Assembly: GCF_002865985.1 (NCBI RefSeq)
Contig: NZ_LNDD01000005.1
Location: forward strand, 1 to 64,000
Direction: 5' to 3'
Source: Thermotoga sp. SG1
GTDB lineage: Bacteria > Thermotogota > Thermotogae > Thermotogales > Thermotogaceae
Length of the DNA: 64,000 nt
A program made the translations under genes and the position numbers. The notes beneath the pieces were generated by a model, which made no database searches, was not told the DNA's origin, and saw only the letters and a list, made by a program, of their open reading frames with translations. Shown in pieces: positions 1 through 64,000 of this stretch. The first letter of the stretch is position 1. Each line of letters begins with the position of its first letter.

Positions 1-259
1 AATTTGTGAAAACAAGAACTAGTTGATTTTCCCCTGAAACACCCCAAAATGGCCTGACCTAGGTTAGGGTAATTTATCTTTTGTTTTTGCTATGGTTTAG
101 GCTTTTCATTGACTATGCAATTATTCCATTTTTCCAAACAGTACTTGACTGACCCTTTCTGTGTGTTAGAATCACTTATGATGAAACACCCTCTCTATCT
201 TCTTATATACTCTTGCTTTCTGATATGTTCTGTGGTATAATTTCTTTGAAATCCAACGG
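1..259 (+). other. CRISPR left flank, probable leader
   Basis: AT-rich non-coding stretch directly before the first perfect repeat, with no convincing gene on either strand. It lies at the end opposite the degenerate repeats, which is where a leader is expected. It contains a sigma-A-type promoter (213-241) pointing into the array, a small palindrome ACCTAGGT at 57-64 and two copies of GAAACACCC (about 36 and 183). The leader call is inference from position and composition; the repeat sequence itself hints at the opposite orientation (see findings). Confidence 0.6.
213..241 (+). promoter_or_regulatory. Promoter reading into the CRISPR array
   Basis: TTGCTT (213-218), a 17-bp spacer, then a perfect TATAAT (236-241). 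Transcription would begin near 248, about a dozen bases before the first repeat at 260. The spacing and the perfect -10 make it one of the better promoters in the window; its role in making crRNA precursor is inference. Confidence 0.6.
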
Positions 260-2230
260 GTTTCAATACTTCCTTAGAGGTATGGAAACTTGCGTCTCTT
301 CGCAATTCCAATTTGATCATCGCAATCCCTCGTTTCAATACTTCCTTAGAGGTATGGAAACATGAATGAAGAATGTGTAGTGATACATGGAAACGGATTG
401 TTTCAATACTTCCTTAGAGGTATGGAAACTCATCGTGAAGTACGATTCTTACACCCGCTCGGAACAGTTTCAATACTTCCTTAGAGGTATGGAAACAATG
501 TTCTCCAGCAATACTCAAAATGCCAGATCGGGTTTCAATACTTCCTTAGAGGTATGGAAACCACAGCAGAACACAACAGAGAAAATACAAATCACAGGTT
601 TCAATACTTCCTTAGAGGTATGGAAACCGTGAAAGGTGTAAAATGAAAGATACAAAAAGGTAAGTTTCAATACTTCCTTAGAGGTATGGAAACAACTTCG
701 ACGACATATCTCGTATTGCTGATGTTCTTGAGTTTCAATACTTCCTTAGAGGTATGGAAACGTATACTGAAGGGGATGAGCTTGTAAAGAAAGGCTTGTT
801 TCAATACTTCCTTAGAGGTATGGAAACAAAGACGAAGAGACGGCTTTAAGCAGCTCTACCAGGTTTCAATACTTCCTTAGAGGTATGGAAACTGTGTCTG
901 TGCCGACAGGCGCTGTAAGAGCAAGCGTGTTTCAATACTTCCTTAGAGGTATGGAAACTTCTTCTTGTAACCTTCCTTTCTCGTTCCAACTTTCCGGTTT
1001 CAATACTTCCTTAGAGGTATGGAAACTATATAAACGGTGTTTCCTTGTACGTTTCTTCAACTGTTTCAATACTTCCTTAGAGGTATGGAAACCCGTTGAA
1101 TTGCCATAGCTGAACGTTGTATCTGATGGTTTCAATACTTCCTTAGAGGTATGGAAACTCACGATCGCTACATTCGTTCGGCTTTCCTTCCTTCGTTTCA
1201 ATACTTCCTTAGAGGTATGGAAACATCCGAATGCTTTTGCGAAACTAGTCTCTCGGTGGCTGTTTCAATACTTCCTTAGAGGTATGGAAACCCATGGAGG
1301 TGAAAACTTTCTGGGAACTCCTAGAGAGGTTTCAATACTTCCTTAGAGGTATGGAAACTGGGGAAGGTTTTTCACCAACTCCCACACCTCCTCTAGTTTC
1401 AATACTTCCTTAGAGGTATGGAAACCCTCCTAAAGCAATTTCGAGCCAGTTTCGCGGAAAACTGTTTCAATACTTCCTTAGAGGTATGGAAACTTTCTAC
1501 GTATTCTCCAGTTGAGAAACATTCCCAATTTTCAAGTTTCAATACTTCCTTAGAGGTATGGAAACATTCCTCCTGTGGGAGTTTGATACCAGAAAATTTC
1601 CCTCGCGTTTCAATACTTCCTTAGAGGTATGGAAACTAAGTCCCCTCTACGGGCATCATTGCGCTGTTCATGTTTCAATACTTCCTTAGAGGTATGGAAA
1701 CTATATACTATGGGCAATGTTACAAAAGTGTTAACAAGTTTCAATACTTCCTTAGAGGTATGGAAACACCCTTCCGTCATCGGACCACTTAAAATTTTTC
1801 CCTATGTTTCAATACTTCCTTAGAGGTATGGAAACTCGCTTTCAAGAACGAAGACTGCGCCTCATAGGGATGTTTCAATACTTCCTTAGAGGTATGGAAA
1901 CTCGTCCTCGACACCAACTACCTTCTCAGAAAGAACGTTTCAATACTTCCTTAGAGGTATGGAAACCAGCAACTTGGCGAGGTTGCAGTAAAACGTATCA
2001 GTGTTTCAATACTTCCTTAGAGGTATGGAAACAACGGGCGATTGAGGAGGAAATGAGATGATCGAATTGTTTCAATACTTCCTTAGAGGTATGGAAACAT
2101 GAACTCGCTTGAACGAGCGTAGACAAGGATCTCGGTTTCAATACTTCCTTAGAGGATATGGAAACTATTCGCTAGGTCTATCTGTTGAATTGCTTGGAAC
2201 GTTTTAACACTTCCTTTGATGTATAAAAAC
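260..2230. CRISPR. CRISPR array, 30 repeats and 29 spacers
   Basis: A 30-bp repeat beginning GTTTCAATACTTCC and ending GGTATGGAAAC recurs from 260 to 2230. The first 28 copies (260 to 2098) look identical. The 29th (2135-2165) has one extra A, and the 30th (2201-2230) has six mismatches, so the right end is the decayed, presumably old, end. Spacers are mostly 35-38 bp, with a few of 41-42 bp (290-331, 1494-1535, 1566-1606). No two spacers look alike. The repeat matches, from memory, the one found in several Thermotoga arrays. No cas gene lies in the window, so the array must rely on Cas proteins encoded elsewhere. Strand is left open because the repeat motif and the end degeneracy point in opposite directions. 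Confidence 0.97.
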
Positions 2231-2277
2231 GAGGTACAGACACTCAGAGATAAGCAAGGTATGAAAGCAAAAAACAA

Positions 2278-2301
2278 AAAGCGGGGAATGATCCCCGCTT
2301 T
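2278..2301 (-). terminator. Terminator of pyrBI, probably bidirectional
   Basis: A 10-bp perfect stem (AAAGCGGGGA / TCCCCGCTTT) with a 4-nt ATGA loop. Read on the minus strand it follows the pyrBI stop by about 20 bases and is followed by a T-rich run (TTTTTGTTTTTTG). On the plus strand it is followed by TGTTTGTTTTT, so it could also stop CRISPR transcripts before they run antisense into pyrBI. Confidence 0.85.
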
Positions 2302-2319
2302 GTTTGTTTTTAGAAGAGA

Positions 2320-3903
2320 TCAAATGCTCCATATTTCTTCGAACGAATGGGGAGTTTCACAATATTCGCAGACAAATCGGCCGTTTTCATCTCTCACGAA
2401 CGAGGGGGACACGTTCTCACCGTGTGCAGGATTTGTGATGCAGTTTTCGTTTTTGCATCGCAATTCTTCAAACCCGTATATGGTAGGCGGCAGTTTTATT
2501 CTGTACTTTTCCACAACGGAACTGTTCTTTATGATGTTCACGGTCGTGTTCGGAGAGATCGCTGCGAGTTTCTTTATCTCCTTTTTAGAAAGATATCGGT
2601 CGGGCAGACTGATGTATCCTTTGAAACTACCATCGCTCGACCTGAAGATACCATCTGCACTGTCCACATCGTAGAGTTTCAAAATCTTCCTTATTTTGAC
2701 GATCGTGGCGTAAATCTCCTCAGGCGTTTTTCCTTTGGCGATATGGTCTATCACGGTTCCATTTTCTATTGGTTTTATTCCTCTCTTTCCGTCTTTTTGA
2801 ACACCCTTTGTACCGTGCACAATAGGGGCTGGTATGATGAAATCTTCCTCCTTCTCCGGTGCTTTTTTCGACGTGTCGAAGGGAGCTTCGAGAGCCCCAC
2901 CGAACATGGAAAGAAGCACTATCCTCACCCAGTAACCGTTTCTTGCCTGCGTTTCCCAGCCGTTCAAAGGAAGAGAGTCAAGAAAGTTCGGTATGGTCGG
3001 ATACAGCTTGTGCCGTGGAAGTGGATGGTAGAACTTCACACCTTCTGGTAGTTTCTCGAGAAATTCTTTTTTGAACGTAACGGCTTCGCGCAAAAGATGA
3101 ACCTTCTCAAGGATGTCTTCACCCATTCGTTCGAGTTGAAGCCGTGTGAAGTACCACATCTTTGCCACATCTTTCTGACTCAAATACTCTTCGATCGAAG
3201 AAAAGATTCTGACCTCAAAACCGTTTTTTTTCATTTTCTCGATGTAGTGTTCGGGCATCATGAGTTCTTCAGGAGCCACAAGATCCACCCTCACGTTTTT
3301 GAAGATCTTCAACCCGTTCACCTTTGAGTGGACCGTTCTTCCATGGAGCAGATCCCCAACGAGTGCCAGGTGTATGTAAGAGTTGTCGAAGTTGTTCTGT
3401 TCTAAAAATGTGTACTCGTCCAGAAGTTCCTGTGTGGGATGCTCGTGTTTTCCGTCCCCTGCGTTGATGAAAGATGGTATCTCTATGCCGTTTCTGAGAG
3501 CAAACTCAGAGATCCTTCTTTCAAGGAGCCTGCAGACTCCCTCGAGTCTTGTTCTTACCACGAATATGGAGTAGTCACTGTATCCTGTGAGCATGGCGAA
3601 GGTATCGGTGTAACTTTCCTGTTTGTTGAATGAGGAGTGTTCAGAATCGAAGATGTTCACCTTCACGTTCGGTCCGGCATGGAACTTGGCGGCGTTTATG
3701 AAAGACTCTTTTGTTCTGGTGCTTGGCTCGACGAAAACGATGTATATACCAACATTTCTCTTTCTTATCCTGAAATCTGACACATCCTCTCCACTGTACC
3801 ATCGCTTTTTCAATTCCCTGGTTTTCTCGTAGAGAAACATCTGCTCTTCCACACTCAGATCTTCTATAACGGCGAGTGTTCTGCCGAGAAAATCCCTCTT
3901 CAA
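2320..3903 (-). CDS. pyrBI: Aspartate carbamoyltransferase, fused PyrB-PyrI
   Basis: Condenses carbamoyl phosphate and aspartate in pyrimidine synthesis. The N-terminal two thirds is the catalytic chain, with the carbamoyl-phosphate motif PSTRTKESF, the HPTQELLDEY loop and YHPLPRHK. The C-terminal part is the regulatory chain: GTVIDHIAKG opens it, and two cysteine pairs (RCKNENC and CEYC in the last 46 residues) form the expected zinc site. Catalytic and regulatory chains are separate in E. coli but are known to be fused in Thermotoga. The longest frame opens at GTG 3912, but that GTG lies inside the SD AGGGGAGGTG; TTG 3903 sits 8 nt after GGAGG and is preferred, giving 527 residues. It is the last gene of the minus run, separated from the reductase gene only by a terminator. 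Confidence 0.95.
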   Translation of the reverse strand: MKRDFLGRTLAVIEDLSVEEQMFLYEKTRELKKRWYSGEDVSDFRIRKRNVGIYIVFVEPSTRTKESFINAAKFHAGPNVKVNIFDSEHSSFNKQESYTDTFAMLTGYSDYSIFVVRTRLEGVCRLLERRISEFALRNGIEIPSFINAGDGKHEHPTQELLDEYTFLEQNNFDNSYIHLALVGDLLHGRTVHSKVNGLKIFKNVRVDLVAPEELMMPEHYIEKMKKNGFEVRIFSSIEEYLSQKDVAKMWYFTRLQLERMGEDILEKVHLLREAVTFKKEFLEKLPEGVKFYHPLPRHKLYPTIPNFLDSLPLNGWETQARNGYWVRIVLLSMFGGALEAPFDTSKKAPEKEEDFIIPAPIVHGTKGVQKDGKRGIKPIENGTVIDHIAKGKTPEEIYATIVKIRKILKLYDVDSADGIFRSSDGSFKGYISLPDRYLSKKEIKKLAAISPNTTVNIIKNSSVVEKYRIKLPPTIYGFEELRCKNENCITNPAHGENVSPSFVRDENGRFVCEYCETPHSFEEIWSI

Positions 3904-3937
3904 CTTCAGCACCTCCCCTTGATAAAAAAACTCGCAC

Positions 3938-6664
<2,727 letters not shown>

Positions 6665-6668
<4 letters not shown>

Positions 6669-7297
6669 AGTTTTCTCCCTCCATTGTTGATGAAGAATAT
6701 CCTGTCGCACACACTCTTTATGTCTTCCTCTATGTGTGAAGAAACAATTATCGTGATGCCTTCTTCTTTCAACCTTTTCAGCAACTCTCTCACAACGGTT
6801 GCAGATTCCACATCCAGTCCACTGGTGGGTTCATCGAGAATCACAAGTTCGGGCTCACCAAGAAGAGCAACCGCTATTGCCAGCCTCTGTTTTATTCCCT
6901 TCGAAGCGTTCTGGACGATAGTGTTCAAAAAGGGTTCCAGCATGAGATCTGATATCAACGAATCTTTCAATTTAACACCCTTGAGTTGAGAAAAGAACAT
7001 AAGGTTCTCGTAAACGGAGAGTTCCTCCAAGAGTGAGGGAAACTCCGGAACGAAGGCTATCTTTTTGCGGACGCTCTTGAGATCCTTGGGAACATCTTTT
7101 CCAAAGAGAATCAGTCTTCCCTCGTCTGGTTTTAAGATGGTCGCCAGGATCTTTAAAAGAGTTGTCTTACCAGCCGAATTCTTTCCAACGACACCGAGGG
7201 ACTCTCCTTTTTTCACGTGAAGGGAAACACCTTCCAGTATCTGCTTTTTGCCGTAAGATTTTCTGATATTCTCCGCGATGACAGGTTCAACTATAAT
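6665..7297 (-). CDS. ABC transporter ATP-binding protein, non-canonical start
   Basis: ATPase subunit of an ABC transporter: Walker A GKNSAGKTT, signature ASKGIKQRL, Walker B VILDEPTSGLD and H-loop SSHIEED, ending about residue 210. The first ATG/GTG/TTG in frame is GTG 7216, but that would remove the first strands and the A-loop tyrosine (KSYGKKQIL), which are clearly encoded upstream. Upstream to the in-frame stop at 7415-7417 there is no ATG, GTG or TTG. ATT 7297 and ATA 7294 follow GGAGAT by 3-8 nt and are the best start candidates. No permease is adjacent, so the substrate is unknown. It overlaps the HEAT-like gene end by a few bases and nfnA by 4. Confidence 0.8.
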
Positions 7298-7911
7298 CCC
7301 ATCTCCTTTCTTTCGTTTTCGTCTATGAGTGAGGCAAGTTCTGGCTTCTTGTACAATATCATCTCCACTGCCTTTCTGAAGAACTCTTTTTGATCTTCAG
7401 AAAATTCGTTGCTTTTCAGAGACCTCAGGAGTATCTTCAAAGACTTTTCGTTTGGTATGTGTGCCAGAACCATGGCCACCTGTTCGCAGAGTTCTTTTCT
7501 GTAGGAATCTTCGAACATGAGGTACTCCAGTTCCGGCAGGAACACCTCTCCCTCACCTATCTTTGCCAATGCTTCGTATATCACAAGCAAGGCCTCTTCT
7601 GAGTCGTATTTTTCCATGAGTTCGTAGAGGATGTTTTTCATTCTCTTTTCTCCCAGATCTCCAAGGATATCCACTATGTACAGGTTCGTGATGTCGTTCT
7701 TCTCAAAGCCCTTCTCTCTTCTTTTCTGTATTTCGTTGAAAAGAAATTCCCTCGCTTTGTCTCCGAATCTATAGAACACCTCCGCGACGATCTCTTTCAC
7801 CTCTGGATCCTCGTCTTCCAGTAGTTCTATTAGTTTTGGAAAAGCCTCTTCACCTTTTTCTTTGATGATCCTCTCTATCAGTTCTTCTTTTTTTCTTCTT
7901 TCCTCATTCAT
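7291..7911 (-). CDS. HEAT-repeat-like helical protein
   Basis: A 206-residue, highly charged, all-helical protein with repeated helix pairs containing phrases such as LIELLEDEDPEVKEIVAEVFYRFG and LLVIYEALAKIGEGEV, typical of HEAT/PBS-lyase-like repeats that act as protein-binding scaffolds. No catalytic motif is visible. ATG 7911 overlaps the sbcC stop region (AATGAATGA), so it is coupled to sbcC; a TTG at 7923 is possible. Its place directly after the Mre11-Rad50 genes suggests a link to DNA repair, but that is only context. Confidence 0.75.
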   Translation of the reverse strand: MNEERRKKEELIERIIKEKGEEAFPKLIELLEDEDPEVKEIVAEVFYRFGDKAREFLFNEIQKRREKGFEKNDITNLYIVDILGDLGEKRMKNILYELMEKYDSEEALLVIYEALAKIGEGEVFLPELEYLMFEDSYRKELCEQVAMVLAHIPNEKSLKILLRSLKSNEFSEDQKEFFRKAVEMILYKKPELASLIDENERKEMGL

Positions 7912-10465
7912 TTGACACAACAACCCCTTCCTCTATTCTCAATTTTCTTTCAAAGGCATTCGAAAATTCCCTGTCGTGCGTTATCAGAACGATCACCTTG
8001 TTCAGTTTCTTCAATTCTTTCAAAACAGAGGCAACTTTTGCCTTGTTTTCTGTGTCGAGACTTGAAAAGCCTTCGTCTATGAAAAACGCATCGAGCCTTC
8101 CGGAAGCAACTTCTGCCAGAGACATCGCAAGAGAGATCGCTATCAGAGAACTTTCTCCTCCAGAAAGTCCACTTGCCATTCTCTCTGTCCCTCTATCGTA
8201 TATAACAAATCCTTTGCCGGAAACAAAATCTATCTCGAATCGACCGTCTGTCAGCACTTCCAGATAGGAATTTGTTCGCTTCAGAACAGCTTCGAGTACC
8301 CTTTCTGTGAAGTACGAATAGAACTCGTCCTTTCGGAAAAGAAGTCGCTTCAAAAGTCCAAACTCTTCGAGTCTTTTTTTCAACTCGAGTAGTTTGCTTT
8401 CCAGTTCCTTTCTCTTTTCCTCTTTTGCCTTCACTTCCTCCAATATGTGCCGTATGATACCCTCTTCTCTGTTCAACTCGGAAAGTTTTTCTTTTATTTT
8501 CTCAAGATGATCCAGAATCTTTTTGTGTTCTTCCAGTATTTTCGGGCTCATACCCTTTTCTTTTTCGATGTCTTTTTCGAGAAGACGGATCTCTGTTTCA
8601 ACGGCTTTCAGTTTGTCTTCTGCGTTCTTTGGTTCTTCGTTCACCAGTATCCTGAACTCTTCAACGCTTAGGCCTGCGTCTTCTAATCTTTTCATAAAAT
8701 CTTCCTTCAGATGGGACAGTTCTGCCTTTGAATCTTCGAACTCTTTTCTTTTTGCCTCTATTTCATCCATGGTGTTTTTGATCTGATCATCTAATTGTTC
8801 GATCCTTGTTTTCTCCGAGGCTATCTTTTCTGAGAGAACTTTGCAGTTTTCTTCTAGCATTTCGACGGTTTTTCTTTTTTCTTTGATAGTTTTTTCCATT
8901 CCTTCTTTGTAGCCAAGTCGGTTGAGGTCTTCTTCCATCTTTTCTTTTTCTTTTTTCAGTTCACTCAGAATTTTTTCTCTGCTCATCAGAGATTCTTTTG
9001 TTTCCTCGATGGCCGATGAAAGATTTTTCTTTCTTTCTTCAAGGATCACAAGTTCGCTTTCCAGAGAAGACTTTCTCTTTTCTAGCTCTTCGAATTGTTC
9101 ACGATCGAAATCAACTCTTTTTGCCTCGCCGTGGTACTCTCCACCACATACCGGGCATGTGTCTCCATCCTTCAGTTGTGAGGCTATTTGATACACCAGC
9201 CATGCGAGGTGGTTCTTTTTCAACTCAGCAAGGCTCTTCTTTGTTTCTTCAAGAACTGTCTTTTTCTCTTCAACGATACTCTCAATGCGGAGAAGTTCTC
9301 TTTCCTTTTCTTCCAGATCTTTGTGAAGCTTTTTCACCTCTTCTTCTGCTTGCCTTATGGCTTCAAGCGTTCTGATCATCTTTTCCAGAATCGGTCGTGA
9401 TCTCTCCAGTATTCCCTCAGCCTCTTCCAACTCACGGCGAAGTTTCTTGGCCTGTTCTTTCTTGCGTGAAAGATCTTCTTTGTACAACAAAAGTCTTTTT
9501 GATGCGTTTTCTCTTTCTGTTTGAAGTTTTTTGAGGCGCTCTACATATTTGTTTATCTCATCGGAAATACGTTTTAGATTGCTTTCTCTGATGCGTAACT
9601 CTTCAAAGATGGGCTTGAGTTCCTTTGCCTTCTTTATTTTCCTTTCCTGTTTCACCTCTTCTTCCAGTTGCGTCTTTTCCTGAAGAAGTTCTTTCAGCCT
9701 TTTTTTCTTTTTCACTATCTCCTGGTATCGTTCAACAAGATTAGACAACCTTTTTTCTTCACTTCGAAGTTTTTCTTCTTCATCCAGAAGTCTTTTCTTC
9801 TCATTCAACAGATATGAGAGTTTTTTGTTCATATCTTCTAGTCTGTATTTGTCGAGGTAACTGATGATCTCCGAAAGAAGACTTTCGTAACCTGAGGTTT
9901 CCTGGTTCAGTTCGTTCATCTTTTTGTTGAGGGTGTCTTCCAGCCTTTTCAGAATGTCCTCGTCCAGGAAGACATCAGATATGATTCTTGATATCTCACC
10001 GGAAGTTGATTTTAGAAGTTCGTCGATCTTTCCCTGTGGGAGAAAGATCGTTTTCGTAAAGGTTCTGGAGTCCACCCCCAGGATCTCTTCGATTTTCTTT
10101 CTTACATCGTCCACCTTCACCGCCTGTCTTGCTTTCTTTCCTTCTTCGAGCACTTCAACGAGGACGGCAGAATGTTTCTTTCTTACACCAGATTCTATTT
10201 CTCTTAGGACTTCGTACCTTTTGCCTCCACGTTCAAAACGGAAGATCAACTGGGCCCTTCTTTCTGGAGATTCTGTGTTCACATAATCATAGACGTTTCT
10301 TCCGTACCTTATACCCTCTCCAAACAACGCAAAGGAAATGGCTTCGAATATCGAGGACTTTCCGGCCCCGTTTGGTCCCTCTATGATCGTGATACCTTTT
10401 TCGAAGTTTATATCCACGCTTTTCAAACCGAGAAAATTTTTGGCCACAAGCCTTTCAGGTCTCAT
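7904..10465 (-). CDS. sbcC: Rad50/SbcC-type SMC ATPase
   Basis: ATPase partner of the SbcD/Mre11 nuclease in double-strand-break end processing. Walker A GPNGAGKSSIFEA is near residue 32. Two very long coiled-coil arms follow, separated by the zinc hook CPVC near residue 433. The C-terminus carries the signature LSGGESSLIAIS, Walker B DAFFIDEGFSSLD and ITHDREF. 853 residues is full length. The start ATG lies within the last codons of sbcD (11-bp overlap) after the SD GAGGTGAAAGG. Confidence 0.95.
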   Translation of the reverse strand: MRPERLVAKNFLGLKSVDINFEKGITIIEGPNGAGKSSIFEAISFALFGEGIRYGRNVYDYVNTESPERRAQLIFRFERGGKRYEVLREIESGVRKKHSAVLVEVLEEGKKARQAVKVDDVRKKIEEILGVDSRTFTKTIFLPQGKIDELLKSTSGEISRIISDVFLDEDILKRLEDTLNKKMNELNQETSGYESLLSEIISYLDKYRLEDMNKKLSYLLNEKKRLLDEEEKLRSEEKRLSNLVERYQEIVKKKKRLKELLQEKTQLEEEVKQERKIKKAKELKPIFEELRIRESNLKRISDEINKYVERLKKLQTERENASKRLLLYKEDLSRKKEQAKKLRRELEEAEGILERSRPILEKMIRTLEAIRQAEEEVKKLHKDLEEKERELLRIESIVEEKKTVLEETKKSLAELKKNHLAWLVYQIASQLKDGDTCPVCGGEYHGEAKRVDFDREQFEELEKRKSSLESELVILEERKKNLSSAIEETKESLMSREKILSELKKEKEKMEEDLNRLGYKEGMEKTIKEKRKTVEMLEENCKVLSEKIASEKTRIEQLDDQIKNTMDEIEAKRKEFEDSKAELSHLKEDFMKRLEDAGLSVEEFRILVNEEPKNAEDKLKAVETEIRLLEKDIEKEKGMSPKILEEHKKILDHLEKIKEKLSELNREEGIIRHILEEVKAKEEKRKELESKLLELKKRLEEFGLLKRLLFRKDEFYSYFTERVLEAVLKRTNSYLEVLTDGRFEIDFVSGKGFVIYDRGTERMASGLSGGESSLIAISLAMSLAEVASGRLDAFFIDEGFSSLDTENKAKVASVLKELKKLNKVIVLITHDREFSNAFERKLRIEEGVVVSNE

Positions 10466-11606
10466 TCCCTTTCACCTCTTCGAGTAATTCCTCAAGGAGC
10501 TTTATGAGATTCTCATGATTTTCCACGCGGGTCTTCACGTATTCTTTGAAGAGTTCAAAAAAGTCCAGCTTTGATATCTCTTCCCTCACGTCATCCACAC
10601 CGCTTTGAAACACCTTTTCGATTCTTTTTTCTACCTTTACCACGTTGTCGATCTCACCCAGAAGTTCGTGAGCCATGTTGAGGGGATCTTCTTCGTAGGT
10701 GATCCTCACATAACCGGGAAAGGTCCGACAGAAATCTTTTATTTCCCTTCTGGCCGATGTGTCCAGCGTTCTGTAAAAGAGGGTTTTCAGGGGAAGCGGG
10801 TTGGTGTCGATCTTTCTGAATACAGGTTCGCTGCCTTTTTTCACGACCACAAGCACGGCACCTTTTTCATCCTTTTCCTCGCCGAAATCCAGCCTTATGG
10901 GAGATCCGGAGTAGATCATCAACGGTTGTTCCTGAACCACATGAAAACCATGTAAATGACCAAGAGCCACGTAGTCAGCAAAGAACGGTATGAGGTTTCG
11001 ATTTATCACGACTTCTCTTCCCTGTTCAGCACCCGCGTAAGGTTCCAGTCCTTCCACCGTGAAATGACCCACGAACACGGCAAAATCCTCTTTGCCCGCC
11101 TCTTTGAGCTTTGCCAGTTTTTTCTCAAGCCACTGCCTGAAATCCCTTCCTCTGGAGATTTTCGCCTCGAGATCCTCTGATTCCTCTGGATATGGGAAGG
11201 GAAGGATTCTTACTTTCTGGCCTCTTCCTGCAACAACGTCCACGGGTTCTGGATATCTCAAAAAAACAAGGTCATCCGATAGAACCTGAAGTAGGTCTCC
11301 AAACGCCGTCAAGCCGCGCCAGTCGTGGTTGCCCAGAAGTACCACAACCGGTGCGATTTTCAGCATCTTCTTCAGAACTTCCATGACATCTTTTATCGCA
11401 AGAACACCAGGATTCGATCTGTTGTGAAGCAGATCCCCCGCCACCAGGAAGAGATCCACACCTTCTTTCCTTGCTTCTTCAATCACCCTATCCAGTGCTT
11501 CATTTATTTCGGCTCTGCGGTCCCTGGGTTTTGAACTGCTCCAGGAAGTGAGACCAAAATGCCAGTCTGCGGTGTGGAGGAGTTTCAGTTCTTCCAACTC
11601 AATCAC
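10455..11606 (-). CDS. sbcD: Mre11/SbcD-type exonuclease
   Basis: Metallophosphoesterase nuclease that forms the Mre11-Rad50 complex. Metal-binding motifs appear in order: [29 protein letters not shown] and GHLHGFH. About 380 residues, as expected. GTG 11606 abuts its SD (GGAGG directly before it), while TTG 11597 is 9 nt away; either is possible and the difference is three residues. It overlaps the preceding small membrane protein gene by 8 bp. Confidence 0.94.
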
Positions 11607-11985
11607 CCTCCAGTTTTTTCTTGCACTCTTCTACGTAAAAATCTGCTATTTTCTTGATCTCCTCGTTTTCTGTCAGATTCGACGCTTTTTCGAACAGAGC
11701 AAGAGCCTCTCCATAATTGGCAAGTTTGTACAGATCCTTTGCCTCTGCAAGAAGGGATCGTGCTTTTTTCTCTCTCAGAAGGTCCATTCCCTCTATTTTC
11801 AGTCCCTCTTTTTCGACGTAATCGGCGAATTTTTCGTAATCGGAGAATATGTAGAGTTCGTAAGCCTTCACCAGTTTTTCGGTGTACTCAACCTTTTCGT
11901 TGAGTGTCCTGTAAGAAAAGTACGTGATGGTGAAAAGAAGTGCAAATACCGTCAAAACGACCACGTAGAACACGTCTTTTTTCAC
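11599..11985 (-). CDS. Small membrane-anchored helical protein
   Basis: 128 residues. One hydrophobic segment near residues 5-23 ([19 protein letters not shown]) anchors the N-terminus. The rest is helical, and the segment [24 protein letters not shown] looks like a TPR-type helix pair. It is probably a bitopic membrane protein with a soluble helical domain. GTG 11985 overlaps the lon stop (GTGA). No function can be assigned; it is wedged between a protease gene and a repair nuclease gene. Confidence 0.8.
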
Positions 11986-14345
11986 CCGAGCACTGCCTCC
12001 TTCAGAACATCAGTTATTTCCCTACAGAACACGATTTCCAGTCCGTTCAGAAACTCCTTTGGGATTTTTTCTACGTCTGGTCTGTTGCGCTCTGGAAGGA
12101 TCACCTTTTTTATCCCTGCTCTCTTTGCTGCGAGGAGTTTTTCTCTGATTCCCCCAACCGGAAGCACTTTTCCTCTTAGGGTGATCTCTCCAGTCATCGC
12201 CACGTCTTTTCTCACTTTTTTCTTGGTGACGGCAGAGTACAGAGCCACCGTGATGGTAACACCTGCTGAAGGTCCATCCTTCGGCACGGCACCTTCGGGA
12301 ACATGTATGTGTATGTCGTTCTTTTCAAAAACATCCCTGCATTCTTCTCCACACATCTTTCTTACCACACTGAGTGCGATTTTAGCGGATTCTTTCATAA
12401 CGTCCCCCATGTAGCCTGTCAATACGAGATTTCCTTTGCCTGGGACAAGAAGACTTTCCACGATCAAAACACTTCCACCCACTGGTGTCCAGGCAAGCCC
12501 GGTGACAGCCCCCACCGTATCTTCCTCCAGCACGTCTTCTGATCTGTAAACAGCCGGGCCGAGTAGTTCCTCCACGTCCTTTGTTCCTATTTTCAGATTT
12601 TTCCTCTCTTTTTTTACAAGACTTTTTCTCACAACCTTTTCTATGATCCTTTCCAGATTTCTCACACCCGCTTCTTTTGTGTATTCCCTTATGATCTTCT
12701 TGATCGCACCGGGGGTGAATTCTATCCGGGACAGACCATATTGGTTTGCAATTCGTGGAACGATGTAGTCCTTTGCGATGTGGTACTTTTCCGGATCAGA
12801 GTATCCCGGTATCTCTATGATCTCCATCCTGTCTCTGAGGGCCGGTGGGATCGTGTGGAGTACGTTCGCCGTTGTGATGAAGAGGACCTGAGAAAGATCG
12901 AAGGGTATCTCAAGGTAGTGATCCACAAAATCTTTGTTCTGTTCTGGATCGAGAACTTCAAGAAGTGCCGAGGCAGGATCTCCCTGGAAACTGATACCCA
13001 TCTTGTCCACCTCGTCCAGCAGGATGATCGGGTTTTTCGTTCCAACTCTTCTGATTATCTGGATGATCCTTCCGGGCATGGCACCGACGTAGGTTCGACG
13101 GTGGCCCTTTATCTCAGCTTCATCCCTCAGCCCTCCAAGGGACATTCTTCCGAATCTTCTTCCCATAGCCTCGGCTATGGTTCTTCCAAGGGAAGTCTTT
13201 CCAACACCTGGGGGCCCGACAAGACACAGAATCGGTGCCTTGAGATTCTTTGAAAATTTCCTTGCAACGAGGTACTCCAGGATCCTCTCTTTCACCTCTT
13301 CCAGACCGCAGTGATTCCTGTCCAGAATCTTTCTTGCTTCTTTCACGTCTATTCTGTCTTCCGTTGTAACGTTCCAGGGAAGGTTCAGCAGCCAGTCCAG
13401 ATAGGTCCTCACGACGGTGGCCTCAGCACTGTAGGGGGACATCTTCTCCAGTCTCTGGATTTCTTTCACTGCCTTTTCTTTCACGTACTCTGGATAATCA
13501 CCCTTTTCAACTTTTTCGTAGAGTTCCCTGATCTCTACCTCTTCTTCCGCACCCAGTTCCTCTTTTATAGCCCTGAGTTTTTCGCGCAGGACATACTCTC
13601 TCTGTGTCTTTTCTATCCTATCTTTTACCTTCTTTTCTATCTCCTCTTCTATTTCCAGTATCTCTATTTCCTTCACCAGAATGGAGAGGACCTTTTCGAG
13701 GCGATGCAAAGGATGGATCGTTTCAAGGAGTTCTTGCTTTGTCTCAAGGGGAACGGGTAGAATGGAAGCCACAAAATCTGCCAGCCTGTTTGGATCCTGC
13801 ATTTCCTTCAACGTGACGAGGGTTTCCTGAGGAAACTTCCTGGTGAGGTTGAAGTACCTGATCGCTTTGTCCTTCACACTCCGCATCAGTGCTTCCAGTT
13901 TTTTTGTCTTCCGGTATTTCACCTTCAAGACTTCGAGTTTCACCAGGAAGAAAGGTTCTGTGGAGACGAATTCCTCCACGCGGGCTCGTTCCAATCCTTC
14001 AACCAGCACTTTGAAGGTGTCGTCGGGAAGTTTCATTATCTGAAGAACCTTGACGATCGTTCCCACTCTGTAGAGATCTTCAGAGCCCGGATTTTCAATG
14101 GACGGATCGATCTGGTTGACAACAAAAAGCAGTCTATTGTATTTTTCCATCGCCTCTTCGAGGGCAATGAGAGATTTTTCCCTTCCAACGTAGAAGGGAA
14201 CGACAGTGTTTGGAAAGACTCCCAGACCGTTTCTCAGGGGAATACAGGGAAGGCTTTCTGGAATCTCTATATCTCGCTCCCGCTGTCTGGCGTATTTTTC
14301 AAGAACCTTGAAGCTCTTTTCCACCTCTTTCGACTGCTTCGACAA
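11982..14345 (-). CDS. lon: ATP-dependent protease Lon
   Basis: Hexameric cytosolic protease that unfolds and degrades damaged proteins. The N-terminal LAN domain begins [17 protein letters not shown]. The AAA+ module has Walker [10 protein letters not shown] near residue 372 and Walker [11 protein letters not shown]. The C-terminal protease domain has the Ser/Lys dyad, with serine in [10 protein letters not shown] near residue 692 and lysine in [14 protein letters not shown]. 787 residues. TTG 14345 lies 9 nt after GGAGG in GAGGAGGTGAA and within the end of tsaE (47-bp overlap). Confidence 0.96.
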
Positions 14346-14784
14346 GATAGTTCACCTCCTCAGGTATTGAGATTTCCACGTTCCTGGAAAGTTCATCCGC
14401 CACCTCGATCTTCACCTTTATCGCATCTTCTGGCCAGAAGTTTTCAAACAGGTCTCCCCATTCTACAACCAGCACTCCTTCTTCACTCTCCAGCACGTCT
14501 TCAACGTCGAGAAGGAGAAACTCGGGATCCTCCACCCTGTAAAGATCAAGATGGTATATCGTTTTCGTTCCGGGGTAGACGTTCATGAGTGTGAAGGTAG
14601 GACTCCTTACAATGGATTCATCCAGTCCAATTGCCCTGACCATCCCCCTCACAAACGTTGTCTTTCCTGCGCCGAGTTCGCCTGACAGTACAACCACCTC
14701 TCCTCCTTTCAATGCCCCTGTCATCGCCTCAGCCAGTCTTTTGAGTTTTTCTTCATCGAGATGTTCAAACACGAGTTTTTTCAT
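14299..14784 (-). CDS. tsaE: tRNA threonylcarbamoyladenosine biosynthesis protein TsaE
   Basis: ATPase that works with TsaB/TsaD to make t6A37 in ANN-decoding tRNAs. It has the P-loop GELGAGKTTFVRG, the family motif SPTFTLMNVY and VVEWGDLF. 161 residues. ATG 14784 follows the SD GGAGG. It is the first gene of the long minus-strand run; its 3' end overlaps lon. Confidence 0.93.
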   Translation of the reverse strand: MKKLVFEHLDEEKLKRLAEAMTGALKGGEVVVLSGELGAGKTTFVRGMVRAIGLDESIVRSPTFTLMNVYPGTKTIYHLDLYRVEDPEFLLLDVEDVLESEEGVLVVEWGDLFENFWPEDAIKVKIEVADELSRNVEISIPEEVNYLVEAVERGGKELQGS

Positions 14785-14804
14785 CTTTCATACCTCCATG
14801 TGTG

Positions 14805-14821
14805 TTGTACAATACATATTG
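14805..14821. promoter_or_regulatory. Overlapping palindromes in a divergent intergenic gap
   Basis: In the 66-bp gap between tsaE (minus) and the DUF72 gene (plus), TTGTACAA (14805-14812) overlaps the inverted repeat CAATA-CA-TATTG (14810-14821). Divergent promoters must lie here, but no clear -35/-10 pair was found on either strand. The palindromes could be an operator; this is weak. Confidence 0.3.
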
Positions 14822-14850
14822 AAGCATTCTTCCAGAAGGGGAAGGAACGG

Positions 14851-15636
14851 ATGGTTTATGTTGGAACGAGCGGTTTTTCCTTTGAAGATTGGAAAGGAGT
14901 TGTGTACCCTGAGTATCTAAAACCCTCTCAGTTTTTGAAATATTACTGGGCGGTACTCGGTTTCAGAATAGTCGAGTTGAACTTCACATATTATACACAA
15001 CCATCGTGGCGCTCTTTTGTGCAAATGTTGAGAAAGACCCCTTCCGATTTTTATTTTACCGTAAAGTTTCCGGGAAACGTGACACACGTACTCTGGAAAG
15101 AGGGAAAAGACCCGAGGGGCGAGGTTGAAAACTTCGTGGAAGAGTTGAAACCACTCATCGAAGAGGGAAGGTTGAAAATGACCCTTGCTCAGTTTCCGTT
15201 TTCGTTCAAATATTCTTCCAGCAACCTGGAGTATCTGAAACGATTGAAAGAGATCTTTCCCCATCATCTTGCGTGTGAATTTCGCCACAGTTCTTGGGAC
15301 AGAGACGATGTGTATCATTTCCTGAAGGAACAGGAGATAACCCTTGTGATAGTGGACGTACCGAAGATTCCGGGTCTTTTTCCTTACAGACCCATTGTGA
15401 CAACGGATTATGCTTACTTCAGGTTCCATGGGAGGAACGAACGCTGGTTTGAAGCAGAGGGAGAAGAACGGTACAATTACCTGTACAGCCGTGAAGAGTT
15501 GAGTTCTTTCCTGAGCGATGTACTGGATGTGTCTCAGAAGGTGAAGGAAACGTATGTTTTTTTCAACAACTGCTATAGGGGCCAAGCGGCGATGAACGCG
15601 CTTGAGTTCAAAAAGATGCTGGAGGAGAGAGTGTGA
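14851..15636 (+). CDS. DUF72 family protein
   Basis: TIM-barrel protein of the DUF72/YecE family; the T. maritima orthologue has a solved structure but no known function. Family motifs seen are VGTSGFSFEDWKG at the start, ACEFRHSSWD in the middle, YFRFHGRNE and YVFFNNCYRGQAAMNA at the end. Start ATG 14851 follows a purine-rich SD (AGAAGGGGAAGG); the longer frame from 14761 would overlap tsaE and has no homologous sequence. 261 residues. It opens the plus run leading to glmU. Confidence 0.88.
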   Translation: MVYVGTSGFSFEDWKGVVYPEYLKPSQFLKYYWAVLGFRIVELNFTYYTQPSWRSFVQMLRKTPSDFYFTVKFPGNVTHVLWKEGKDPRGEVENFVEELKPLIEEGRLKMTLAQFPFSFKYSSSNLEYLKRLKEIFPHHLACEFRHSSWDRDDVYHFLKEQEITLVIVDVPKIPGLFPYRPIVTTDYAYFRFHGRNERWFEAEGEERYNYLYSREELSSFLSDVLDVSQKVKETYVFFNNCYRGQAAMNALEFKKMLEERV

Positions 15637-15935
15637 GTGCTCTGGATGATATACTGAACGTCCTTGAGGGATCCCAGGAAGACATCTTCGATCTCATGGA
15701 AAAACACATTCATCATCTCAGAAAGAAGTACTCAGATGAGGAAATTCACGAGGCGCTTCAGATGATACTGTTTGCCATGGAGATCTCACAAAAGCCGATC
15801 GTTCACCACGTTTTCGAGACTTTCCCCAGGGAAAAGAGAGTGTTTGTTGAGGACGAGATAACAAGAGAAGAGATCGAAGGCTTTCTGAAGGGAGAACTGA
15901 ACGAACTGGATCTTGAAAAGAAAAACTGGTTTTGA
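15633..15935 (+). CDS. Conserved small protein of unknown function
   Basis: 100 residues, acidic and helical, no signal peptide and no metal or nucleotide motif that I recognise. GTG 15633 overlaps the DUF72 stop (GTGA) and the gene ends just before the glmU SD, so it is part of the same transcript. Regular codon use and tight coupling support it being real. No function can be proposed. Confidence 0.75.
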   Translation: MSALDDILNVLEGSQEDIFDLMEKHIHHLRKKYSDEEIHEALQMILFAMEISQKPIVHHVFETFPREKRVFVEDEITREEIEGFLKGELNELDLEKKNWF

Positions 15936-15946
15936 GAGGTGAAACC

Positions 15947-17281
15947 ATGAAAGCACTCATTCTGGCTGCTGGAAAGGGAACGAGGATGAAGTCCGCGGTA
16001 CCGAAAGTTCTACACAGACTCTCCGGCAAATCCATGATAGAGTGGGTGATCGACACGGCGGGGAAAGTGGCCCAGGAAGTTGGTGTTGTTCTCGGTTTTG
16101 AGGCAGAAAAGGTCAGAAAACACCTTCCAGAATGGGTCAGGATTTTCATTCAGGAAGAGCAACTGGGAACAGCACACGCTGTGATGTGTGCAAAAAGTTT
16201 CCTGAAACCAGACGATGATGTTATCATCCTATACGGAGACGTCCCACTGATAAGTGAAAGCACCCTCAAGAGGATGATCGAAGAGCACAGAAAAGGAGCG
16301 GATGTCACGATCCTTGTGGCAGACGTGGAGGATCCTTCTGGATACGGTCGGGTTGTGGAGGACGGGGGAAGGTACAGGATAATAGAGGAAGTGGATCTTC
16401 CGGAGAATCTGAAAGGAATTAAAACGATCAACACGGGTTTTTACGTCTTTTCCGGCGAATTTCTGCTGAAAGTGCTTCCAAAGATCAAGAACGACAACGC
16501 GAAAGGAGAGTACTACCTCACAGATGCGGTGAACCTCGCCGAGAACGTTCGGGTTGTCAGAACAGCGGATCCTCTGGAGATCACGGGAGTGAACACAAGG
16601 AAGACCCTGGTCTGGCTTGAAGATCAGCTGAGAAGAAGAAAAATAGAAGAGCTTCTCGAAAATGGTGTTACGATACTGGATCCGAACACCACATACATAC
16701 ACTACTCGGTGGAGATAGGGATGGACACGATCGTATATCCCATGACCTTCATAGAGGGGAAAACGAAGATAGGTAAAGGCTGCGAAATAGGCCCTCTGAG
16801 CCGTATCGTAGACTGCGAAGTGGGAAACAACGTAAAAATAATGCGTTCAGAGTGCTTCAAAAGCGTGATAGAGGACGGCGTTTCTGTTGGACCTTTCGCA
16901 AGGCTGAGAGAGGGAACCGTTTTGAAGAAATTGTCAAAAATCGGAAATTTTGTTGAAATCAAAAAAAGTACAATTGGAGAGGGAACGAAGGCCCAGCATC
17001 TTAGTTACATAGGAGATGCTTACGTTGGGGCGAACGTAAACATAGGAGCCGGTACCATCACGTGCAACTACGATGGAAAGAGAAAAAATCCCACTTTCAT
17101 CGAGGACGAAGCCTTCATAGGAAGCAACACATCACTGGTGGCACCTGTTCGCGTAGGAAAGGGAGCTCTCATAGGAGCCGGATCTGTGATCACAGAAGAC
17201 GTTCCTCCATACTCTCTGGGTCTGGGAAGAGCCCGCCAGATCGTGAAAGAAGGGTGGGTACTGAAGAGAAAGGAGGAATGA
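15947..17281 (+). CDS. glmU: Bifunctional UDP-GlcNAc pyrophosphorylase / GlcN-1-P acetyltransferase
   Basis: Makes UDP-GlcNAc for peptidoglycan. The N-terminal uridyltransferase has LAAGKGTRMKS and the GTAHAV and YGDVPLI segments. The C-terminal left-handed beta helix acetyltransferase has hexapeptide repeats and IGAGTITCNYDG. 445 residues. ATG 15947 follows the SD GAGAGGTGAAACC; the TTG at 15932 would lack an SD. The stop is in the prs SD region. Confidence 0.95.
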   Translation: MKALILAAGKGTRMKSAVPKVLHRLSGKSMIEWVIDTAGKVAQEVGVVLGFEAEKVRKHLPEWVRIFIQEEQLGTAHAVMCAKSFLKPDDDVIILYGDVPLISESTLKRMIEEHRKGADVTILVADVEDPSGYGRVVEDGGRYRIIEEVDLPENLKGIKTINTGFYVFSGEFLLKVLPKIKNDNAKGEYYLTDAVNLAENVRVVRTADPLEITGVNTRKTLVWLEDQLRRRKIEELLENGVTILDPNTTYIHYSVEIGMDTIVYPMTFIEGKTKIGKGCEIGPLSRIVDCEVGNNVKIMRSECFKSVIEDGVSVGPFARLREGTVLKKLSKIGNFVEIKKSTIGEGTKAQHLSYIGDAYVGANVNIGAGTITCNYDGKRKNPTFIEDEAFIGSNTSLVAPVRVGKGALIGAGSVITEDVPPYSLGLGRARQIVKEGWVLKRKEE

Positions 17282-17282
17282 T

Positions 17283-18230
17283 ATGTCTTTTTCAAACGAG
17301 ATGAAGGTTTTTGCTGGAAATTCTAACAAGCCTCTTGCAGAGAAGATAGCAAGGTACCTGAATCTTCAGCTTGGTGACTGCGAGGTTGGCAGGTTTGCTG
17401 ATGGGGAGATAAACGTCCGAATCAACGAGACAGTGAGAGGCCATGACATATTCCTCATTCAATCCACGTCTCCCCCGGTCAACGAAAACTTGATGGAGCT
17501 TCTCATCATGATCGATGCGTTCAAGCGGGCTTCAGCCAACACGATAGCTGTCGTTATTCCTTACTATGGATACGCAAGGCAAGACAGGAAGGCAAAGGGA
17601 AGAGACCCGATAAGCGCCAAACTGGTGGCAAATTTGATCACGGTGGCTGGTGCAACCCGGGTTCTCACGGTCGATCTTCACGCAGAACAAATTCAGGGAT
17701 TCTTCGACATACCGGTTGACAATCTATGGAGTTATCCTGTGTTTGCAGAAGAACTTCAAAAAAGGGAGGAAATAGTCCCCGAAGAAACGGTGGTTGTGTC
17801 TCCAGATGTGGGTGGAGTAAGAAGGGCAAGAAGAATGGCAGAACGACTGAAAACATCCCTTGCCATACTTGACAAAAGAAGACCGAGTGACAATGTGGCG
17901 GAGGTTGTAAACATAATAGGAGAGGTGAAGGATAAAGTAGTTATCCTTTTTGATGATATAATAGATACTGCCCATTCGATAGTAAAGGGCGCTGAAGCTC
18001 TGAAGAAGGCCGGTGCGAAAAAGATCATCGCCTGTGCAACACACGGGGTGTTCTCGGAGAACGCCCTTGAAAGAATAGAAAATTCCCCGATAGATACCGT
18101 CTACATAACGGATACCATTTACCATGAAAGGCTACCTGAAAAGGTTAAGGTTATCTCGGTGGCAAACCTGATAGGAGAAGCCATCATGAGGATCAGAAAG
18201 CATCTGTCGGTGAGCATACTCTTCAGATGA
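17283..18230 (+). CDS. prs: Ribose-phosphate pyrophosphokinase
   Basis: Makes PRPP from ribose 5-phosphate and ATP for nucleotide, histidine, tryptophan and NAD synthesis. It has the VDLHAEQIQGFF region, VVSPDVGGVRRAR and the PRPP-binding loop LFDDIIDTAHS. 315 residues. Follows glmU by one base, with AAAGGAGG as SD. The glmU-prs-rplY-pth order is common in bacteria. Confidence 0.95.
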   Translation: MSFSNEMKVFAGNSNKPLAEKIARYLNLQLGDCEVGRFADGEINVRINETVRGHDIFLIQSTSPPVNENLMELLIMIDAFKRASANTIAVVIPYYGYARQDRKAKGRDPISAKLVANLITVAGATRVLTVDLHAEQIQGFFDIPVDNLWSYPVFAEELQKREEIVPEETVVVSPDVGGVRRARRMAERLKTSLAILDKRRPSDNVAEVVNIIGEVKDKVVILFDDIIDTAHSIVKGAEALKKAGAKKIIACATHGVFSENALERIENSPIDTVYITDTIYHERLPEKVKVISVANLIGEAIMRIRKHLSVSILFR

Positions 18231-18252
18231 AGACCTACAGGAGGGAGAAAAG

Positions 18253-18903
18253 ATGGTAAGTCTAGAGGTCAGATTGAGAACACCAAAGGGCAAAAGAGAA
18301 GCAAAACGCCTCAGAAGAAGAGGAGAAGTACCCGCCGTTGTGTACGGACCCGCAACGGATCCTATTCCTGTGAAGATAAAAAGATCGCTGCTTGAAAAGG
18401 TCTTCCACACGATAACCGAAACCACTCCCATTCGTCTGATTATCAAGGATGATGAGGAGAAGACCGTTTCGGAAAAGACCGTGTTCTTGAAGATGATCCA
18501 GAGAGACAAGGTCTCCGAAGCGATCGTCCACGTGGATTTTTATGAACCTGTCAAGGGTCACAGGATGAGAATCAACGTTCCTCTCAAAGTGGTAGGAAAA
18601 CCCGTCGGCGTGGAAAAAGGTGGCTTCCTCGAAGTCTACCATGAAGAGATCCCCGTTGAAACAGATCCCGACAGGGTACCACAGGAGATAGAAGTGGACG
18701 TTTCTTCACTGGATCTTGGAGATGTGATCCACGCAAGGGATCTGAAACTCCCAGAGGGCGTGAAATGTCTTCTGGAAGATGAAGAAGCAGTGGTATCCGT
18801 CCTTGTTCCTAAAGAAGTATCCATCGAAGAAGAAGAAGCGGTAGAAAAGGAAGAAGTAGAACCTGAAGTAATAAAGAAGAAGGAAGAAGAGGAAGAAGAG
18901 TAA
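18253..18903 (+). CDS. rplY: Ribosomal protein L25, long Ctc form
   Basis: 5S-rRNA-binding large-subunit protein. The N-terminal L25 domain (RTPKGKREAKRLRRRGEVPAVVYG) is followed by the C-terminal TL5/Ctc beta domain, ending in an acidic glutamate-rich tail. 216 residues, the usual length of the Ctc form. SD CAGGAGGG. Its stop TAA is followed immediately by the pth ATG. Confidence 0.94.
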   Translation: MVSLEVRLRTPKGKREAKRLRRRGEVPAVVYGPATDPIPVKIKRSLLEKVFHTITETTPIRLIIKDDEEKTVSEKTVFLKMIQRDKVSEAIVHVDFYEPVKGHRMRINVPLKVVGKPVGVEKGGFLEVYHEEIPVETDPDRVPQEIEVDVSSLDLGDVIHARDLKLPEGVKCLLEDEEAVVSVLVPKEVSIEEEEAVEKEEVEPEVIKKKEEEEEE

Positions 18904-19464
18904 ATGGTCGCTGTGGGGTTGGGAAACCCAGGCCCACGTTATGCCTTCACAAGGCATAACGTGGGTTTCCTTTTTCTGGATTACTTGAAAAGCAAAGGCT
19001 GGAAGTCGGAGAAATTTTTCGAGTGGAACAGGGCAGAACTGGATGGCCACGAAATTGTACTTGTGAAACCGCTGACCTACATGAATCTCAGCGGTGTTGC
19101 TATGCCTTATATAATGCGTTTCTTTCAAGTGAACGTGGATGATATAATAGTAGTGTACGATGATGTGAGTCTAAAGCTTGGAAAGATCAGGGTCAGAAAG
19201 AAAGGTTCGGACGGTGGACACAACGGAATGAAGTCGATAATCCAGGCACTTGGAACACAGGAGATAAAGCGTATAAGAATCGGAATAGGAGAGAAACCAG
19301 AAGGAACAAGTTTGGTGGATTTCGTTCTGGGTGAGTTTTCAAAAGAAGAACTCGAAGTACTTCAGAAAGTCTTTGAACTTTCCAGAGATGCACTGGTGAC
19401 AATTCTCAACGAGGGAATAGACAAGGCAATGTCCGTTTACAACTCCTTAGAGGTGAGAGTATGA
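18904..19464 (+). CDS. pth: Peptidyl-tRNA hydrolase
   Basis: Releases peptides from prematurely dropped peptidyl-tRNAs. It has the family start [18 protein letters not shown] with the catalytic histidine at residue 18, [10 protein letters not shown], and [17 protein letters not shown] with GGHNGMKSI. 186 residues. The coding sequence for the catalytic motif also forms a perfect 15-bp inverted repeat (see separate entry). Confidence 0.95.
18933..18965 (+). repeat. Perfect 15-bp inverted repeat inside pth
   Basis: CCCACGTTATGCCTT (18933-18947), a 3-nt CAC loop, then its exact reverse complement (18951-18965). It covers codons 10-21 of pth, the catalytic motif. A second, competing pairing exists: GGAAACCCA (18922-18930) is complementary to TGGGTTTCC (18962-18970). 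The mRNA hairpin would be very stable and lies about 30 nt after the start codon. There is no T run after it, so it is not a standard terminator. Confidence 0.95.
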
Positions 19465-19859
19465 AATGCATGAAATGTGGTCAAAAAGCTTCCCATTCTT
19501 ATCAGATAGACTTTGATGGTGTAGAAAAAAAGATCTCTTACTGTAAAAAATGTGTAGCCGAAGTTCTGAGAAACAGTGTGCCTCTCAGAAAGATTGCTGG
19601 TGTTCCGGACGAGACCCTCAAAAAAGGAAGACATGTTTTTGAAGATGAAATGGTAGTTTTCGTAGAGATTCCTGTCTATGTGCTGGAGCAGATGTTTGGG
19701 AAATGGCATCCACAAGAAAGGGAGGTCCTTCTGAACGAAAGGAAAATAGCGTTTCTTGAGCGAAAATTGAAGGAAGCCATAAAAAATGAAGACTACAGAA
19801 GAGCGAGCCGATTGAAACAGCTGATCACTCAGATAAAGAGAAAGATGGATGTGAAATGA
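19461..19859 (+). CDS. McsA-like protein with zinc motif and UVR domain
   Basis: 132 residues. The N-terminus has two zinc-type CxxC pairs (CMKC and YCKKC). The C-terminus has a UvrB/UvrC motif ([21 protein letters not shown]), the arrangement of McsA, the activator of the protein-arginine kinase McsB in Firmicutes. No McsB, CtsR or ClpC gene is in the window, so the Firmicute role cannot be assumed. ATGA overlap with pth. The stop is inside the terminator hairpin. Confidence 0.8.
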
Positions 19860-19887
19860 AAGCCCCTCAAGGGGGCTTTCATCTTTC
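19856..19887. terminator. Shared terminator between convergent genes
   Basis: Stem ATGAAAGCCCC / GGGGCTTTCAT (11 bp) with a 5-nt loop, between the McsA-like gene (plus) and the beta-mannosidase gene (minus). Both stop codons lie inside it. The T run is short on both strands (CATCTTTC on plus), so it is a modest terminator. Confidence 0.7.
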
Positions 19888-22242
19888 TAGATAATCAAAG
19901 AGAGATTTCACACCGAAAAACCCGCCTGGTTTTTTGAGGACGATCTTTTCCCCGGGCTCAAGGAACAGGAAGTCGTCTTCTGGCAGTTCTTCTGAGAGAA
20001 TCTTGATACCAAAAGCAGGCCTTTCTGCTGTTATTTCGATTTCGTTCTCTTTTTCAATCACCGAGATCTCTGGATCTATAATGTCCATTTCTCTCCATTT
20101 TTTCAGGATCCTGTAGTTCTTGAAAGATCTGCCTTCTACCTTCACTTCTACAAAGAACGCCAGATCGGCCGAAGTGGAAACGGTATCCACCAGGATCACT
20201 GAATCCGCTGGTAACGTGACATCGTAGAGGTTTTCAAAAATCAGATCTCCTGACATTCTGTAGGCTGCAAATCTGACACTGGCTTTTTTAAGCTCTCTGA
20301 GATCGCTCACAACAAAAAGGCCCACCCTGTCATCGATTTTCTTCACAACTGGAAGTACGTCTGCGAAAAACCTTCTTGCGTAATAGTACAATGCTTTTGG
20401 TCTTTTGAAATAATCCACGGCAGACCAGCTGAAAACAGGCCAACTGTCGTTCAATTGCCAGAAGAGCGTTCCTGCCGTTTTGTATTTTCTGCTTCTCCAG
20501 TGTTCCACGCCGAACTTGATCGCCTCTGCCTGATTGAGCTGGGACAGATAAACAAAACTTTCGAAGTCTCTGCAACGGCCAAAGTTTCCGTAGATGAACC
20601 TGATGAGTCTTTCTTGTCCTTCGACCTGCTTGTTGTGCTTCAACATGACCGGATGAAATAGATCTCTTTCATGTGGTTTTGAGAAAAATTCAATCGTCTT
20701 CATATGGGGGGCTCCCTGAAAACCGAACTCGCTTATGAACTTTCCGCTGTCTTTTTCGTAATGATCGTAGTTCATCCAGTCGCTCCATACGTTCCAGACG
20801 TGCCTGTCACCTTCTTTTTCACTGTTTGCCTTCTCTCCACCGTATGGACTGGAAGGCCAGTACGGAGTTGCGGGATCTTCTTCCGCACATATTTTGGGAA
20901 AGTCGAAGAGATAGAGTCTGTTTCCCAGATTGATGCCGTCCACCTTTCTTGACATGTTACCCCATTCGTCAAATCCCCAGTTGTTCTCGTTGTTGCCACA
21001 CCACAAAACGATGGAGGGATGATACCTGAGCTTTCTCACGATCTTTCTTGCCTCATCGTTTGCTAGCTTTCTGAACCATGGCAGATGATCCGGATATTCT
21101 AAACATGCGTACATGAAATCCTGCCATACCATGATCCCAAGTTCGTCACACAGTTTGTAGAAATCTTCGCTCTCGTAGATCCCGCCACCCCAGACCCTCA
21201 ACATGTTCATGTTGGCATCTTTTGCCATCCTTACGAGTTTTTCGTAATCTTCTGTTTTCAGCCATGTGAGGATGTTGTCGGCCGGTATCCAGTTCGCTCC
21301 CCTTGCGAAGACTTTCTCACCGTTGATCTCGAAGATGAAAGTCTTTCCTTCGCCGTCTGGTTCCTGTAAAATCCTTACCTTTCTCAAACCGATTCTTTTC
21401 TCTTCCCTGTATACTTCTTTTTCCGATTCTTTCAGAACGAAGGTGAAATCATAAAGGTACGGTTCTCCAACATTCCAGGGATACCAGAGTTTTGCGTTCT
21501 TCAGGCTGAAAACACCCTCGAAGAACTTTTCACCGTTTTTCTCCATCACCTGGTAACTTCCCATCTTCTCGCCGTTTACAAAGACATCGACTACAAGGTC
21601 CCCTTCTCCATAAACGAACCCGTTCACTTTCACCACGGCATCCTTTCCTTTCAGATCAACAAGGTAAGCAGTGGAATCCTGAAGACGGGCTTTTCTGTAT
21701 GTTTCGATGTAAACGGGTCTCCAGATACCGCTTGTTACGATTCGAGCGCCCCAGTCCCACCCGTAGGAATACTGAGCTTTTCGAATGTAACCTCTGATAC
21801 TGTCCTCTGGGCCACCCAGCACCCCATAATTTTGTTCAAGGGTCTTTGGAACTTTCACAGGAGACTTTATGAACACCCTGAGATGATTCCTTTCTTTTAG
21901 TACATCTTTGATGTCGAAACGATACTCCAGGAACATGTCCTCTGCGCTTCCAAGATACACGTCGTTCAGGTAAATGTCGGCCAGAGTATCTATCCCCTCG
22001 AAGACAAGGTCGACCCTGTCCTCGTCTGAGAGATCTTCCTGAAAGTTGAACTCTCTCTCGTAGATCCACTCTCTATCTTCGATTTCTTTGAAAAGATCTT
22101 CGTTGGTTCCCACATAGGGATGGGGAAGTAATCCCTCTCTGACCAGGTCAGCCTGAACGACTCCCGGGACAAGTCCCACAAGGGAGAATTCCCCCTTCGA
22201 ATCTCTGATTTGCCATCTTCCATTGAGGTCGATTCGTCTCAT
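19879..22242 (-). CDS. Beta-mannosidase, GH2
   Basis: Releases mannose from the non-reducing end of manno-oligosaccharides. A GH2 enzyme of 787 residues: N-terminal sugar-binding and immunoglobulin-like domains, then the TIM barrel with WVWGGGIYESEDFY-like segment (MLRVWGGGIYESEDF), the acid/base glutamate in WCGNNENNWG, and the nucleophile glutamate in FISEFGFQGAP. No signal peptide, so it is intracellular and depends on oligosaccharide import. ATG 22242 follows AAGGAGGGAAAG; a longer frame to 22275 lacks an SD. It stands alone, divergent from lepA. Confidence 0.94.
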   Translation of the reverse strand: MRRIDLNGRWQIRDSKGEFSLVGLVPGVVQADLVREGLLPHPYVGTNEDLFKEIEDREWIYEREFNFQEDLSDEDRVDLVFEGIDTLADIYLNDVYLGSAEDMFLEYRFDIKDVLKERNHLRVFIKSPVKVPKTLEQNYGVLGGPEDSIRGYIRKAQYSYGWDWGARIVTSGIWRPVYIETYRKARLQDSTAYLVDLKGKDAVVKVNGFVYGEGDLVVDVFVNGEKMGSYQVMEKNGEKFFEGVFSLKNAKLWYPWNVGEPYLYDFTFVLKESEKEVYREEKRIGLRKVRILQEPDGEGKTFIFEINGEKVFARGANWIPADNILTWLKTEDYEKLVRMAKDANMNMLRVWGGGIYESEDFYKLCDELGIMVWQDFMYACLEYPDHLPWFRKLANDEARKIVRKLRYHPSIVLWCGNNENNWGFDEWGNMSRKVDGINLGNRLYLFDFPKICAEEDPATPYWPSSPYGGEKANSEKEGDRHVWNVWSDWMNYDHYEKDSGKFISEFGFQGAPHMKTIEFFSKPHERDLFHPVMLKHNKQVEGQERLIRFIYGNFGRCRDFESFVYLSQLNQAEAIKFGVEHWRSRKYKTAGTLFWQLNDSWPVFSWSAVDYFKRPKALYYYARRFFADVLPVVKKIDDRVGLFVVSDLRELKKASVRFAAYRMSGDLIFENLYDVTLPADSVILVDTVSTSADLAFFVEVKVEGRSFKNYRILKKWREMDIIDPEISVIEKENEIEITAERPAFGIKILSEELPEDDFLFLEPGEKIVLKKPGGFFGVKSLFDYLER

Positions 22243-22265
22243 AACTTTCCCTCCTTCCTTCTGAA

Positions 22266-22274
22266 TGTATATCA
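22266..22274 (-). promoter_or_regulatory. Possible extended -10 promoter for beta-mannosidase
   Basis: On the minus strand TGATATACA (22274 to 22266) fits an extended -10 (TGnTATACA), placing the start of transcription just before the AAGGAGG SD. No good -35 was found. Confidence 0.35.
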
Positions 22275-22296
22275 CAGGGAAGTTGAAAAAACGAAA

Positions 22297-22305
22297 TGGT
22301 AAAAT
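22297..22305 (+). promoter_or_regulatory. Possible extended -10 promoter for lepA
   Basis: TGGTAAAAT (22297-22305) fits an extended -10 element, with transcription expected near 22312, about 30 bases before the lepA start. The -35 region is poor. It would drive the 17-kb plus run beginning with lepA. Confidence 0.4.
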
Positions 22306-22343
22306 TCAAAAGTGAGGTTAATTTCTCCGGAGGTGATCTGTGG

Positions 22344-24161
22344 GTGTACAGACCCGACCTGATCAGGAACATCTGTATAATCGCTCACATTGACCACGGT
22401 AAAACAACCCTTGTGGACAGGATTCTCGAGATCACAAACACAGTGGATAAAAGAAAAATGAGAGACCAGTACCTGGATATGATGGACATAGAAAGAGAGC
22501 GTGGGATCACGATAAAGGCCCAGCCAGTGAAGGTTATGTACACAGCCGAAGACGGGAACACCTACGAGATAAACATAATCGATACACCGGGCCATGTGGA
22601 TTTCTCCTACGAAGTGGGAAGAAGCATGGCAGCCTGTGAAGGAGCAGTGCTGCTTGTGGATGCAACCCAGGGAGTGGAGGCACAGACCGTCGCACACACT
22701 TATCTTGCCATAGAGCACGACCTGGAGATAATCCCCGTGATAAACAAGATAGATCTTCCAAACGCCAACATCGAAGAGACAGCCCTTGAGATAAAGGACC
22801 TTCTCGGTGTGAAAGACGAAGAAATACTGCTCGTCAGTGCCAAGGAAGGTACGGGTGTTAGAGAACTTCTTGAGGCCATAGTTAAAAGAGTTCCTCCACC
22901 TAAGGGGGACATCAACGGAAAACTCAAAGCACTCATATTCGACGCCAAATACGACAACTACAAAGGTATTATCGTTCACATTCGTCTCTTCGATGGGCAG
23001 ATCAAGCCCGGCGATCGTATCATGACCTTTTCAAACAAAAAGGTCTACGAAGTGCAGGAAGTCGGGGTGTTTTTGCCAGAGATGACACCAGTGGACGCAC
23101 TCAGCGCGGGAGAGGTTGGATATGTGATAGCGGGTATAAAAGAAGTGGGAGACGCCCGGGTGGGAGACACCATAACATCAGCCGACGATCCAGTAGAAGA
23201 GCCGCTTCCAGGATACAGAGAAATAAAACCCATGGTATTTGCGGGGATGTTTCCAGGACTTCCAGAGTACTATGAGGAGCTCAGAAAAGCCCTTGAAAAG
23301 TTGAAACTCAACGATTCTGCCCTGCAATTTGAACCCACCATGTCTCCTGCACTGGGATTCGGTTTCAGATGTGGTTTTCTCGGACCTCTTCATATGGACG
23401 TTGTGAGAGAAAGAATAGAGAGAGAATTCGATCTGGCAGTCATTTTGACGGCTCCGAACGTCAGGTACAAAGTTGTTTTGAGAAACGGGGAAGAACTGGA
23501 GATCACCGATCCCTCAAAGTTTCCAGAAGAGGGAGAAATACTGGAAGTGTACGAACCCTACGTTGATCTTTCGATCATAACGCCCACCGATTACATAGGA
23601 CCACTCATCAATCTCGTTCAGAACGAAAAGAGAGGAGAACTCAGGGCAACAGAGAACGCCGGGAGAAATCGTGTGATACTGAGGTTTGATGCTCCTCTTT
23701 CTGAGATAATCTACGACTTCTTTGATAAAATGAAGGCAGTGAGCAGAGGCTATGCTTCGATGGATTACGAATTCAAAGAGTACAGAAAGAGCGACCTGGT
23801 GAAAGTGACGATTCTGGTCAACAAAGAACCCGTCGATGCACTCTCTTTCGTCGTTCATAGATCGAAGGCTTATCCAGTGGCAAAAAAGATGGTGGAAAAA
23901 TTGAAAGAGTTGATTCCGAGACATCAATTTCAGATACCGATTCAGGCAAAAGCAGGAGGCAGGATAATAGCAAGAGCCGATATAAAAGCGCTCAGAAAGG
24001 ACGTCCTTGCCAAGTGTTACGGTGGGGATGTGACAAGAAAGATGAAGCTTCTGGAAAAACAAAAGGAGGGAAAGAAAAGACTCAGGGAGATAGGACGTGT
24101 TACCATTCCCCAGGAGGCATTCCTGGCCCTTCTGAAGATAGGAGAAGGTGATGAAAAGTGA
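22344..24161 (+). CDS. lepA: Elongation factor 4 (LepA)
   Basis: Ribosome-associated GTPase that back-translocates or assists stalled ribosomes. G1 motif [10 protein letters not shown]2/G3 region [10 protein letters not shown] and DTPGHVDF, G4 NKIDLP, and the family C-terminal domain with [22 protein letters not shown] 22344 gives 605 residues starting YRPDLIRNI and follows GGAGGTGATCT, an SD fully complementary to the 16S rRNA end; ATG 22296 would add 16 non-conserved residues before the SD. Confidence 0.95.
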
Positions 24162-24622
24162 GATGGATCCTTCTTGGAGCACTTGTTTTTCTTCTCTCTG
24201 CTTGCTCGTTTTTTCAAATAGAGGTTCCACCCGATGCCTACTCTGTGGAGACCGCTCTTCAGATACTGGAGAATCAAGAGTACAGACTGGTAGACATCAA
24301 AGAGGTGGATCAATACAGAGAAGTGGAAATGAAGGGAAAAGTAGCCATCTTCGAGTCGAAAACCGGAGATGTTTTGCTTCTTTATGCATACAGGGGAGAA
24401 GATGTCAAGCGGGTATGGAATGCGGTAAAAAAGAAGACGGGTTTTCTCTCGGTGAGAAGCATCTTGGAATTGCCAAACATGGGAAAGTTTTCCACGGTAG
24501 TGGACGGAAAAAGGATCGTTTCCTGGTGGAAAAAGAGCTGGTTTTTCACTGTGGAAGGTCGAAACGGAGTTGACGAGTTTGTGAAGCACGTGTTCAGAGT
24601 GTACGGGGTGTTGAAAGGATGA
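24158..24622 (+). CDS. Predicted lipoprotein of unknown function
   Basis: 154 residues. The N-terminal signal [12 protein letters not shown] ends in a lipobox (LSAC), so the cysteine near residue 16 should be lipidated and the protein anchored to a membrane. The remaining domain is mixed alpha/beta with no motif I recognise. GTG 24158 overlaps the lepA stop (GTGA) and the gene is coupled to the phosphodiesterase gene by ATGA. Confidence 0.8.
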
Positions 24623-25287
24623 TCGTACTTGGCCACAGGGGCTATTCAGCGAAGTACCTGGAAAACACCCTGGAAGCGTTCATCAAGGCCATCGAATGCG
24701 GTGCGGATGGTGTGGAACTCGATGTGAGGCTTTCAAAGGATGGAAAAGTGGTGGTGTCACACGATGAGGATTTGAAAAGACTGTTTGGAAAGGATCTGAA
24801 AGTGAAAGATGCCACGCTCGATGAGTTGAAAGAGCTTTCAGATGGAAAGATAACTACTCTGGACGAGGTGTACGAACACATCTCTGACGACAAGATCGTG
24901 AACGTTGAAATAAAAGAACGGAGAGCGGCCAGACCTGCCCTTGAGCTTTCGAAAGGCAGAAAAAACGTGATCTTTTCTTCTTTCGACCTGGACCTCCTGG
25001 ATGAAGAGTTCAAAGGGGCAAGATACGGATATCTCATAGACGAGGAAAACTACGGGGACATCCAGAGCTTTGTTGATCGTGTTGAAAGAGAACGTCCTTA
25101 TTCTCTCCACATTCCGTACCAAGCATTCGAAAGCGAGTTCGTGACAGAACTTTGTGATAGGTTCAGAGAAAAAGGCATCAGAATCTTCGTCTGGACCCTG
25201 AACGATCCTGGGATTTTCCAGAGGATAAAGGCTCATATCGATGGTATCATAACGGACGAAGTGGAGCTTTTCTCGAAAATGAGGTGA
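24619..25287 (+). CDS. glpQ: Glycerophosphodiester phosphodiesterase
   Basis: Hydrolyses glycerophosphodiesters to sn-glycerol 3-phosphate and an alcohol. TIM-barrel GDPD family: GHRGYSAKYLENT with the catalytic histidine, GADGVELDVRLSKDG and VVVSHDEDL with the metal ligands and second histidine, FVWTLND near the end. 222 residues, no signal peptide, so cytosolic. ATGA overlap upstream. Confidence 0.92.
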   Translation: MIVLGHRGYSAKYLENTLEAFIKAIECGADGVELDVRLSKDGKVVVSHDEDLKRLFGKDLKVKDATLDELKELSDGKITTLDEVYEHISDDKIVNVEIKERRAARPALELSKGRKNVIFSSFDLDLLDEEFKGARYGYLIDEENYGDIQSFVDRVERERPYSLHIPYQAFESEFVTELCDRFREKGIRIFVWTLNDPGIFQRIKAHIDGIITDEVELFSKMR

Positions 25288-25292
25288 AAAGC

Positions 25293-25658
25293 ATGGAATA
25301 CAGAAAATTCGTCGAGACCAGACGAAAACTGAACGAGAAGGTGCTCTCCAAGGGAACGTTGATCACCAAACGATTCTTCAACTTGGACACGTCCGTGTAC
25401 AGACCGGGAAAACTCGACACGAAAACCAAAGAGTTGATGGGACTTGTTGCATCGATGGTCTTGAGGTGCGATGACTGTATAAGGTACCATCTTGTGAGAT
25501 GTGTACAGGAAGGTCTGAGCGACGAAGAAATATTCGAGGCCTTCGATGTAGCCCTTGTAGTAGGAGGATCGATCGTGATTCCACACCTGAGACGAGCGGT
25601 GGATTTTCTGGAGGAACTCAGGGGGATGCAAGAAAATGGCGAGACTATTTCTCTTTGA
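25293..25658 (+). CDS. AhpD-like / carboxymuconolactone decarboxylase family protein
   Basis: Small all-helical protein of 121 residues with the AhpD-type redox motif CDDCIRYH (CxxC plus histidine), typical of peroxidase-linked disulfide reductases in this family. ATG 25293 lies 6 nt after GAGGTGA, which overlaps the glpQ stop; GTG 25284 is inside that SD. Physiological partner unknown. Its 3' end overlaps polA by 23 bp. Confidence 0.85.
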   Translation: MEYRKFVETRRKLNEKVLSKGTLITKRFFNLDTSVYRPGKLDTKTKELMGLVASMVLRCDDCIRYHLVRCVQEGLSDEEIFEAFDVALVVGGSIVIPHLRRAVDFLEELRGMQENGETISL

Positions 25659-28317
25659 TGGCACAGCCCTGGCCTACAGGGCATATTACGCCCTCGACAG
25701 ATCTCTTTCCACATCCACGGGAATTCCAACGAACGCTGTCTATGGCGTTGCCAGGATGCTCGTGAAATTCATAAAGGAACACATAATACCTGAAAAGGAC
25801 TACGCAGCTGTGGCCTTCGACAAGAAGGCAGCAACGTTCAGACACAAACTGCTCGAAGCGTACAAGGCGCAAAGACCAAAGACGCCGGATCTTCTAGTTC
25901 AGCAGTTACCTTACATCAAGCGTCTGATAGAAGCACTTGGTTTCAAAGTACTGGAGCTGGCGGGATACGAAGCGGACGATATCATCGCCACGCTTGCAGT
26001 CAAGGGTTGCACGTTTTTCGATGAGATTTTCATAATAACCGGTGACAAGGACATGCTTCAACTTGTAAACGAGAAGATAAAAGTCTGGAGAATCGTCAAG
26101 GGGATATCGGATCTTGAGCTTTACGATTCGAAAAAGGTGAAAGAAAGATATGGTGTGGAACCACATCAGATACCAGATTTTCTAGCACTGACGGGAGACG
26201 AGATAGACAACATTCCCGGTGTAACGGGAATAGGTGAAAAAACCGCTGTACAACTTCTTGGCAAGTACAAAAATCTTGAAGACATTCTAGAGCATGCCCG
26301 TGAACTTCCCCAGAGAGTGGGAAAGGCTCTCTTGAGAGACAGGGAGGTTGCCATCCTCAGCAAAAAACTTGCAACTTTGGTGACGAACGCACCCGTTGAA
26401 GTGGACTGGGAAGAGATGAAATACGGGGGATACGACAAGAAAAAACTGCTTCCGATATTGAAAGAACTGGAGTTTGCTTCCATCATGAAAGAACTTCAGC
26501 TGTACGAAGAAGCAGAACCAACCGGATACGAGATCGTAAGGGATCAAAAGACCTTCGAAGATCTCATCGAAAAGCTGAAGGAGGTTCCATCTTTTGCCCT
26601 GGACCTTGAAACGTCCTCTCTGGATCCGTTCAACTGTGAGATAATCGGCATCTCCGTGTCGTTCAAACCGAAAACGGCCTATTACATTCCGCTTCACCAT
26701 AGAAACGCCCAGAATCTCGATGAAACACTGGTACTGTCGAAATTGAAAGAAATCCTTGAAGATCCGTCTTCGAAGATCGTGGGGCAGAATCTGAAGTACG
26801 ACTACAAGGTTCTTATGGTAAAGGGTATATCGCCGGTTTATCCGCATTTTGATACGATGATAGCCGCATACTTGCTGGAGCCAAACGAGAAAAAATTCAA
26901 CCTCGAGGATCTGTCTTTGAAATTTCTCGGATACAAAATGACGTCCTACCAAGAGCTGATGTCGTTTTCCTCACCACTTTTTGGTTTCAGCTTTGCGGAT
27001 GTTCCGGTGGACAAGGCTGCGAACTACTCCTGCGAAGATGCAGACATCACTTATAGGCTCTACAAGATACTCAGCATGAAACTCCATGAGATGGAACTCG
27101 AGAATGTCTTCTACAGGATAGAGATGCCTCTTGTGAACGTTCTTGCACGCATGGAACTGAACGGAGTGTATGTGGACACAGAATTCCTGAAAAAGCTCTC
27201 GGAGGAGTACGGCAAAAAGCTCGAGGAACTCGCCGAAAAAATTTATCAGATAGCAGGTGAACCTTTCAACATCAATTCTCCAAAACAGGTTTCAAAGATT
27301 CTTTTTGAGAAGTTAGGGATAAAACCCCGTGGTAAGACAACGAAAACAGGAGAGTACTCCACCAGGATAGAAGTGCTGGAAGAGATAGCGAACGAACATG
27401 AGATAGTACCCCTCATTCTCGAGTACAGAAAGATCCAGAAATTGAAATCGACCTATATAGACACCCTTCCGAAACTTGTGAACCCGAAAACCGGAAGAAT
27501 TCATGCATCTTTCCACCAAACCGGTACCGCCACTGGCAGGTTGAGTAGCAGCGATCCAAACCTTCAGAACCTCCCGACGAAGAGCGAAGAGGGAAAAGAA
27601 ATCAGAAAAGCGATTGTGCCCCAGGATCCAGACTGGTGGATCGTCAGTGCGGATTACTCCCAAATAGAACTCAGAATCCTCGCTCATCTCAGTGGTGATG
27701 AGAACCTTGTGAAGGCCTTCGAGGAGGGCATCGATGTACACACCCTGACTGCTTCCAGGATCTACAACGTAAAGCCAGAAGAAGTGAACGAGGAGATGCG
27801 ACGGGTTGGAAAGATGGTGAACTTCTCTATAATATACGGTGTCACACCGTACGGCCTTTCCGTGAGACTTGGAATACCGGTTAAAGAGGCAGAAAAGATG
27901 ATCATTAGCTATTTCACGCTGTATCCAAAGGTGCGAAGCTACATCCAGCAAGTTGTTGCAGAGGCAAAAGAGAAGGGTTACGTCAGGACTCTCTTTGGAA
28001 GAAAAAGAGATATTCCCCAGCTCATGGCAAGGGATAAGAACACCCAGTCCGAAGGCGAAAGAATCGCAATAAACACCCCCATCCAGGGAACGGCGGCAGA
28101 TATAATAAAATTGGCCATGATAGATATAGACGAGGAGTTGAGAAGAAGAAAGATGAAATCCAAAATGATCATTCAGGTTCATGACGAACTGGTCTTCGAG
28201 GTTCCCGATGAGGAAAAAGAAGAACTAGTTGATCTGGTGAAGAACAAAATGACAAACGTGGTAAAACTCTCTGTGCCTCTTGAGGTTGACATAAGCATCG
28301 GAAAAAGCTGGTCTTGA
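25636..28317 (+). CDS. polA: DNA polymerase I
   Basis: 893 residues. N-terminal 5' nuclease (about 1-290, with YEADDIIATLA and TGDKDMLQL). The 3'-5' exonuclease is intact: FALDLETSS places Asp323 and Glu325. Polymerase motifs A (DYSQIELRILAHLSGD), B (RRVGKMVNFSIIYG) and C (QVHDELVFE) are present. The phenylalanine in motif B rather than tyrosine is normal for the native enzyme. From memory the sequence is closest to the T. neapolitana polymerase. The start lies inside the AhpD-like gene. Confidence 0.98.
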   Translation: MARLFLFDGTALAYRAYYALDRSLSTSTGIPTNAVYGVARMLVKFIKEHIIPEKDYAAVAFDKKAATFRHKLLEAYKAQRPKTPDLLVQQLPYIKRLIEALGFKVLELAGYEADDIIATLAVKGCTFFDEIFIITGDKDMLQLVNEKIKVWRIVKGISDLELYDSKKVKERYGVEPHQIPDFLALTGDEIDNIPGVTGIGEKTAVQLLGKYKNLEDILEHARELPQRVGKALLRDREVAILSKKLATLVTNAPVEVDWEEMKYGGYDKKKLLPILKELEFASIMKELQLYEEAEPTGYEIVRDQKTFEDLIEKLKEVPSFALDLETSSLDPFNCEIIGISVSFKPKTAYYIPLHHRNAQNLDETLVLSKLKEILEDPSSKIVGQNLKYDYKVLMVKGISPVYPHFDTMIAAYLLEPNEKKFNLEDLSLKFLGYKMTSYQELMSFSSPLFGFSFADVPVDKAANYSCEDADITYRLYKILSMKLHEMELENVFYRIEMPLVNVLARMELNGVYVDTEFLKKLSEEYGKKLEELAEKIYQIAGEPFNINSPKQVSKILFEKLGIKPRGKTTKTGEYSTRIEVLEEIANEHEIVPLILEYRKIQKLKSTYIDTLPKLVNPKTGRIHASFHQTGTATGRLSSSDPNLQNLPTKSEEGKEIRKAIVPQDPDWWIVSADYSQIELRILAHLSGDENLVKAFEEGIDVHTLTASRIYNVKPEEVNEEMRRVGKMVNFSIIYGVTPYGLSVRLGIPVKEAEKMIISYFTLYPKVRSYIQQVVAEAKEKGYVRTLFGRKRDIPQLMARDKNTQSEGERIAINTPIQGTAADIIKLAMIDIDEELRRRKMKSKMIIQVHDELVFEVPDEEKEELVDLVKNKMTNVVKLSVPLEVDISIGKSWS

Positions 28318-28330
28318 AGGAGGAATTGGT

Positions 28331-28795
28331 ATGGATGCGAAAATAGTGAACGCCCTCATCGGATCTGTGTACGAGACCATAAAGAGTGTTTTGAGGGTGG
28401 ATCCAAAGCTTGGGAAGCCTTCTGTTGTGCCACACATAGAGATTCCCCACTCGATGGTTACCGTTATCGGTGTAACGGGTAGTATAGAAGGAAGCCTGAT
28501 TTATTCCTTTTCTTCAGAAACGGCTCTAAAAGTTGTTTCTGCGATGATGGGCATGGAGTACGGGCAGCTTGATGAACTTGCCATGAGCGCCATAGGAGAA
28601 CTTGGAAACATGACGGCCGGAAAACTCGCGATGAAACTTGAAACTCTTGGGAAACACGTTGATATCACACCTCCCACGGTGGTGAGCGGGAAAGAACTCA
28701 AGATAAAAAGTTTTGGAACTGTTTTGAAACTGCCGCTCTCTGTTTTCTCAAACGAGGACTTCGATCTTCATCTGTCTGTGAAGAGCGGAGGGTGA
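28331..28795 (+). CDS. cheX: Chemotaxis phosphatase CheX
   Basis: Dephosphorylates CheY-P to end the motor signal. 154 residues with the single CheX active-site pattern ExxN in AIGELGNMTAGK (Glu90, Asn93). SD AAGGAGG. It sits between polA and the ATP synthase genes rather than with other chemotaxis genes. Stop and next start overlap (GTGATG). Confidence 0.92.
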   Translation: MDAKIVNALIGSVYETIKSVLRVDPKLGKPSVVPHIEIPHSMVTVIGVTGSIEGSLIYSFSSETALKVVSAMMGMEYGQLDELAMSAIGELGNMTAGKLAMKLETLGKHVDITPPTVVSGKELKIKSFGTVLKLPLSVFSNEDFDLHLSVKSGG

Positions 28796-29082
28796 TGAAT
28801 ATTTCAAAGAATCTTTTTAGGGACTTCGGGAAATACAACATGGTTGTCATGTTTACGACAACACTGATATCGAACATAGTGGTAGGGGCTCTGCTTGGGT
28901 ACTATCTGGACAAATGGACGTTTAAGAATGGAATTTTACTCTTTGTTTTTACAATTTTAGGGATTTTTTCTGGTTTGTATAACGGTTTCAAAATACTTTT
29001 GAAAGAATCCGAGAGGTATGATAAAAGTGAAAAGGTTAACAAAAAAGATGACAGCAGCGATAGCAATTCTGGGACTGGTTGA
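28795..29082 (+). CDS. F0F1 ATPase accessory protein AtpZ/AtpI-like
   Basis: 95 residues with two membrane segments (about 15-36 and 46-66) and a polar serine/lysine-rich tail (SEKVNKKDDSSDSN). It matches the small AtpZ-type protein at the head of atp operons, thought to help assembly or divalent-ion supply for the ring. ATG 28795 overlaps the cheX stop; GTG 28792 is an alternative. The last 65 bp overlap the next gene in another frame. Confidence 0.78.
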   Translation: MNISKNLFRDFGKYNMVVMFTTTLISNIVVGALLGYYLDKWTFKNGILLFVFTILGIFSGLYNGFKILLKESERYDKSEKVNKKDDSSDSNSGTG

Positions 29083-29368
29083 AGCGATCATCTTCAGTTT
29101 GATCTTCGGATTTGAAAAGGGATGGGGACCGATTCTTGGAAGTGTTGGAGCGATTGCAAATCTCTTCTCTCTGAAGAAAGATATAGAGAGAATGGTAGCC
29201 AGAAAGACAACGAAAGGCTGGGTTTTAGGGTATCTGGGCCGGTACACGTTCAACGCTGCTCTTTTTCTGATAGGTGGGTTGGTATCGCTTGAAACACTCA
29301 TCGGTGTCTTTGTTGGACTGATGAACCTGAAAATCGTTTCTTTCATTGCCTGGAGGTGGCTGGATTGA
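29018..29368 (+). CDS. atpI: ATP synthase I-like membrane protein
   Basis: 116 residues, about four hydrophobic segments (residues 12-31, 36-50, 72-90, 93-112), typical of the AtpI family that helps c-ring assembly. It overlaps the end of the preceding gene by 65 bp. Several starts are possible (ATG 29018, GTG 29027, ATG 29048); GTG 29027 has the better distance from GAGAGG. Confidence 0.75.
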   Translation: MIKVKRLTKKMTAAIAILGLVEAIIFSLIFGFEKGWGPILGSVGAIANLFSLKKDIERMVARKTTKGWVLGYLGRYTFNAALFLIGGLVSLETLIGVFVGLMNLKIVSFIAWRWLD

Positions 29369-30207
29369 AGATCACGTTCAGCAAAAAAGAGAAAATATTC
29401 CTCTCGATCTTCATTGCGGCTTACGTAGTGGTTGCTATTTTGAACATTCAGCAGTTGAAAAAGACTCCGATGGAAGAGATCTTCGGAGGTCTTGGGAAAA
29501 GGTGGATAGTGGATATAAACGGTTTCAGGTTCAACCCGATGACGATAATGGTGGGAGCCGGTATAGCCGTTCTTCTCATCCTCATTGCGTACAGATTGAG
29601 AAGGTTTGAACTGGTACCGAACAGAAAACAGGCACTCATGGAGTCTATCCTTGAAACCTTCTATGAGATCGTCGATGAGTCGATACCGGACAAGAGGTTT
29701 GTAAAACCCACCTTTGTGATCGCGACCACACTGTTTCTTTTCATAGCCTTCTCCAACGTGATCGGCGGGGCGGTACCTGGAATAAACGTTGTCGCTGCCG
29801 AAGATGGATCCATCCAGAAAATCACCCTCTTTTCTGACATCTGGCCCGCTCCCACGGGAGATCTGAACACGAACCTCACCTACGCCGTCCTTGTTTTGAT
29901 CATCAGTCACGTGTTTGCAATAAAATCCAAGGGATTCAAAGAGTGGCTGAAAACCTGGTTCTATCCGAATCCTGTGATGTTCCCGATAAACCTCATCGGT
30001 GAACTGGCAAAACCCATTTCTCATTCTTTGAGGTTGTTTGGTAACATAGGTGGTGGTGCCATACTCGTTTACATTCTCTCTTACATGACGAAGTACTTCT
30101 TTGCACCCATAGTCTTCTGGGGATTCTTTGGGATATTCGTGGGACTGGTGCAGGCTTTCGTGTTCAGTATGCTCGCTGTTGCATACATCAGTTCACAACT
30201 TTCGTGA
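29365..30207 (+). CDS. atpB: ATP synthase F0 subunit a
   Basis: Stator channel subunit that passes ions to the c ring. Multi-spanning, 280 residues. The essential arginine is in the conserved helix GELAKPISHSLRLFGN. TTG 29365 lies 8 nt after GGAGG and overlaps the atpI stop (TTGA); the GTG at 29356 is part of the SD. Confidence 0.93.
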   Translation: MKITFSKKEKIFLSIFIAAYVVVAILNIQQLKKTPMEEIFGGLGKRWIVDINGFRFNPMTIMVGAGIAVLLILIAYRLRRFELVPNRKQALMESILETFYEIVDESIPDKRFVKPTFVIATTLFLFIAFSNVIGGAVPGINVVAAEDGSIQKITLFSDIWPAPTGDLNTNLTYAVLVLIISHVFAIKSKGFKEWLKTWFYPNPVMFPINLIGELAKPISHSLRLFGNIGGGAILVYILSYMTKYFFAPIVFWGFFGIFVGLVQAFVFSMLAVAYISSQLS

Positions 30208-30213
30208 GGAGGG

Positions 30214-30477
30214 ATGAATATGGAAAACCTGGGTGATCTCGCACAGGGACTGGCACTTCTTGGGAAATATCTTGGAGCAGGGCTCTGCATGGGAATAGGT
30301 GCCATAGGACCGGGTATAGGAGAAGGTAACATAGGTGCACACGCCATGGATGCCATGGCAAGACAGCCCGAGATGGTCGGTACCATCACCACAAGAATGC
30401 TCCTTGCTGACGCTGTGGCGGAGACAACTGGTATATACTCACTTCTCATAGCCTTCATGATCCTCCTCGTGGTGTGA
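30214..30477 (+). CDS. atpE: ATP synthase F0 subunit c
   Basis: 87-residue hairpin of two membrane helices that forms the rotor ring. The ion-binding carboxylate is Glu70. The surrounding residues Glu37 (in GPGIGEG), Val68, Thr71, Thr72 and Tyr75 (AETTGIYS) line up with the sodium-binding set known from Ilyobacter-type c subunits, so the enzyme is predicted to be sodium-coupled. GGAGG SD. Confidence 0.95.
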   Translation: MNMENLGDLAQGLALLGKYLGAGLCMGIGAIGPGIGEGNIGAHAMDAMARQPEMVGTITTRMLLADAVAETTGIYSLLIAFMILLVV

Positions 30478-30489
30478 GGAGGGATAACT

Positions 30490-30984
30490 TTGGGTTTTCT
30501 AGAGATAAACTGGACTTCGGCGGCAATGTTGATGCTCTTTGTATTGATGGTCTACTTTCTGAACAAGTTTCTCTACACACCATTCATCGAAATGGCTGAG
30601 AAGAGAAGAAAAAAAGTCGAAAGTGATCTAAAAAATGCTGAAGAACTAAAGAAAGAGGCAGAAAAGATGAAAGAAGAAGCGGAAAAACAACTGCTGGAGG
30701 CTCGCCAGAGAGCCGATGAAATAGTTGAGAGTGCAAGAAAAGAAGCAGAAACAATCGTTGAAGATGCAAGGGAAAAGGCAAAAAAAGAGGCACAGAGCAT
30801 CATAGACTCTGCAAAAGCCCAGATAGAGGTTGAGTACAAAAAAGCCCTGGAGCAGATCCAGGAACGTGCCGCGGAGCTTTCCGTGGTTCTGGCCACCAAG
30901 TTGCTTCAGAGGGTCTTCCAGGATGAAAGGGCAAAGAAGGAATACCTCATCAAAATTCTCAAAGAGGAGATAGAAAAATCATGA
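30490..30984 (+). CDS. atpF: ATP synthase F0 subunit b
   Basis: Peripheral stalk: one N-terminal membrane helix (about residues 9-28) and then a long alanine- and charge-rich coiled coil. 164 residues. TTG 30490 follows GAGGAGGG; the stop overlaps the atpH start (ATGA). Confidence 0.93.
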
Positions 30985-31532
30985 AACTTTCTGCGGTAGC
31001 CGGAAGATATGCCAGGGCTTTTCTGAACGTCGCCATCGAAAATGAAAAAGAAGATGAATACCTGAGATTTCTGGATTTTGTTTGCAACGTTTACGAGTCG
31101 AACAGGGATCTGTTCGACAATCCGGTTGTGAAACCGGAAAAGAAAGTAGCGTTGATAAAGAGCGTCCTGGAAGAGTTCGGAGAAGAGATGGATGAGTTTC
31201 AAGAAAGGTTTTTGATACTTCTTTTCGAAAGAAAAAGACAGAAACTGCTCAGGAACATTCGTGAGCTGTTCGAGTACGAAAAGATACTTTCAGAACAGAA
31301 GGTGCCTGCAGATCTGAAAATAGCACACGTTCCGATAGAAGAAGAGCTAATTCTTCTCAGGAAATTCATACGAAAATACGCCCTCAGAGATCCTGTGTTC
31401 AAAACGATTGTAGATGAATCTCTGATAGCGGGAGCCGTCGTGGAATTCGAAGGATTCAGACTGGATACGACCGTTCAGGGCAGGTTGAAGAGGCTCTCCC
31501 AGGAAACCCTCAAAAGGGGTGAGATGAGTTGA
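30981..31532 (+). CDS. atpH: ATP synthase F1 subunit delta
   Basis: Joins the b stalk to the top of F1. 183 residues with the family start ([16 protein letters not shown]) and end ([27 protein letters not shown], split here as a C-terminal motif). ATGA overlap with atpF; its stop overlaps the atpA start (TTGA). Confidence 0.92.
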
Positions 31533-33040
31533 GGATAAATCCCGGTGAAATCACCAAAGTACTGGAAGAAAAGATAAAGAGTTTCGAAGAGAAGATAGAC
31601 CTTGAGGATACTGGAAAGGTCATCCAAGTGGGGGACGGTATAGCCCGTGTGTACGGTTTGAACAAGGTGATGGTGAGCGAACTTGTGGAGTTTGTGGAGA
31701 CGGGCGTCAAAGGTGTGGCCTTCAACCTGGAAGAAGACAACGTTGGTATCATCGTGCTCGGCGAATACAAGGATATAAAAGAAGGACACACCGTCAGAAG
31801 GCTCAAAAGGATCATAGAAGTGCCCGTCGGTGAAGAACTCCTCGGAAGAGTGGTGAATCCTCTCGGTGAACCTCTCGACGGTAAAGGCCCCATAAACGCC
31901 AAAAATTTCAGACCAATAGAGATAAAAGCCCCTGGTGTTATCTACAGAAAACCCGTTGACACACCACTTCAGACGGGTATAAAGGCCATAGACTCCATGA
32001 TTCCTATTGGTAGAGGCCAGAGAGAATTGATCATAGGCGACAGACAGACAGGAAAGACCGCCATCGCTATCGACACGATCATCAACCAGAAGGGACAGGG
32101 TGTTTACTGTATATACGTGGCAATCGGTCAGAAAAAATCTGCAATAGCAAGGATTATAGACAAACTCAGGCAGTACGGAGCCATGGAGTACACCACGGTG
32201 GTGGTGGCTTCTGCATCCGATCCCGCCACACTCCAGTACATAGCACCTTATGCGGGATGTGCCATGGGAGAATACTTTGCTTACTCCGGAAGAGACGCAC
32301 TCGTGGTGTACGATGACCTTTCGAAACACGCCGTTGCCTACAGGCAACTCTCGCTTCTCATGAGGAGGCCTCCTGGAAGAGAGGCATACCCCGGTGACAT
32401 ATTCTACCTGCACTCTAGACTCCTTGAAAGAGCGGTTCGATTGAACGACAAACTCGGTGGTGGTTCTCTGACGGCACTCCCCATTGTTGAGACCCAAGCA
32501 AACGACATATCCGCTTACATACCAACGAACGTGATATCCATCACAGATGGACAGATCTACCTGGAACCCGGCCTGTTCTACGCAGGACAAAGGCCTGCTA
32601 TAAACGTTGGTCTGTCCGTGTCCAGGGTGGGAGGAGCCGCACAGATAAAGGCTATGAAGCAGGTGGCCGGAATGTTGAGAATAGAACTTGCCCAGTACAG
32701 AGAACTGGAAACCTTCGCCCAGTTTGCAACGGAGCTAGATCCGGCCACAAGAGCTCAGATCGTAAGGGGTCAAAGGCTCATGGAACTTCTGAAACAGGAA
32801 CAATACAGTCCAATGCCCGTTGAAGAGCAGGTTGTTGTGATATTCGCAGGAGTCAGGGGCTATCTGGACGATCTGCCTGTGGAGGCGGTCAGAAGGTTCG
32901 AAAAAGAGTTCCTCAGGTTCATGCACGAGAAACACCAGGATATATTGGACGATATCAGAGAGAAGAAAGAGCTTACCCCCGAGACAGAAGAAAAACTCAA
33001 GAAGGCCATCGAAGAGTTCAAAGCCGTGTTCAGGGTGTGA
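31529..33040 (+). CDS. atpA: ATP synthase F1 subunit alpha
   Basis: Regulatory nucleotide-binding subunit of F1. P-loop GDRQTGKTA, conserved [20 protein letters not shown] and the arginine finger region ISVTDG-like segment ([12 protein letters not shown]) with [12 protein letters not shown]. 503 residues. TTG 31529 start overlapping the atpH stop. Confidence 0.97.
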
Positions 33041-33046
33041 TGGGAC

Positions 33047-33883
33047 ATGAGCAGGGGTCGAATGTTACAGATAAAACGGAAAATAAACGCCACGCAGTCT
33101 CTCATGAAGATCACACGTGCCATGGAAATGGTGGCACGTGCGAAATCGAGAAAGATGGAAGCAGAGTATCAGAAATTCAAGCCCTTTTACGAAGAGGTAA
33201 AACGTCTGTGGTCACTGATACCGGATGAGAGTCTTGATCCCGTCTTCTTCGAAGAAGGAGACAGAGATCTGATCGTGGTGATAACGAGTGATATGGGGCT
33301 CTGTGGTTCCTTTAACAGCGAAATTATAAGAGAAGCAGAGAAAGTGATCTCTGAGTCGAAAAATCCCCATCTTATACTCATAGGTCTCAAGGCAATAAAC
33401 CATTTCAGAACAGGGAACATTTTGAAGATGTACGATAGATTCTATGAAATACCGGATTTCAGGAACGGTTCAACGATCGTGGAGGATATCTACGAATTCA
33501 TGGACGGCAGACCTGTGAATGTCAAAGTGGTGTTCAGTCGATTCAAGAACATACTCATTCAAAGACCAGAGGTGTACGATCTCATCCCTCTCAAAAGGAA
33601 AGAGAAGAAAAGAGAAGATTTTGAATACGAACCTCTTCCTGAGCAACTCGTCCCTGTCGTACTCCACTACTATCTGTCTACCACTTTGATGGAACTCATG
33701 TTCCAGACGAAGATAGGGGAGTTCTACGCCAGACAGAATGCCATGAAGAACGCAACCGACAACGCCCAGGAAGTGATCAGAGAGTTGACACTGGCTTACA
33801 ACAAAGCACGTCAGGCTTCGATCACCCAGGAACTCATAGAGATAGTGACGGGTGCCGAAGCACTGAAGGAAATCGAAAAATGA
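33047..33883 (+). CDS. atpG: ATP synthase F1 subunit gamma
   Basis: Central rotor shaft. Conserved start (IKRKINATQSLMKITRAMEMVA) and end (NAMKNATDNAQEVI, ITQELIEIVTGAEAL). 278 residues. The middle is less conserved, as usual for the family. Confidence 0.94.
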   Translation: MSRGRMLQIKRKINATQSLMKITRAMEMVARAKSRKMEAEYQKFKPFYEEVKRLWSLIPDESLDPVFFEEGDRDLIVVITSDMGLCGSFNSEIIREAEKVISESKNPHLILIGLKAINHFRTGNILKMYDRFYEIPDFRNGSTIVEDIYEFMDGRPVNVKVVFSRFKNILIQRPEVYDLIPLKRKEKKREDFEYEPLPEQLVPVVLHYYLSTTLMELMFQTKIGEFYARQNAMKNATDNAQEVIRELTLAYNKARQASITQELIEIVTGAEALKEIEK

Positions 33884-33888
33884 GGTGA

Positions 33889-35301
<1,413 letters not shown>

Positions 35302-35305
35302 AACC

Positions 35306-35629
35306 GTGAAAGTGAAGATCGTAACACCCTACGGAACGGTGTTCGACAGAGAAAGCGATTTCGTTTCTTTTCGTACTGTCGAAGGTGCGATGGGTATCCT
35401 CCCGAGGAGGGCCCCCATCATCACGCAGCTTTCTGTGTGTGATGTAAAAATCAGATCTGGTGAAGATGAGTTTCGTCTCAAAGTTGCAGGTGGTTTTCTC
35501 GTGTGTGATGGAAAAGAGGTGACCATAATAACTGAGGAAGCGGGAAGGGAAGAGGACATCTCTCCGGACAGGTTCATGGAAGCCAGGGAAAGGGTAGAAA
35601 GGGTGAGAAAATTCTTCCAGTCTTCGTAA
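35306..35629 (+). CDS. atpC: ATP synthase F1 subunit epsilon, short form
   Basis: 107 residues, against about 130-140 in most bacteria: the N-terminal beta sandwich ([42 protein letters not shown]) is complete, but the C-terminal hairpin is cut to roughly one helix. That hairpin inhibits ATP hydrolysis in other species, so inhibition by epsilon should be weak or absent. GTG start after GAGGAG. The end overlaps the next gene. Confidence 0.9.
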
Positions 35630-36450
35630 TCGACAGTGCCGTAACCGTTGGAGATTGGAAGCTCCCGTTTCCGCTGAAGACTATTGGAATAAAGGTTTAC
35701 ATCGACGATAGAGAGTTCACCGATGGAGTAGATCTTGATTCGGAGACGTTTTACAGTTTTTTTGGAAAAGCAAAAGACTTCAGAACGGCCGTTCCTTCTC
35801 CAGTTGAAATGGAGAAGGTTTTGCGTGATATAATTTCTGAAGGCTACACCAGAATCTTCTGTGTTCATCTGTCCTCGAAGTTGAGTGCTTTCTACAGTGT
35901 CATGAACGGCGTTGTAGAACGCTTGAAGAAAGAATTTCCAGATGTAGAATTCAAGGTGATAGATACCAGGCAGGTTTCGATCGGAGCGGGATACGTGCTG
36001 CTGGAACTGATGAGAGCAGTCGAAAGAGGAGAGGAAGATCTGGAAGCAGTCGTTGAAAACGTGAACAGGAGGATAAAAATAAGATTCTCTGTTCTTGAGT
36101 TCAACTACCTCATAAAGAGTGGAAGGGTCAGAGCAACGGTCGGCATACTGGGAAATCTGGCGAAGATATTCCCTATCATGAGTCTTGAAAACGGAGAACT
36201 GAAGGTCGCTGCAAAAAAGCGAGGTTTGAAAAACGTCGTCGAAAAAATCGTGGAAGATCTGAAGGCAGAAGAACCCATAATGCTTGGATTGGCTTACGCT
36301 GGCGAAGAGATGAAGGAGATCGTTCTTGAACTGAAGGCAAGACTTCAGGATGAGAAAGTGAAAAGAGTGGACATCGTCAGATTACCCCCTACCCTTGCCG
36401 TTCACTCGGGACCCAAGATGTTTGGAGCAGGGATTCTGACACTCGAATGA
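35611..36450 (+). CDS. DegV family fatty-acid-binding protein, ATT start
   Basis: DegV-family protein, the type that binds fatty acids for fatty-acid kinases. The N-terminus [13 protein letters not shown], the TAVPSP motif, and KLSAFYSVM / [13 protein letters not shown] segments fit. The first ATG in frame (35809) would delete the first 66 residues including VIDSA and TAVPSP. No ATG, GTG or TTG is in frame across the conserved N-terminus or its immediate upstream; ATT 35611, shortly after AAAGGGTGAG, gives the expected start (279 residues). It overlaps atpC by 19 bp. Confidence 0.82.
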
Positions 36451-36462
36451 GGAGGTGTTCAC

Positions 36463-36999
36463 ATGGATTACAGAATAACGGGAAAGGGCGTAGAGATATC
36501 GGACGCCATAAAGAACTATCTCGAAAAGCGTCTCGATAAAGTCGACAGAGTGATCTACGATGACGAACTGGTTTCGTTCAACGTCAGGATAGAGAAAGAC
36601 GGAAAGAACCAGTACGTTGTGAAGTTCAACATGAACCTGAAGGGGAACATCATAAACGTGGAAGAAAGGCATCCGGACATCTACACGGCGATAGATTTCG
36701 CATCCGACGCTCTGGAAAAACAGGTGAAGAGGCTGAAAGAAAAGATAAAGAACCACGATCACAGAAGGTCGGTCCCGGTGGAAAGACCTCTGGAAGAACC
36801 CGGGGAATTTTCTCCTTCTGATAAGATCTCTTCTGTGAAGAGAGTCTCTCTGCTCAACATGGATCTCGATGAGGCGGTCATGCAGATGGAAGAATTGAAT
36901 CACAAGTTCCTTGTTTTCAGGAACGTCAACACCGGAGAGATAAACATGCTCTACAGAGACGAGGATGGTGGAATTCACCTTCTCGAAATGGCAGAGTAA
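36463..36999 (+). CDS. hpf: Ribosome hibernation promoting factor, long form
   Basis: Dimerises and silences 70S ribosomes under stress. N-terminal HPF/RaiA domain (RITGKGVEISDAIKNYLEKRL) and the C-terminal dimerisation domain (SLLNMDLDEAVMQMEELNHKFLVF, shown in part) identify the long form. 178 residues. SD GAGGAGGTG. Confidence 0.92.
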   Translation: MDYRITGKGVEISDAIKNYLEKRLDKVDRVIYDDELVSFNVRIEKDGKNQYVVKFNMNLKGNIINVEERHPDIYTAIDFASDALEKQVKRLKEKIKNHDHRRSVPVERPLEEPGEFSPSDKISSVKRVSLLNMDLDEAVMQMEELNHKFLVFRNVNTGEINMLYRDEDGGIHLLEMAE

Positions 37000-37017
37000 A
37001 CCGGAGGTGTCGAAGAT

Positions 37018-38433
37018 ATAAGAGAGTTCCTTCTGAACATACAACCAGACAGTTTATCTTACGCAATTCTGAACGAAGGTGATCTGGAAGAAATCTTCCT
37101 CGATGAAATAGAGACGATCACGGGAAAGATCTATCTTGGAAAGGTAGAAAGGATCGCACCTGGCCTTGAGGCGGCCTTTGTGAAGATCGGAAAGGGCAGA
37201 AACGCTTTCTTGAAGCTCAACGAGATAAACGGGTCCTACAGAGAGATCGTTCTGAAAGGGCAGGAAGTAACAGAGGGAGCAAAGGTACTTGTACAGGTGA
37301 AAAAGGACGCCTCTGGAAAAAAGGGGCCACAGGTGACAGCACAGATCGGAATTGCTGACAGATTCGTGGTAATCTTTCCCTTCAAGAAAGCGGTGGGAGT
37401 CTCCAGAAAGATCGAAAACAGACTGGAAAGACGGAGGTTAAGAAGTCTTGCCATCGACTTGAGAAGGAGATACGGCATTGGAGTGATCATAAGAACAGCC
37501 GCTGAAGGAGTTGAAGAGGAAGAAATCGTCAAAAACTTTCAGGAAGCCCTGAACAAATGGAACGAGGTCCTTCAAAAGTTCAGAAGATCGAGAAAACCAA
37601 AACTCCTTTATGAAGAGGACCCCATCGAACAGATAGTGAAAGAGAAAGTGAATTCAAAGATCGACAGGTTGATCTACAACGAAAAATCGATCCTGAGCAC
37701 TCTGGAGAAGTACGTTCAAACGCTTCCGAAAAAACCAGAACTCGTGTATACAGAAGGCGATCTGTTTGAAAAGTACTTCATTTACGACAGGTTGAAACAA
37801 CTTCTCTCTCGAACGGTGCCACTGAGGAGTGGCGGAAACATAGTGATAGACAGAACAGAGGCCCTCACGGTGATAGACGTAAATTCAGAAAGTTACACGG
37901 AGGCTGAAAATCAAGAAGAACTTGCTTTGAAAACCAACTTAGAGGCCATCGAGGAGATCATCAGACAGTTGATCCTCAGAAACATCGGTGGTATCGTCGT
38001 GGTGGATTTCATAAAACAGCGGAATCCAAAAAACTACGAAAAGATCCTGGAACGCTTCAAAGAACTTGCAAAGAAGGATGGAACAAAAATAGAAGTTTTC
38101 GGTTTCACGAACCTGGGTCTTCTGGAAATGACAAGAAAAAGAACAACCAGACCACTAGATACTTTTCTTTTCACTAGATGTCCTGTTTGTGGTGGTACCG
38201 GAAGAGTCATCTCGCAGAAGGTCCTTCTAAAGAGGATAAAAGAGGACCTGAAAAAACTGAGAGAGTTCGGTGAAGTTACTCTAAGGCTCCATCCGAACAT
38301 GTCTGGATATTTTAAGAAAGAGGATGTGAAAAGGCTGGAGAAAGAATTCAAGGTGAAAATTTCTCTGGATTACACTTGGAACGACCCAAATTCTTATGAA
38401 CTCAGTGCAAAGACCAAGAAAGGAGGAAAGTGA
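37018..38433 (+). CDS. rng: Ribonuclease E/G family endoribonuclease, ATA start
   Basis: Single-strand endoribonuclease for rRNA maturation and mRNA decay. S1-like region begins [14 protein letters not shown] and [19 protein letters not shown]; the catalytic metal aspartates are in [11 protein letters not shown] and IVVVDFIKQ; the zinc-link is [11 protein letters not shown] 37180 is the first standard start but would remove 54 conserved residues. Between the in-frame hpf stop (36997-36999) and 37180 no ATG, GTG or TTG exists. ATA 37018 follows GGAGGTG by 8 nt and is the best start (471 residues). Confidence 0.85.
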
Positions 38434-38434
38434 A

Positions 38435-39028
38435 ATGGAAGTATCCATGGATCTCATCAAAAAACTCAGAGAGATGACGGGTGCGGGAGTGCTCGACTGC
38501 AAGAAAGCACTTGAAGAGTCCGAAGGAGACATAGAAAAGGCAGTGGAAATTCTGAGGAAAAAGGGAGCAGCGACCGCAGAGAAAAAGGCAGGAAGGGTCA
38601 CGAAAGAAGGTATAATAGTTGCCTACGTCCATTTCAACGGAAGAATAGGAGTTTTGCTCGAGATGAACTGTGAAACGGATTTTGTGGCAAGAACAGATGA
38701 ATTCAAAGAACTGGCTTACAACCTGGCAAAACAGGTTGCTGCCATGAAGCCGAGATACGTCAGAAGAGAAGACGTTCCAGAAGAAGTCATAGAGAAAGAG
38801 AAGGAAATCTACAGAGCTCAGATAAAGGACAAACCAGAACATGTGATCGAGAAAATCGTAGAGGGAAAACTGGAAAAATTCTTCGAACAGGCGTGTCTCT
38901 ACGAACAGACCTACATATTCGATGACTCGAAGAAGGTGAAGGACCTCATCAACGAACTCATAGCAAAAACGGGAGAAAACATAAGAGTTTCTAGGTTCAC
39001 AAGATACGAAGTCGGAGAAGAAGGGTGA
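38435..39028 (+). CDS. tsf: Elongation factor Ts
   Basis: Nucleotide exchange factor for EF-Tu. Conserved start [25 protein letters not shown] and core [15 protein letters not shown] (part). 197 residues, the short form seen in thermophiles. ATG 38435 is 8 nt after GGAGG; the longer frame from 38396 overlaps rng. rpsB is not adjacent. Its stop lies inside the downstream terminator hairpin. Confidence 0.95.
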
Positions 39029-39050
39029 GCAGAAAGCTCACCCTTTTTTT
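39021..39050 (+). terminator. Terminator between tsf and pyrH, possible attenuator
   Basis: Perfect 10-bp stem AAGGGTGAGC / GCTCACCCTT with an AGAAA loop and a long T run (39044-39050). The tsf stop codon TGA is in the left arm. The pyrH SD GGAGG begins at the very next base, so no promoter fits between. A ribosome finishing tsf would cover the hairpin, which suggests translation-coupled read-through. Confidence 0.88.
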
Positions 39051-39062
39051 GGAGGTAGAGTC

Positions 39063-39758
39063 ATGAGGGTGCTGGTAAAACTGAGCGGAGAGGCACTATC
39101 CGGTGAAGGAAAAAAAGGTTTTGATCCAGAAAGGGTCTCGTATCTCATCTCGGAAATAAAGAAGGTGGTCGAAGAAGGTTACAGAGTGGGAATAGTGGTG
39201 GGAGCGGGAAACCTGTTCAGGGGAATTGAATTGAAAAGTCTTTCCAGAGAGAGGGCAGACCAGATTGGCCTTCTTGGAACTGTCATGAACGCGGTGTATC
39301 TGAAAGACCACTTCGAAAGGGAAGGTTTGAAGACAAAGATATTCTCTCAGATAGTGAACCTTCCCGACGTGGAGAGCGTGAGTTACGATTCGATTGAATC
39401 GGCCATTGAAAACGGTTTCGTTTTGATATTCGCGGGTGGAACGAGCAATCCGTTCTTCACAACAGATACCGCCGCCGTTTTGCGTGCGAAAGAGATGAAG
39501 GCCCAGATCATCGTCAAGGCAACAAAGGTGGATGGAATCTACGACAGAGATCCCAAACGATTCTCAGATGCCAAAAGGATCGAACGCTTGACCTTTTCCG
39601 AAGCGATGAAAATGGGAATCGAGGTCATGGATGCCGAGGCCTTTGCACTTTGCAAAAAGTTGGGCATAACCGTCAGGGTTATAAATTTCTTCGAGCCAGG
39701 TTCACTTTTGAAGGCCCTGAAGGGAGAAAACGTAGGAAGCATCGTTTTGCCCGATTAA
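39063..39758 (+). CDS. pyrH: Uridylate kinase
   Basis: Phosphorylates UMP to UDP. Amino-acid-kinase fold: VLVKLSGEALSGEG, VVGAGNLFRG, FAGGTSNPFFTTDTAA and ATKVDGIYDRDPK. 231 residues. SD GGAGGTAGAG directly after the terminator. The TAA stop shares the palindrome TTAA with the stop of the converging transporter gene. Confidence 0.96.
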   Translation: MRVLVKLSGEALSGEGKKGFDPERVSYLISEIKKVVEEGYRVGIVVGAGNLFRGIELKSLSRERADQIGLLGTVMNAVYLKDHFEREGLKTKIFSQIVNLPDVESVSYDSIESAIENGFVLIFAGGTSNPFFTTDTAAVLRAKEMKAQIIVKATKVDGIYDRDPKRFSDAKRIERLTFSEAMKMGIEVMDAEAFALCKKLGITVRVINFFEPGSLLKALKGENVGSIVLPD

Positions 39759-41026
39759 TCGATATACCTTCCTTTTGTCTCTCTTCCGAAGATCAAAACA
39801 GCGATTCCTGCTGCCACGGCCATCGCAGAGATCCATGAAAGGGTTTCTGCGATGCTCTTTCCTTTTTCCATCATGAAACCTGTGTAGTACGGTGCTATCA
39901 TTCCGGCTATCCTTGCCCATACACCGGCTGCTCCATTCCCGGTGCCCCTGAGTGGCGTGGGGTAGAGTTCGGGAGTGTAGGCATAGACCAGTCCCCATAC
40001 TCCCAGACAGAAGAATGAAAGAACCATGGCAAAAGCAAGAAGCGAAACGTCTCCACGTACGTTGGCCCAGAGCAGAGCGGCAGCTCCCGTTCCTATGAAG
40101 TAAACTCCCAGAGAAATCTTTCTTCCCCATTTCTCTATGAAGTAAGCCGCTGAAAGATATCCGGGAAGCTGAGCCACCATCATGTAAAAGGTGAACCATG
40201 AAGACTTGAGCACGCTTATGCCCTGAGAAGAGAAGATCCGTGGAGCCCACGTGAACAGTGCGTAGTACACGAAGCTAACCACAAACCACACAGACCAGAT
40301 CAAAACTGTGTCTTTCAGATGTTCTTTCTTCAAAAGTGAAACTATGGGTACCTTTTCTTTCTTCGGAGGAACTATCTCCTCTTCCACTTTTCTTCCAAGA
40401 ACCCTTTCCAGAGCGCTCTTTCCACCTTTCAAGAGGGCGTATTTTGGGGTTTCTGGCATTTTGGAAAATACCGGAACGAAGACGTATCCAAAACCGAAGA
40501 TCCAGAAGATCCATCTCCAGTTTGGAAGAACGAAAACCGCGAAAAGCCCGATCAGAATGCTTCCAACTGCCCAGCTGGATTCCAGAAGAACAAGGTACCT
40601 TCCTCTGAGCCCAGTACTGGTGAACTCGGAAAGGTACGCGTTGAAAGACGGCATCAACCCACCGTATCCAAAACCAGACAACGCCCTTAAAACCACAAGT
40701 GCACTGAGCGACTTCGAAAATCCTGACAGGAACGTGAAGGTGATTGTGACAACGAAAAAGAAAAGGTTCGAGGTCTTCCTTCCAAGAAGGTCTGCCACAA
40801 AACCAACGGAAAGAGCACCAAGGAGCATTCCCAGAAAAGTAGCACTTGCTATCGTAGCCCCCTGAGTAGAAGTGAGTTTCCATTCCTCGATCACGTAGGG
40901 AAGAACGAACGAGAGGAGCATGACACCTGCCGCATCGAACATCCAGGCGATAGAGGTAAGTATCAGAAATTTTCTCTGAGTTTTCCTGTCAACGTACTTT
41001 TCGACGATTTCGTCTATTCTTTTCAC
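39755..41026 (-). CDS. niaP: MFS transporter, probable niacin transporter
   Basis: 423 residues with twelve predicted membrane segments. The MFS loop signature is ADLLGRKTS after helix 2, and RWIFWIFGFGYVF and ETKGRYID fit sugar/organic-acid-type members. It follows niaR with GGAGG-9-GTG and is cotranscribed from the NiaR-box promoter, so nicotinate uptake is the likely role by context and by the known niaR-niaP pairing in Thermotoga. Substrate not shown by sequence alone. Confidence 0.82.
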   Translation of the reverse strand: MKRIDEIVEKYVDRKTQRKFLILTSIAWMFDAAGVMLLSFVLPYVIEEWKLTSTQGATIASATFLGMLLGALSVGFVADLLGRKTSNLFFFVVTITFTFLSGFSKSLSALVVLRALSGFGYGGLMPSFNAYLSEFTSTGLRGRYLVLLESSWAVGSILIGLFAVFVLPNWRWIFWIFGFGYVFVPVFSKMPETPKYALLKGGKSALERVLGRKVEEEIVPPKKEKVPIVSLLKKEHLKDTVLIWSVWFVVSFVYYALFTWAPRIFSSQGISVLKSSWFTFYMMVAQLPGYLSAAYFIEKWGRKISLGVYFIGTGAAALLWANVRGDVSLLAFAMVLSFFCLGVWGLVYAYTPELYPTPLRGTGNGAAGVWARIAGMIAPYYTGFMMEKGKSIAETLSWISAMAVAAGIAVLIFGRETKGRYID

Positions 41027-41030
41027 GGTC

Positions 41031-41552
41031 TCATACCTCCTCTATCAGAAAGCCTTTCTCATTCAGTTCTTTCAGTATTTTTCTCATAGTTTCTTCGTCA
41101 GGAGCCTCTATGGTGTGAAGATGAACTCCTCCCGACAGTTTCAAAAGTGGTTCCGTCTTGGTCATCTCCATGAGGCTGACAAATTTTAGAACATCCTCTT
41201 CTGTGGAGACATCAATGATTCCCCTGATCTCACCGTAGACCGGATGTTCCACGATCACGTCCAAAACTCTTCCGCCGTTTCTTACGATACAGAGCAGTTC
41301 TTCCTTTATATCTTCCGGCTCATGCTTTACAGCGACAAGCTTTGAGACCTTCGCTTTTCCTTCACTGAGAAAATAACCTCTGGGAGTTGCGATTATGCCG
41401 TATCCCTGGCTTCTCAGATAGGCGATATCCTGGACTATTATCTGTCTGCTCACACCAAGCTCTTCTGCCAGTTTAGAGCCACTGACAGGTTCTTTTGACC
41501 TTTCGAGAATCTTCAGAATAGACCTCAGACGTTCCTTCTTGAACTCTCTCAT
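41031..41552 (-). CDS. niaR: Niacin-responsive repressor NiaR
   Basis: Transcriptional repressor with an N-terminal winged helix (SILKILERSKEPVSGSKLAEELGVSRQ, given in part) and a C-terminal 3H domain, whose three conserved histidines are seen in AVKHEPEDI, IVEHPVYGEI and GVHLHTIEAPDEE. The T. maritima orthologue has a solved structure. ATG 41552 is 5 nt after GGGTGA; GTG 41561 lies almost at the predicted transcription start. 173 residues. It likely represses itself and the transporter gene. Confidence 0.93.
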   Translation of the reverse strand: MREFKKERLRSILKILERSKEPVSGSKLAEELGVSRQIIVQDIAYLRSQGYGIIATPRGYFLSEGKAKVSKLVAVKHEPEDIKEELLCIVRNGGRVLDVIVEHPVYGEIRGIIDVSTEEDVLKFVSLMEMTKTEPLLKLSGGVHLHTIEAPDEETMRKILKELNEKGFLIEEV

Positions 41553-41569
41553 GTTCGTCACCCATAAAT

Positions 41570-41598
41570 ATTTTACACCTGCTGTAAAGAAATGTCAA
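41570..41598 (-). promoter_or_regulatory. niaR promoter with embedded NiaR operator
   Basis: On the minus strand TTGACA (41598-41593), a 17-bp spacer and TAAAAT (41575-41570) form a near-consensus promoter. The inverted repeat TTTACA-GCAGG-TGTAAA (41588-41572) fills the spacer and overlaps the -10, an ideal place for repression. Transcription would begin about 41563, only some 11 bases before the ATG. The left end covers the stop codon of the radical SAM gene. Confidence 0.8.
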
Positions 41599-43228
41599 TC
41601 TTTTTCAGCACTCTCATCGTTTCGGGGGGAATTATCTTTTCCAGTTCACTCCAGTTTCTGAACGGGCGATTCAGGATGATCTTTCTCGCCAGTGCCTGGC
41701 CAATTCCGGGTATCGCGGTGAGTTCCTCGAGTGACATACTGTTCAGGGAAGGAGGATAGGGGATGGCAGTGACGGAACGTTCTCCGTGCGACACAATCAC
41801 GACGTCCATCACATCGGAATGAACACCGGGAATTCCCACGAGAATGGGGTAACTTCCAAGTTGCCTTCCAAAGGTGAATTTCCCTTCCACATACTCTGGT
41901 ATCACTTTCCTCAGAATGGTTCCCACGGGAAAGACCCGTTTTAACATCTCGTGGTCGATCTCCTCACGGATCTTTCTTTTCCATTTTTCATGGAGGTGGC
42001 TTTTGATCTTGGGCTTTCTGGTTTTGAAATATTCGTAAACAGGTGTTCCTGGATACACAAGGAGTTTTCTGATGTTGATCCTTCTTAAGAGGTATCCATC
42101 GTCCAGAATTTTTTTCAAATAAAGGTAGTCTTTCTCGAGGGTTTGTTCGGTCTCACCGGAAAGACCGAAAATCAGGTTTATACCGGGAAGAAGTTTTGGG
42201 ATTCCTTCCACACGCTTGCCACCTATTTCGTTCACTATGAAAACGGCTCTCAGGAATTCTTCAGGAGAACCTTGTATGTTGTTTCTTTTCAGAACAGTTT
42301 CATCGAAAGATTCCACACCGAAGGAGAACACGTCCCCGGGTGTATTGTACCTGACGATGGTTTCCACAATCTTTCTACACTCTTTTTCGTGTTTGACAAG
42401 ATAAACAGGGTTGGCGTTGTCGGTGTGAAGAACCTCGAGTGAAGGGGCAACCATTCTTGTGCCGGAGTACAGCTCTTCAATTATCTCTGGAGAGGGTTTT
42501 CCAGCATTCATATCGGATCCGTAGGCCAGGATGTTCGCCGTTCTGCCAAAGCGAAACGCCCTGCATCCTGCCTTGTAGAGAGACTCTATCTCTTTCAGTA
42601 TAGAACTGACCTTTCTTGAAATCAGTCTTCCATGGAGTATGGGTTCCGTACAGAAAGTACAGAAGGTCTCCCTTTCACATCCCTTTGAAAGTTCTATTTC
42701 GCAGATAATGTGTGGAAAGTTGGGGTGTTTTCTGAGAATGACCGCACCGTGGGGTGCTACCATGTCGATTGTTTCGTAGTCGCTTTTGGCCGTTGGATCG
42801 GGTTCTCCCCTGAAATAAGAAAGCACAAAGGCCTCTAAGTCACCCGTCACCAGATAATCTGCTGAAATTTCCGGAAGCTTGGCAACGGTTCCTCCTCTGA
42901 GAGAATAGCCCCTGACGATGGGACCTCCCACGATCTTCAAGGGCTTTCTGGCAAGGTTCAGTATCCTCTGGAGCTCTCCAAGGGTCAGGGGTGTTCCTCC
43001 CTTGTACCGTCCCGGAACGGTGATACCCGCCACCACGAAGAGATAATCGTATTCGTTGACAATTTCCCACAGCTGCTCTTTTCTCATCCTGTCTACGGTG
43101 ATGTAGTCAACTTCCAGCCCCGCCAGAACGAGAGCACCCGCGAGGTATCTTACGTAAGGGCTTATGTAAGGTGGGACACCGAAAACGGCAGGCTCATCAA
43201 CGTATCCATCGAGAATCAGCGCTTTCAT
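41573..43228 (-). CDS. Radical SAM protein with C-terminal helix-hairpin-helix domain
   Basis: 551 residues. The N-terminus resembles a B12-binding-like Rossmann fold. The cluster motif is CERETFCTFC, i.e. Cx5CxxC rather than the usual Cx3CxxC. The C-terminus has a helix-hairpin-helix motif (ELTAIPGIGQALARKII) typical of DNA binding. This architecture is an uncharacterised family common in archaea (COG1031-like). ATGA overlap with the upstream exported-protein gene. Substrate unknown; DNA or RNA is suggested by the HhH only. Confidence 0.85.
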   Translation of the reverse strand: MKALILDGYVDEPAVFGVPPYISPYVRYLAGALVLAGLEVDYITVDRMRKEQLWEIVNEYDYLFVVAGITVPGRYKGGTPLTLGELQRILNLARKPLKIVGGPIVRGYSLRGGTVAKLPEISADYLVTGDLEAFVLSYFRGEPDPTAKSDYETIDMVAPHGAVILRKHPNFPHIICEIELSKGCERETFCTFCTEPILHGRLISRKVSSILKEIESLYKAGCRAFRFGRTANILAYGSDMNAGKPSPEIIEELYSGTRMVAPSLEVLHTDNANPVYLVKHEKECRKIVETIVRYNTPGDVFSFGVESFDETVLKRNNIQGSPEEFLRAVFIVNEIGGKRVEGIPKLLPGINLIFGLSGETEQTLEKDYLYLKKILDDGYLLRRINIRKLLVYPGTPVYEYFKTRKPKIKSHLHEKWKRKIREEIDHEMLKRVFPVGTILRKVIPEYVEGKFTFGRQLGSYPILVGIPGVHSDVMDVVIVSHGERSVTAIPYPPSLNSMSLEELTAIPGIGQALARKIILNRPFRNWSELEKIIPPETMRVLKKIDISLQQV

Positions 43229-43992
43229 TTTTTCAAAATCACCTTTATCTCTTCAAGTGTTTCCTTGTCAGCAACTATAGCTATCTCCAGACCGTTCACG
43301 TTGATCTTCATTGCACCGTCTGGAAGGTTACTTCCGATAAATATCTCCACCTTCTGCCCGTTCTTGTAGATACCTTCTATCTCAAGTCCAGAGGCACCTT
43401 CTCTGATGATGATGAACTTGAAGTTGTTCAAAACGTTCACGAGTTCTTTCGGAAACTCTATTTCTGTGTCCACAAGGGAGTAATTTTTCAGAACATCCTC
43501 TTTGGAAAGAGAAAGAGACTTGACTTCTTCATAGATCAATCGGCTCTTCGTGTTCATGTAGTTTCTCTCTATCTCTTTTGGAAATCCCTCTTTTGTTAAA
43601 AGGATCCTGTAGCTTCCGGTATCCTGCAGTGTGATCTCGTATCCATCGTCTGTTTCTCTGAGTGTAAGATTTCTTCCCTGCAAAATCTCCTTGAAGGCAA
43701 GATCTTCAAGATCCAGGATCAGCATTGGTGATCTTCTCAGAGTTGTATCGGAACCCATGTAACAACTCTGGCCCAGCCTAACCCAGTTCACCCTGATCGG
43801 TTCGTGAACGAGGACCATTTTGTCGGCTCCCCACTTGTAGACTTCTTCGTATCTGAAGCGTGTCTTGAGACCTATCTCGATCATGACTCTTTTGGCGTAG
43901 TAGTTCGAGTACAACCACCTTTCCACGATATCAGGTAGTGCGAAGATGGTGGCCGCTATTAGGAAAAAAAACATGAACACCTGTTTTTTCAC
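43225..43992 (-). CDS. Exported or membrane-anchored protein next to ECF sigma system
   Basis: 255 residues with an N-terminal hydrophobic segment (QVFMFFFLIAATIFALP) and an extracytoplasmic beta-rich domain. The layout (sigma, anti-sigma, exported protein) recalls RseB/LolA-like sensors of envelope stress; the sequence YRILLTKEGFPKEIER and a two-beta-domain feel are compatible, but I cannot prove homology. GTG 43992 follows GGTGAG and overlaps the anti-sigma gene only slightly. Confidence 0.65.
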   Translation of the reverse strand: MKKQVFMFFFLIAATIFALPDIVERWLYSNYYAKRVMIEIGLKTRFRYEEVYKWGADKMVLVHEPIRVNWVRLGQSCYMGSDTTLRRSPMLILDLEDLAFKEILQGRNLTLRETDDGYEITLQDTGSYRILLTKEGFPKEIERNYMNTKSRLIYEEVKSLSLSKEDVLKNYSLVDTEIEFPKELVNVLNNFKFIIIREGASGLEIEGIYKNGQKVEIFIGSNLPDGAMKINVNGLEIAIVADKETLEEIKVILKK

Positions 43993-43996
43993 GTTC

Positions 43997-44365
43997 TCAC
44001 CATCCATCGTTCACCATTTCCACCGTTTTTATGTAATTTATGACCTCGTTGACCACCGGTTTCTGATTTTGAACCACTTCCGTTCTGGAGGGAGAGATCG
44101 GTAGAATATCGAGAACAAGAGAAATCAAAAGAAACGAAGTGATCGCTCCCGTGAGAACGAAAGAAAGGATGAGCTTTTTGCGCTTTCTTGTCTTCAGAAT
44201 TTTCTCCATCAATCTGCTGCTGGGGATGTACTCACAGCGCATTCTGTATATCGACATCGCTTCTTTGTAAATCCGGTAATCTTCGAGTAATTCCCTTGGC
44301 AGGTTTTCGAAGGGTTCTTCTCCATCGAGAATCCTGTTCAATCTGTCATCTTTCAACCCTTTCAC
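43997..44365 (-). CDS. Putative anti-sigma factor
   Basis: 122 residues: a cytosolic helical N-terminus, one membrane segment (about 66-86, LILSFVLTGAITSFLLISLVL in part) and a short outside tail. Gene position directly after the ECF sigma factor, overlapping it by 20 bp, is the main reason for the call; no zinc HxxxCxxC motif is present. Start uncertain (GTG 44365 or TTG 44356). Confidence 0.6.
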   Translation of the reverse strand: MKGLKDDRLNRILDGEEPFENLPRELLEDYRIYKEAMSIYRMRCEYIPSSRLMEKILKTRKRKKLILSFVLTGAITSFLLISLVLDILPISPSRTEVVQNQKPVVNEVINYIKTVEMVNDGW

Positions 44366-44915
44366 CCTCTTTCAGGAGTTCCCCCAGTCTTTTTCTGGCG
44401 TAGTGAAGCCTGCTTTTGACAGTACCAACAGGCTTTTGAAGAACGGACGCTATCTCTTCGTAGCTCAATCCATCTATGTCTCGAAGTTTTATGAGCAATC
44501 GATCCTCCGGTGAAAGTTTCTCCAGGGCTTCCTGTACCTTTTCGACTGTTATGGAACGCAGTACCTCTTCTAGCACATTTTCTTTGGCCTGTGGCTGGAT
44601 GTAGATTTCGTCTTCGTTGTCGCTTTCCTGAAAATCCGTCAAGAACTCGTTTCTTCTTTTGTACTTCTGAAGGTAGTCCTTGCAAACGTTCACCGCTATC
44701 CTGTAGATCCACGTGGAAAGTTTCGAGTCTCCCCTGAACTTTTTTATACCTTTGAAAATCCTCACGAAAACATCCTGCACCACATCGTCCACATCGTCCG
44801 TGTTCAGATAACTTTTTGCTATGCTTCCTATTTTGGGTGCAAACTCTCTATACAAAACCTCGTAAGCCCAGTTTTCTTTCTTCTTCAAGGCTTCCACGAG
44901 TTTTTTCTCGTTCAA
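44346..44915 (-). CDS. rpoE: ECF-type RNA polymerase sigma factor
   Basis: 189 residues with sigma region 2 (DDVVQDVFVRIFKGIKKFRGDSKLSTWIYRIA, seen in part) and region 4 (LSYEEIASVLQKPVGTVKSRLHYARKRL, in part). No regions 1 or 3, so group 4. TTG start 8 nt after GGAGG. Likely controlled by the membrane protein encoded next and senses envelope state. Confidence 0.92.
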   Translation of the reverse strand: MNEKKLVEALKKKENWAYEVLYREFAPKIGSIAKSYLNTDDVDDVVQDVFVRIFKGIKKFRGDSKLSTWIYRIAVNVCKDYLQKYKRRNEFLTDFQESDNEDEIYIQPQAKENVLEEVLRSITVEKVQEALEKLSPEDRLLIKLRDIDGLSYEEIASVLQKPVGTVKSRLHYARKRLGELLKEGERVER

Positions 44916-44947
44916 AGCAGTTTCCTCCTCGTATTAAGACTCACCCC

Positions 44948-46009
44948 TCAAATCGACGGTTCATACCGCTTTTCTACGAAAGGAGAAGTCATCGCCTTCA
45001 GAAGGCACGAGTACGTCATTCTGAACCTGAACACATCCCCCACTTTCACATCACCGTATTCTGTCACATCTAAAACTATGTGGTCGCTGGAGGCGTGAAG
45101 TACCTCCACCTCCTTGTCCACTGGTATGAGTCCTCTGCTGTCTATATCCTGCTCACCGAGAGCACAGATTGCCCTTCTTCTTATACCCCTATCGACGAAT
45201 TCCACCTTTCTGCCAAAAACATCCAGGCCCCTCTTTCCAACAGGGATCGAGGGTTTTTCCTTCACTTCGATCACTTCCGCTTCCACGATGAACGTATCTT
45301 GAGACAGCCAGTCTATCACACGGTTGTTCGTTATATCCCTTCCGAGAGCGATCGCTTCTCCTATTCTCAGTTGATTAACACCTTCTGGAATCTCCCCGCT
45401 TTCCAGTGCAAGCAACGTGGGAGTGTTTCCACCAGACACTATTTCTATGTTGAAGCCGTGTTCTTTTTCCAGTTTTTCTTTTATGCTGAGAAGCATCTCG
45501 AACTTCTCTTTCGTGGGAATGATTCCCCCATAGCAACCAAAGTTCGTACCTATTCCCGATATACTAGAAGGGTTGCATTGGGAGATCTCTTCCACTGCTT
45601 TTTCGTACCACACACCCTCCCTCAAATCGCCCACGTCTATCATGTAGATGATCTTCACGTTCCTTCCTGCTTCCTTTGAGAGTTCTTCCACCATCTGGGC
45701 AACTCTTGGATCGGAAACCATTATGTAATCGAAATGCTTCACATCTTCAATCAGCTCGCTCATCATGGGAAGCCTCAACAACATAAAAGGTCCTTCTATC
45801 CCCTCTTTTTTCATCCTCAGAACGTTCTTCAGTCTTGATTCTCCCAAAATTTTTATTCCTGCTCTTTTCAAGGCCTCGGCGAATTTCGGATCTCCCAGCG
45901 TCACCTTGGTGACTCCCACTATCTCTATACCTCTTTTTCCTGCCATCTGGACAACTTTTCTGGCGTTCTCTTCGATCTCCTTCAGGTTTATCAGAACTCT
46001 TGGATACAC
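44948..46009 (-). CDS. PLP-dependent amino-acid racemase, alanine-racemase family
   Basis: Fold-III PLP enzyme of the ornithine/lysine racemase-like group: the PLP lysine is in IVGVTKVTLGDP, and the glycine-rich phosphate loop in IVSGGNTPTLL. 353 residues from GTG 46009, which sits 8 nt after AGAGG; GTG 46018 is inside the SD. Thermotoga peptidoglycan contains D-lysine, and a racemase of this family is a good candidate for it, but substrate cannot be read from sequence. Confidence 0.82.
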   Translation of the reverse strand: MYPRVLINLKEIEENARKVVQMAGKRGIEIVGVTKVTLGDPKFAEALKRAGIKILGESRLKNVLRMKKEGIEGPFMLLRLPMMSELIEDVKHFDYIMVSDPRVAQMVEELSKEAGRNVKIIYMIDVGDLREGVWYEKAVEEISQCNPSSISGIGTNFGCYGGIIPTKEKFEMLLSIKEKLEKEHGFNIEIVSGGNTPTLLALESGEIPEGVNQLRIGEAIALGRDITNNRVIDWLSQDTFIVEAEVIEVKEKPSIPVGKRGLDVFGRKVEFVDRGIRRRAICALGEQDIDSRGLIPVDKEVEVLHASSDHIVLDVTEYGDVKVGDVFRFRMTYSCLLKAMTSPFVEKRYEPSI

Positions 46010-46063
46010 GCTGAACACCTCTTTTTGTAGTAGAATAGTACTGATATGGAGGTGGTAAGAAAT

Positions 46064-46861
46064 ATGATCACAGAGATCAAAAAAGCAAGTGAATTCTTAA
46101 GAGAAAGAACGAGTGTTTTACCTGAGATCCTCATCGTTCTTGGATCTGGCTTCAGCTCTTTTGTAGAAGTCATGGATAACCGTACTACTATAGATTATAA
46201 AGACATTCCACACTTTCCACAACCAACGGTGGAGGGCCACAGCGGAAAACTGGTCTTCGGGATTGTGAAAGATCGTCCCGTGATGGTGATGGCAGGAAGG
46301 TTTCATCTCTACGAGGGACACGTTCCCCAGACAGTTGCTTTTCCCATCTACGTTGCGAAGTTTCTTGGAGTAAAGGGTGTGATCGTCACGAACGCTGCTG
46401 GCGCGATAAATCAGGAGTTCAAACCCGGAGAAGTGATCCTGGTGCGGGATGTTATAAACTTCATGTTCAGAAATCCTCTGAGAGGCCCGAACGATGAAAG
46501 GCTTGGTCCCAGATTTCCCGACATGTCATCAGTGGTGGATCCAGAGTGGGCCAAAAGAGTGAAAGAGAGAGTAGAATTGAAAGAGGGGGTTTACATAGGA
46601 GTGTTGGGACCGAGTTACGAAACACCAGCTGAAATAAGGGCTTTCGAAAAACTTGGGGCCGATCTTGTGGGAATGTCCACAGTTCCGGAGCTGATAGCAG
46701 CTAAGCACTGTGGTTTGAAGACGATCGTGTTTTCCTGTGTGACCAACATGGCCTCGGGTGTCAGCCACGGAAGGCTTTCCCACGAGGAAGTGATAAGAAC
46801 AACGAAAATGGCACAGGGCAGAATAGAAAAGGTGCTGAGAACGGCAGTGGAGGTGTTTTGA
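46064..46861 (+). CDS. punA: Purine nucleoside phosphorylase
   Basis: Phosphorolysis of purine nucleosides for salvage. Trimeric-PNP family: LGSGFSSF, MAGRFHLYEGH, TNAAGAIN, GPSYETPAEIRA, GADLVGMSTVPE and NMASGVSH. 265 residues. ATG 46064 follows GGAGGTGG; ATG 46046 precedes the SD. Divergent from the racemase gene with a 54-bp gap, where no clear promoter pair could be named. Confidence 0.94.
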   Translation: MITEIKKASEFLRERTSVLPEILIVLGSGFSSFVEVMDNRTTIDYKDIPHFPQPTVEGHSGKLVFGIVKDRPVMVMAGRFHLYEGHVPQTVAFPIYVAKFLGVKGVIVTNAAGAINQEFKPGEVILVRDVINFMFRNPLRGPNDERLGPRFPDMSSVVDPEWAKRVKERVELKEGVYIGVLGPSYETPAEIRAFEKLGADLVGMSTVPELIAAKHCGLKTIVFSCVTNMASGVSHGRLSHEEVIRTTKMAQGRIEKVLRTAVEVF

Positions 46862-47863
46862 GTGAAGGAAATAGTAGATGCCATATCGCAATACAACAGA
46901 ATACTCGTTGTGGGGCACATTATGCCAGATGGTGACTGTGTGAGTTCCGTTTTGAGCCTGACACTGGGACTGGAGAAGATAGGCAAAGAAGTAAGAGCCG
47001 CTATAGATTACAGGGTTCCCTACGTGTTCGAAAACTTTCCACACATCGAAAAAATTGAGCAGAATGTTGACTTTGAACCTGAACTTGTGGTTGTAGTGGA
47101 TGCTTCATCTCCAGACAGAATAGGAAAATTTCAGGATCTTCTGAAAGAGGTTCCCTCCGCGGTGATAGATCATCATTCGACGAACGTTCTCTTTGGAAAG
47201 TGGAACTGGGTGGATCCTTCGTTCGCTGCCACAGCACAGATGGTCTTCAGATTGAACAAAAAGATCGGTGTCGAGTACGATCCTGTCCTCGCCACTCTGA
47301 ACTATCTTGGAATAGCAACGGACACAGGATTTTTCAGGCATTCCAACACGGACGCCAGGGTCTTTGAAGATGCTTACGAACTGGTGAAAATAGGGGCGGA
47401 TGCGCACTTTGTTGCAAAGGAAATTCTGGAAAACAAGAGGTTCGAACAGTTCAAACTCTTCGCAGAGGTCCTGGAAAGACTACAGCTTCTGGAAAATGGC
47501 AGGATCGCTTACTCTTACATCGACTACGATACGTACTTGAGACACAACTGCACTGATGAGGACAGTGCCGGATTCGTTGGTGAACTTCGCTCCATAAGGG
47601 ATGTGGAAGTCGCCGTTTTGTTCATGGAATTCCCGAAGGGGAAGATACACGTTAGCATGAGGTCAAAAGACTGGTTCAACGTGAACGAGGTGGCCTTCGA
47701 ACTTGGAGGAGGGGGACATCCCAGGGCAGCGGGTGTGACTTTCGAAGGAGAAAAATTGGAAGATGTGATTTCGAGGGTTATAGATCATCTCCTTGGAAGA
47801 TTCAAAGAAGGTGTAAGCCGTGAGGGTGAAAAGACTTCTCAGAGAAGCATACTGGGGGGATGA
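46862..47863 (+). CDS. DHH-family phosphoesterase (NrnA-like)
   Basis: 333 residues. DHH motifs in order: [31 protein letters not shown], and [13 protein letters not shown]-terminal DHHA1 domain with [10 protein letters not shown]. Such enzymes degrade nanoRNA and dephosphorylate pAp; some also act on cyclic-dinucleotide breakdown products, of interest because the next gene encodes a diguanylate cyclase. GTG 46862 directly follows the punA stop. Overlaps the next gene by 44 bp. Confidence 0.88.
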
Positions 47864-50800
47864 GTTTCTCGTAGAAGAAGACGGCGAAGACAAGGTTCTC
47901 AAGATAGTGAACATTCCTCTGGACAGGTACTTTTTCTTCAACGAGTACTCAAAACTGAAAAGACTGAAAGTTCCAAACGTCCTCATACCTGAAAAGATCA
48001 AAATCTCAGGAGAAAAATATCTGCTCTTCTATCCTTACTATCAATCTCTCAAGCCGCTTGAAGCCTTGAGCGAAGAGGTTTCGGGGCAGATTTTGAGGCT
48101 CTTCACGTTTCTTTCAAAAGCGGGAGTGATCGTTCCAGTTTTGGGACTGGACGATTTTTTGCTGGGAAGCGGTGTGGTATTCGTTCCCTCGTTCATCAGT
48201 GACCTTTCGGATAAGACAAAAGAAGTGGTGTTTTCCGTCGAAAAAACTCCTCAAGCAACCCGAAAGGTATGCCATCAGTTCTTGAAAAAACATGGAATAG
48301 ACCCGATTGAGATCGAAGATGATCTGCCAGTTACATTGACCACAGAGATCAGGTTTCCATACGTACACAGGGAAATCGAAGGAGAAATAAAAGAAGGTAT
48401 AGATCAGACCACCCGTTTTCCCTTGTTCATCTTGATAACCGGCGAACAGAGAGTTGGAAAGACGAAGATGGCATCTGTTCTGGCGGACGATCTCAGAGAA
48501 AAAGGGTTTCTCGTGCACCAGGTTTTTTCTCTTTCGGACCTGAAAATGTGGTACGATGCTTCTGATGAACTAGATCTTCTGACCAGACTGGACGACGGTG
48601 AGAAGAAAGTGATTCTGATCGATGATCTTTCAGATGGGTCGGATCTCATTCCTCTCATAGAGAAGTTATCGACGATCTCCACCAGCACAGAAATCGTGGT
48701 CATTGGGACATCTACAAAGACCTACGACTTTTTCCACAGGATTTACAGGCTTTCTCCGTTCACCCTGGAAGAAACACAAGTTTTTCTGGAAAGATCCCTC
48801 GGAAAGATTCAAGATAGCACTGTGAAATTGATCTACCATCTCAGCAGAGGCCTTCCCGGATACATGGTGGAAATCCTCAAGGTCCTGAACGGAGCAGATC
48901 CTGGAGACGATGCTTCAAATGTTTTTGAACCTCTTCTTCAAAAACTAGACTCACCTGGGATCAGAGATCTGAGCGTTTTGGGTCAGAAATTCACAGGAGA
49001 TGAACTTCGTGCACTTCAAAAGATCACTGGAGAAGATCTTCCCAGAATCGTAGAGAAAGCGATGAACACTGGTATCATGATGGTGGAAGATGGATACTAC
49101 AGGTTCACGTTGAAAGAGTTCTGGGATTACTACTACAGGAAAGTGCCCAATAGGAGAAAAAGTTTTCTTCACGAACGGCTCTTTAAGGAGCTTCCGGAAG
49201 ATCTTGCTCTAAAACATGTTATGTCCATAGAAGACGTGAAAGCCCGGGCCGTTCAGATTTTGAGGTACGTGAGGAACCACTTCTGGGAGTACGAAAAAAC
49301 GAGGTCGATGATCGAGTATCTGGAAAATCTGGAAAAATCTCTTGGAAGAACTCTCTACACTATTGAAAGTCTCAAGACAAAGCTTCTTTTCAGAATAGAT
49401 CACTCCATGATAGAAAAGGAGAACTTCAGATTTTCATGGTTTGTGAGATTCAAAGAACTTGTTGGCAATCCGGAAAGGGTGTTCGAAAAAAGCGGACATC
49501 TTTCCTACCGTGATCTCTACGGTCTTGCTATTGCTTCACGCTCTTACAGAAGGGCTGGCAAAAGAGTGCCCCAGAAACTGTTGGAACTCATCGAAGAGGA
49601 ACTCGAAAAGAAGAACTTCTCAACAAAAGAGCAGCGCTATCTGAGGGCTGTTTTGCTTTACGAAAAATTTTCTGCAAGCGAAGAGCATGATCTTTTAAAA
49701 GAAGCCATGTACATCGCTACTCAGGAAAGATTCCTGGATGTGGAGATAGCCGGTTACAGAGCCCTTGGCACCCTGTCGAGGACCAGGGCAATGAGTAATT
49801 ATTATTTCAACCGTTCCCTTGAGATCTCAAAAAAGATAGATCCGTCCCTTGCCATCGTCGATGAAAGCAATCTGACGTGGAGACTTCTCTACGAGGGAAA
49901 AATCTCCGACTTTCTCACGCAGCTTCACCGCCTCAGAAAACAGTCTCAACTCTTTGGAAGTGCGACCATTCTCTCCTACACTTACTTTCTGGAGGGGCTT
50001 TACTATCTTCATAGAAAAGACTATCAGAACGCGGAGAAAATTTTCAGGATTGAACTCGATCTGGAAGAAAGAAGCCACATCGAAAGGCGGGCACTTCGAG
50101 GCCTTGTGATAAACCGTCTCTTCGCTGGGGATTTCGAAGGTGCAAGATCTCTTTTGAAGAAAGAAGAACCGGAATTCGAAAGGTTCGGTTTTGGGTTGTT
50201 GAGAAAGATGGTACTCGCAGAAAACGACGCAGAATTTCTAAAGACATGGAAAGAAGTGATTGACCAACCAAGGAAGTTTTTCAACGAGGAGATCGCCTAT
50301 GTCTTTTCTGAAAAACTTGCAAAGTTAGATCCAGAAGGTTTCGAAGAATTCGCTCTGGAACTTGAAAAGGAGAATGTGGAAAACACCTCCAACCTCACAC
50401 TGGCACTGGTTTATGAAAGCTTTTACAGATTCTACACCGTCCTGGGTCAGAACTTCAAGGCAAAAAGATTTCTGAAGAAGGCTATTCTGGTCTACAACAC
50501 AATAGGGTTGAAAGAGGTATCGTCGAAACTGGAAACAAACCTGGAGACCTTTTCCTTTGAGAGCAGAATACCCCATTACCTTTTCGTGAGTTTCATCGAA
50601 CCAAACAAGGATTTCTCTGAAGTGATGGAACTCGTTGCTGCGAAACTTTCGGAGATATTACCGTATGATGTTTTCTCTCTGAAGATAGTGGAAAGACGAA
50701 CTGGGAAGGCGATAGAAGAATTCAGTACCTCTTTTTCGGGTGTTTCCGATGGAGAGGATTTCCTCGAGACGTCTCCTTTTAAAACACGCATGTCCTTCAA

Positions 50801-51443
50801 TCTGGACATGAGACACGACATGTTGATCTACATAAGCACCAACCTGGAGTGCGACGAAAAATCGGCCTGGGATTTCGTGGAAGCGCTCGAATGGTTCGGC
50901 CATACCCTCACAGCGGTGCTCAGAGAGCGTCTGTACAGGGACAGAAGCATAAAGGACTCGCTCACGGGAGTTCTTTCCAGGTGGTATTTCATGGAAAGAC
51001 TCGAAGAAGAGGCGTACAAATCAACCAGGTACAGAATACCTCTTTCTCTGATAATGTGTGATATTGATGATTTCAAGAAAATCAACGACCAGTTCGGTCA
51101 CATGAGCGGGGACAGTGTCCTCAGATGGATTGGAAAGAAGTTGCTTTCAAGTTTGAGAAAAAGCGATCTTGTGGGAAGGTACGGGGGAGAAGAATTCGTG
51201 GTTGCTCTTCCCGGAACCTCCTTGAAAGAAGCCAGACTGGTGGCTGAAAAACTGAGAAACTCTATAAAAACCGATCCTGAAAACACCCACCATATCACCA
51301 TGAGTTTTGGAGTTTCAGAGTACATTCCAGGTGAATCCACATTTGAAACCATAAAGAGGGCCGACGAGGCCCTCTACATGGCAAAATCCCTTGGGAAAGA
51401 CATGGTGGTCACAGAGCAAGAACTCTCTCAACGATCTTTCTGA
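47820..51443 (+). CDS. Multidomain STAND ATPase-TPR-GGDEF signalling protein
   Basis: 1207 residues. Residues 1-150 look like a degenerate protein-kinase-like domain (DKVLKIV as a beta-3-like lysine strand; no HRD or DFG). A STAND/AAA-type ATPase follows: Walker [10 protein letters not shown] near 208 and Walker [10 protein letters not shown] near 264. A long helical TPR-like region spans about 450-920, then a GAF-like stretch. The C-terminus is a diguanylate cyclase with [14 protein letters not shown], an intact GGEEF near 1122, and an RKSD inhibitory site five residues before it. Probably a large cytosolic switch making c-di-GMP. No membrane segment. GTG start inside the previous gene. Confidence 0.85.
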
Positions 51444-52152
51444 ATTCTTCTTCTATCACAGTTCCTCTCTTGTAAACCACAGCGGGTTTTCCATCATCCG
51501 AAAGTACAGCCACCTCTGGATCCATGGGAATTCTTGCAAGAAGTGGAACGTTGAATTCCTCTGCTATCTTCTCTGTTTCACCCTTTCCAAAGAGGAATAT
51601 CCTTTCTCCGCACTTTGGACAGACAAGGTAAGACATATTTTCCACAACTCCGAGGATCTTTCCGTTCAATCTTTTCACAAAATTCATGGCCCTTCTCACG
51701 TCGTCTCCTGCCACTTTTTGAGGTGTAGAAACTATTATTACGGCATCGGGCTTTATTATCTGGAAGGTGGAAAGTGCTTCATCTCCCGTTCCTGGCGGAA
51801 GATCACAGATCAGATAGTCAATTTCTCCCCAGTCCACATCTTTTGTGAGTTGTTCTATCGCCCGATGTTTCAACGGACCTCTCCAGATCACGGGGGCGCC
51901 TTCCTGAAGGATCATGGCAAGAGAAAACACTTTAAGAGACTCTCCGTATTTTGCCGGAACGATCTTTTCTCCTTCAGAAGGGGGAAGGGACACACCGAGC
52001 ATTCTCTGAACGTTGGGGCCGTGAAGGTCGAGATCCAGAAGACCCACCTGATACCCTTCCGATGCCAGAGCGACGGCGAGGTTGACTGCAACGGTTGTTT
52101 TTCCGACCCCTCCTTTTCCACTCATGATCGCCAGTTTCTTCGTTTTCTCCAA
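51409..52152 (-). CDS. mrp: Mrp/NBP35-type iron-sulfur carrier ATPase
   Basis: P-loop ATPase that carries Fe-S clusters to apo-proteins. Deviant Walker A SGKGGVGKTT, DLDLHGPNV, LPPGTGDE and the cluster-binding CPKC. 247 residues. TTG 52152 follows GAGGTG by 6 nt; the TTG at 52188 would run into rplT. Last gene of the infC run. Its 3' end overlaps the end of the GGDEF gene on the other strand by 35 bp. Confidence 0.9.
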   Translation of the reverse strand: MEKTKKLAIMSGKGGVGKTTVAVNLAVALASEGYQVGLLDLDLHGPNVQRMLGVSLPPSEGEKIVPAKYGESLKVFSLAMILQEGAPVIWRGPLKHRAIEQLTKDVDWGEIDYLICDLPPGTGDEALSTFQIIKPDAVIIVSTPQKVAGDDVRRAMNFVKRLNGKILGVVENMSYLVCPKCGERIFLFGKGETEKIAEEFNVPLLARIPMDPEVAVLSDDGKPAVVYKRGTVIEEEFRKIVERVLAL

Positions 52153-52162
52153 CGTTAACACC

Positions 52163-52519
52163 TCACGATGCGAGGGCTTCTTTGGCAATTCTCACGTACT
52201 CCTTGAATGCCTCTGGATCGTTCACAGCAAGTTCAGAAAGCATCTTTCTGTTGATGGAAACACCTGCCAGTTTCAAACCGTGAATGAACTCACTGTATTT
52301 CAAACCTTCATTTCTAGCGGCTATGTTGATCCTGGTGATCCAGAGTTTCCTCATGTCTCTCTTCTTTATCTTTCTTCCAACGTAGGAGTACCACTTGGAC
52401 CTTACGTACATCTGTTTTGCGAGTTTGTACCTTCTACTGAGGGCTCCTCTGTATCCCTTCGCCTCTTTCAGAAACTTCTTTCTTTTCTTCTTTGCATGCA
52501 CGGCTCTTTTTACACGCAT
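52163..52519 (-). CDS. rplT: Ribosomal protein L20
   Basis: Assembly protein of the large subunit and, in other bacteria, the translational or transcriptional regulator of its own operon. 118 residues, typical YRGALSRRYKLAKQ and LWITRINIAARNEG motifs. SD GAGGAGGGATG region. Confidence 0.97.
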   Translation of the reverse strand: MRVKRAVHAKKKRKKFLKEAKGYRGALSRRYKLAKQMYVRSKWYSYVGRKIKKRDMRKLWITRINIAARNEGLKYSEFIHGLKLAGVSINRKMLSELAVNDPEAFKEYVRIAKEALAS

Positions 52520-52532
52520 AGTTCATCCCTCC

Positions 52533-52730
52533 TCATTTTTTCCCAAGAAGCCTGAGAATTCTGTTCTTGTCTGCACTTGACACGACATCCTTCTTCCTCA
52601 GTGCTCTCAGAACGTTCCTTCTCTTTTTCCTCGTCTTGTGACTCTTGTAGGCATGATTTCTGATGATCTTTCCTTTTCTTGTGATCCTGAACCTTTTTGC
52701 TGCGCTCCTGTTCGTTTTCATCTTGGGCAT
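52533..52730 (-). CDS. rpmI: Ribosomal protein L35
   Basis: 65 residues, basic, starting [19 protein letters not shown] 52730 follows GGGAGGTC; the frame open to 52775 would overlap infC. Part of infC-rpmI-rplT. Confidence 0.96.
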
Positions 52731-52744
52731 TTTCGGGACCTCCC

Positions 52745-53257
52745 TTAAGAATTTTTGGGCTTCAGGACCATCCACATGTCTCTTCCTTCCATCTTCGGTG
52801 GTCTTTCAACGACCGCAAGATCTTCAGTGTCTTTGATCACCCTTTCGAGAATTTCCCTGCCTTTGTCTGTGAACATCATCTCTCTCCCGATGAACATGAC
52901 AACAACCTGAACCTTGTGTCCTTCTTCAAGAAACCTTCTGATATGCCTTACCTTGGTCTGATAGTCGTGTTCGTCGATCTTCAATCGGAACTTCATCTGT
53001 TTTAGTTGAACAGCCTTCTTTTTGTTTTCTTTCTGTTTCTTGGTGAGTTGGTACTTGTACTTTCCATAGTCCATTATCCTGGCAACGGGGGGATCTGCGT
53101 TTGGAGCAACAAGTACAAGATCAAGCCCCTTCTCTCTTGCAAGATCCAATGCCTTCCTGGTGGGCATGATACCTATCTGTTTTCCGTTTTCGTCCACTAC
53201 TCTGACCTTCGGAACCTTTATTTGTTCGTTCCTAGGAAGATCCACGTTTGCACCGAT
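52745..53257 (-). CDS. infC: Translation initiation factor IF-3, ATC start
   Basis: Checks start codons and keeps 30S subunits free. The core begins [23 protein letters not shown] (in part) and ends with [16 protein letters not shown]. The SD GGAGG (53270-53266) is followed after 8 nt by ATC 53257, which gives a 170-residue protein of normal length. The upstream GTG 53278 is directly on the T run of the leader terminator with no SD, and the downstream GTG 53242 is 23 nt from the SD. A rare start codon fits IF-3 autoregulation, known for the AUU start of E. coli infC. Confidence 0.9.
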
Positions 53258-53277
53258 ACCGATCGCCTCCTCTTTCA

Positions 53278-53304
53278 CAAAAAATAGCGGGCAAAAAGCC
53301 CGCT
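53278..53304 (-). terminator. Terminator/attenuator in the infC leader
   Basis: Minus-strand stem AGCGGGC / GCCCGCT (7 bp) with a TTTTT loop and a T run (ATTTTTTG). It is followed within 8 bases by the infC SD, so full termination would silence infC-rpmI-rplT; regulated read-through is expected. Confidence 0.82.
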
Positions 53305-53401
53305 TCCCTTTGAAGCTGATGTTCTCAGGGATATTTACCCTGGTAGCCTTCTGCTCCAGGGTGGGAAGCCGGGCTGGCCTCCACTTGCTTTTAAAAAATT
53401 C
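53305..53401 (-). ncRNA. infC-rpmI-rplT leader RNA, probable L20-type attenuation region
   Basis: About 97 nt between tRNA-Lys and the leader terminator, GC-rich and structured. A 7-bp stem ACCCTGG / CCAGGGT (53362-53356 with 53343-53337) with a 12-nt loop is visible. The operon in Firmicutes is controlled by L20 binding such a leader and favouring the terminator. The same control here is inference; I did not fold the RNA. Confidence 0.5.
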
Positions 53402-53477
53402 TGGTGGGCCGTGCAGGACTCGAACCTGCAACCCCCTGATTAAGAATCAGGTGCTCTACCTGTTGAGCTAACGGCCC
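53402..53477 (-). tRNA. tRNA-Lys (anticodon CTT)
   Basis: 76 nt with encoded CCA. Acceptor GGGCCGT pairs with ACGGCCC; anticodon stem CCTGA / TCAGG encloses loop TTCTTAA; T arm GCAGGTTCGAGTCCTGC. Last of three tRNA genes before infC. Confidence 0.97.
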
Positions 53478-53496
53478 ACCCCAATGGTTTCCTCTG

Positions 53497-53571
53497 TGGT
53501 GCCCCCGGGAGGAATCGAACCTCCATCTGCGGATTAGGAATCCGCCGTTCTATCCGTTGAACTACGGGGGC
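53497..53571 (-). tRNA. tRNA-Arg (anticodon CCT)
   Basis: 75 nt with encoded CCA. Acceptor GCCCCCG pairs with CGGGGGC; anticodon stem GCGGA / TCCGC with loop TTCCTAA; T arm GGAGGTTCGATTCCTCC. Middle gene of the cluster, 19 nt before tRNA-Lys. Confidence 0.97.
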
Positions 53572-53577
53572 CCCCGC

Positions 53578-53653
53578 TGGTGGAGCCGATGGGACTTGAA
53601 CCCACGACCTCTACCGTGCCATGGTAGCGCTCTCCCAACTGAGCTACGGCCCC
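53578..53653 (-). tRNA. tRNA-Ala (anticodon GGC)
   Basis: 76 nt with encoded CCA. Acceptor GGGGCCG pairs with CGGCTCC (one G-U pair); anticodon stem CTACC / GGTAG with loop ATGGCAC. First gene of the cluster, 6 nt before tRNA-Arg and just after the promoter. Confidence 0.97.
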
Positions 53654-53668
53654 ACCTTCTGCTTCTAT

Positions 53669-53697
53669 ATTATAACATGACTTGTTTTCCTTGAAAA
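53669..53697 (-). promoter_or_regulatory. Promoter of the tRNA-infC operon
   Basis: Minus strand: TTTTCA (53697-53692), 17 bp, TATAAT (53674-53669) with an upstream TG giving the extended -10 TGTTATAAT. Transcription would start a few bases before tRNA-Ala. Confidence 0.72.
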
Positions 53698-53769
53698 GAC
53701 CTTTTTTGACACACCGGAGAGAATTATAACATGAAGATCTGGAATGTTCAATCCCTTACTCCAAATTAC

Positions 53770-53799
53770 TTGACACGACAGGTTGGAAAGTGTTATGAT
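53770..53799 (+). promoter_or_regulatory. Cold-shock gene promoter
   Basis: TTGACA (53770-53775), 18 bp, TATGAT (53794-53799) with extended TG (TGTTATGAT). It predicts a start near 53806 and a 5' leader of about 30 nt containing the SD AAGGAGG, much shorter than the long leader of E. coli cspA. Confidence 0.75.
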
Positions 53800-53835
53800 T
53801 AGTCAGTACCATCTTTTGTTAAGGAGGCATGTGGT

Positions 53836-54036
53836 ATGAGAGGAAAGGTCAAGTGGTTTGACGCCAAGAAGGGTTACGGATTCATCACAAAGGACGAAGG
53901 AGGAGACGTGTTTGTACACTGGTCAGCCATCGAAATGGAAGGTTTCAAGACGTTGAAGGAAGGCCAGGTAGTTGAGTTCGAAGTTCAAGAAGGTAAGAAA
54001 GGTCCTCAAGCAGCGCACGTAAGAGTAGTTGAGTGA
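53836..54036 (+). CDS. csp: Cold shock protein
   Basis: 66-residue OB-fold nucleic-acid chaperone. RNP1 GYGFIT and RNP2 VFVHW are intact. Own promoter upstream and terminator downstream, so it is transcribed alone. Confidence 0.96.
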
Positions 54037-54047
54037 AGAGACCAATC

Positions 54048-54075
54048 AGCCCCCATCCGGGGGCTTAAATTTTGC
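54048..54075 (+). terminator. Terminator of csp
   Basis: Stem AGCCCCC / GGGGGCT with loop ATCC, followed by TAAATTTTG. GC-rich stem with a moderate T run, 12 bases after the csp stop. Confidence 0.75.
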
Positions 54076-54082
54076 CTTCCTC

Positions 54083-54111
54083 TTGATTTTTGATCTCATG
54101 TGTGGTAGTAT
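54083..54111 (+). promoter_or_regulatory. Possible rpmE promoter
   Basis: TTGATT (54083-54088), 17 bp, TAGTAT (54106-54111). Spacing is ideal, each hexamer matches four of six consensus bases. It lies between the csp terminator and rpmE. Confidence 0.5.
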
Positions 54112-54153
54112 TTGGCATGTGAGAACATACAATGTTGGAGAGGTGAGGACCCG

Positions 54154-54369
54154 GTGAAAAAGGGAATACATCCAGAAATAAAACTTGTAACGGTCAAATG
54201 TGCGTGCGGTGCAGAGCATACTTTCTACACAACAGCCGATAATGTAAGAATCGATGTGTGTTCAAAGTGTCACCCCTTCTACACCTCCGGTGGAAAAGGT
54301 GGTGTCCTCATCGTCGACACGGAGGGTAGAGTGGAGAAGTTCAGAAGGAAGTATGGAGACAATTACTGA
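54154..54369 (+). CDS. rpmE: Ribosomal protein L31, zinc-binding form
   Basis: 71 residues, starts [15 protein letters not shown], with zinc cysteines in CACG and CSKCHPFY (C+ form). GTG 54154 follows GAGAGGTGAGG; the frame open from 54112 adds unrelated residues. Followed by an S1-domain gene after 32 bp. Confidence 0.93.
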
Positions 54370-54401
54370 CGGTAATACCACTTTTGTGAGGAGGGTTTTT
54401 T

Positions 54402-54764
54402 GTGAAAGTTGGTGAATTTGTGAAAGGGAAAGTTTCTAGGATCGTTAGGTACGGAGCTTTCGTGGATATCGAAGGGGGGGAAAGAGGCTTTATCCACATC
54501 TCGAAGATCTCTAAAGACTACGTCAAAAGAATAGAGGACTACTTGAAAGAGGGACAGGAGATATCCGCGAAAGTGATTGGAAAAGCCAGAAATGGTGGCT
54601 GGGAACTTTCTCTGAAAGACGTGTCCGAAGACACGGAAGCGAAAACTGAGAAAAAAGATATGGATTTTGAGAGAAAACTCTCTAGATTTTTAAAGGAAAG
54701 CAGTCAAAAGTTCTCCGAGTATAAAAAGAGACTTGAGAAAAAAGGCAGAAGAAGTTCGTGGTGA
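54402..54764 (+). CDS. S1 RNA-binding domain protein
   Basis: 120 residues: one S1 domain (VKGKVSRIVRYGAFVDIEGG and GFIHISKIS) and a basic/acidic helical tail. Similar to the YugI/GSP13-type single-S1 proteins that bind ribosomes or RNA. GTG start after GAGGAGGG. Last gene before a bidirectional terminator. Confidence 0.85.
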   Translation: MKVGEFVKGKVSRIVRYGAFVDIEGGERGFIHISKISKDYVKRIEDYLKEGQEISAKVIGKARNGGWELSLKDVSEDTEAKTEKKDMDFERKLSRFLKESSQKFSEYKKRLEKKGRRSSW

Positions 54765-54766
54765 AA

Positions 54767-54797
54767 AAAGCGGGGGATTTCCCCGCTTTATTTTTTT
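54767..54797. terminator. Bidirectional terminator
   Basis: Stem AAAGCGGGG / CCCCGCTTT with a GATTT loop, T run on plus (ATTTTTTTAG) and on minus (GCTTTTTTC). It serves both the S1-domain gene and the converging L,D-transpeptidase gene. The stem resembles the pyrBI terminator at 2278. Confidence 0.88.
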
Positions 54798-55974
54798 AGT
54801 AGAGCCTTTTTGGGAAATCTCCCTCTTCTTTTACAACGATCACCTCTGTTCCAACACCCGCAAAGGCGTCCAGTTCTTCTACATCCCTGTTGAACATCCT
54901 TATACATCCGTGTGATATCCTCTTTCCTATTTCCCAGGGTTTTGAAGTACCATGAATCGCATAGGTGGGGTTCGAAAGTTGAAGGTATCTGGTTCCAAGA
55001 CCGTTCAACGGTGTCCTGGGTGAGATGTACTCTCCGAACCAGTAAAGAGCGGGATCGATCTCTTTCCTCAGGATCCAGTATCTTCCAGGAGGTGTGGCAT
55101 CGCTCCTTCCCAGTGCCACCGGGTACACCTTCAGCAGGACACCATCGTAGTAGAGCCCCAGTTTGGAAGAAAACAGGTTGACGACGATCGTAACCGGATT
55201 CTCTCGAAAGGTAACACGACCTATTTTCAGGATCTGTCCCACCATGATCCTGTGCGGATCCTCCAGGCGGTTTATCAGGACCAAATCCCCCACCCTCACA
55301 CCGTACTGATTCGCTATGCTCCAGAGGGTCTCACCTTTTTGAACAACGTGCTGAGAAAACACGGTGTAGTCAAAATTTCCGTCTTCTCCGCGCATGGAAA
55401 CGGCAACCCGCTTTATAACGTAAACTTCCTTCTCGACGAAGAAGGTGTAGTCCAGTGGCCCTTTGAACTGAACTTTCACAACGTGGGAGCCGTCTTCAAG
55501 GAAAGACCTGAAAACACTGATCCACTTTCCTTCGAATTTGAAGAATCTGAAGGTCCTGCCCTCCAGTTCCAGAGAAACCGGTGTGAAATCATCTGATTCG
55601 ACAACCACGTAGATGTAAACATCGTCTTTTTTGATATCCGAGATGATCTTTATATTTGGCTTTTCACGGGTTAGCCGCAGAAAGGTGGGTGATACGTGAT
55701 GCATTCTTTTGCCGAAAACGTTGAGGCCTTCAATCACTGGAATGATAAGATCATCTCTCTTCAATTCAAAGGTGTATTCATCACCTTCTATCTTTTCTGG
55801 AAAAACGAATCCAGTAGGAGTGTAGAGGTAGAAACTTTTGATTTCACCGGTGTAGAGTTTTTTTACAGAGAGGGTTATCTCAAACTCACCCATGTGTTTC
55901 AACTCAACGAGATGATCCGCTAACGATATCTGAAACAACATCAAGAATACCGCCAGCCACACGAGTCTTTTCAT
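54796..55974 (-). CDS. L,D-transpeptidase with LysM domain
   Basis: Cell-wall enzyme, 392 residues. N-terminal signal peptide (RLVWLAVFLMLFQISLADH), a beta-rich region, one LysM domain (VVQKGETLWSIANQYGV) for peptidoglycan binding, and a C-terminal YkuD domain with IHGTSKPWEIGKRISHGC, where the last cysteine is catalytic. ATG 55974 is 9 nt after AAGGA; ATG 55983 is possible. The start lies inside coaBC, an overlap of about 71 bp. Confidence 0.9.
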   Translation of the reverse strand: MKRLVWLAVFLMLFQISLADHLVELKHMGEFEITLSVKKLYTGEIKSFYLYTPTGFVFPEKIEGDEYTFELKRDDLIIPVIEGLNVFGKRMHHVSPTFLRLTREKPNIKIISDIKKDDVYIYVVVESDDFTPVSLELEGRTFRFFKFEGKWISVFRSFLEDGSHVVKVQFKGPLDYTFFVEKEVYVIKRVAVSMRGEDGNFDYTVFSQHVVQKGETLWSIANQYGVRVGDLVLINRLEDPHRIMVGQILKIGRVTFRENPVTIVVNLFSSKLGLYYDGVLLKVYPVALGRSDATPPGRYWILRKEIDPALYWFGEYISPRTPLNGLGTRYLQLSNPTYAIHGTSKPWEIGKRISHGCIRMFNRDVEELDAFAGVGTEVIVVKEEGDFPKRLY

Positions 55975-57088
55975 CTTCATCAATCCTTTTGATGAGACCT
56001 TCTCTGTTGTAAATGAAGACCTCCACTCTCTCAGAGGAGAAGGCTTTCCTTGCGTCGTTTAAAACGATGAGGTCCAGGTTCTTTCTTTTCAACTTTTCCA
56101 GGGAGTTTTTTTCGAAGTCTTCGACTTCGGCAGCAAAGCCAACAAGAAACTGATGCTTTTTCCTTTTACCGAGTTCTTCAAGAATGTCTCTGGTTCTTTC
56201 AAGGTGAAGTGTCAGTTCTTTTTCTGTCTTCTTCAGTTTTCCACTGAACGTTTCTTTCGGTTTGTAATCACCGACGGCGGCGTTCATGATGACGATGTCC
56301 ACGTCGTCGTATCTTTTCATCACTTCGTTGAACATCTCTTCTGAGCTTTCCACCGAGACAAATTCATCAACGAAATAGGGTGGTTTCAAATGTGTGGGAC
56401 CAGACACCAGATACACGGTTGCGCCCATTCTCTTTGCAACCGTTGCCAGAGCGTATCCCATCTTACCCGAGCTTGCGTTGGTGATAAATCTAACATCATC
56501 TATTCTCTCACGCGTCGGCCCCGCTGTTATCAGCACACGTTTCCCGAGGAGTTTTTTTGGGGTCGTGAGAAGGTAGATCGCTTCAACTATCTTCTCGTTC
56601 TCCGGATACCTTCCCCTGCCAGTTTCTCCACAGGCGAGATGACCCTCTTCCGGTTCCACCACGAACCAGCCGAGTTTTTTCAGCTTTTCGAGGTTTTCTT
56701 GAAGGACAGGATTCATGTACATTCTGTGGTTCATCGTCGGCACGAGAATCTTTGCTTTTTTGTTGAAACCCATCGCAACAAGAGTAAGCAGGTTGTCGGC
56801 GATCCCGTTTGCGATCTTCGAGATCGTGTTGGCCGTCGCAGGGGCTACGACGAACACATCTGCTTCTCTTGAAAGCTCCGTATGAGGAATCCAACCGTTT
56901 TTTACTTCCATATGATCGATATACACCGGACAATTTCCCACCGAGGAGAACACCACCGGTGAGATCATCCTGGCTGCATCCGGTGTCATCACCACACAAA
57001 GTTCGTGGTTTTCCTTTCGAAGTTTACTGACAAGATCAACCGCTTTGTAGATCGCTATACCACTGCTGACACCGACCAAGATCTTCAT
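55904..57088 (-). CDS. coaBC: Phosphopantothenoylcysteine decarboxylase / synthetase
   Basis: Two steps of coenzyme A synthesis. CoaC domain: GVSSGIAIYKA, PATANTISKIANGIAD, PTMNHRMYMNP and the reductive cysteine in LACGETGRGR. CoaB domain: ITAGPTRERIDDVRFITN and NASSGKMG. 394 residues. Last gene of the conserved yicC cluster, 3 bp after rpoZ. Confidence 0.95.
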   Translation of the reverse strand: MKILVGVSSGIAIYKAVDLVSKLRKENHELCVVMTPDAARMISPVVFSSVGNCPVYIDHMEVKNGWIPHTELSREADVFVVAPATANTISKIANGIADNLLTLVAMGFNKKAKILVPTMNHRMYMNPVLQENLEKLKKLGWFVVEPEEGHLACGETGRGRYPENEKIVEAIYLLTTPKKLLGKRVLITAGPTRERIDDVRFITNASSGKMGYALATVAKRMGATVYLVSGPTHLKPPYFVDEFVSVESSEEMFNEVMKRYDDVDIVIMNAAVGDYKPKETFSGKLKKTEKELTLHLERTRDILEELGKRKKHQFLVGFAAEVEDFEKNSLEKLKRKNLDLIVLNDARKAFSSERVEVFIYNREGLIKRIDEDEKTRVAGGILDVVSDIVSGSSR

Positions 57089-57091
57089 GTA

Positions 57092-57331
57092 TCACTTCAC
57101 CTTCGGAATGAGGGCTTTGAGAATATCTTCGTTCTTTATTCTGATGTAGTTCATACTCAGCTCCATGAAGGCGATGCTGACGGGATTTTCGTCTTCTGTG
57201 ATCACAAAGGGCTTGGCGTACTCTCTTATGGCTTCCGCCCGCTTGGCCACAACGACCGGGATGGCGTACTTGTAAGGTATCTTTTCCAGAATTTCGTCGT
57301 ATTTCAGTTCGAACTTCACCATCTTTTCCAT
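57092..57331 (-). CDS. rpoZ: RNA polymerase omega subunit
   Basis: 79 residues. Contains the omega pattern [15 protein letters not shown] and [11 protein letters not shown]. Helps assemble beta prime. ATG 57331 is 7 nt after GGAGG inside the end of gmk (16-bp overlap). Confidence 0.85.
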
Positions 57332-57939
57332 CCTTTCACCTCCATCTTGAACTGTTCTATCCTGTCCAGGTTTCTGGAAACTTTTGATCTTTCCGCTGTC
57401 AGAATCGCCAGTACCGTTTCTATTGCCCTCTGGAGATCATCGTTGATCACAATGTAGTCAAACTCATCCATGAACATGAGTTCCCATTTTGCGTTCTCCA
57501 GTCTCACGAGGATGTCCGCTTCCCTTTCCGTTCCCCTTGCAAGGATCCTCTCTTTCAAATCTGAATAAGACGGAGGAGCGATGTATACGAACACTGCGTT
57601 AGGATAGTTCTTTTTGACGGACAGCGCGCCCTGCACGTCGATATCCAGTATCACATCTTTGCCTTCGGCGATGTGCGTTTCAACGAAAGAGCGAGGTGTG
57701 CCGTAAAGATGTCTGTGTACACGTGCCCATTCCAGAAACTCACCTTTTTCAACTCGCCTCAGGAATTCCTCCTCTGTGATGAAAAAGTAATCTTCTCCAT
57801 CCACCTCGTGAGGGCGTTTTGGCCTGGTGGTGCAGGAGACGGAAAATACCACGTTGTCTATTCTTTTGAGAACTTCTTTGATGATGCTGGTCTTTCCTGC
57901 TCCCGACGGTCCACAGATGACGAAGAGTTGGCCTTTCAT
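57316..57939 (-). CDS. gmk: Guanylate kinase
   Basis: GMP to GDP. P-loop [26 protein letters not shown] region and DIDVQGAL. 207 residues with an extended C-terminus overlapping rpoZ. Confidence 0.95.
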
Positions 57940-57950
57940 TGTTCACACTC

Positions 57951-58229
57951 CTACTTTTTTCCTTCCCGGAGAGTTTTTTCTATCTCGTAGAAGTTTTCCA
58001 TGAATCTCTGTGCGATCGTTTCAGGCTGTATAGCACTCAGAATGATGTGGTTACTGTCTGTGATTATTATGGATCGTGTTTTCCTTCCATAGGTTGCATC
58101 GATCAGTTTTCCCTCTATTTTTGCCTCGTCTTTCATCCTTTTCAGAGGTGAGGACTCTGGATTCACAATGGCTATCACGCGATCTCCCGCTATGACGTTT
58201 CCAAAACCAATGTTGATCAACCCGTACAC
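57951..58229 (-). CDS. remA: RemA family regulator (DUF370)
   Basis: 92 residues, start [19 protein letters not shown] and ARRS-like segment [20 protein letters not shown] typical of RemA, the DNA-binding matrix-gene activator of Bacillus. The place between yicC and gmk is conserved in Firmicutes. Target genes in Thermotoga unknown. GTG start after GAGGGGGAGAG. Confidence 0.88.
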
Positions 58230-58241
58230 ACTCTCTCCCCC

Positions 58242-59120
58242 TCATTCAACATTTTGGACTTGCTCTCTGAACTGAGAAACAAGCACTTTCCCCTCAAGGG
58301 CAAGGTTAGATATGTCAACAGAAATCGATTTCGATAGAATTGTATTCAATTCCCGTAACATCTCCTGACCGAGAAAATCCAGATTCAACCCAACGGAAGA
58401 ATCACTTTCAATCAGTTCAAGAGACCTTTTTATGTGACTTCTGAGGCGCGTTATCTCCTCTCTTATATCAGCTTTCGTCGATATGAAGGCTATGTGGTTC
58501 TCCAGTACATCCTCTCTCACCGATATGTCCTGAGGAAGGATCTTTTCAACTTCTTCTTTCAATTTTTCCCGGTAAAGAGCAGGGATTTGATCTGAATACT
58601 TTTCAATTTTCTCGACTCTTGCCAGTAGATCTTCCAGAATCTTTTTCAGGTCGACGGCGATTCTTTCTCCTTCTTTTCGCCTCTCTTCAACCAGTTTTTC
58701 CAGTGCCTCCCTCAAGATCGGCACGAAGTGATTCCAGACGTTTTCAATCTCTTCGTCTGAAAGCTCCATACGGAAAACATCCCTGAACATGAGGAGGTCC
58801 GAGAGCTTCACTGGTTCGGGCAGAGAAAGTGTGTTGACAACGTCTTCGAGCATGGAATGATAGGCCTGTACGATGTTTTTGTCGATTTCGAGCACTTTCG
58901 GTGGTTCAAGAAACTTTATCTGAACCCTGAGATGGATTTTCCCTCTTTTTACGTACTCCTGAAGGATGCTGTTCATCTCCAGTTCCTTCATGGAGAGATA
59001 CCCAGGTATCTGGCTTGTGATGTTCAGACCCTTCGAGTTGAGGGACTTCACCTCTACCCTGAAATGGTAGGGACCAGACACTCTTTCAACCCTGCTGAAA
59101 CCTGTCATGCTTTTTATCAC
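58242..59120 (-). CDS. yicC: YicC/YloC family endoribonuclease
   Basis: 292 residues, family start MTGF and VEVKSLNSKGLNI, conserved end SVGLNLDFLGQEMLRELNT. Members are endoribonucleases acting on small RNA or mRNA. GTG 59120 is 8 nt after AAGGAGG. First gene of the cluster yicC-remA-gmk-rpoZ-coaBC. Confidence 0.9.
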   Translation of the reverse strand: MIKSMTGFSRVERVSGPYHFRVEVKSLNSKGLNITSQIPGYLSMKELEMNSILQEYVKRGKIHLRVQIKFLEPPKVLEIDKNIVQAYHSMLEDVVNTLSLPEPVKLSDLLMFRDVFRMELSDEEIENVWNHFVPILREALEKLVEERRKEGERIAVDLKKILEDLLARVEKIEKYSDQIPALYREKLKEEVEKILPQDISVREDVLENHIAFISTKADIREEITRLRSHIKRSLELIESDSSVGLNLDFLGQEMLRELNTILSKSISVDISNLALEGKVLVSQFREQVQNVE

Positions 59121-59144
59121 CGAATATTCCTCCTTCTGATTGAA

Positions 59145-59153
59145 ATTATACCA
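59145..59153 (-). promoter_or_regulatory. Extended -10 promoter of the yicC cluster
   Basis: Minus strand TGGTATAAT (59153-59145), a perfect extended -10, sits between the nifS stop and the yicC SD. No good -35, as expected for this promoter type. Confidence 0.6.
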
Positions 59154-60308
59154 TTATCGGCGATTATTTTCGTTTATGCCCAGAAAACTCAAGATTTCTC
59201 CTGTTTTCTCCAGAAAATAATTTACTTCCTCCTCGGTGTTGTATCTGCAAAGGCTGATTCTTATCGCACCCTGAGCAATCCTGCGATCGATTCCCATGGC
59301 TGTCAGAACGTGACTGAGGTTTTCATCTTTACTTGTGCAGGCAGAAGAGGTGGAAACGAATATGTCGTGGCTGGAAAGAAGGTTCTGAAGGGTTGATCCT
59401 CTCAGATTCGGGAAGGAAACGGAGAGAGTGTTGGGGAGTGAAATGTCGAGCGGCGTTATGATGTGAGCCCCTAGTTTTCTCAGGCCTTCAGCGAGTTTTC
59501 TTCTCAGTCTTTCCATGTGTTCCATGGCACTCTCGAGGTTTTCAACGGCAAGTTCCATCGCCTTCGCTGCACCGACTATACCTGGAACGTTTTGAGTGCC
59601 GGATCTGAGACCTCTTTCCTGTCCGCCTCCGTGTACAAAGGGGCGTATGGGGGCACCTTTTTTTATGAACGCTATACCGACACCCTTTGGACCGTGGAAC
59701 TTGTGTGCGCTGAAACTCGCATAGTCCACGTTCAGTCTTTCAAGAGAAAAGGGAATTTTTCCTATCGCCTGAACGGCGTCCACATGTATCAGGATTTCTT
59801 TGTTTTTCTTCTTGACGATTTTTACGACTTCTTCTATGGGTTGAATGGTACCCACTTCGTTGTTTGCGGCCATTACGCTGACAAGGAACGTGTCCTCGTC
59901 TATCATTTGCTCCAGTTCCTCCAGTTTCACGACACCTCTGGAGTCAACGGGGACGTATTTCACCCTGAAACCCCTGAGGGAGAGATACTTCAGTGTTTCG
60001 AGAACTGCTTTGTGTTCTATGGGAGTTGTGATGATGGTTCTTTTCCTCTTCTCAAAGACTTCCGCAACCGCTTTGTGTATCCAGTTTATCGCCTCTGTTG
60101 CGCACGAAGTGAAGAATATCTCTGAAGACGATACACCGAGGATCTTCGCAATCTTTTCTCTTGCCTTTTCAAGATGAAGGTTTGCTTCTATTCCCATTCC
60201 ATGGGCGGAATTGGGATTTCCAAATTTTTCTTTGTAGAACGCTATCATCTCTTCTAGTACTCGTTCGTCCAGCCGCGTCGTCGCGTTGTTGTCGAAATAA
60301 ACTCTCAC
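59154..60308 (-). CDS. nifS: Cysteine desulfurase
   Basis: PLP enzyme that takes sulfur from cysteine for Fe-S clusters or tRNA thiolation. The PLP lysine is in SFSAHKFHGPKG, the catalytic cysteine in STSSACTSKDE, and the histidine in TTPIEHKAV. 384 residues from GTG 60308, 8 nt after GAGG, the length of the solved T. maritima NifS; GTG 60317 is in the SD. Near thiI, its likely sulfur acceptor. Confidence 0.95.
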   Translation of the reverse strand: MRVYFDNNATTRLDERVLEEMIAFYKEKFGNPNSAHGMGIEANLHLEKAREKIAKILGVSSSEIFFTSCATEAINWIHKAVAEVFEKRKRTIITTPIEHKAVLETLKYLSLRGFRVKYVPVDSRGVVKLEELEQMIDEDTFLVSVMAANNEVGTIQPIEEVVKIVKKKNKEILIHVDAVQAIGKIPFSLERLNVDYASFSAHKFHGPKGVGIAFIKKGAPIRPFVHGGGQERGLRSGTQNVPGIVGAAKAMELAVENLESAMEHMERLRRKLAEGLRKLGAHIITPLDISLPNTLSVSFPNLRGSTLQNLLSSHDIFVSTSSACTSKDENLSHVLTAMGIDRRIAQGAIRISLCRYNTEEEVNYFLEKTGEILSFLGINENNRR

Positions 60309-61048
60309 TCTGTCCACCTCGCTTTCAACTCCTCTACGCCTTTTCCGACAATACTTTCTACGTAATCTCTCAATTCCCTTTCACCAGAAAATTCCCGTGG
60401 GTCAACGGGCTTATGTATCTTAAGAAACACCTTTCCGGGGGTGAAAATCCAGTGGTTTTTCGGTATCAAATGGTAGGTTCCCCAGATGGACACGGGAAGA
60501 ACAGGTACACCGGTCTTGATAGCGATCATAAGGCTGTCCTTTTTGAACGGAAGCATTTCACCGTTTGGAGACCTTGTGCCCTCTGGAAAAACGACAAAAA
60601 TAGTACCGTTTTTCAGTTTCTCAATCGCTTCTCTCAGTGCCCTCACAGCCTTTCTTGGATTTTTTCTGTCAAGAAAAACCCCATTCAGATATTTTATGTA
60701 CCAGTTCACGCCCGGTATCTTTTTCAGTTCTTCTTTGGCAATGAAGGCACCTGTTGCGACAAACCCGAGTATCAAAGGAATGTCCATAATGCTCTGGTGG
60801 TTCGCTACAACGATGAAATTCCTGTCCTTCGGTATGTTCTCTTTCCCCTCGACGACCACTTCAGAGAAGAGCCACTTGAACGCTCTCCTTCCGAACTTTT
60901 CTATCTCTCTCAGGACGTACTCTCTTGCCCTTTCTCTGCCCTTCATTAAAAAGGACCTGAGGAGCACGAATCCCCCATAGAAGACGATGTAGACAACCGC
61001 TATGAAATAAAAGTACAGGGTCACCAGTAGGTTTTTGAACTTTTTCAC
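60305..61048 (-). CDS. plsC: 1-acyl-sn-glycerol-3-phosphate acyltransferase
   Basis: Second acylation of phosphatidic acid synthesis. N-terminal membrane segment(s) (residues 10-28), catalytic NHQSIMDIP (HX4D) and FPEGTRSPNGE. 247 residues. Overlaps thiI by 4 bp and nifS slightly. Confidence 0.93.
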   Translation of the reverse strand: MKKFKNLLVTLYFYFIAVVYIVFYGGFVLLRSFLMKGRERAREYVLREIEKFGRRAFKWLFSEVVVEGKENIPKDRNFIVVANHQSIMDIPLILGFVATGAFIAKEELKKIPGVNWYIKYLNGVFLDRKNPRKAVRALREAIEKLKNGTIFVVFPEGTRSPNGEMLPFKKDSLMIAIKTGVPVLPVSIWGTYHLIPKNHWIFTPGKVFLKIHKPVDPREFSGERELRDYVESIVGKGVEELKARWTE

Positions 61049-62202
61049 TCTATCACCTCGATCCTTCTTGTCCTGAACGCTTCTTCTTCAAGTACTGATA
61101 GATCGGGTATGTTCCGTTCCAGATCCTCCAGAGTAGAAGGGTGAGATCTTGTGGCGGGGTTTTTCGGTGCAAAGAAAACGCAACTGTCCTGGTAAGGTTT
61201 GATGGATATTTCGTACGTTCCTATTTCTTTTGCTTTTTCTACGATCTCCGTCTTGTCGAACCCCGCAAGGGGTCTGATCACCGGCCTTGTTGTGACACTT
61301 TCAATCGACCACAAATTCTCCAACGTCTGACTTGCAACCTGCCCAACGTTCTCACCGGTGTAGAAGGCGATCGCATCGACTTCTTCTGCTATTTTCTCTG
61401 CGATTCTGAACATGGACCTTCTGTACATGATCAGGGAATATTTATCTGGAACACTCTTTTTTATCCTGAGCTGAATTTGTGTGAGATTCACCACATGCAA
61501 TCTCAGAGGATGTCCTCCACTGAATTCTCTGAGCACCCTGAGGATGTCTTTTACCTTTTCAACAGCGCCTTCCGATGTGAACGGAGGTGACACGAAGGTG
61601 ACGGACTCTATCAAAACACCCCTCTTCAAGGCGTACCATCCGGCAACCGGGCTGTCTATTCCACCGGAGAGAAGCAGTATCGCCCTTCCGCCCGTGCCAA
61701 CAGGAAGACCGCCGTAGCACTCAACTTTGTCCGTGAACACAAGGATACCCTCTGGCCTCACCTCAACCCCCAGAACAAAGTCTGGATTGTGCACGTCCAC
61801 GCTGAGTTCTTTGAAGTTTTTGAGAACGAGAGCACCGAGTTCACTGTTCATTTCGTAGACGCCCTTTTTGTACTCCTTGTATGCCTTCTTCGCCTGAACT
61901 TTAAAGGTCCTGAACTCTCCCTGTTTCAGTTTCTCCTTCACCGCAACAAGGACTGTTTTTTTCACTTCCTCGAAATCGTGGCTCACAAGAAACCCTCTAC
62001 TGAAATTCTGAATTCCAAAAATCTTTTTCAGCTTGTCGTCGAGATTGATATCTTCATCGAGTGGTATGATGAACCTCCCCCATTGTTTTTTCACCTTCAC
62101 ACCCGTTATCTTTTCGATGTTCCTCTTCAGAGCGTCCTCGAAATTTTTTCTGTTTTTTCCTTTGAGACCTATCTCGGCGTACCTTATTATGTAAACTCTC
62201 AA
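61045..62202 (-). CDS. thiI: tRNA 4-thiouridine synthetase ThiI, short form
   Basis: Adenylates U8 of tRNA and adds sulfur. N-terminal ferredoxin-like and THUMP domains, PP-loop LLSGGIDSPVAGW, and TGENVGQVASQT with the KPYQDSCVFF end. 385 residues, without the C-terminal rhodanese domain that E. coli ThiI uses for sulfur relay. TTG 62202 is 8 nt after GGAGG; GTG 62211 lies in the SD. Confidence 0.93.
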   Translation of the reverse strand: MRVYIIRYAEIGLKGKNRKNFEDALKRNIEKITGVKVKKQWGRFIIPLDEDINLDDKLKKIFGIQNFSRGFLVSHDFEEVKKTVLVAVKEKLKQGEFRTFKVQAKKAYKEYKKGVYEMNSELGALVLKNFKELSVDVHNPDFVLGVEVRPEGILVFTDKVECYGGLPVGTGGRAILLLSGGIDSPVAGWYALKRGVLIESVTFVSPPFTSEGAVEKVKDILRVLREFSGGHPLRLHVVNLTQIQLRIKKSVPDKYSLIMYRRSMFRIAEKIAEEVDAIAFYTGENVGQVASQTLENLWSIESVTTRPVIRPLAGFDKTEIVEKAKEIGTYEISIKPYQDSCVFFAPKNPATRSHPSTLEDLERNIPDLSVLEEEAFRTRRIEVIE

Positions 62203-62261
62203 TCCGTCCACCTCCGGATAAAATTTTAGCAGATGGGCAGAAAGGTTGCCCGTCTCAGGTG

Positions 62262-62267
62262 TATAAT
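62262..62267 (+). promoter_or_regulatory. Possible -10 box upstream of TPR protein
   Basis: A perfect TATAAT at 62262-62267 in the divergent gap before the TPR gene, preceded by GTG. No matching -35 at 16-18 bp (TTGCCC is only 10 bp away). Confidence 0.35.
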
Positions 62268-62308
62268 GTAAAATGAAAATGAACCGAAAGTTTCAGGAGG
62301 GATGTTAC

Positions 62309-63382
62309 ATGGCAGAGTATATAATAACACTCGCTTCATCGGACGGCAAGGTGGATATCACCACTTCCACTCCGTTCGTTGTGGCCCTCAGAGATCTTCT
62401 TTACGAGGGCGACTGGGAAACCTTAAAAGAGGATATGAAAACAAAGGAGAACATAATGAAAGAGGTTCAAACGTGTGAAAAACTCGAAAAGGTTGTTCAT
62501 CTGGACGAGACCATCTATGAACCTCTCATCTTCCCGGAGTTTCAGGAGTGGCTCGGAGAAGAAGGTATCAGTGTGAAAGACTTCAAAAACGTTTCGCTGA
62601 AAGGTCTCTACGATCTTGCCCTTGAGTACGCCGATCGAAATCTTTACGATGTGGCGCACGATATAATCAAGTTCATGCTCGACATCGACGGTAATTACGC
62701 TCCTGCGTACGAATTGAAGGGATCTCTCCTTGTTGAACAAGGAAAGATAGAGGAAGGTATCAAGTATCTTGACAAAGCGGTGGAGATAGATCCATGGCTT
62801 GTACAGGCTTACGCTTCTTTAGGAGAGGCCTACTACAACCTCGGTGATTATGAAAAGGCGGTTCATTACTGGGAAAGGGAACTGGAATATGCTCCCGATG
62901 ACAAACTCACCTATTTTGTTTTGGCGGAAGCTTATCAGGAGATGAACAGAAAAGACCTTGCCGCCCAAACATTGGAAAGGCTACTTGAAAGAGATCCAAA
63001 CAACATTCCCGCTCTGTATCAGCTCTCAGAACTCTACCGAGCTTTCGGCAAAGAAGGGAAGGTGAGAGAGATGGAAGAACGCATTATGAAGATCAAACCA
63101 AGGTACCCCACTGAAATTGAACCGTGGGCAAAGGTTATGCTCAAGCATGGAAAATACGAGGAAGTAGCGGAAGAACTGGAAAAGATAGTTGAATCGTCTC
63201 CTCTGAACACGCTTGCAAAACTTCTTCTTGTGGTTCCCTATGTGAAAATGGGAAAGATCGACAGGGCAAAAGAATTACTCGAAGACCTCGAACAGACAAA
63301 CGTCTGGTATTATTATGGAAAAAAGGAAGTCTTCGATGAATTTCTAACAGAGGAGGAAAAATCAGTTTGCGGCATATCCTGA
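62309..63382 (+). CDS. Tetratricopeptide repeat protein
   Basis: 357 residues. Residues 1-90 form a domain I cannot name (EYIITLASSDGKVDITTSTP). From about 95 onward there are TPR units such as AYELKGSLLVEQGKIEEGIKYLD (part) and AYASLGEAYYNLGDYEKAVHYW (part). Protein-protein scaffold, cytosolic. ATG 62309 follows CAGGAGGG; the frame from 62273 precedes the SD. Overlaps the prepilin peptidase start. Confidence 0.85.
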   Translation: MAEYIITLASSDGKVDITTSTPFVVALRDLLYEGDWETLKEDMKTKENIMKEVQTCEKLEKVVHLDETIYEPLIFPEFQEWLGEEGISVKDFKNVSLKGLYDLALEYADRNLYDVAHDIIKFMLDIDGNYAPAYELKGSLLVEQGKIEEGIKYLDKAVEIDPWLVQAYASLGEAYYNLGDYEKAVHYWERELEYAPDDKLTYFVLAEAYQEMNRKDLAAQTLERLLERDPNNIPALYQLSELYRAFGKEGKVREMEERIMKIKPRYPTEIEPWAKVMLKHGKYEEVAEELEKIVESSPLNTLAKLLLVVPYVKMGKIDRAKELLEDLEQTNVWYYYGKKEVFDEFLTEEEKSVCGIS

Positions 63383-64000
63383 TGTTTGGACTTGGGTTGA
63401 TAATCGGAAGTTTCCTCAACGTGGTGATCTACAGATCAACGAAGGAGGGTCTCAAACTGTGGGATCCTCCTTATTCATTTTGCCCTAATTGTAAAAGTAG
63501 AATACGATGGTATGACAACGTACCCCTTTTGAGTTATGTTCTGCTGAAGGGAAAGTGCAGGTACTGTGGCTGGAAGATTCCTTTGAGATATCCGACTGTG
63601 GAATTTCTGACGGGGCTGGTGTTTCTTTTGAATTCTCTTTTCATGAAAAACGTGTTGGATCTTCTACTGTCTTGCGTGATATCCTCGGCTTTGATTGCCA
63701 TTTCTTTCATAGATCTTGAGACTTTTTTGATACCGGATTATCTGAACTTCACGGTCGTTGCAGCCTCTTTCATGATGGCGCTCAGAGGTTATTTTCTAGA
63801 TCATCTGTTGGCCTTTTCCGTGGTGACGACCATATTTCTGGTGTTGAAGTTTCTCTATAAAGAAGGCCTGGGAATGGGTGATGTGATTCTTGCAATGGGA
63901 ATAGGCATTCTTCTCCCTCCCTTCCCGGCTATAGTTGCTGTTCTCACCGCTTCAGTTACAGGTATTCTGTTTGCACTGATAAAGGAAAAGGGTAAAATGG
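63367..64000 (+). CDS. pilD: Type IV prepilin peptidase, partial at window end
   Basis: Membrane aspartyl protease that cleaves and methylates type IV prepilins. N-terminal GLIIGSFLNVVIYR, two CxxC pairs (CPNC and CRYC) in the cytosolic loop, catalytic aspartates in FIDLETFLIPD and GMGD. The reading frame is open to the last base, so the C-terminus is outside. TTG 63367 follows AGGAGG by 10 nt; ATG 63382 is an alternative. Overlaps the TPR gene end. Confidence 0.93.
   Translation, partial: MRHILMFGLGLIIGSFLNVVIYRSTKEGLKLWDPPYSFCPNCKSRIRWYDNVPLLSYVLLKGKCRYCGWKIPLRYPTVEFLTGLVFLLNSLFMKNVLDLLLSCVISSALIAISFIDLETFLIPDYLNFTVVAASFMMALRGYFLDHLLAFSVVTTIFLVLKFLYKEGLGMGDVILAMGIGILLPPFPAIVAVLTASVTGILFALIKEKGKM

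Follow-up and report, generated by a model that had tools for sequence, protein, structure and literature searches.

The closest described counterparts of the element reported here are intrinsic (Rho-independent) terminators, which combine a stable GC-rich stem with a U-rich tail soon after a stop codon. Premature and ORF-internal termination sites have also been mapped by Term-seq (e.g. in E. coli; PMC7815308), and in ribosome-controlled attenuators the choice between termination and read-through depends on the ribosome covering a hairpin. At the DNA level, single-copy inverted repeats with a short spacer are found as Xer/dif sites. Here we describe a hairpin within the first codons of pth, the gene for peptidyl-tRNA hydrolase, in a stretch of 64,000 nucleotides from Thermotoga sp. 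SG1 (the window), and its comparison across the Thermotogota. Among the papers searched, none was seen to describe this element.

A perfect hairpin in the first codons of pth

In the window, rplY and pth abut: the TAA of rplY is followed by the pth start at the next base (Table 1). The order prs-rplY-pth is general among the genomes examined, except for prs in genera g2-g4 of family f1. For T. maritima, the space between genes is reported to have a median of 5 bp (PMC3636130).

Table 1. Genes of the locus and parts of the hairpin, in window positions
Feature	Position	Strand	Remarks
prs	17283..18230	+	adjoins rplY upstream in most relatives
rplY (bL25/TL5)	18253..18903	+	stop codon TAA at 18901-18903; transcript proposed to end at the hairpin
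pth, peptidyl-tRNA hydrolase	18904..19464	+	first base directly after the rplY stop codon
UVR-motif gene	19461-19859	+	3' neighbour of pth in the window
5' half of the proposed 9-bp competitor	18922..18930	+	partner 18962-18970; complementarity present, fold unsupported
Extended hairpin with weaker outer pairs	18930..18968	+	18 pairs, 3-nt loop; scored terminator-like
Hairpin 5' arm, CCCACGTTATGCCTT	18933..18947	+	early pth codons (G-P-R-Y-A-F); core kept in 61 genomes
Loop, CAC	18948..18950	+	3 nt; variable, effectively 7 nt in several Thermotoga and up to 11 nt in family f11
Hairpin 3' arm, AAGGCATAACGTGGG	18951..18965	+	includes the catalytic-motif codons CAT AAC GTG (H-N-V)
U-rich tract 3' of the stem, TTTCCTTTTTC	18966..18976	+	codons of G-F-L-F; at least 5 U in 8

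An earlier note on this DNA had reported a perfect 15-bp stem with a 3-nt loop, and the two arms are indeed 100% complementary. The stem is the longest perfect one in the window, and in 20 Markov-1 shuffles of the window a perfect stem never exceeded 12 bp. When the codons of pth were resampled synonymously in 20,000 draws, 7 reached at least 13 bp and none reached 15 bp. The stem is thus truly rare, as had been claimed, but the figure of 4 to the minus 15 given for it is too extreme, because it ignores the search space and the leaning of the PRY..HNV residues to self-complementarity. Only one more perfect stem in the 64 kb (loops of 3-9 nt) reaches 11 bp; it has exactly that length and lies at 19856-19882, between the convergent UVR-motif gene and a minus-strand gene, where it is probably a two-way terminator.

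As RNA, the hairpin at 18933-18965 is the most stable single hairpin (span up to 50 nt) on either strand of the window. Its energy is -26.7 to -29.4 kcal/mol at 37 C, and the 131-nt RNA around it has a folding z of -4.1. At 80 C, the predicted energy is -9.2 kcal/mol, with pairs 1-13 formed at a probability of at least 0.87. The C-G pairs at the base of the stem are invariant or almost so among the genomes that carry it, and the hairpin as a whole has the stability and GC-richness of an intrinsic terminator. No Rfam family came near any gathering score in 18700-19200.

It had also been suggested that a 9-bp pairing sharing the 3' arm would let the RNA switch between two folds. The two segments are complementary, but the predicted probability of the fold is about 0 at 37 C as well as at 80 C, and just 12 of the 61 stem-bearing relatives have the complete set of nine pairs. 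Being neither populated nor conserved, the 9-bp fold was rejected as a switch; by the same fold probabilities and the same 61 carriers, the locus has no supported mutually exclusive fold of the kind an attenuator would use.

Synonymous codons keep the stem across most of the phylum

The pth start region could be read in 96 of 103 Thermotogota genomes. The core of the hairpin, CCRCGTTATG-N11-CATAACGTGG (10 bp), occupies the same pth codons in 61 genomes of 21 genera and six families (f2, f6, f9, f11 and parts of f1 and f3); the core varies in three single genomes (G027, G031 and G102) and still pairs there. All 10 core pairs are formed in all 21 carrier genera. Searched with up to three mismatches on both strands of the 103 genomes, the core pattern occurs as one copy per genome, with no match in the controls. 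Viral contigs gave no match either, and with a single copy per genome a viral or mobile origin was rejected.

The codons under the stem are frozen. With each genus represented by a single genome, R11 is CGT in 20 of 20, and Y12 (TAT), H17 (CAT) and V19 (GTG) are each the same in 21 of 21, which corresponds to a codon homogeneity of 1.0 against about 0.2-0.8 elsewhere in pth. In other pth columns Arg is mostly AGA or AGG, and His, Tyr and Val are mixed. Synonymous resampling within each genome gave p = 0.0008-0.016, values to be read with the carriers having been chosen by their stem and the genera not being fully independent. The expectation that the palindrome must rest on synonymous choice is therefore borne out by the frozen codons, the retained pairing and the low resampling p. 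Relatives encoding the same residues without a stem had been named as the observation that would speak against selection; almost all relatives with P-R-Y...H-N-V retain the stem, G052 being an exception.

This bears on the reading that the stem is a by-product of the protein sequence, with the PRY...HNVG codons complementary by chance. The motif does raise the odds of stems of about 10 bp, yet the same residues that are frozen here in 21 genera vary in codon elsewhere, and G052, where PRY...HNVG is encoded but no stem is present, shows that these residues do not make a stem inevitable; we regard chance complementarity as scarcely credible. The distribution of the stem takes 6 changes to explain on a tree built from rplY and prs; well-supported branches force at least 5 of them, so several losses of the stem are likely. 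Taking codons and pairing together, we are nearly certain that the hairpin has been preserved over most of the phylum through synonymous codon choice, under selection at the RNA level.

Covariation on the mRNA strand

Among the core pairs, pair 3 is A-U, G-U or G-C (G-C in G049 and G051), pair 5 is G-C, G-U or A-U, and pair 1 is C-G or U-G; pairs 3 and 5 are fully compensated. One-sided core changes among carriers leave G-U on the mRNA strand, and the core pairs in which a transition at the third position would give C-A (2, 6, 8 and 9) are invariant. The inner pairs 11 and 12 covary as well (C-G, U-A, U-G), yet they are broken in f11. The covariation score lies above all 500 shuffles, a control that is inflated by the relatedness of the genomes. 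With few independent events, the covariation is good but not overwhelming evidence for pairing on the mRNA strand.

A single-copy, conserved palindrome with inverted arms around a short spacer might also be a DNA site, either for a dimeric DNA-binding protein or for Xer/dif-type recombination. We consider this highly improbable: the one-sided changes keep G-U pairs that DNA would not reward, and lineages that lack the stem have terminator-like hairpins, not the same sequence elsewhere. Published dif sites (PMC2731167, PMC3325230) also look different: the site in pth is GC-rich and intragenic, and its inner ends are GCC/GGC. Known dif sites are AT-rich, mostly intergenic and close to the replication terminus; compared with published dif and difH on GC content, location in a gene and inner ends, the pth site was rejected as an Xer/dif site. 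Conservation of the letters themselves need not imply a sequence-specific binding protein, because, by the codon table, pairing together with the fixed Y, H, N, V and G dictates nearly the whole arm.

U-rich tails and replacement hairpins at the rplY-pth junction

We scanned for terminator-like elements with a mechanical criterion, a hairpin of -11 kcal/mol or lower plus at least 5 U in 8. Such an element was found in 51 of the 61 carriers versus 24 of 1242 control windows; the scan took loops of up to 9 nt and so missed several f11 carriers. Its place is that of a terminator, shortly 3' of a gene or operon that has just ended, the core beginning about 29-42 nt past the rplY stop codon in carriers. 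The U-rich tract is a moderate rather than an ideal match: it is interrupted (TTTCCTTTTTC in the window, GTTTTATGTTT in many relatives), so that the efficiency of termination may be modest. The letters of the tail are set by conserved G-F codons and have no clear synonymous bias (F21 is TTT in 18 of 21 genera, like other F).

Genomes without the strict core were scanned in the same 270-nt junction region. An element of this kind was present in 16 of 35, against 10 of 459 of their own control windows (Fisher p = 3e-14, with genomes of a genus related and not independent). Two of the 16, G049 and G051, still form a variant of the main hairpin, in which each has compensatory changes along with a single core mismatch. 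In genera g2-g4 of f1, all six genomes lack the stem and have an element inside pth, about 65 nt deeper, which consists of GCTCCCC...GGGGAGCG and then a T-rich tail (TTTTTATATG, for example). In genera g7 and g14 of f3, eight of nine genomes have it in an enlarged rplY-pth gap, which the carriers do not have. The hairpins in this gap are textbook-like, for example AAAAGTCCCCCATTGGGGGACTTTT or, in G041, AAAAGTCCCCC-ATT-GGGGGACTTTT. A different hairpin with a weaker tail occupies the same deeper pth position in f5 g26, one genome of which matches the Mesoaciditoga record L053.

In f7, f10 and some members of f4, f5 and f8, the stem is absent and the same criterion picks out no clear replacement. 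Outside the phylum, rplY lies beside pth in 4 of 55 motif-recognised pth loci (one of the four, L053, is Mesoaciditoga), where the same scan found no terminator; these are too few to judge.

Further into pth, the codons of the PLT and LSG motifs are often complementary (ACCGCTGA...TCAGCGGT), for instance at about 19063-19100 of the window. Three f5 g16 genomes without the main stem (L186, L179 and L181) have a stronger, U-tailed version about 141-180 nt past the element start. This complementarity is possibly another replacement, or merely an effect of the motifs.

The replacement hairpins also bear on two other functions for the RNA. One is a structured element for the translation or stability of pth mRNA that causes no termination, by slowing ribosomes about 10 codons in, as an RNase III site or by protecting the rplY 3' end. 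Pairing of the RNA is clearly selected and its position soon after the pth start codon is fixed, as such an element would have it, but the replacements in sister lineages, whether in the gap or about 65 nt deeper, share a U-rich tail that neither pausing nor cleavage needs. We think this explanation rather unlikely.

The other is autoregulation, in which the stem would mimic the acceptor-T arm helix of tRNA and bind Pth, the enzyme thereby repressing its own mRNA. The acceptor-T arm of tRNA has about 12 bp and a 7-nt loop, with a G53-C61 closing pair and a T-loop consensus. Several Thermotoga come close with a 13-bp core and a 7-nt loop, yet the closing pair is C-G rather than G53-C61-like, the loop varies in sequence and ranges from 3 to 11 nt with no T-loop consensus, and replacement hairpins outside pth would not serve Pth binding. 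The closing pair and the variable loop led us to reject the mimic, and autoregulation of this type appears very improbable.

The earlier note had placed the role of the palindrome between rplY and pth, which was close; its proposal of RNase III processing there gives way to termination or attenuation, to which the U-rich tails and the intergenic terminators of sister lineages point. Translational pausing and control by the peptidyl-tRNA load, also proposed, gained no specific support.

Proposed mechanism

From the sequence comparisons, we propose that the palindrome, lying within the 5' codons of pth, probably serves the prs-rplY-pth operon as an intrinsic terminator or attenuator. RNA polymerase leaving prs-rplY would transcribe the hairpin about 30 nt into pth; the hairpin would fold behind the polymerase and a fraction of the transcripts would be released, which would provide the 3' end for rplY and hold pth at a low level. 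Ribosomes starting on pth should open the hairpin and favour read-through. Because the pth start codon lies upstream of the hairpin and a full-length pth mRNA needs read-through, termination would necessarily be partial. The place of the hairpin within conserved codons would have two reasons: rplY and pth leave no room between them, and both a stem and a U-rich tail can be encoded by H-N-V-G-F together with the matching P-R-Y. The hairpin, its conservation, its covariation on the RNA strand and its replacement by other terminator-like hairpins are observed directly; termination, its efficiency and its dependence on translation are what we infer from them.

Early U-tailed hairpins in other genes

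We sampled about 1.26 Mb from three genomes (464 kb of this genome and 400 kb each of G006 and G056) for U-tailed hairpins inside ORFs. On the sense strand, 31 of 39 lay in the first 200 nt, versus about 20% expected; of A-tailed control hairpins, 7 of 24 did. Some of the early hairpins reflect wrongly extended ORF starts (one case is a tRNA). In pth, radA, prepilin peptidase, galM, rsmB, flgA and comF (the last below the curated cut-off), a Pfam domain spans the hairpin or lies ahead of it, so several are truly intragenic. This suggests that early-CDS U-tailed hairpins are a layout rather than a single curiosity, and among them the pth hairpin may be the one conserved best. Only tentatively do we extend this to a general layout of the compact Thermotogota, in which a terminator would sit within the first codons of the abutting next gene and the translation of that gene would set read-through; we would sooner bet against such generality.

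Individual cases vary in shape. At 63442-63472 of the window (+), a terminator-like hairpin, AAGGAGGGTC...GATCCTCCTT followed by ATTCATTTT, covers codons 26-36 of a gene for a prepilin peptidase. This gene begins close behind its upstream gene, and the A24_N_bact domain spans the hairpin. In radA (L223, G000:C1:245987-246010, -), the stretch between the zinc-ribbon and ATPase codons holds an A-rich run, a GGGAGGG/CCCTCCC hairpin and a U-run, which together make an almost ideal terminator shape within a CDS. Strong early U-tailed hairpins are also present in L218 in an iron-containing alcohol dehydrogenase-like gene and galM (G000:C1:143984-144025 and 147321-147344, -). In G006 they occur in rsmB, flgA and comF-like genes (L256 at about 8325, L257 at about 14069 and L259 at about 13372).

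Discussion

In this stretch of pth, one sequence serves two codes: it spells the catalytic motif of an enzyme and also an RNA signal. Neutrality should not be assumed for its synonymous sites, and even residues (P-R in NPGPRY) are probably held by the RNA pairing. Very compact genomes can thus hide a control element within active-site codons. Should the general layout hold, which we think less likely than not, it would tie the level of Pth to the start and movement of ribosomes on pth mRNA, a built-in sensor of translation stress held in active-site codons over the phylum. If the hairpin does terminate, it would offer a testable model for how overlapping genes in streamlined genomes obtain transcript ends of their own, and such signals would escape any terminator finder in which coding sequence is masked.

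Set against the described systems, the element resembles Xer/dif sites in being a single-copy inverted repeat with a short spacer, and differs from them in sequence, GC content, intragenic location and G-U-type variation. With ribosome-controlled attenuators it would share the dependence of read-through on a ribosome covering the hairpin, but it has neither a leader peptide nor a supported antiterminator fold, and translation would enter its control only by our proposal. Like the ORF-internal and premature sites mapped by Term-seq, it is a termination-type RNA structure within a CDS; unlike them, it is conserved across a phylum, sits at a gene junction and is known here from sequence. The likeness to intrinsic terminators lies in the stable GC-rich stem with a U-rich tail soon after a stop codon and in the textbook-like examples at the same junction in sister lineages. 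The pth element departs from these in that its U-tract is interrupted and in that it lies wholly within the catalytic-motif codons of the next gene, where it is kept by synonymous choice.
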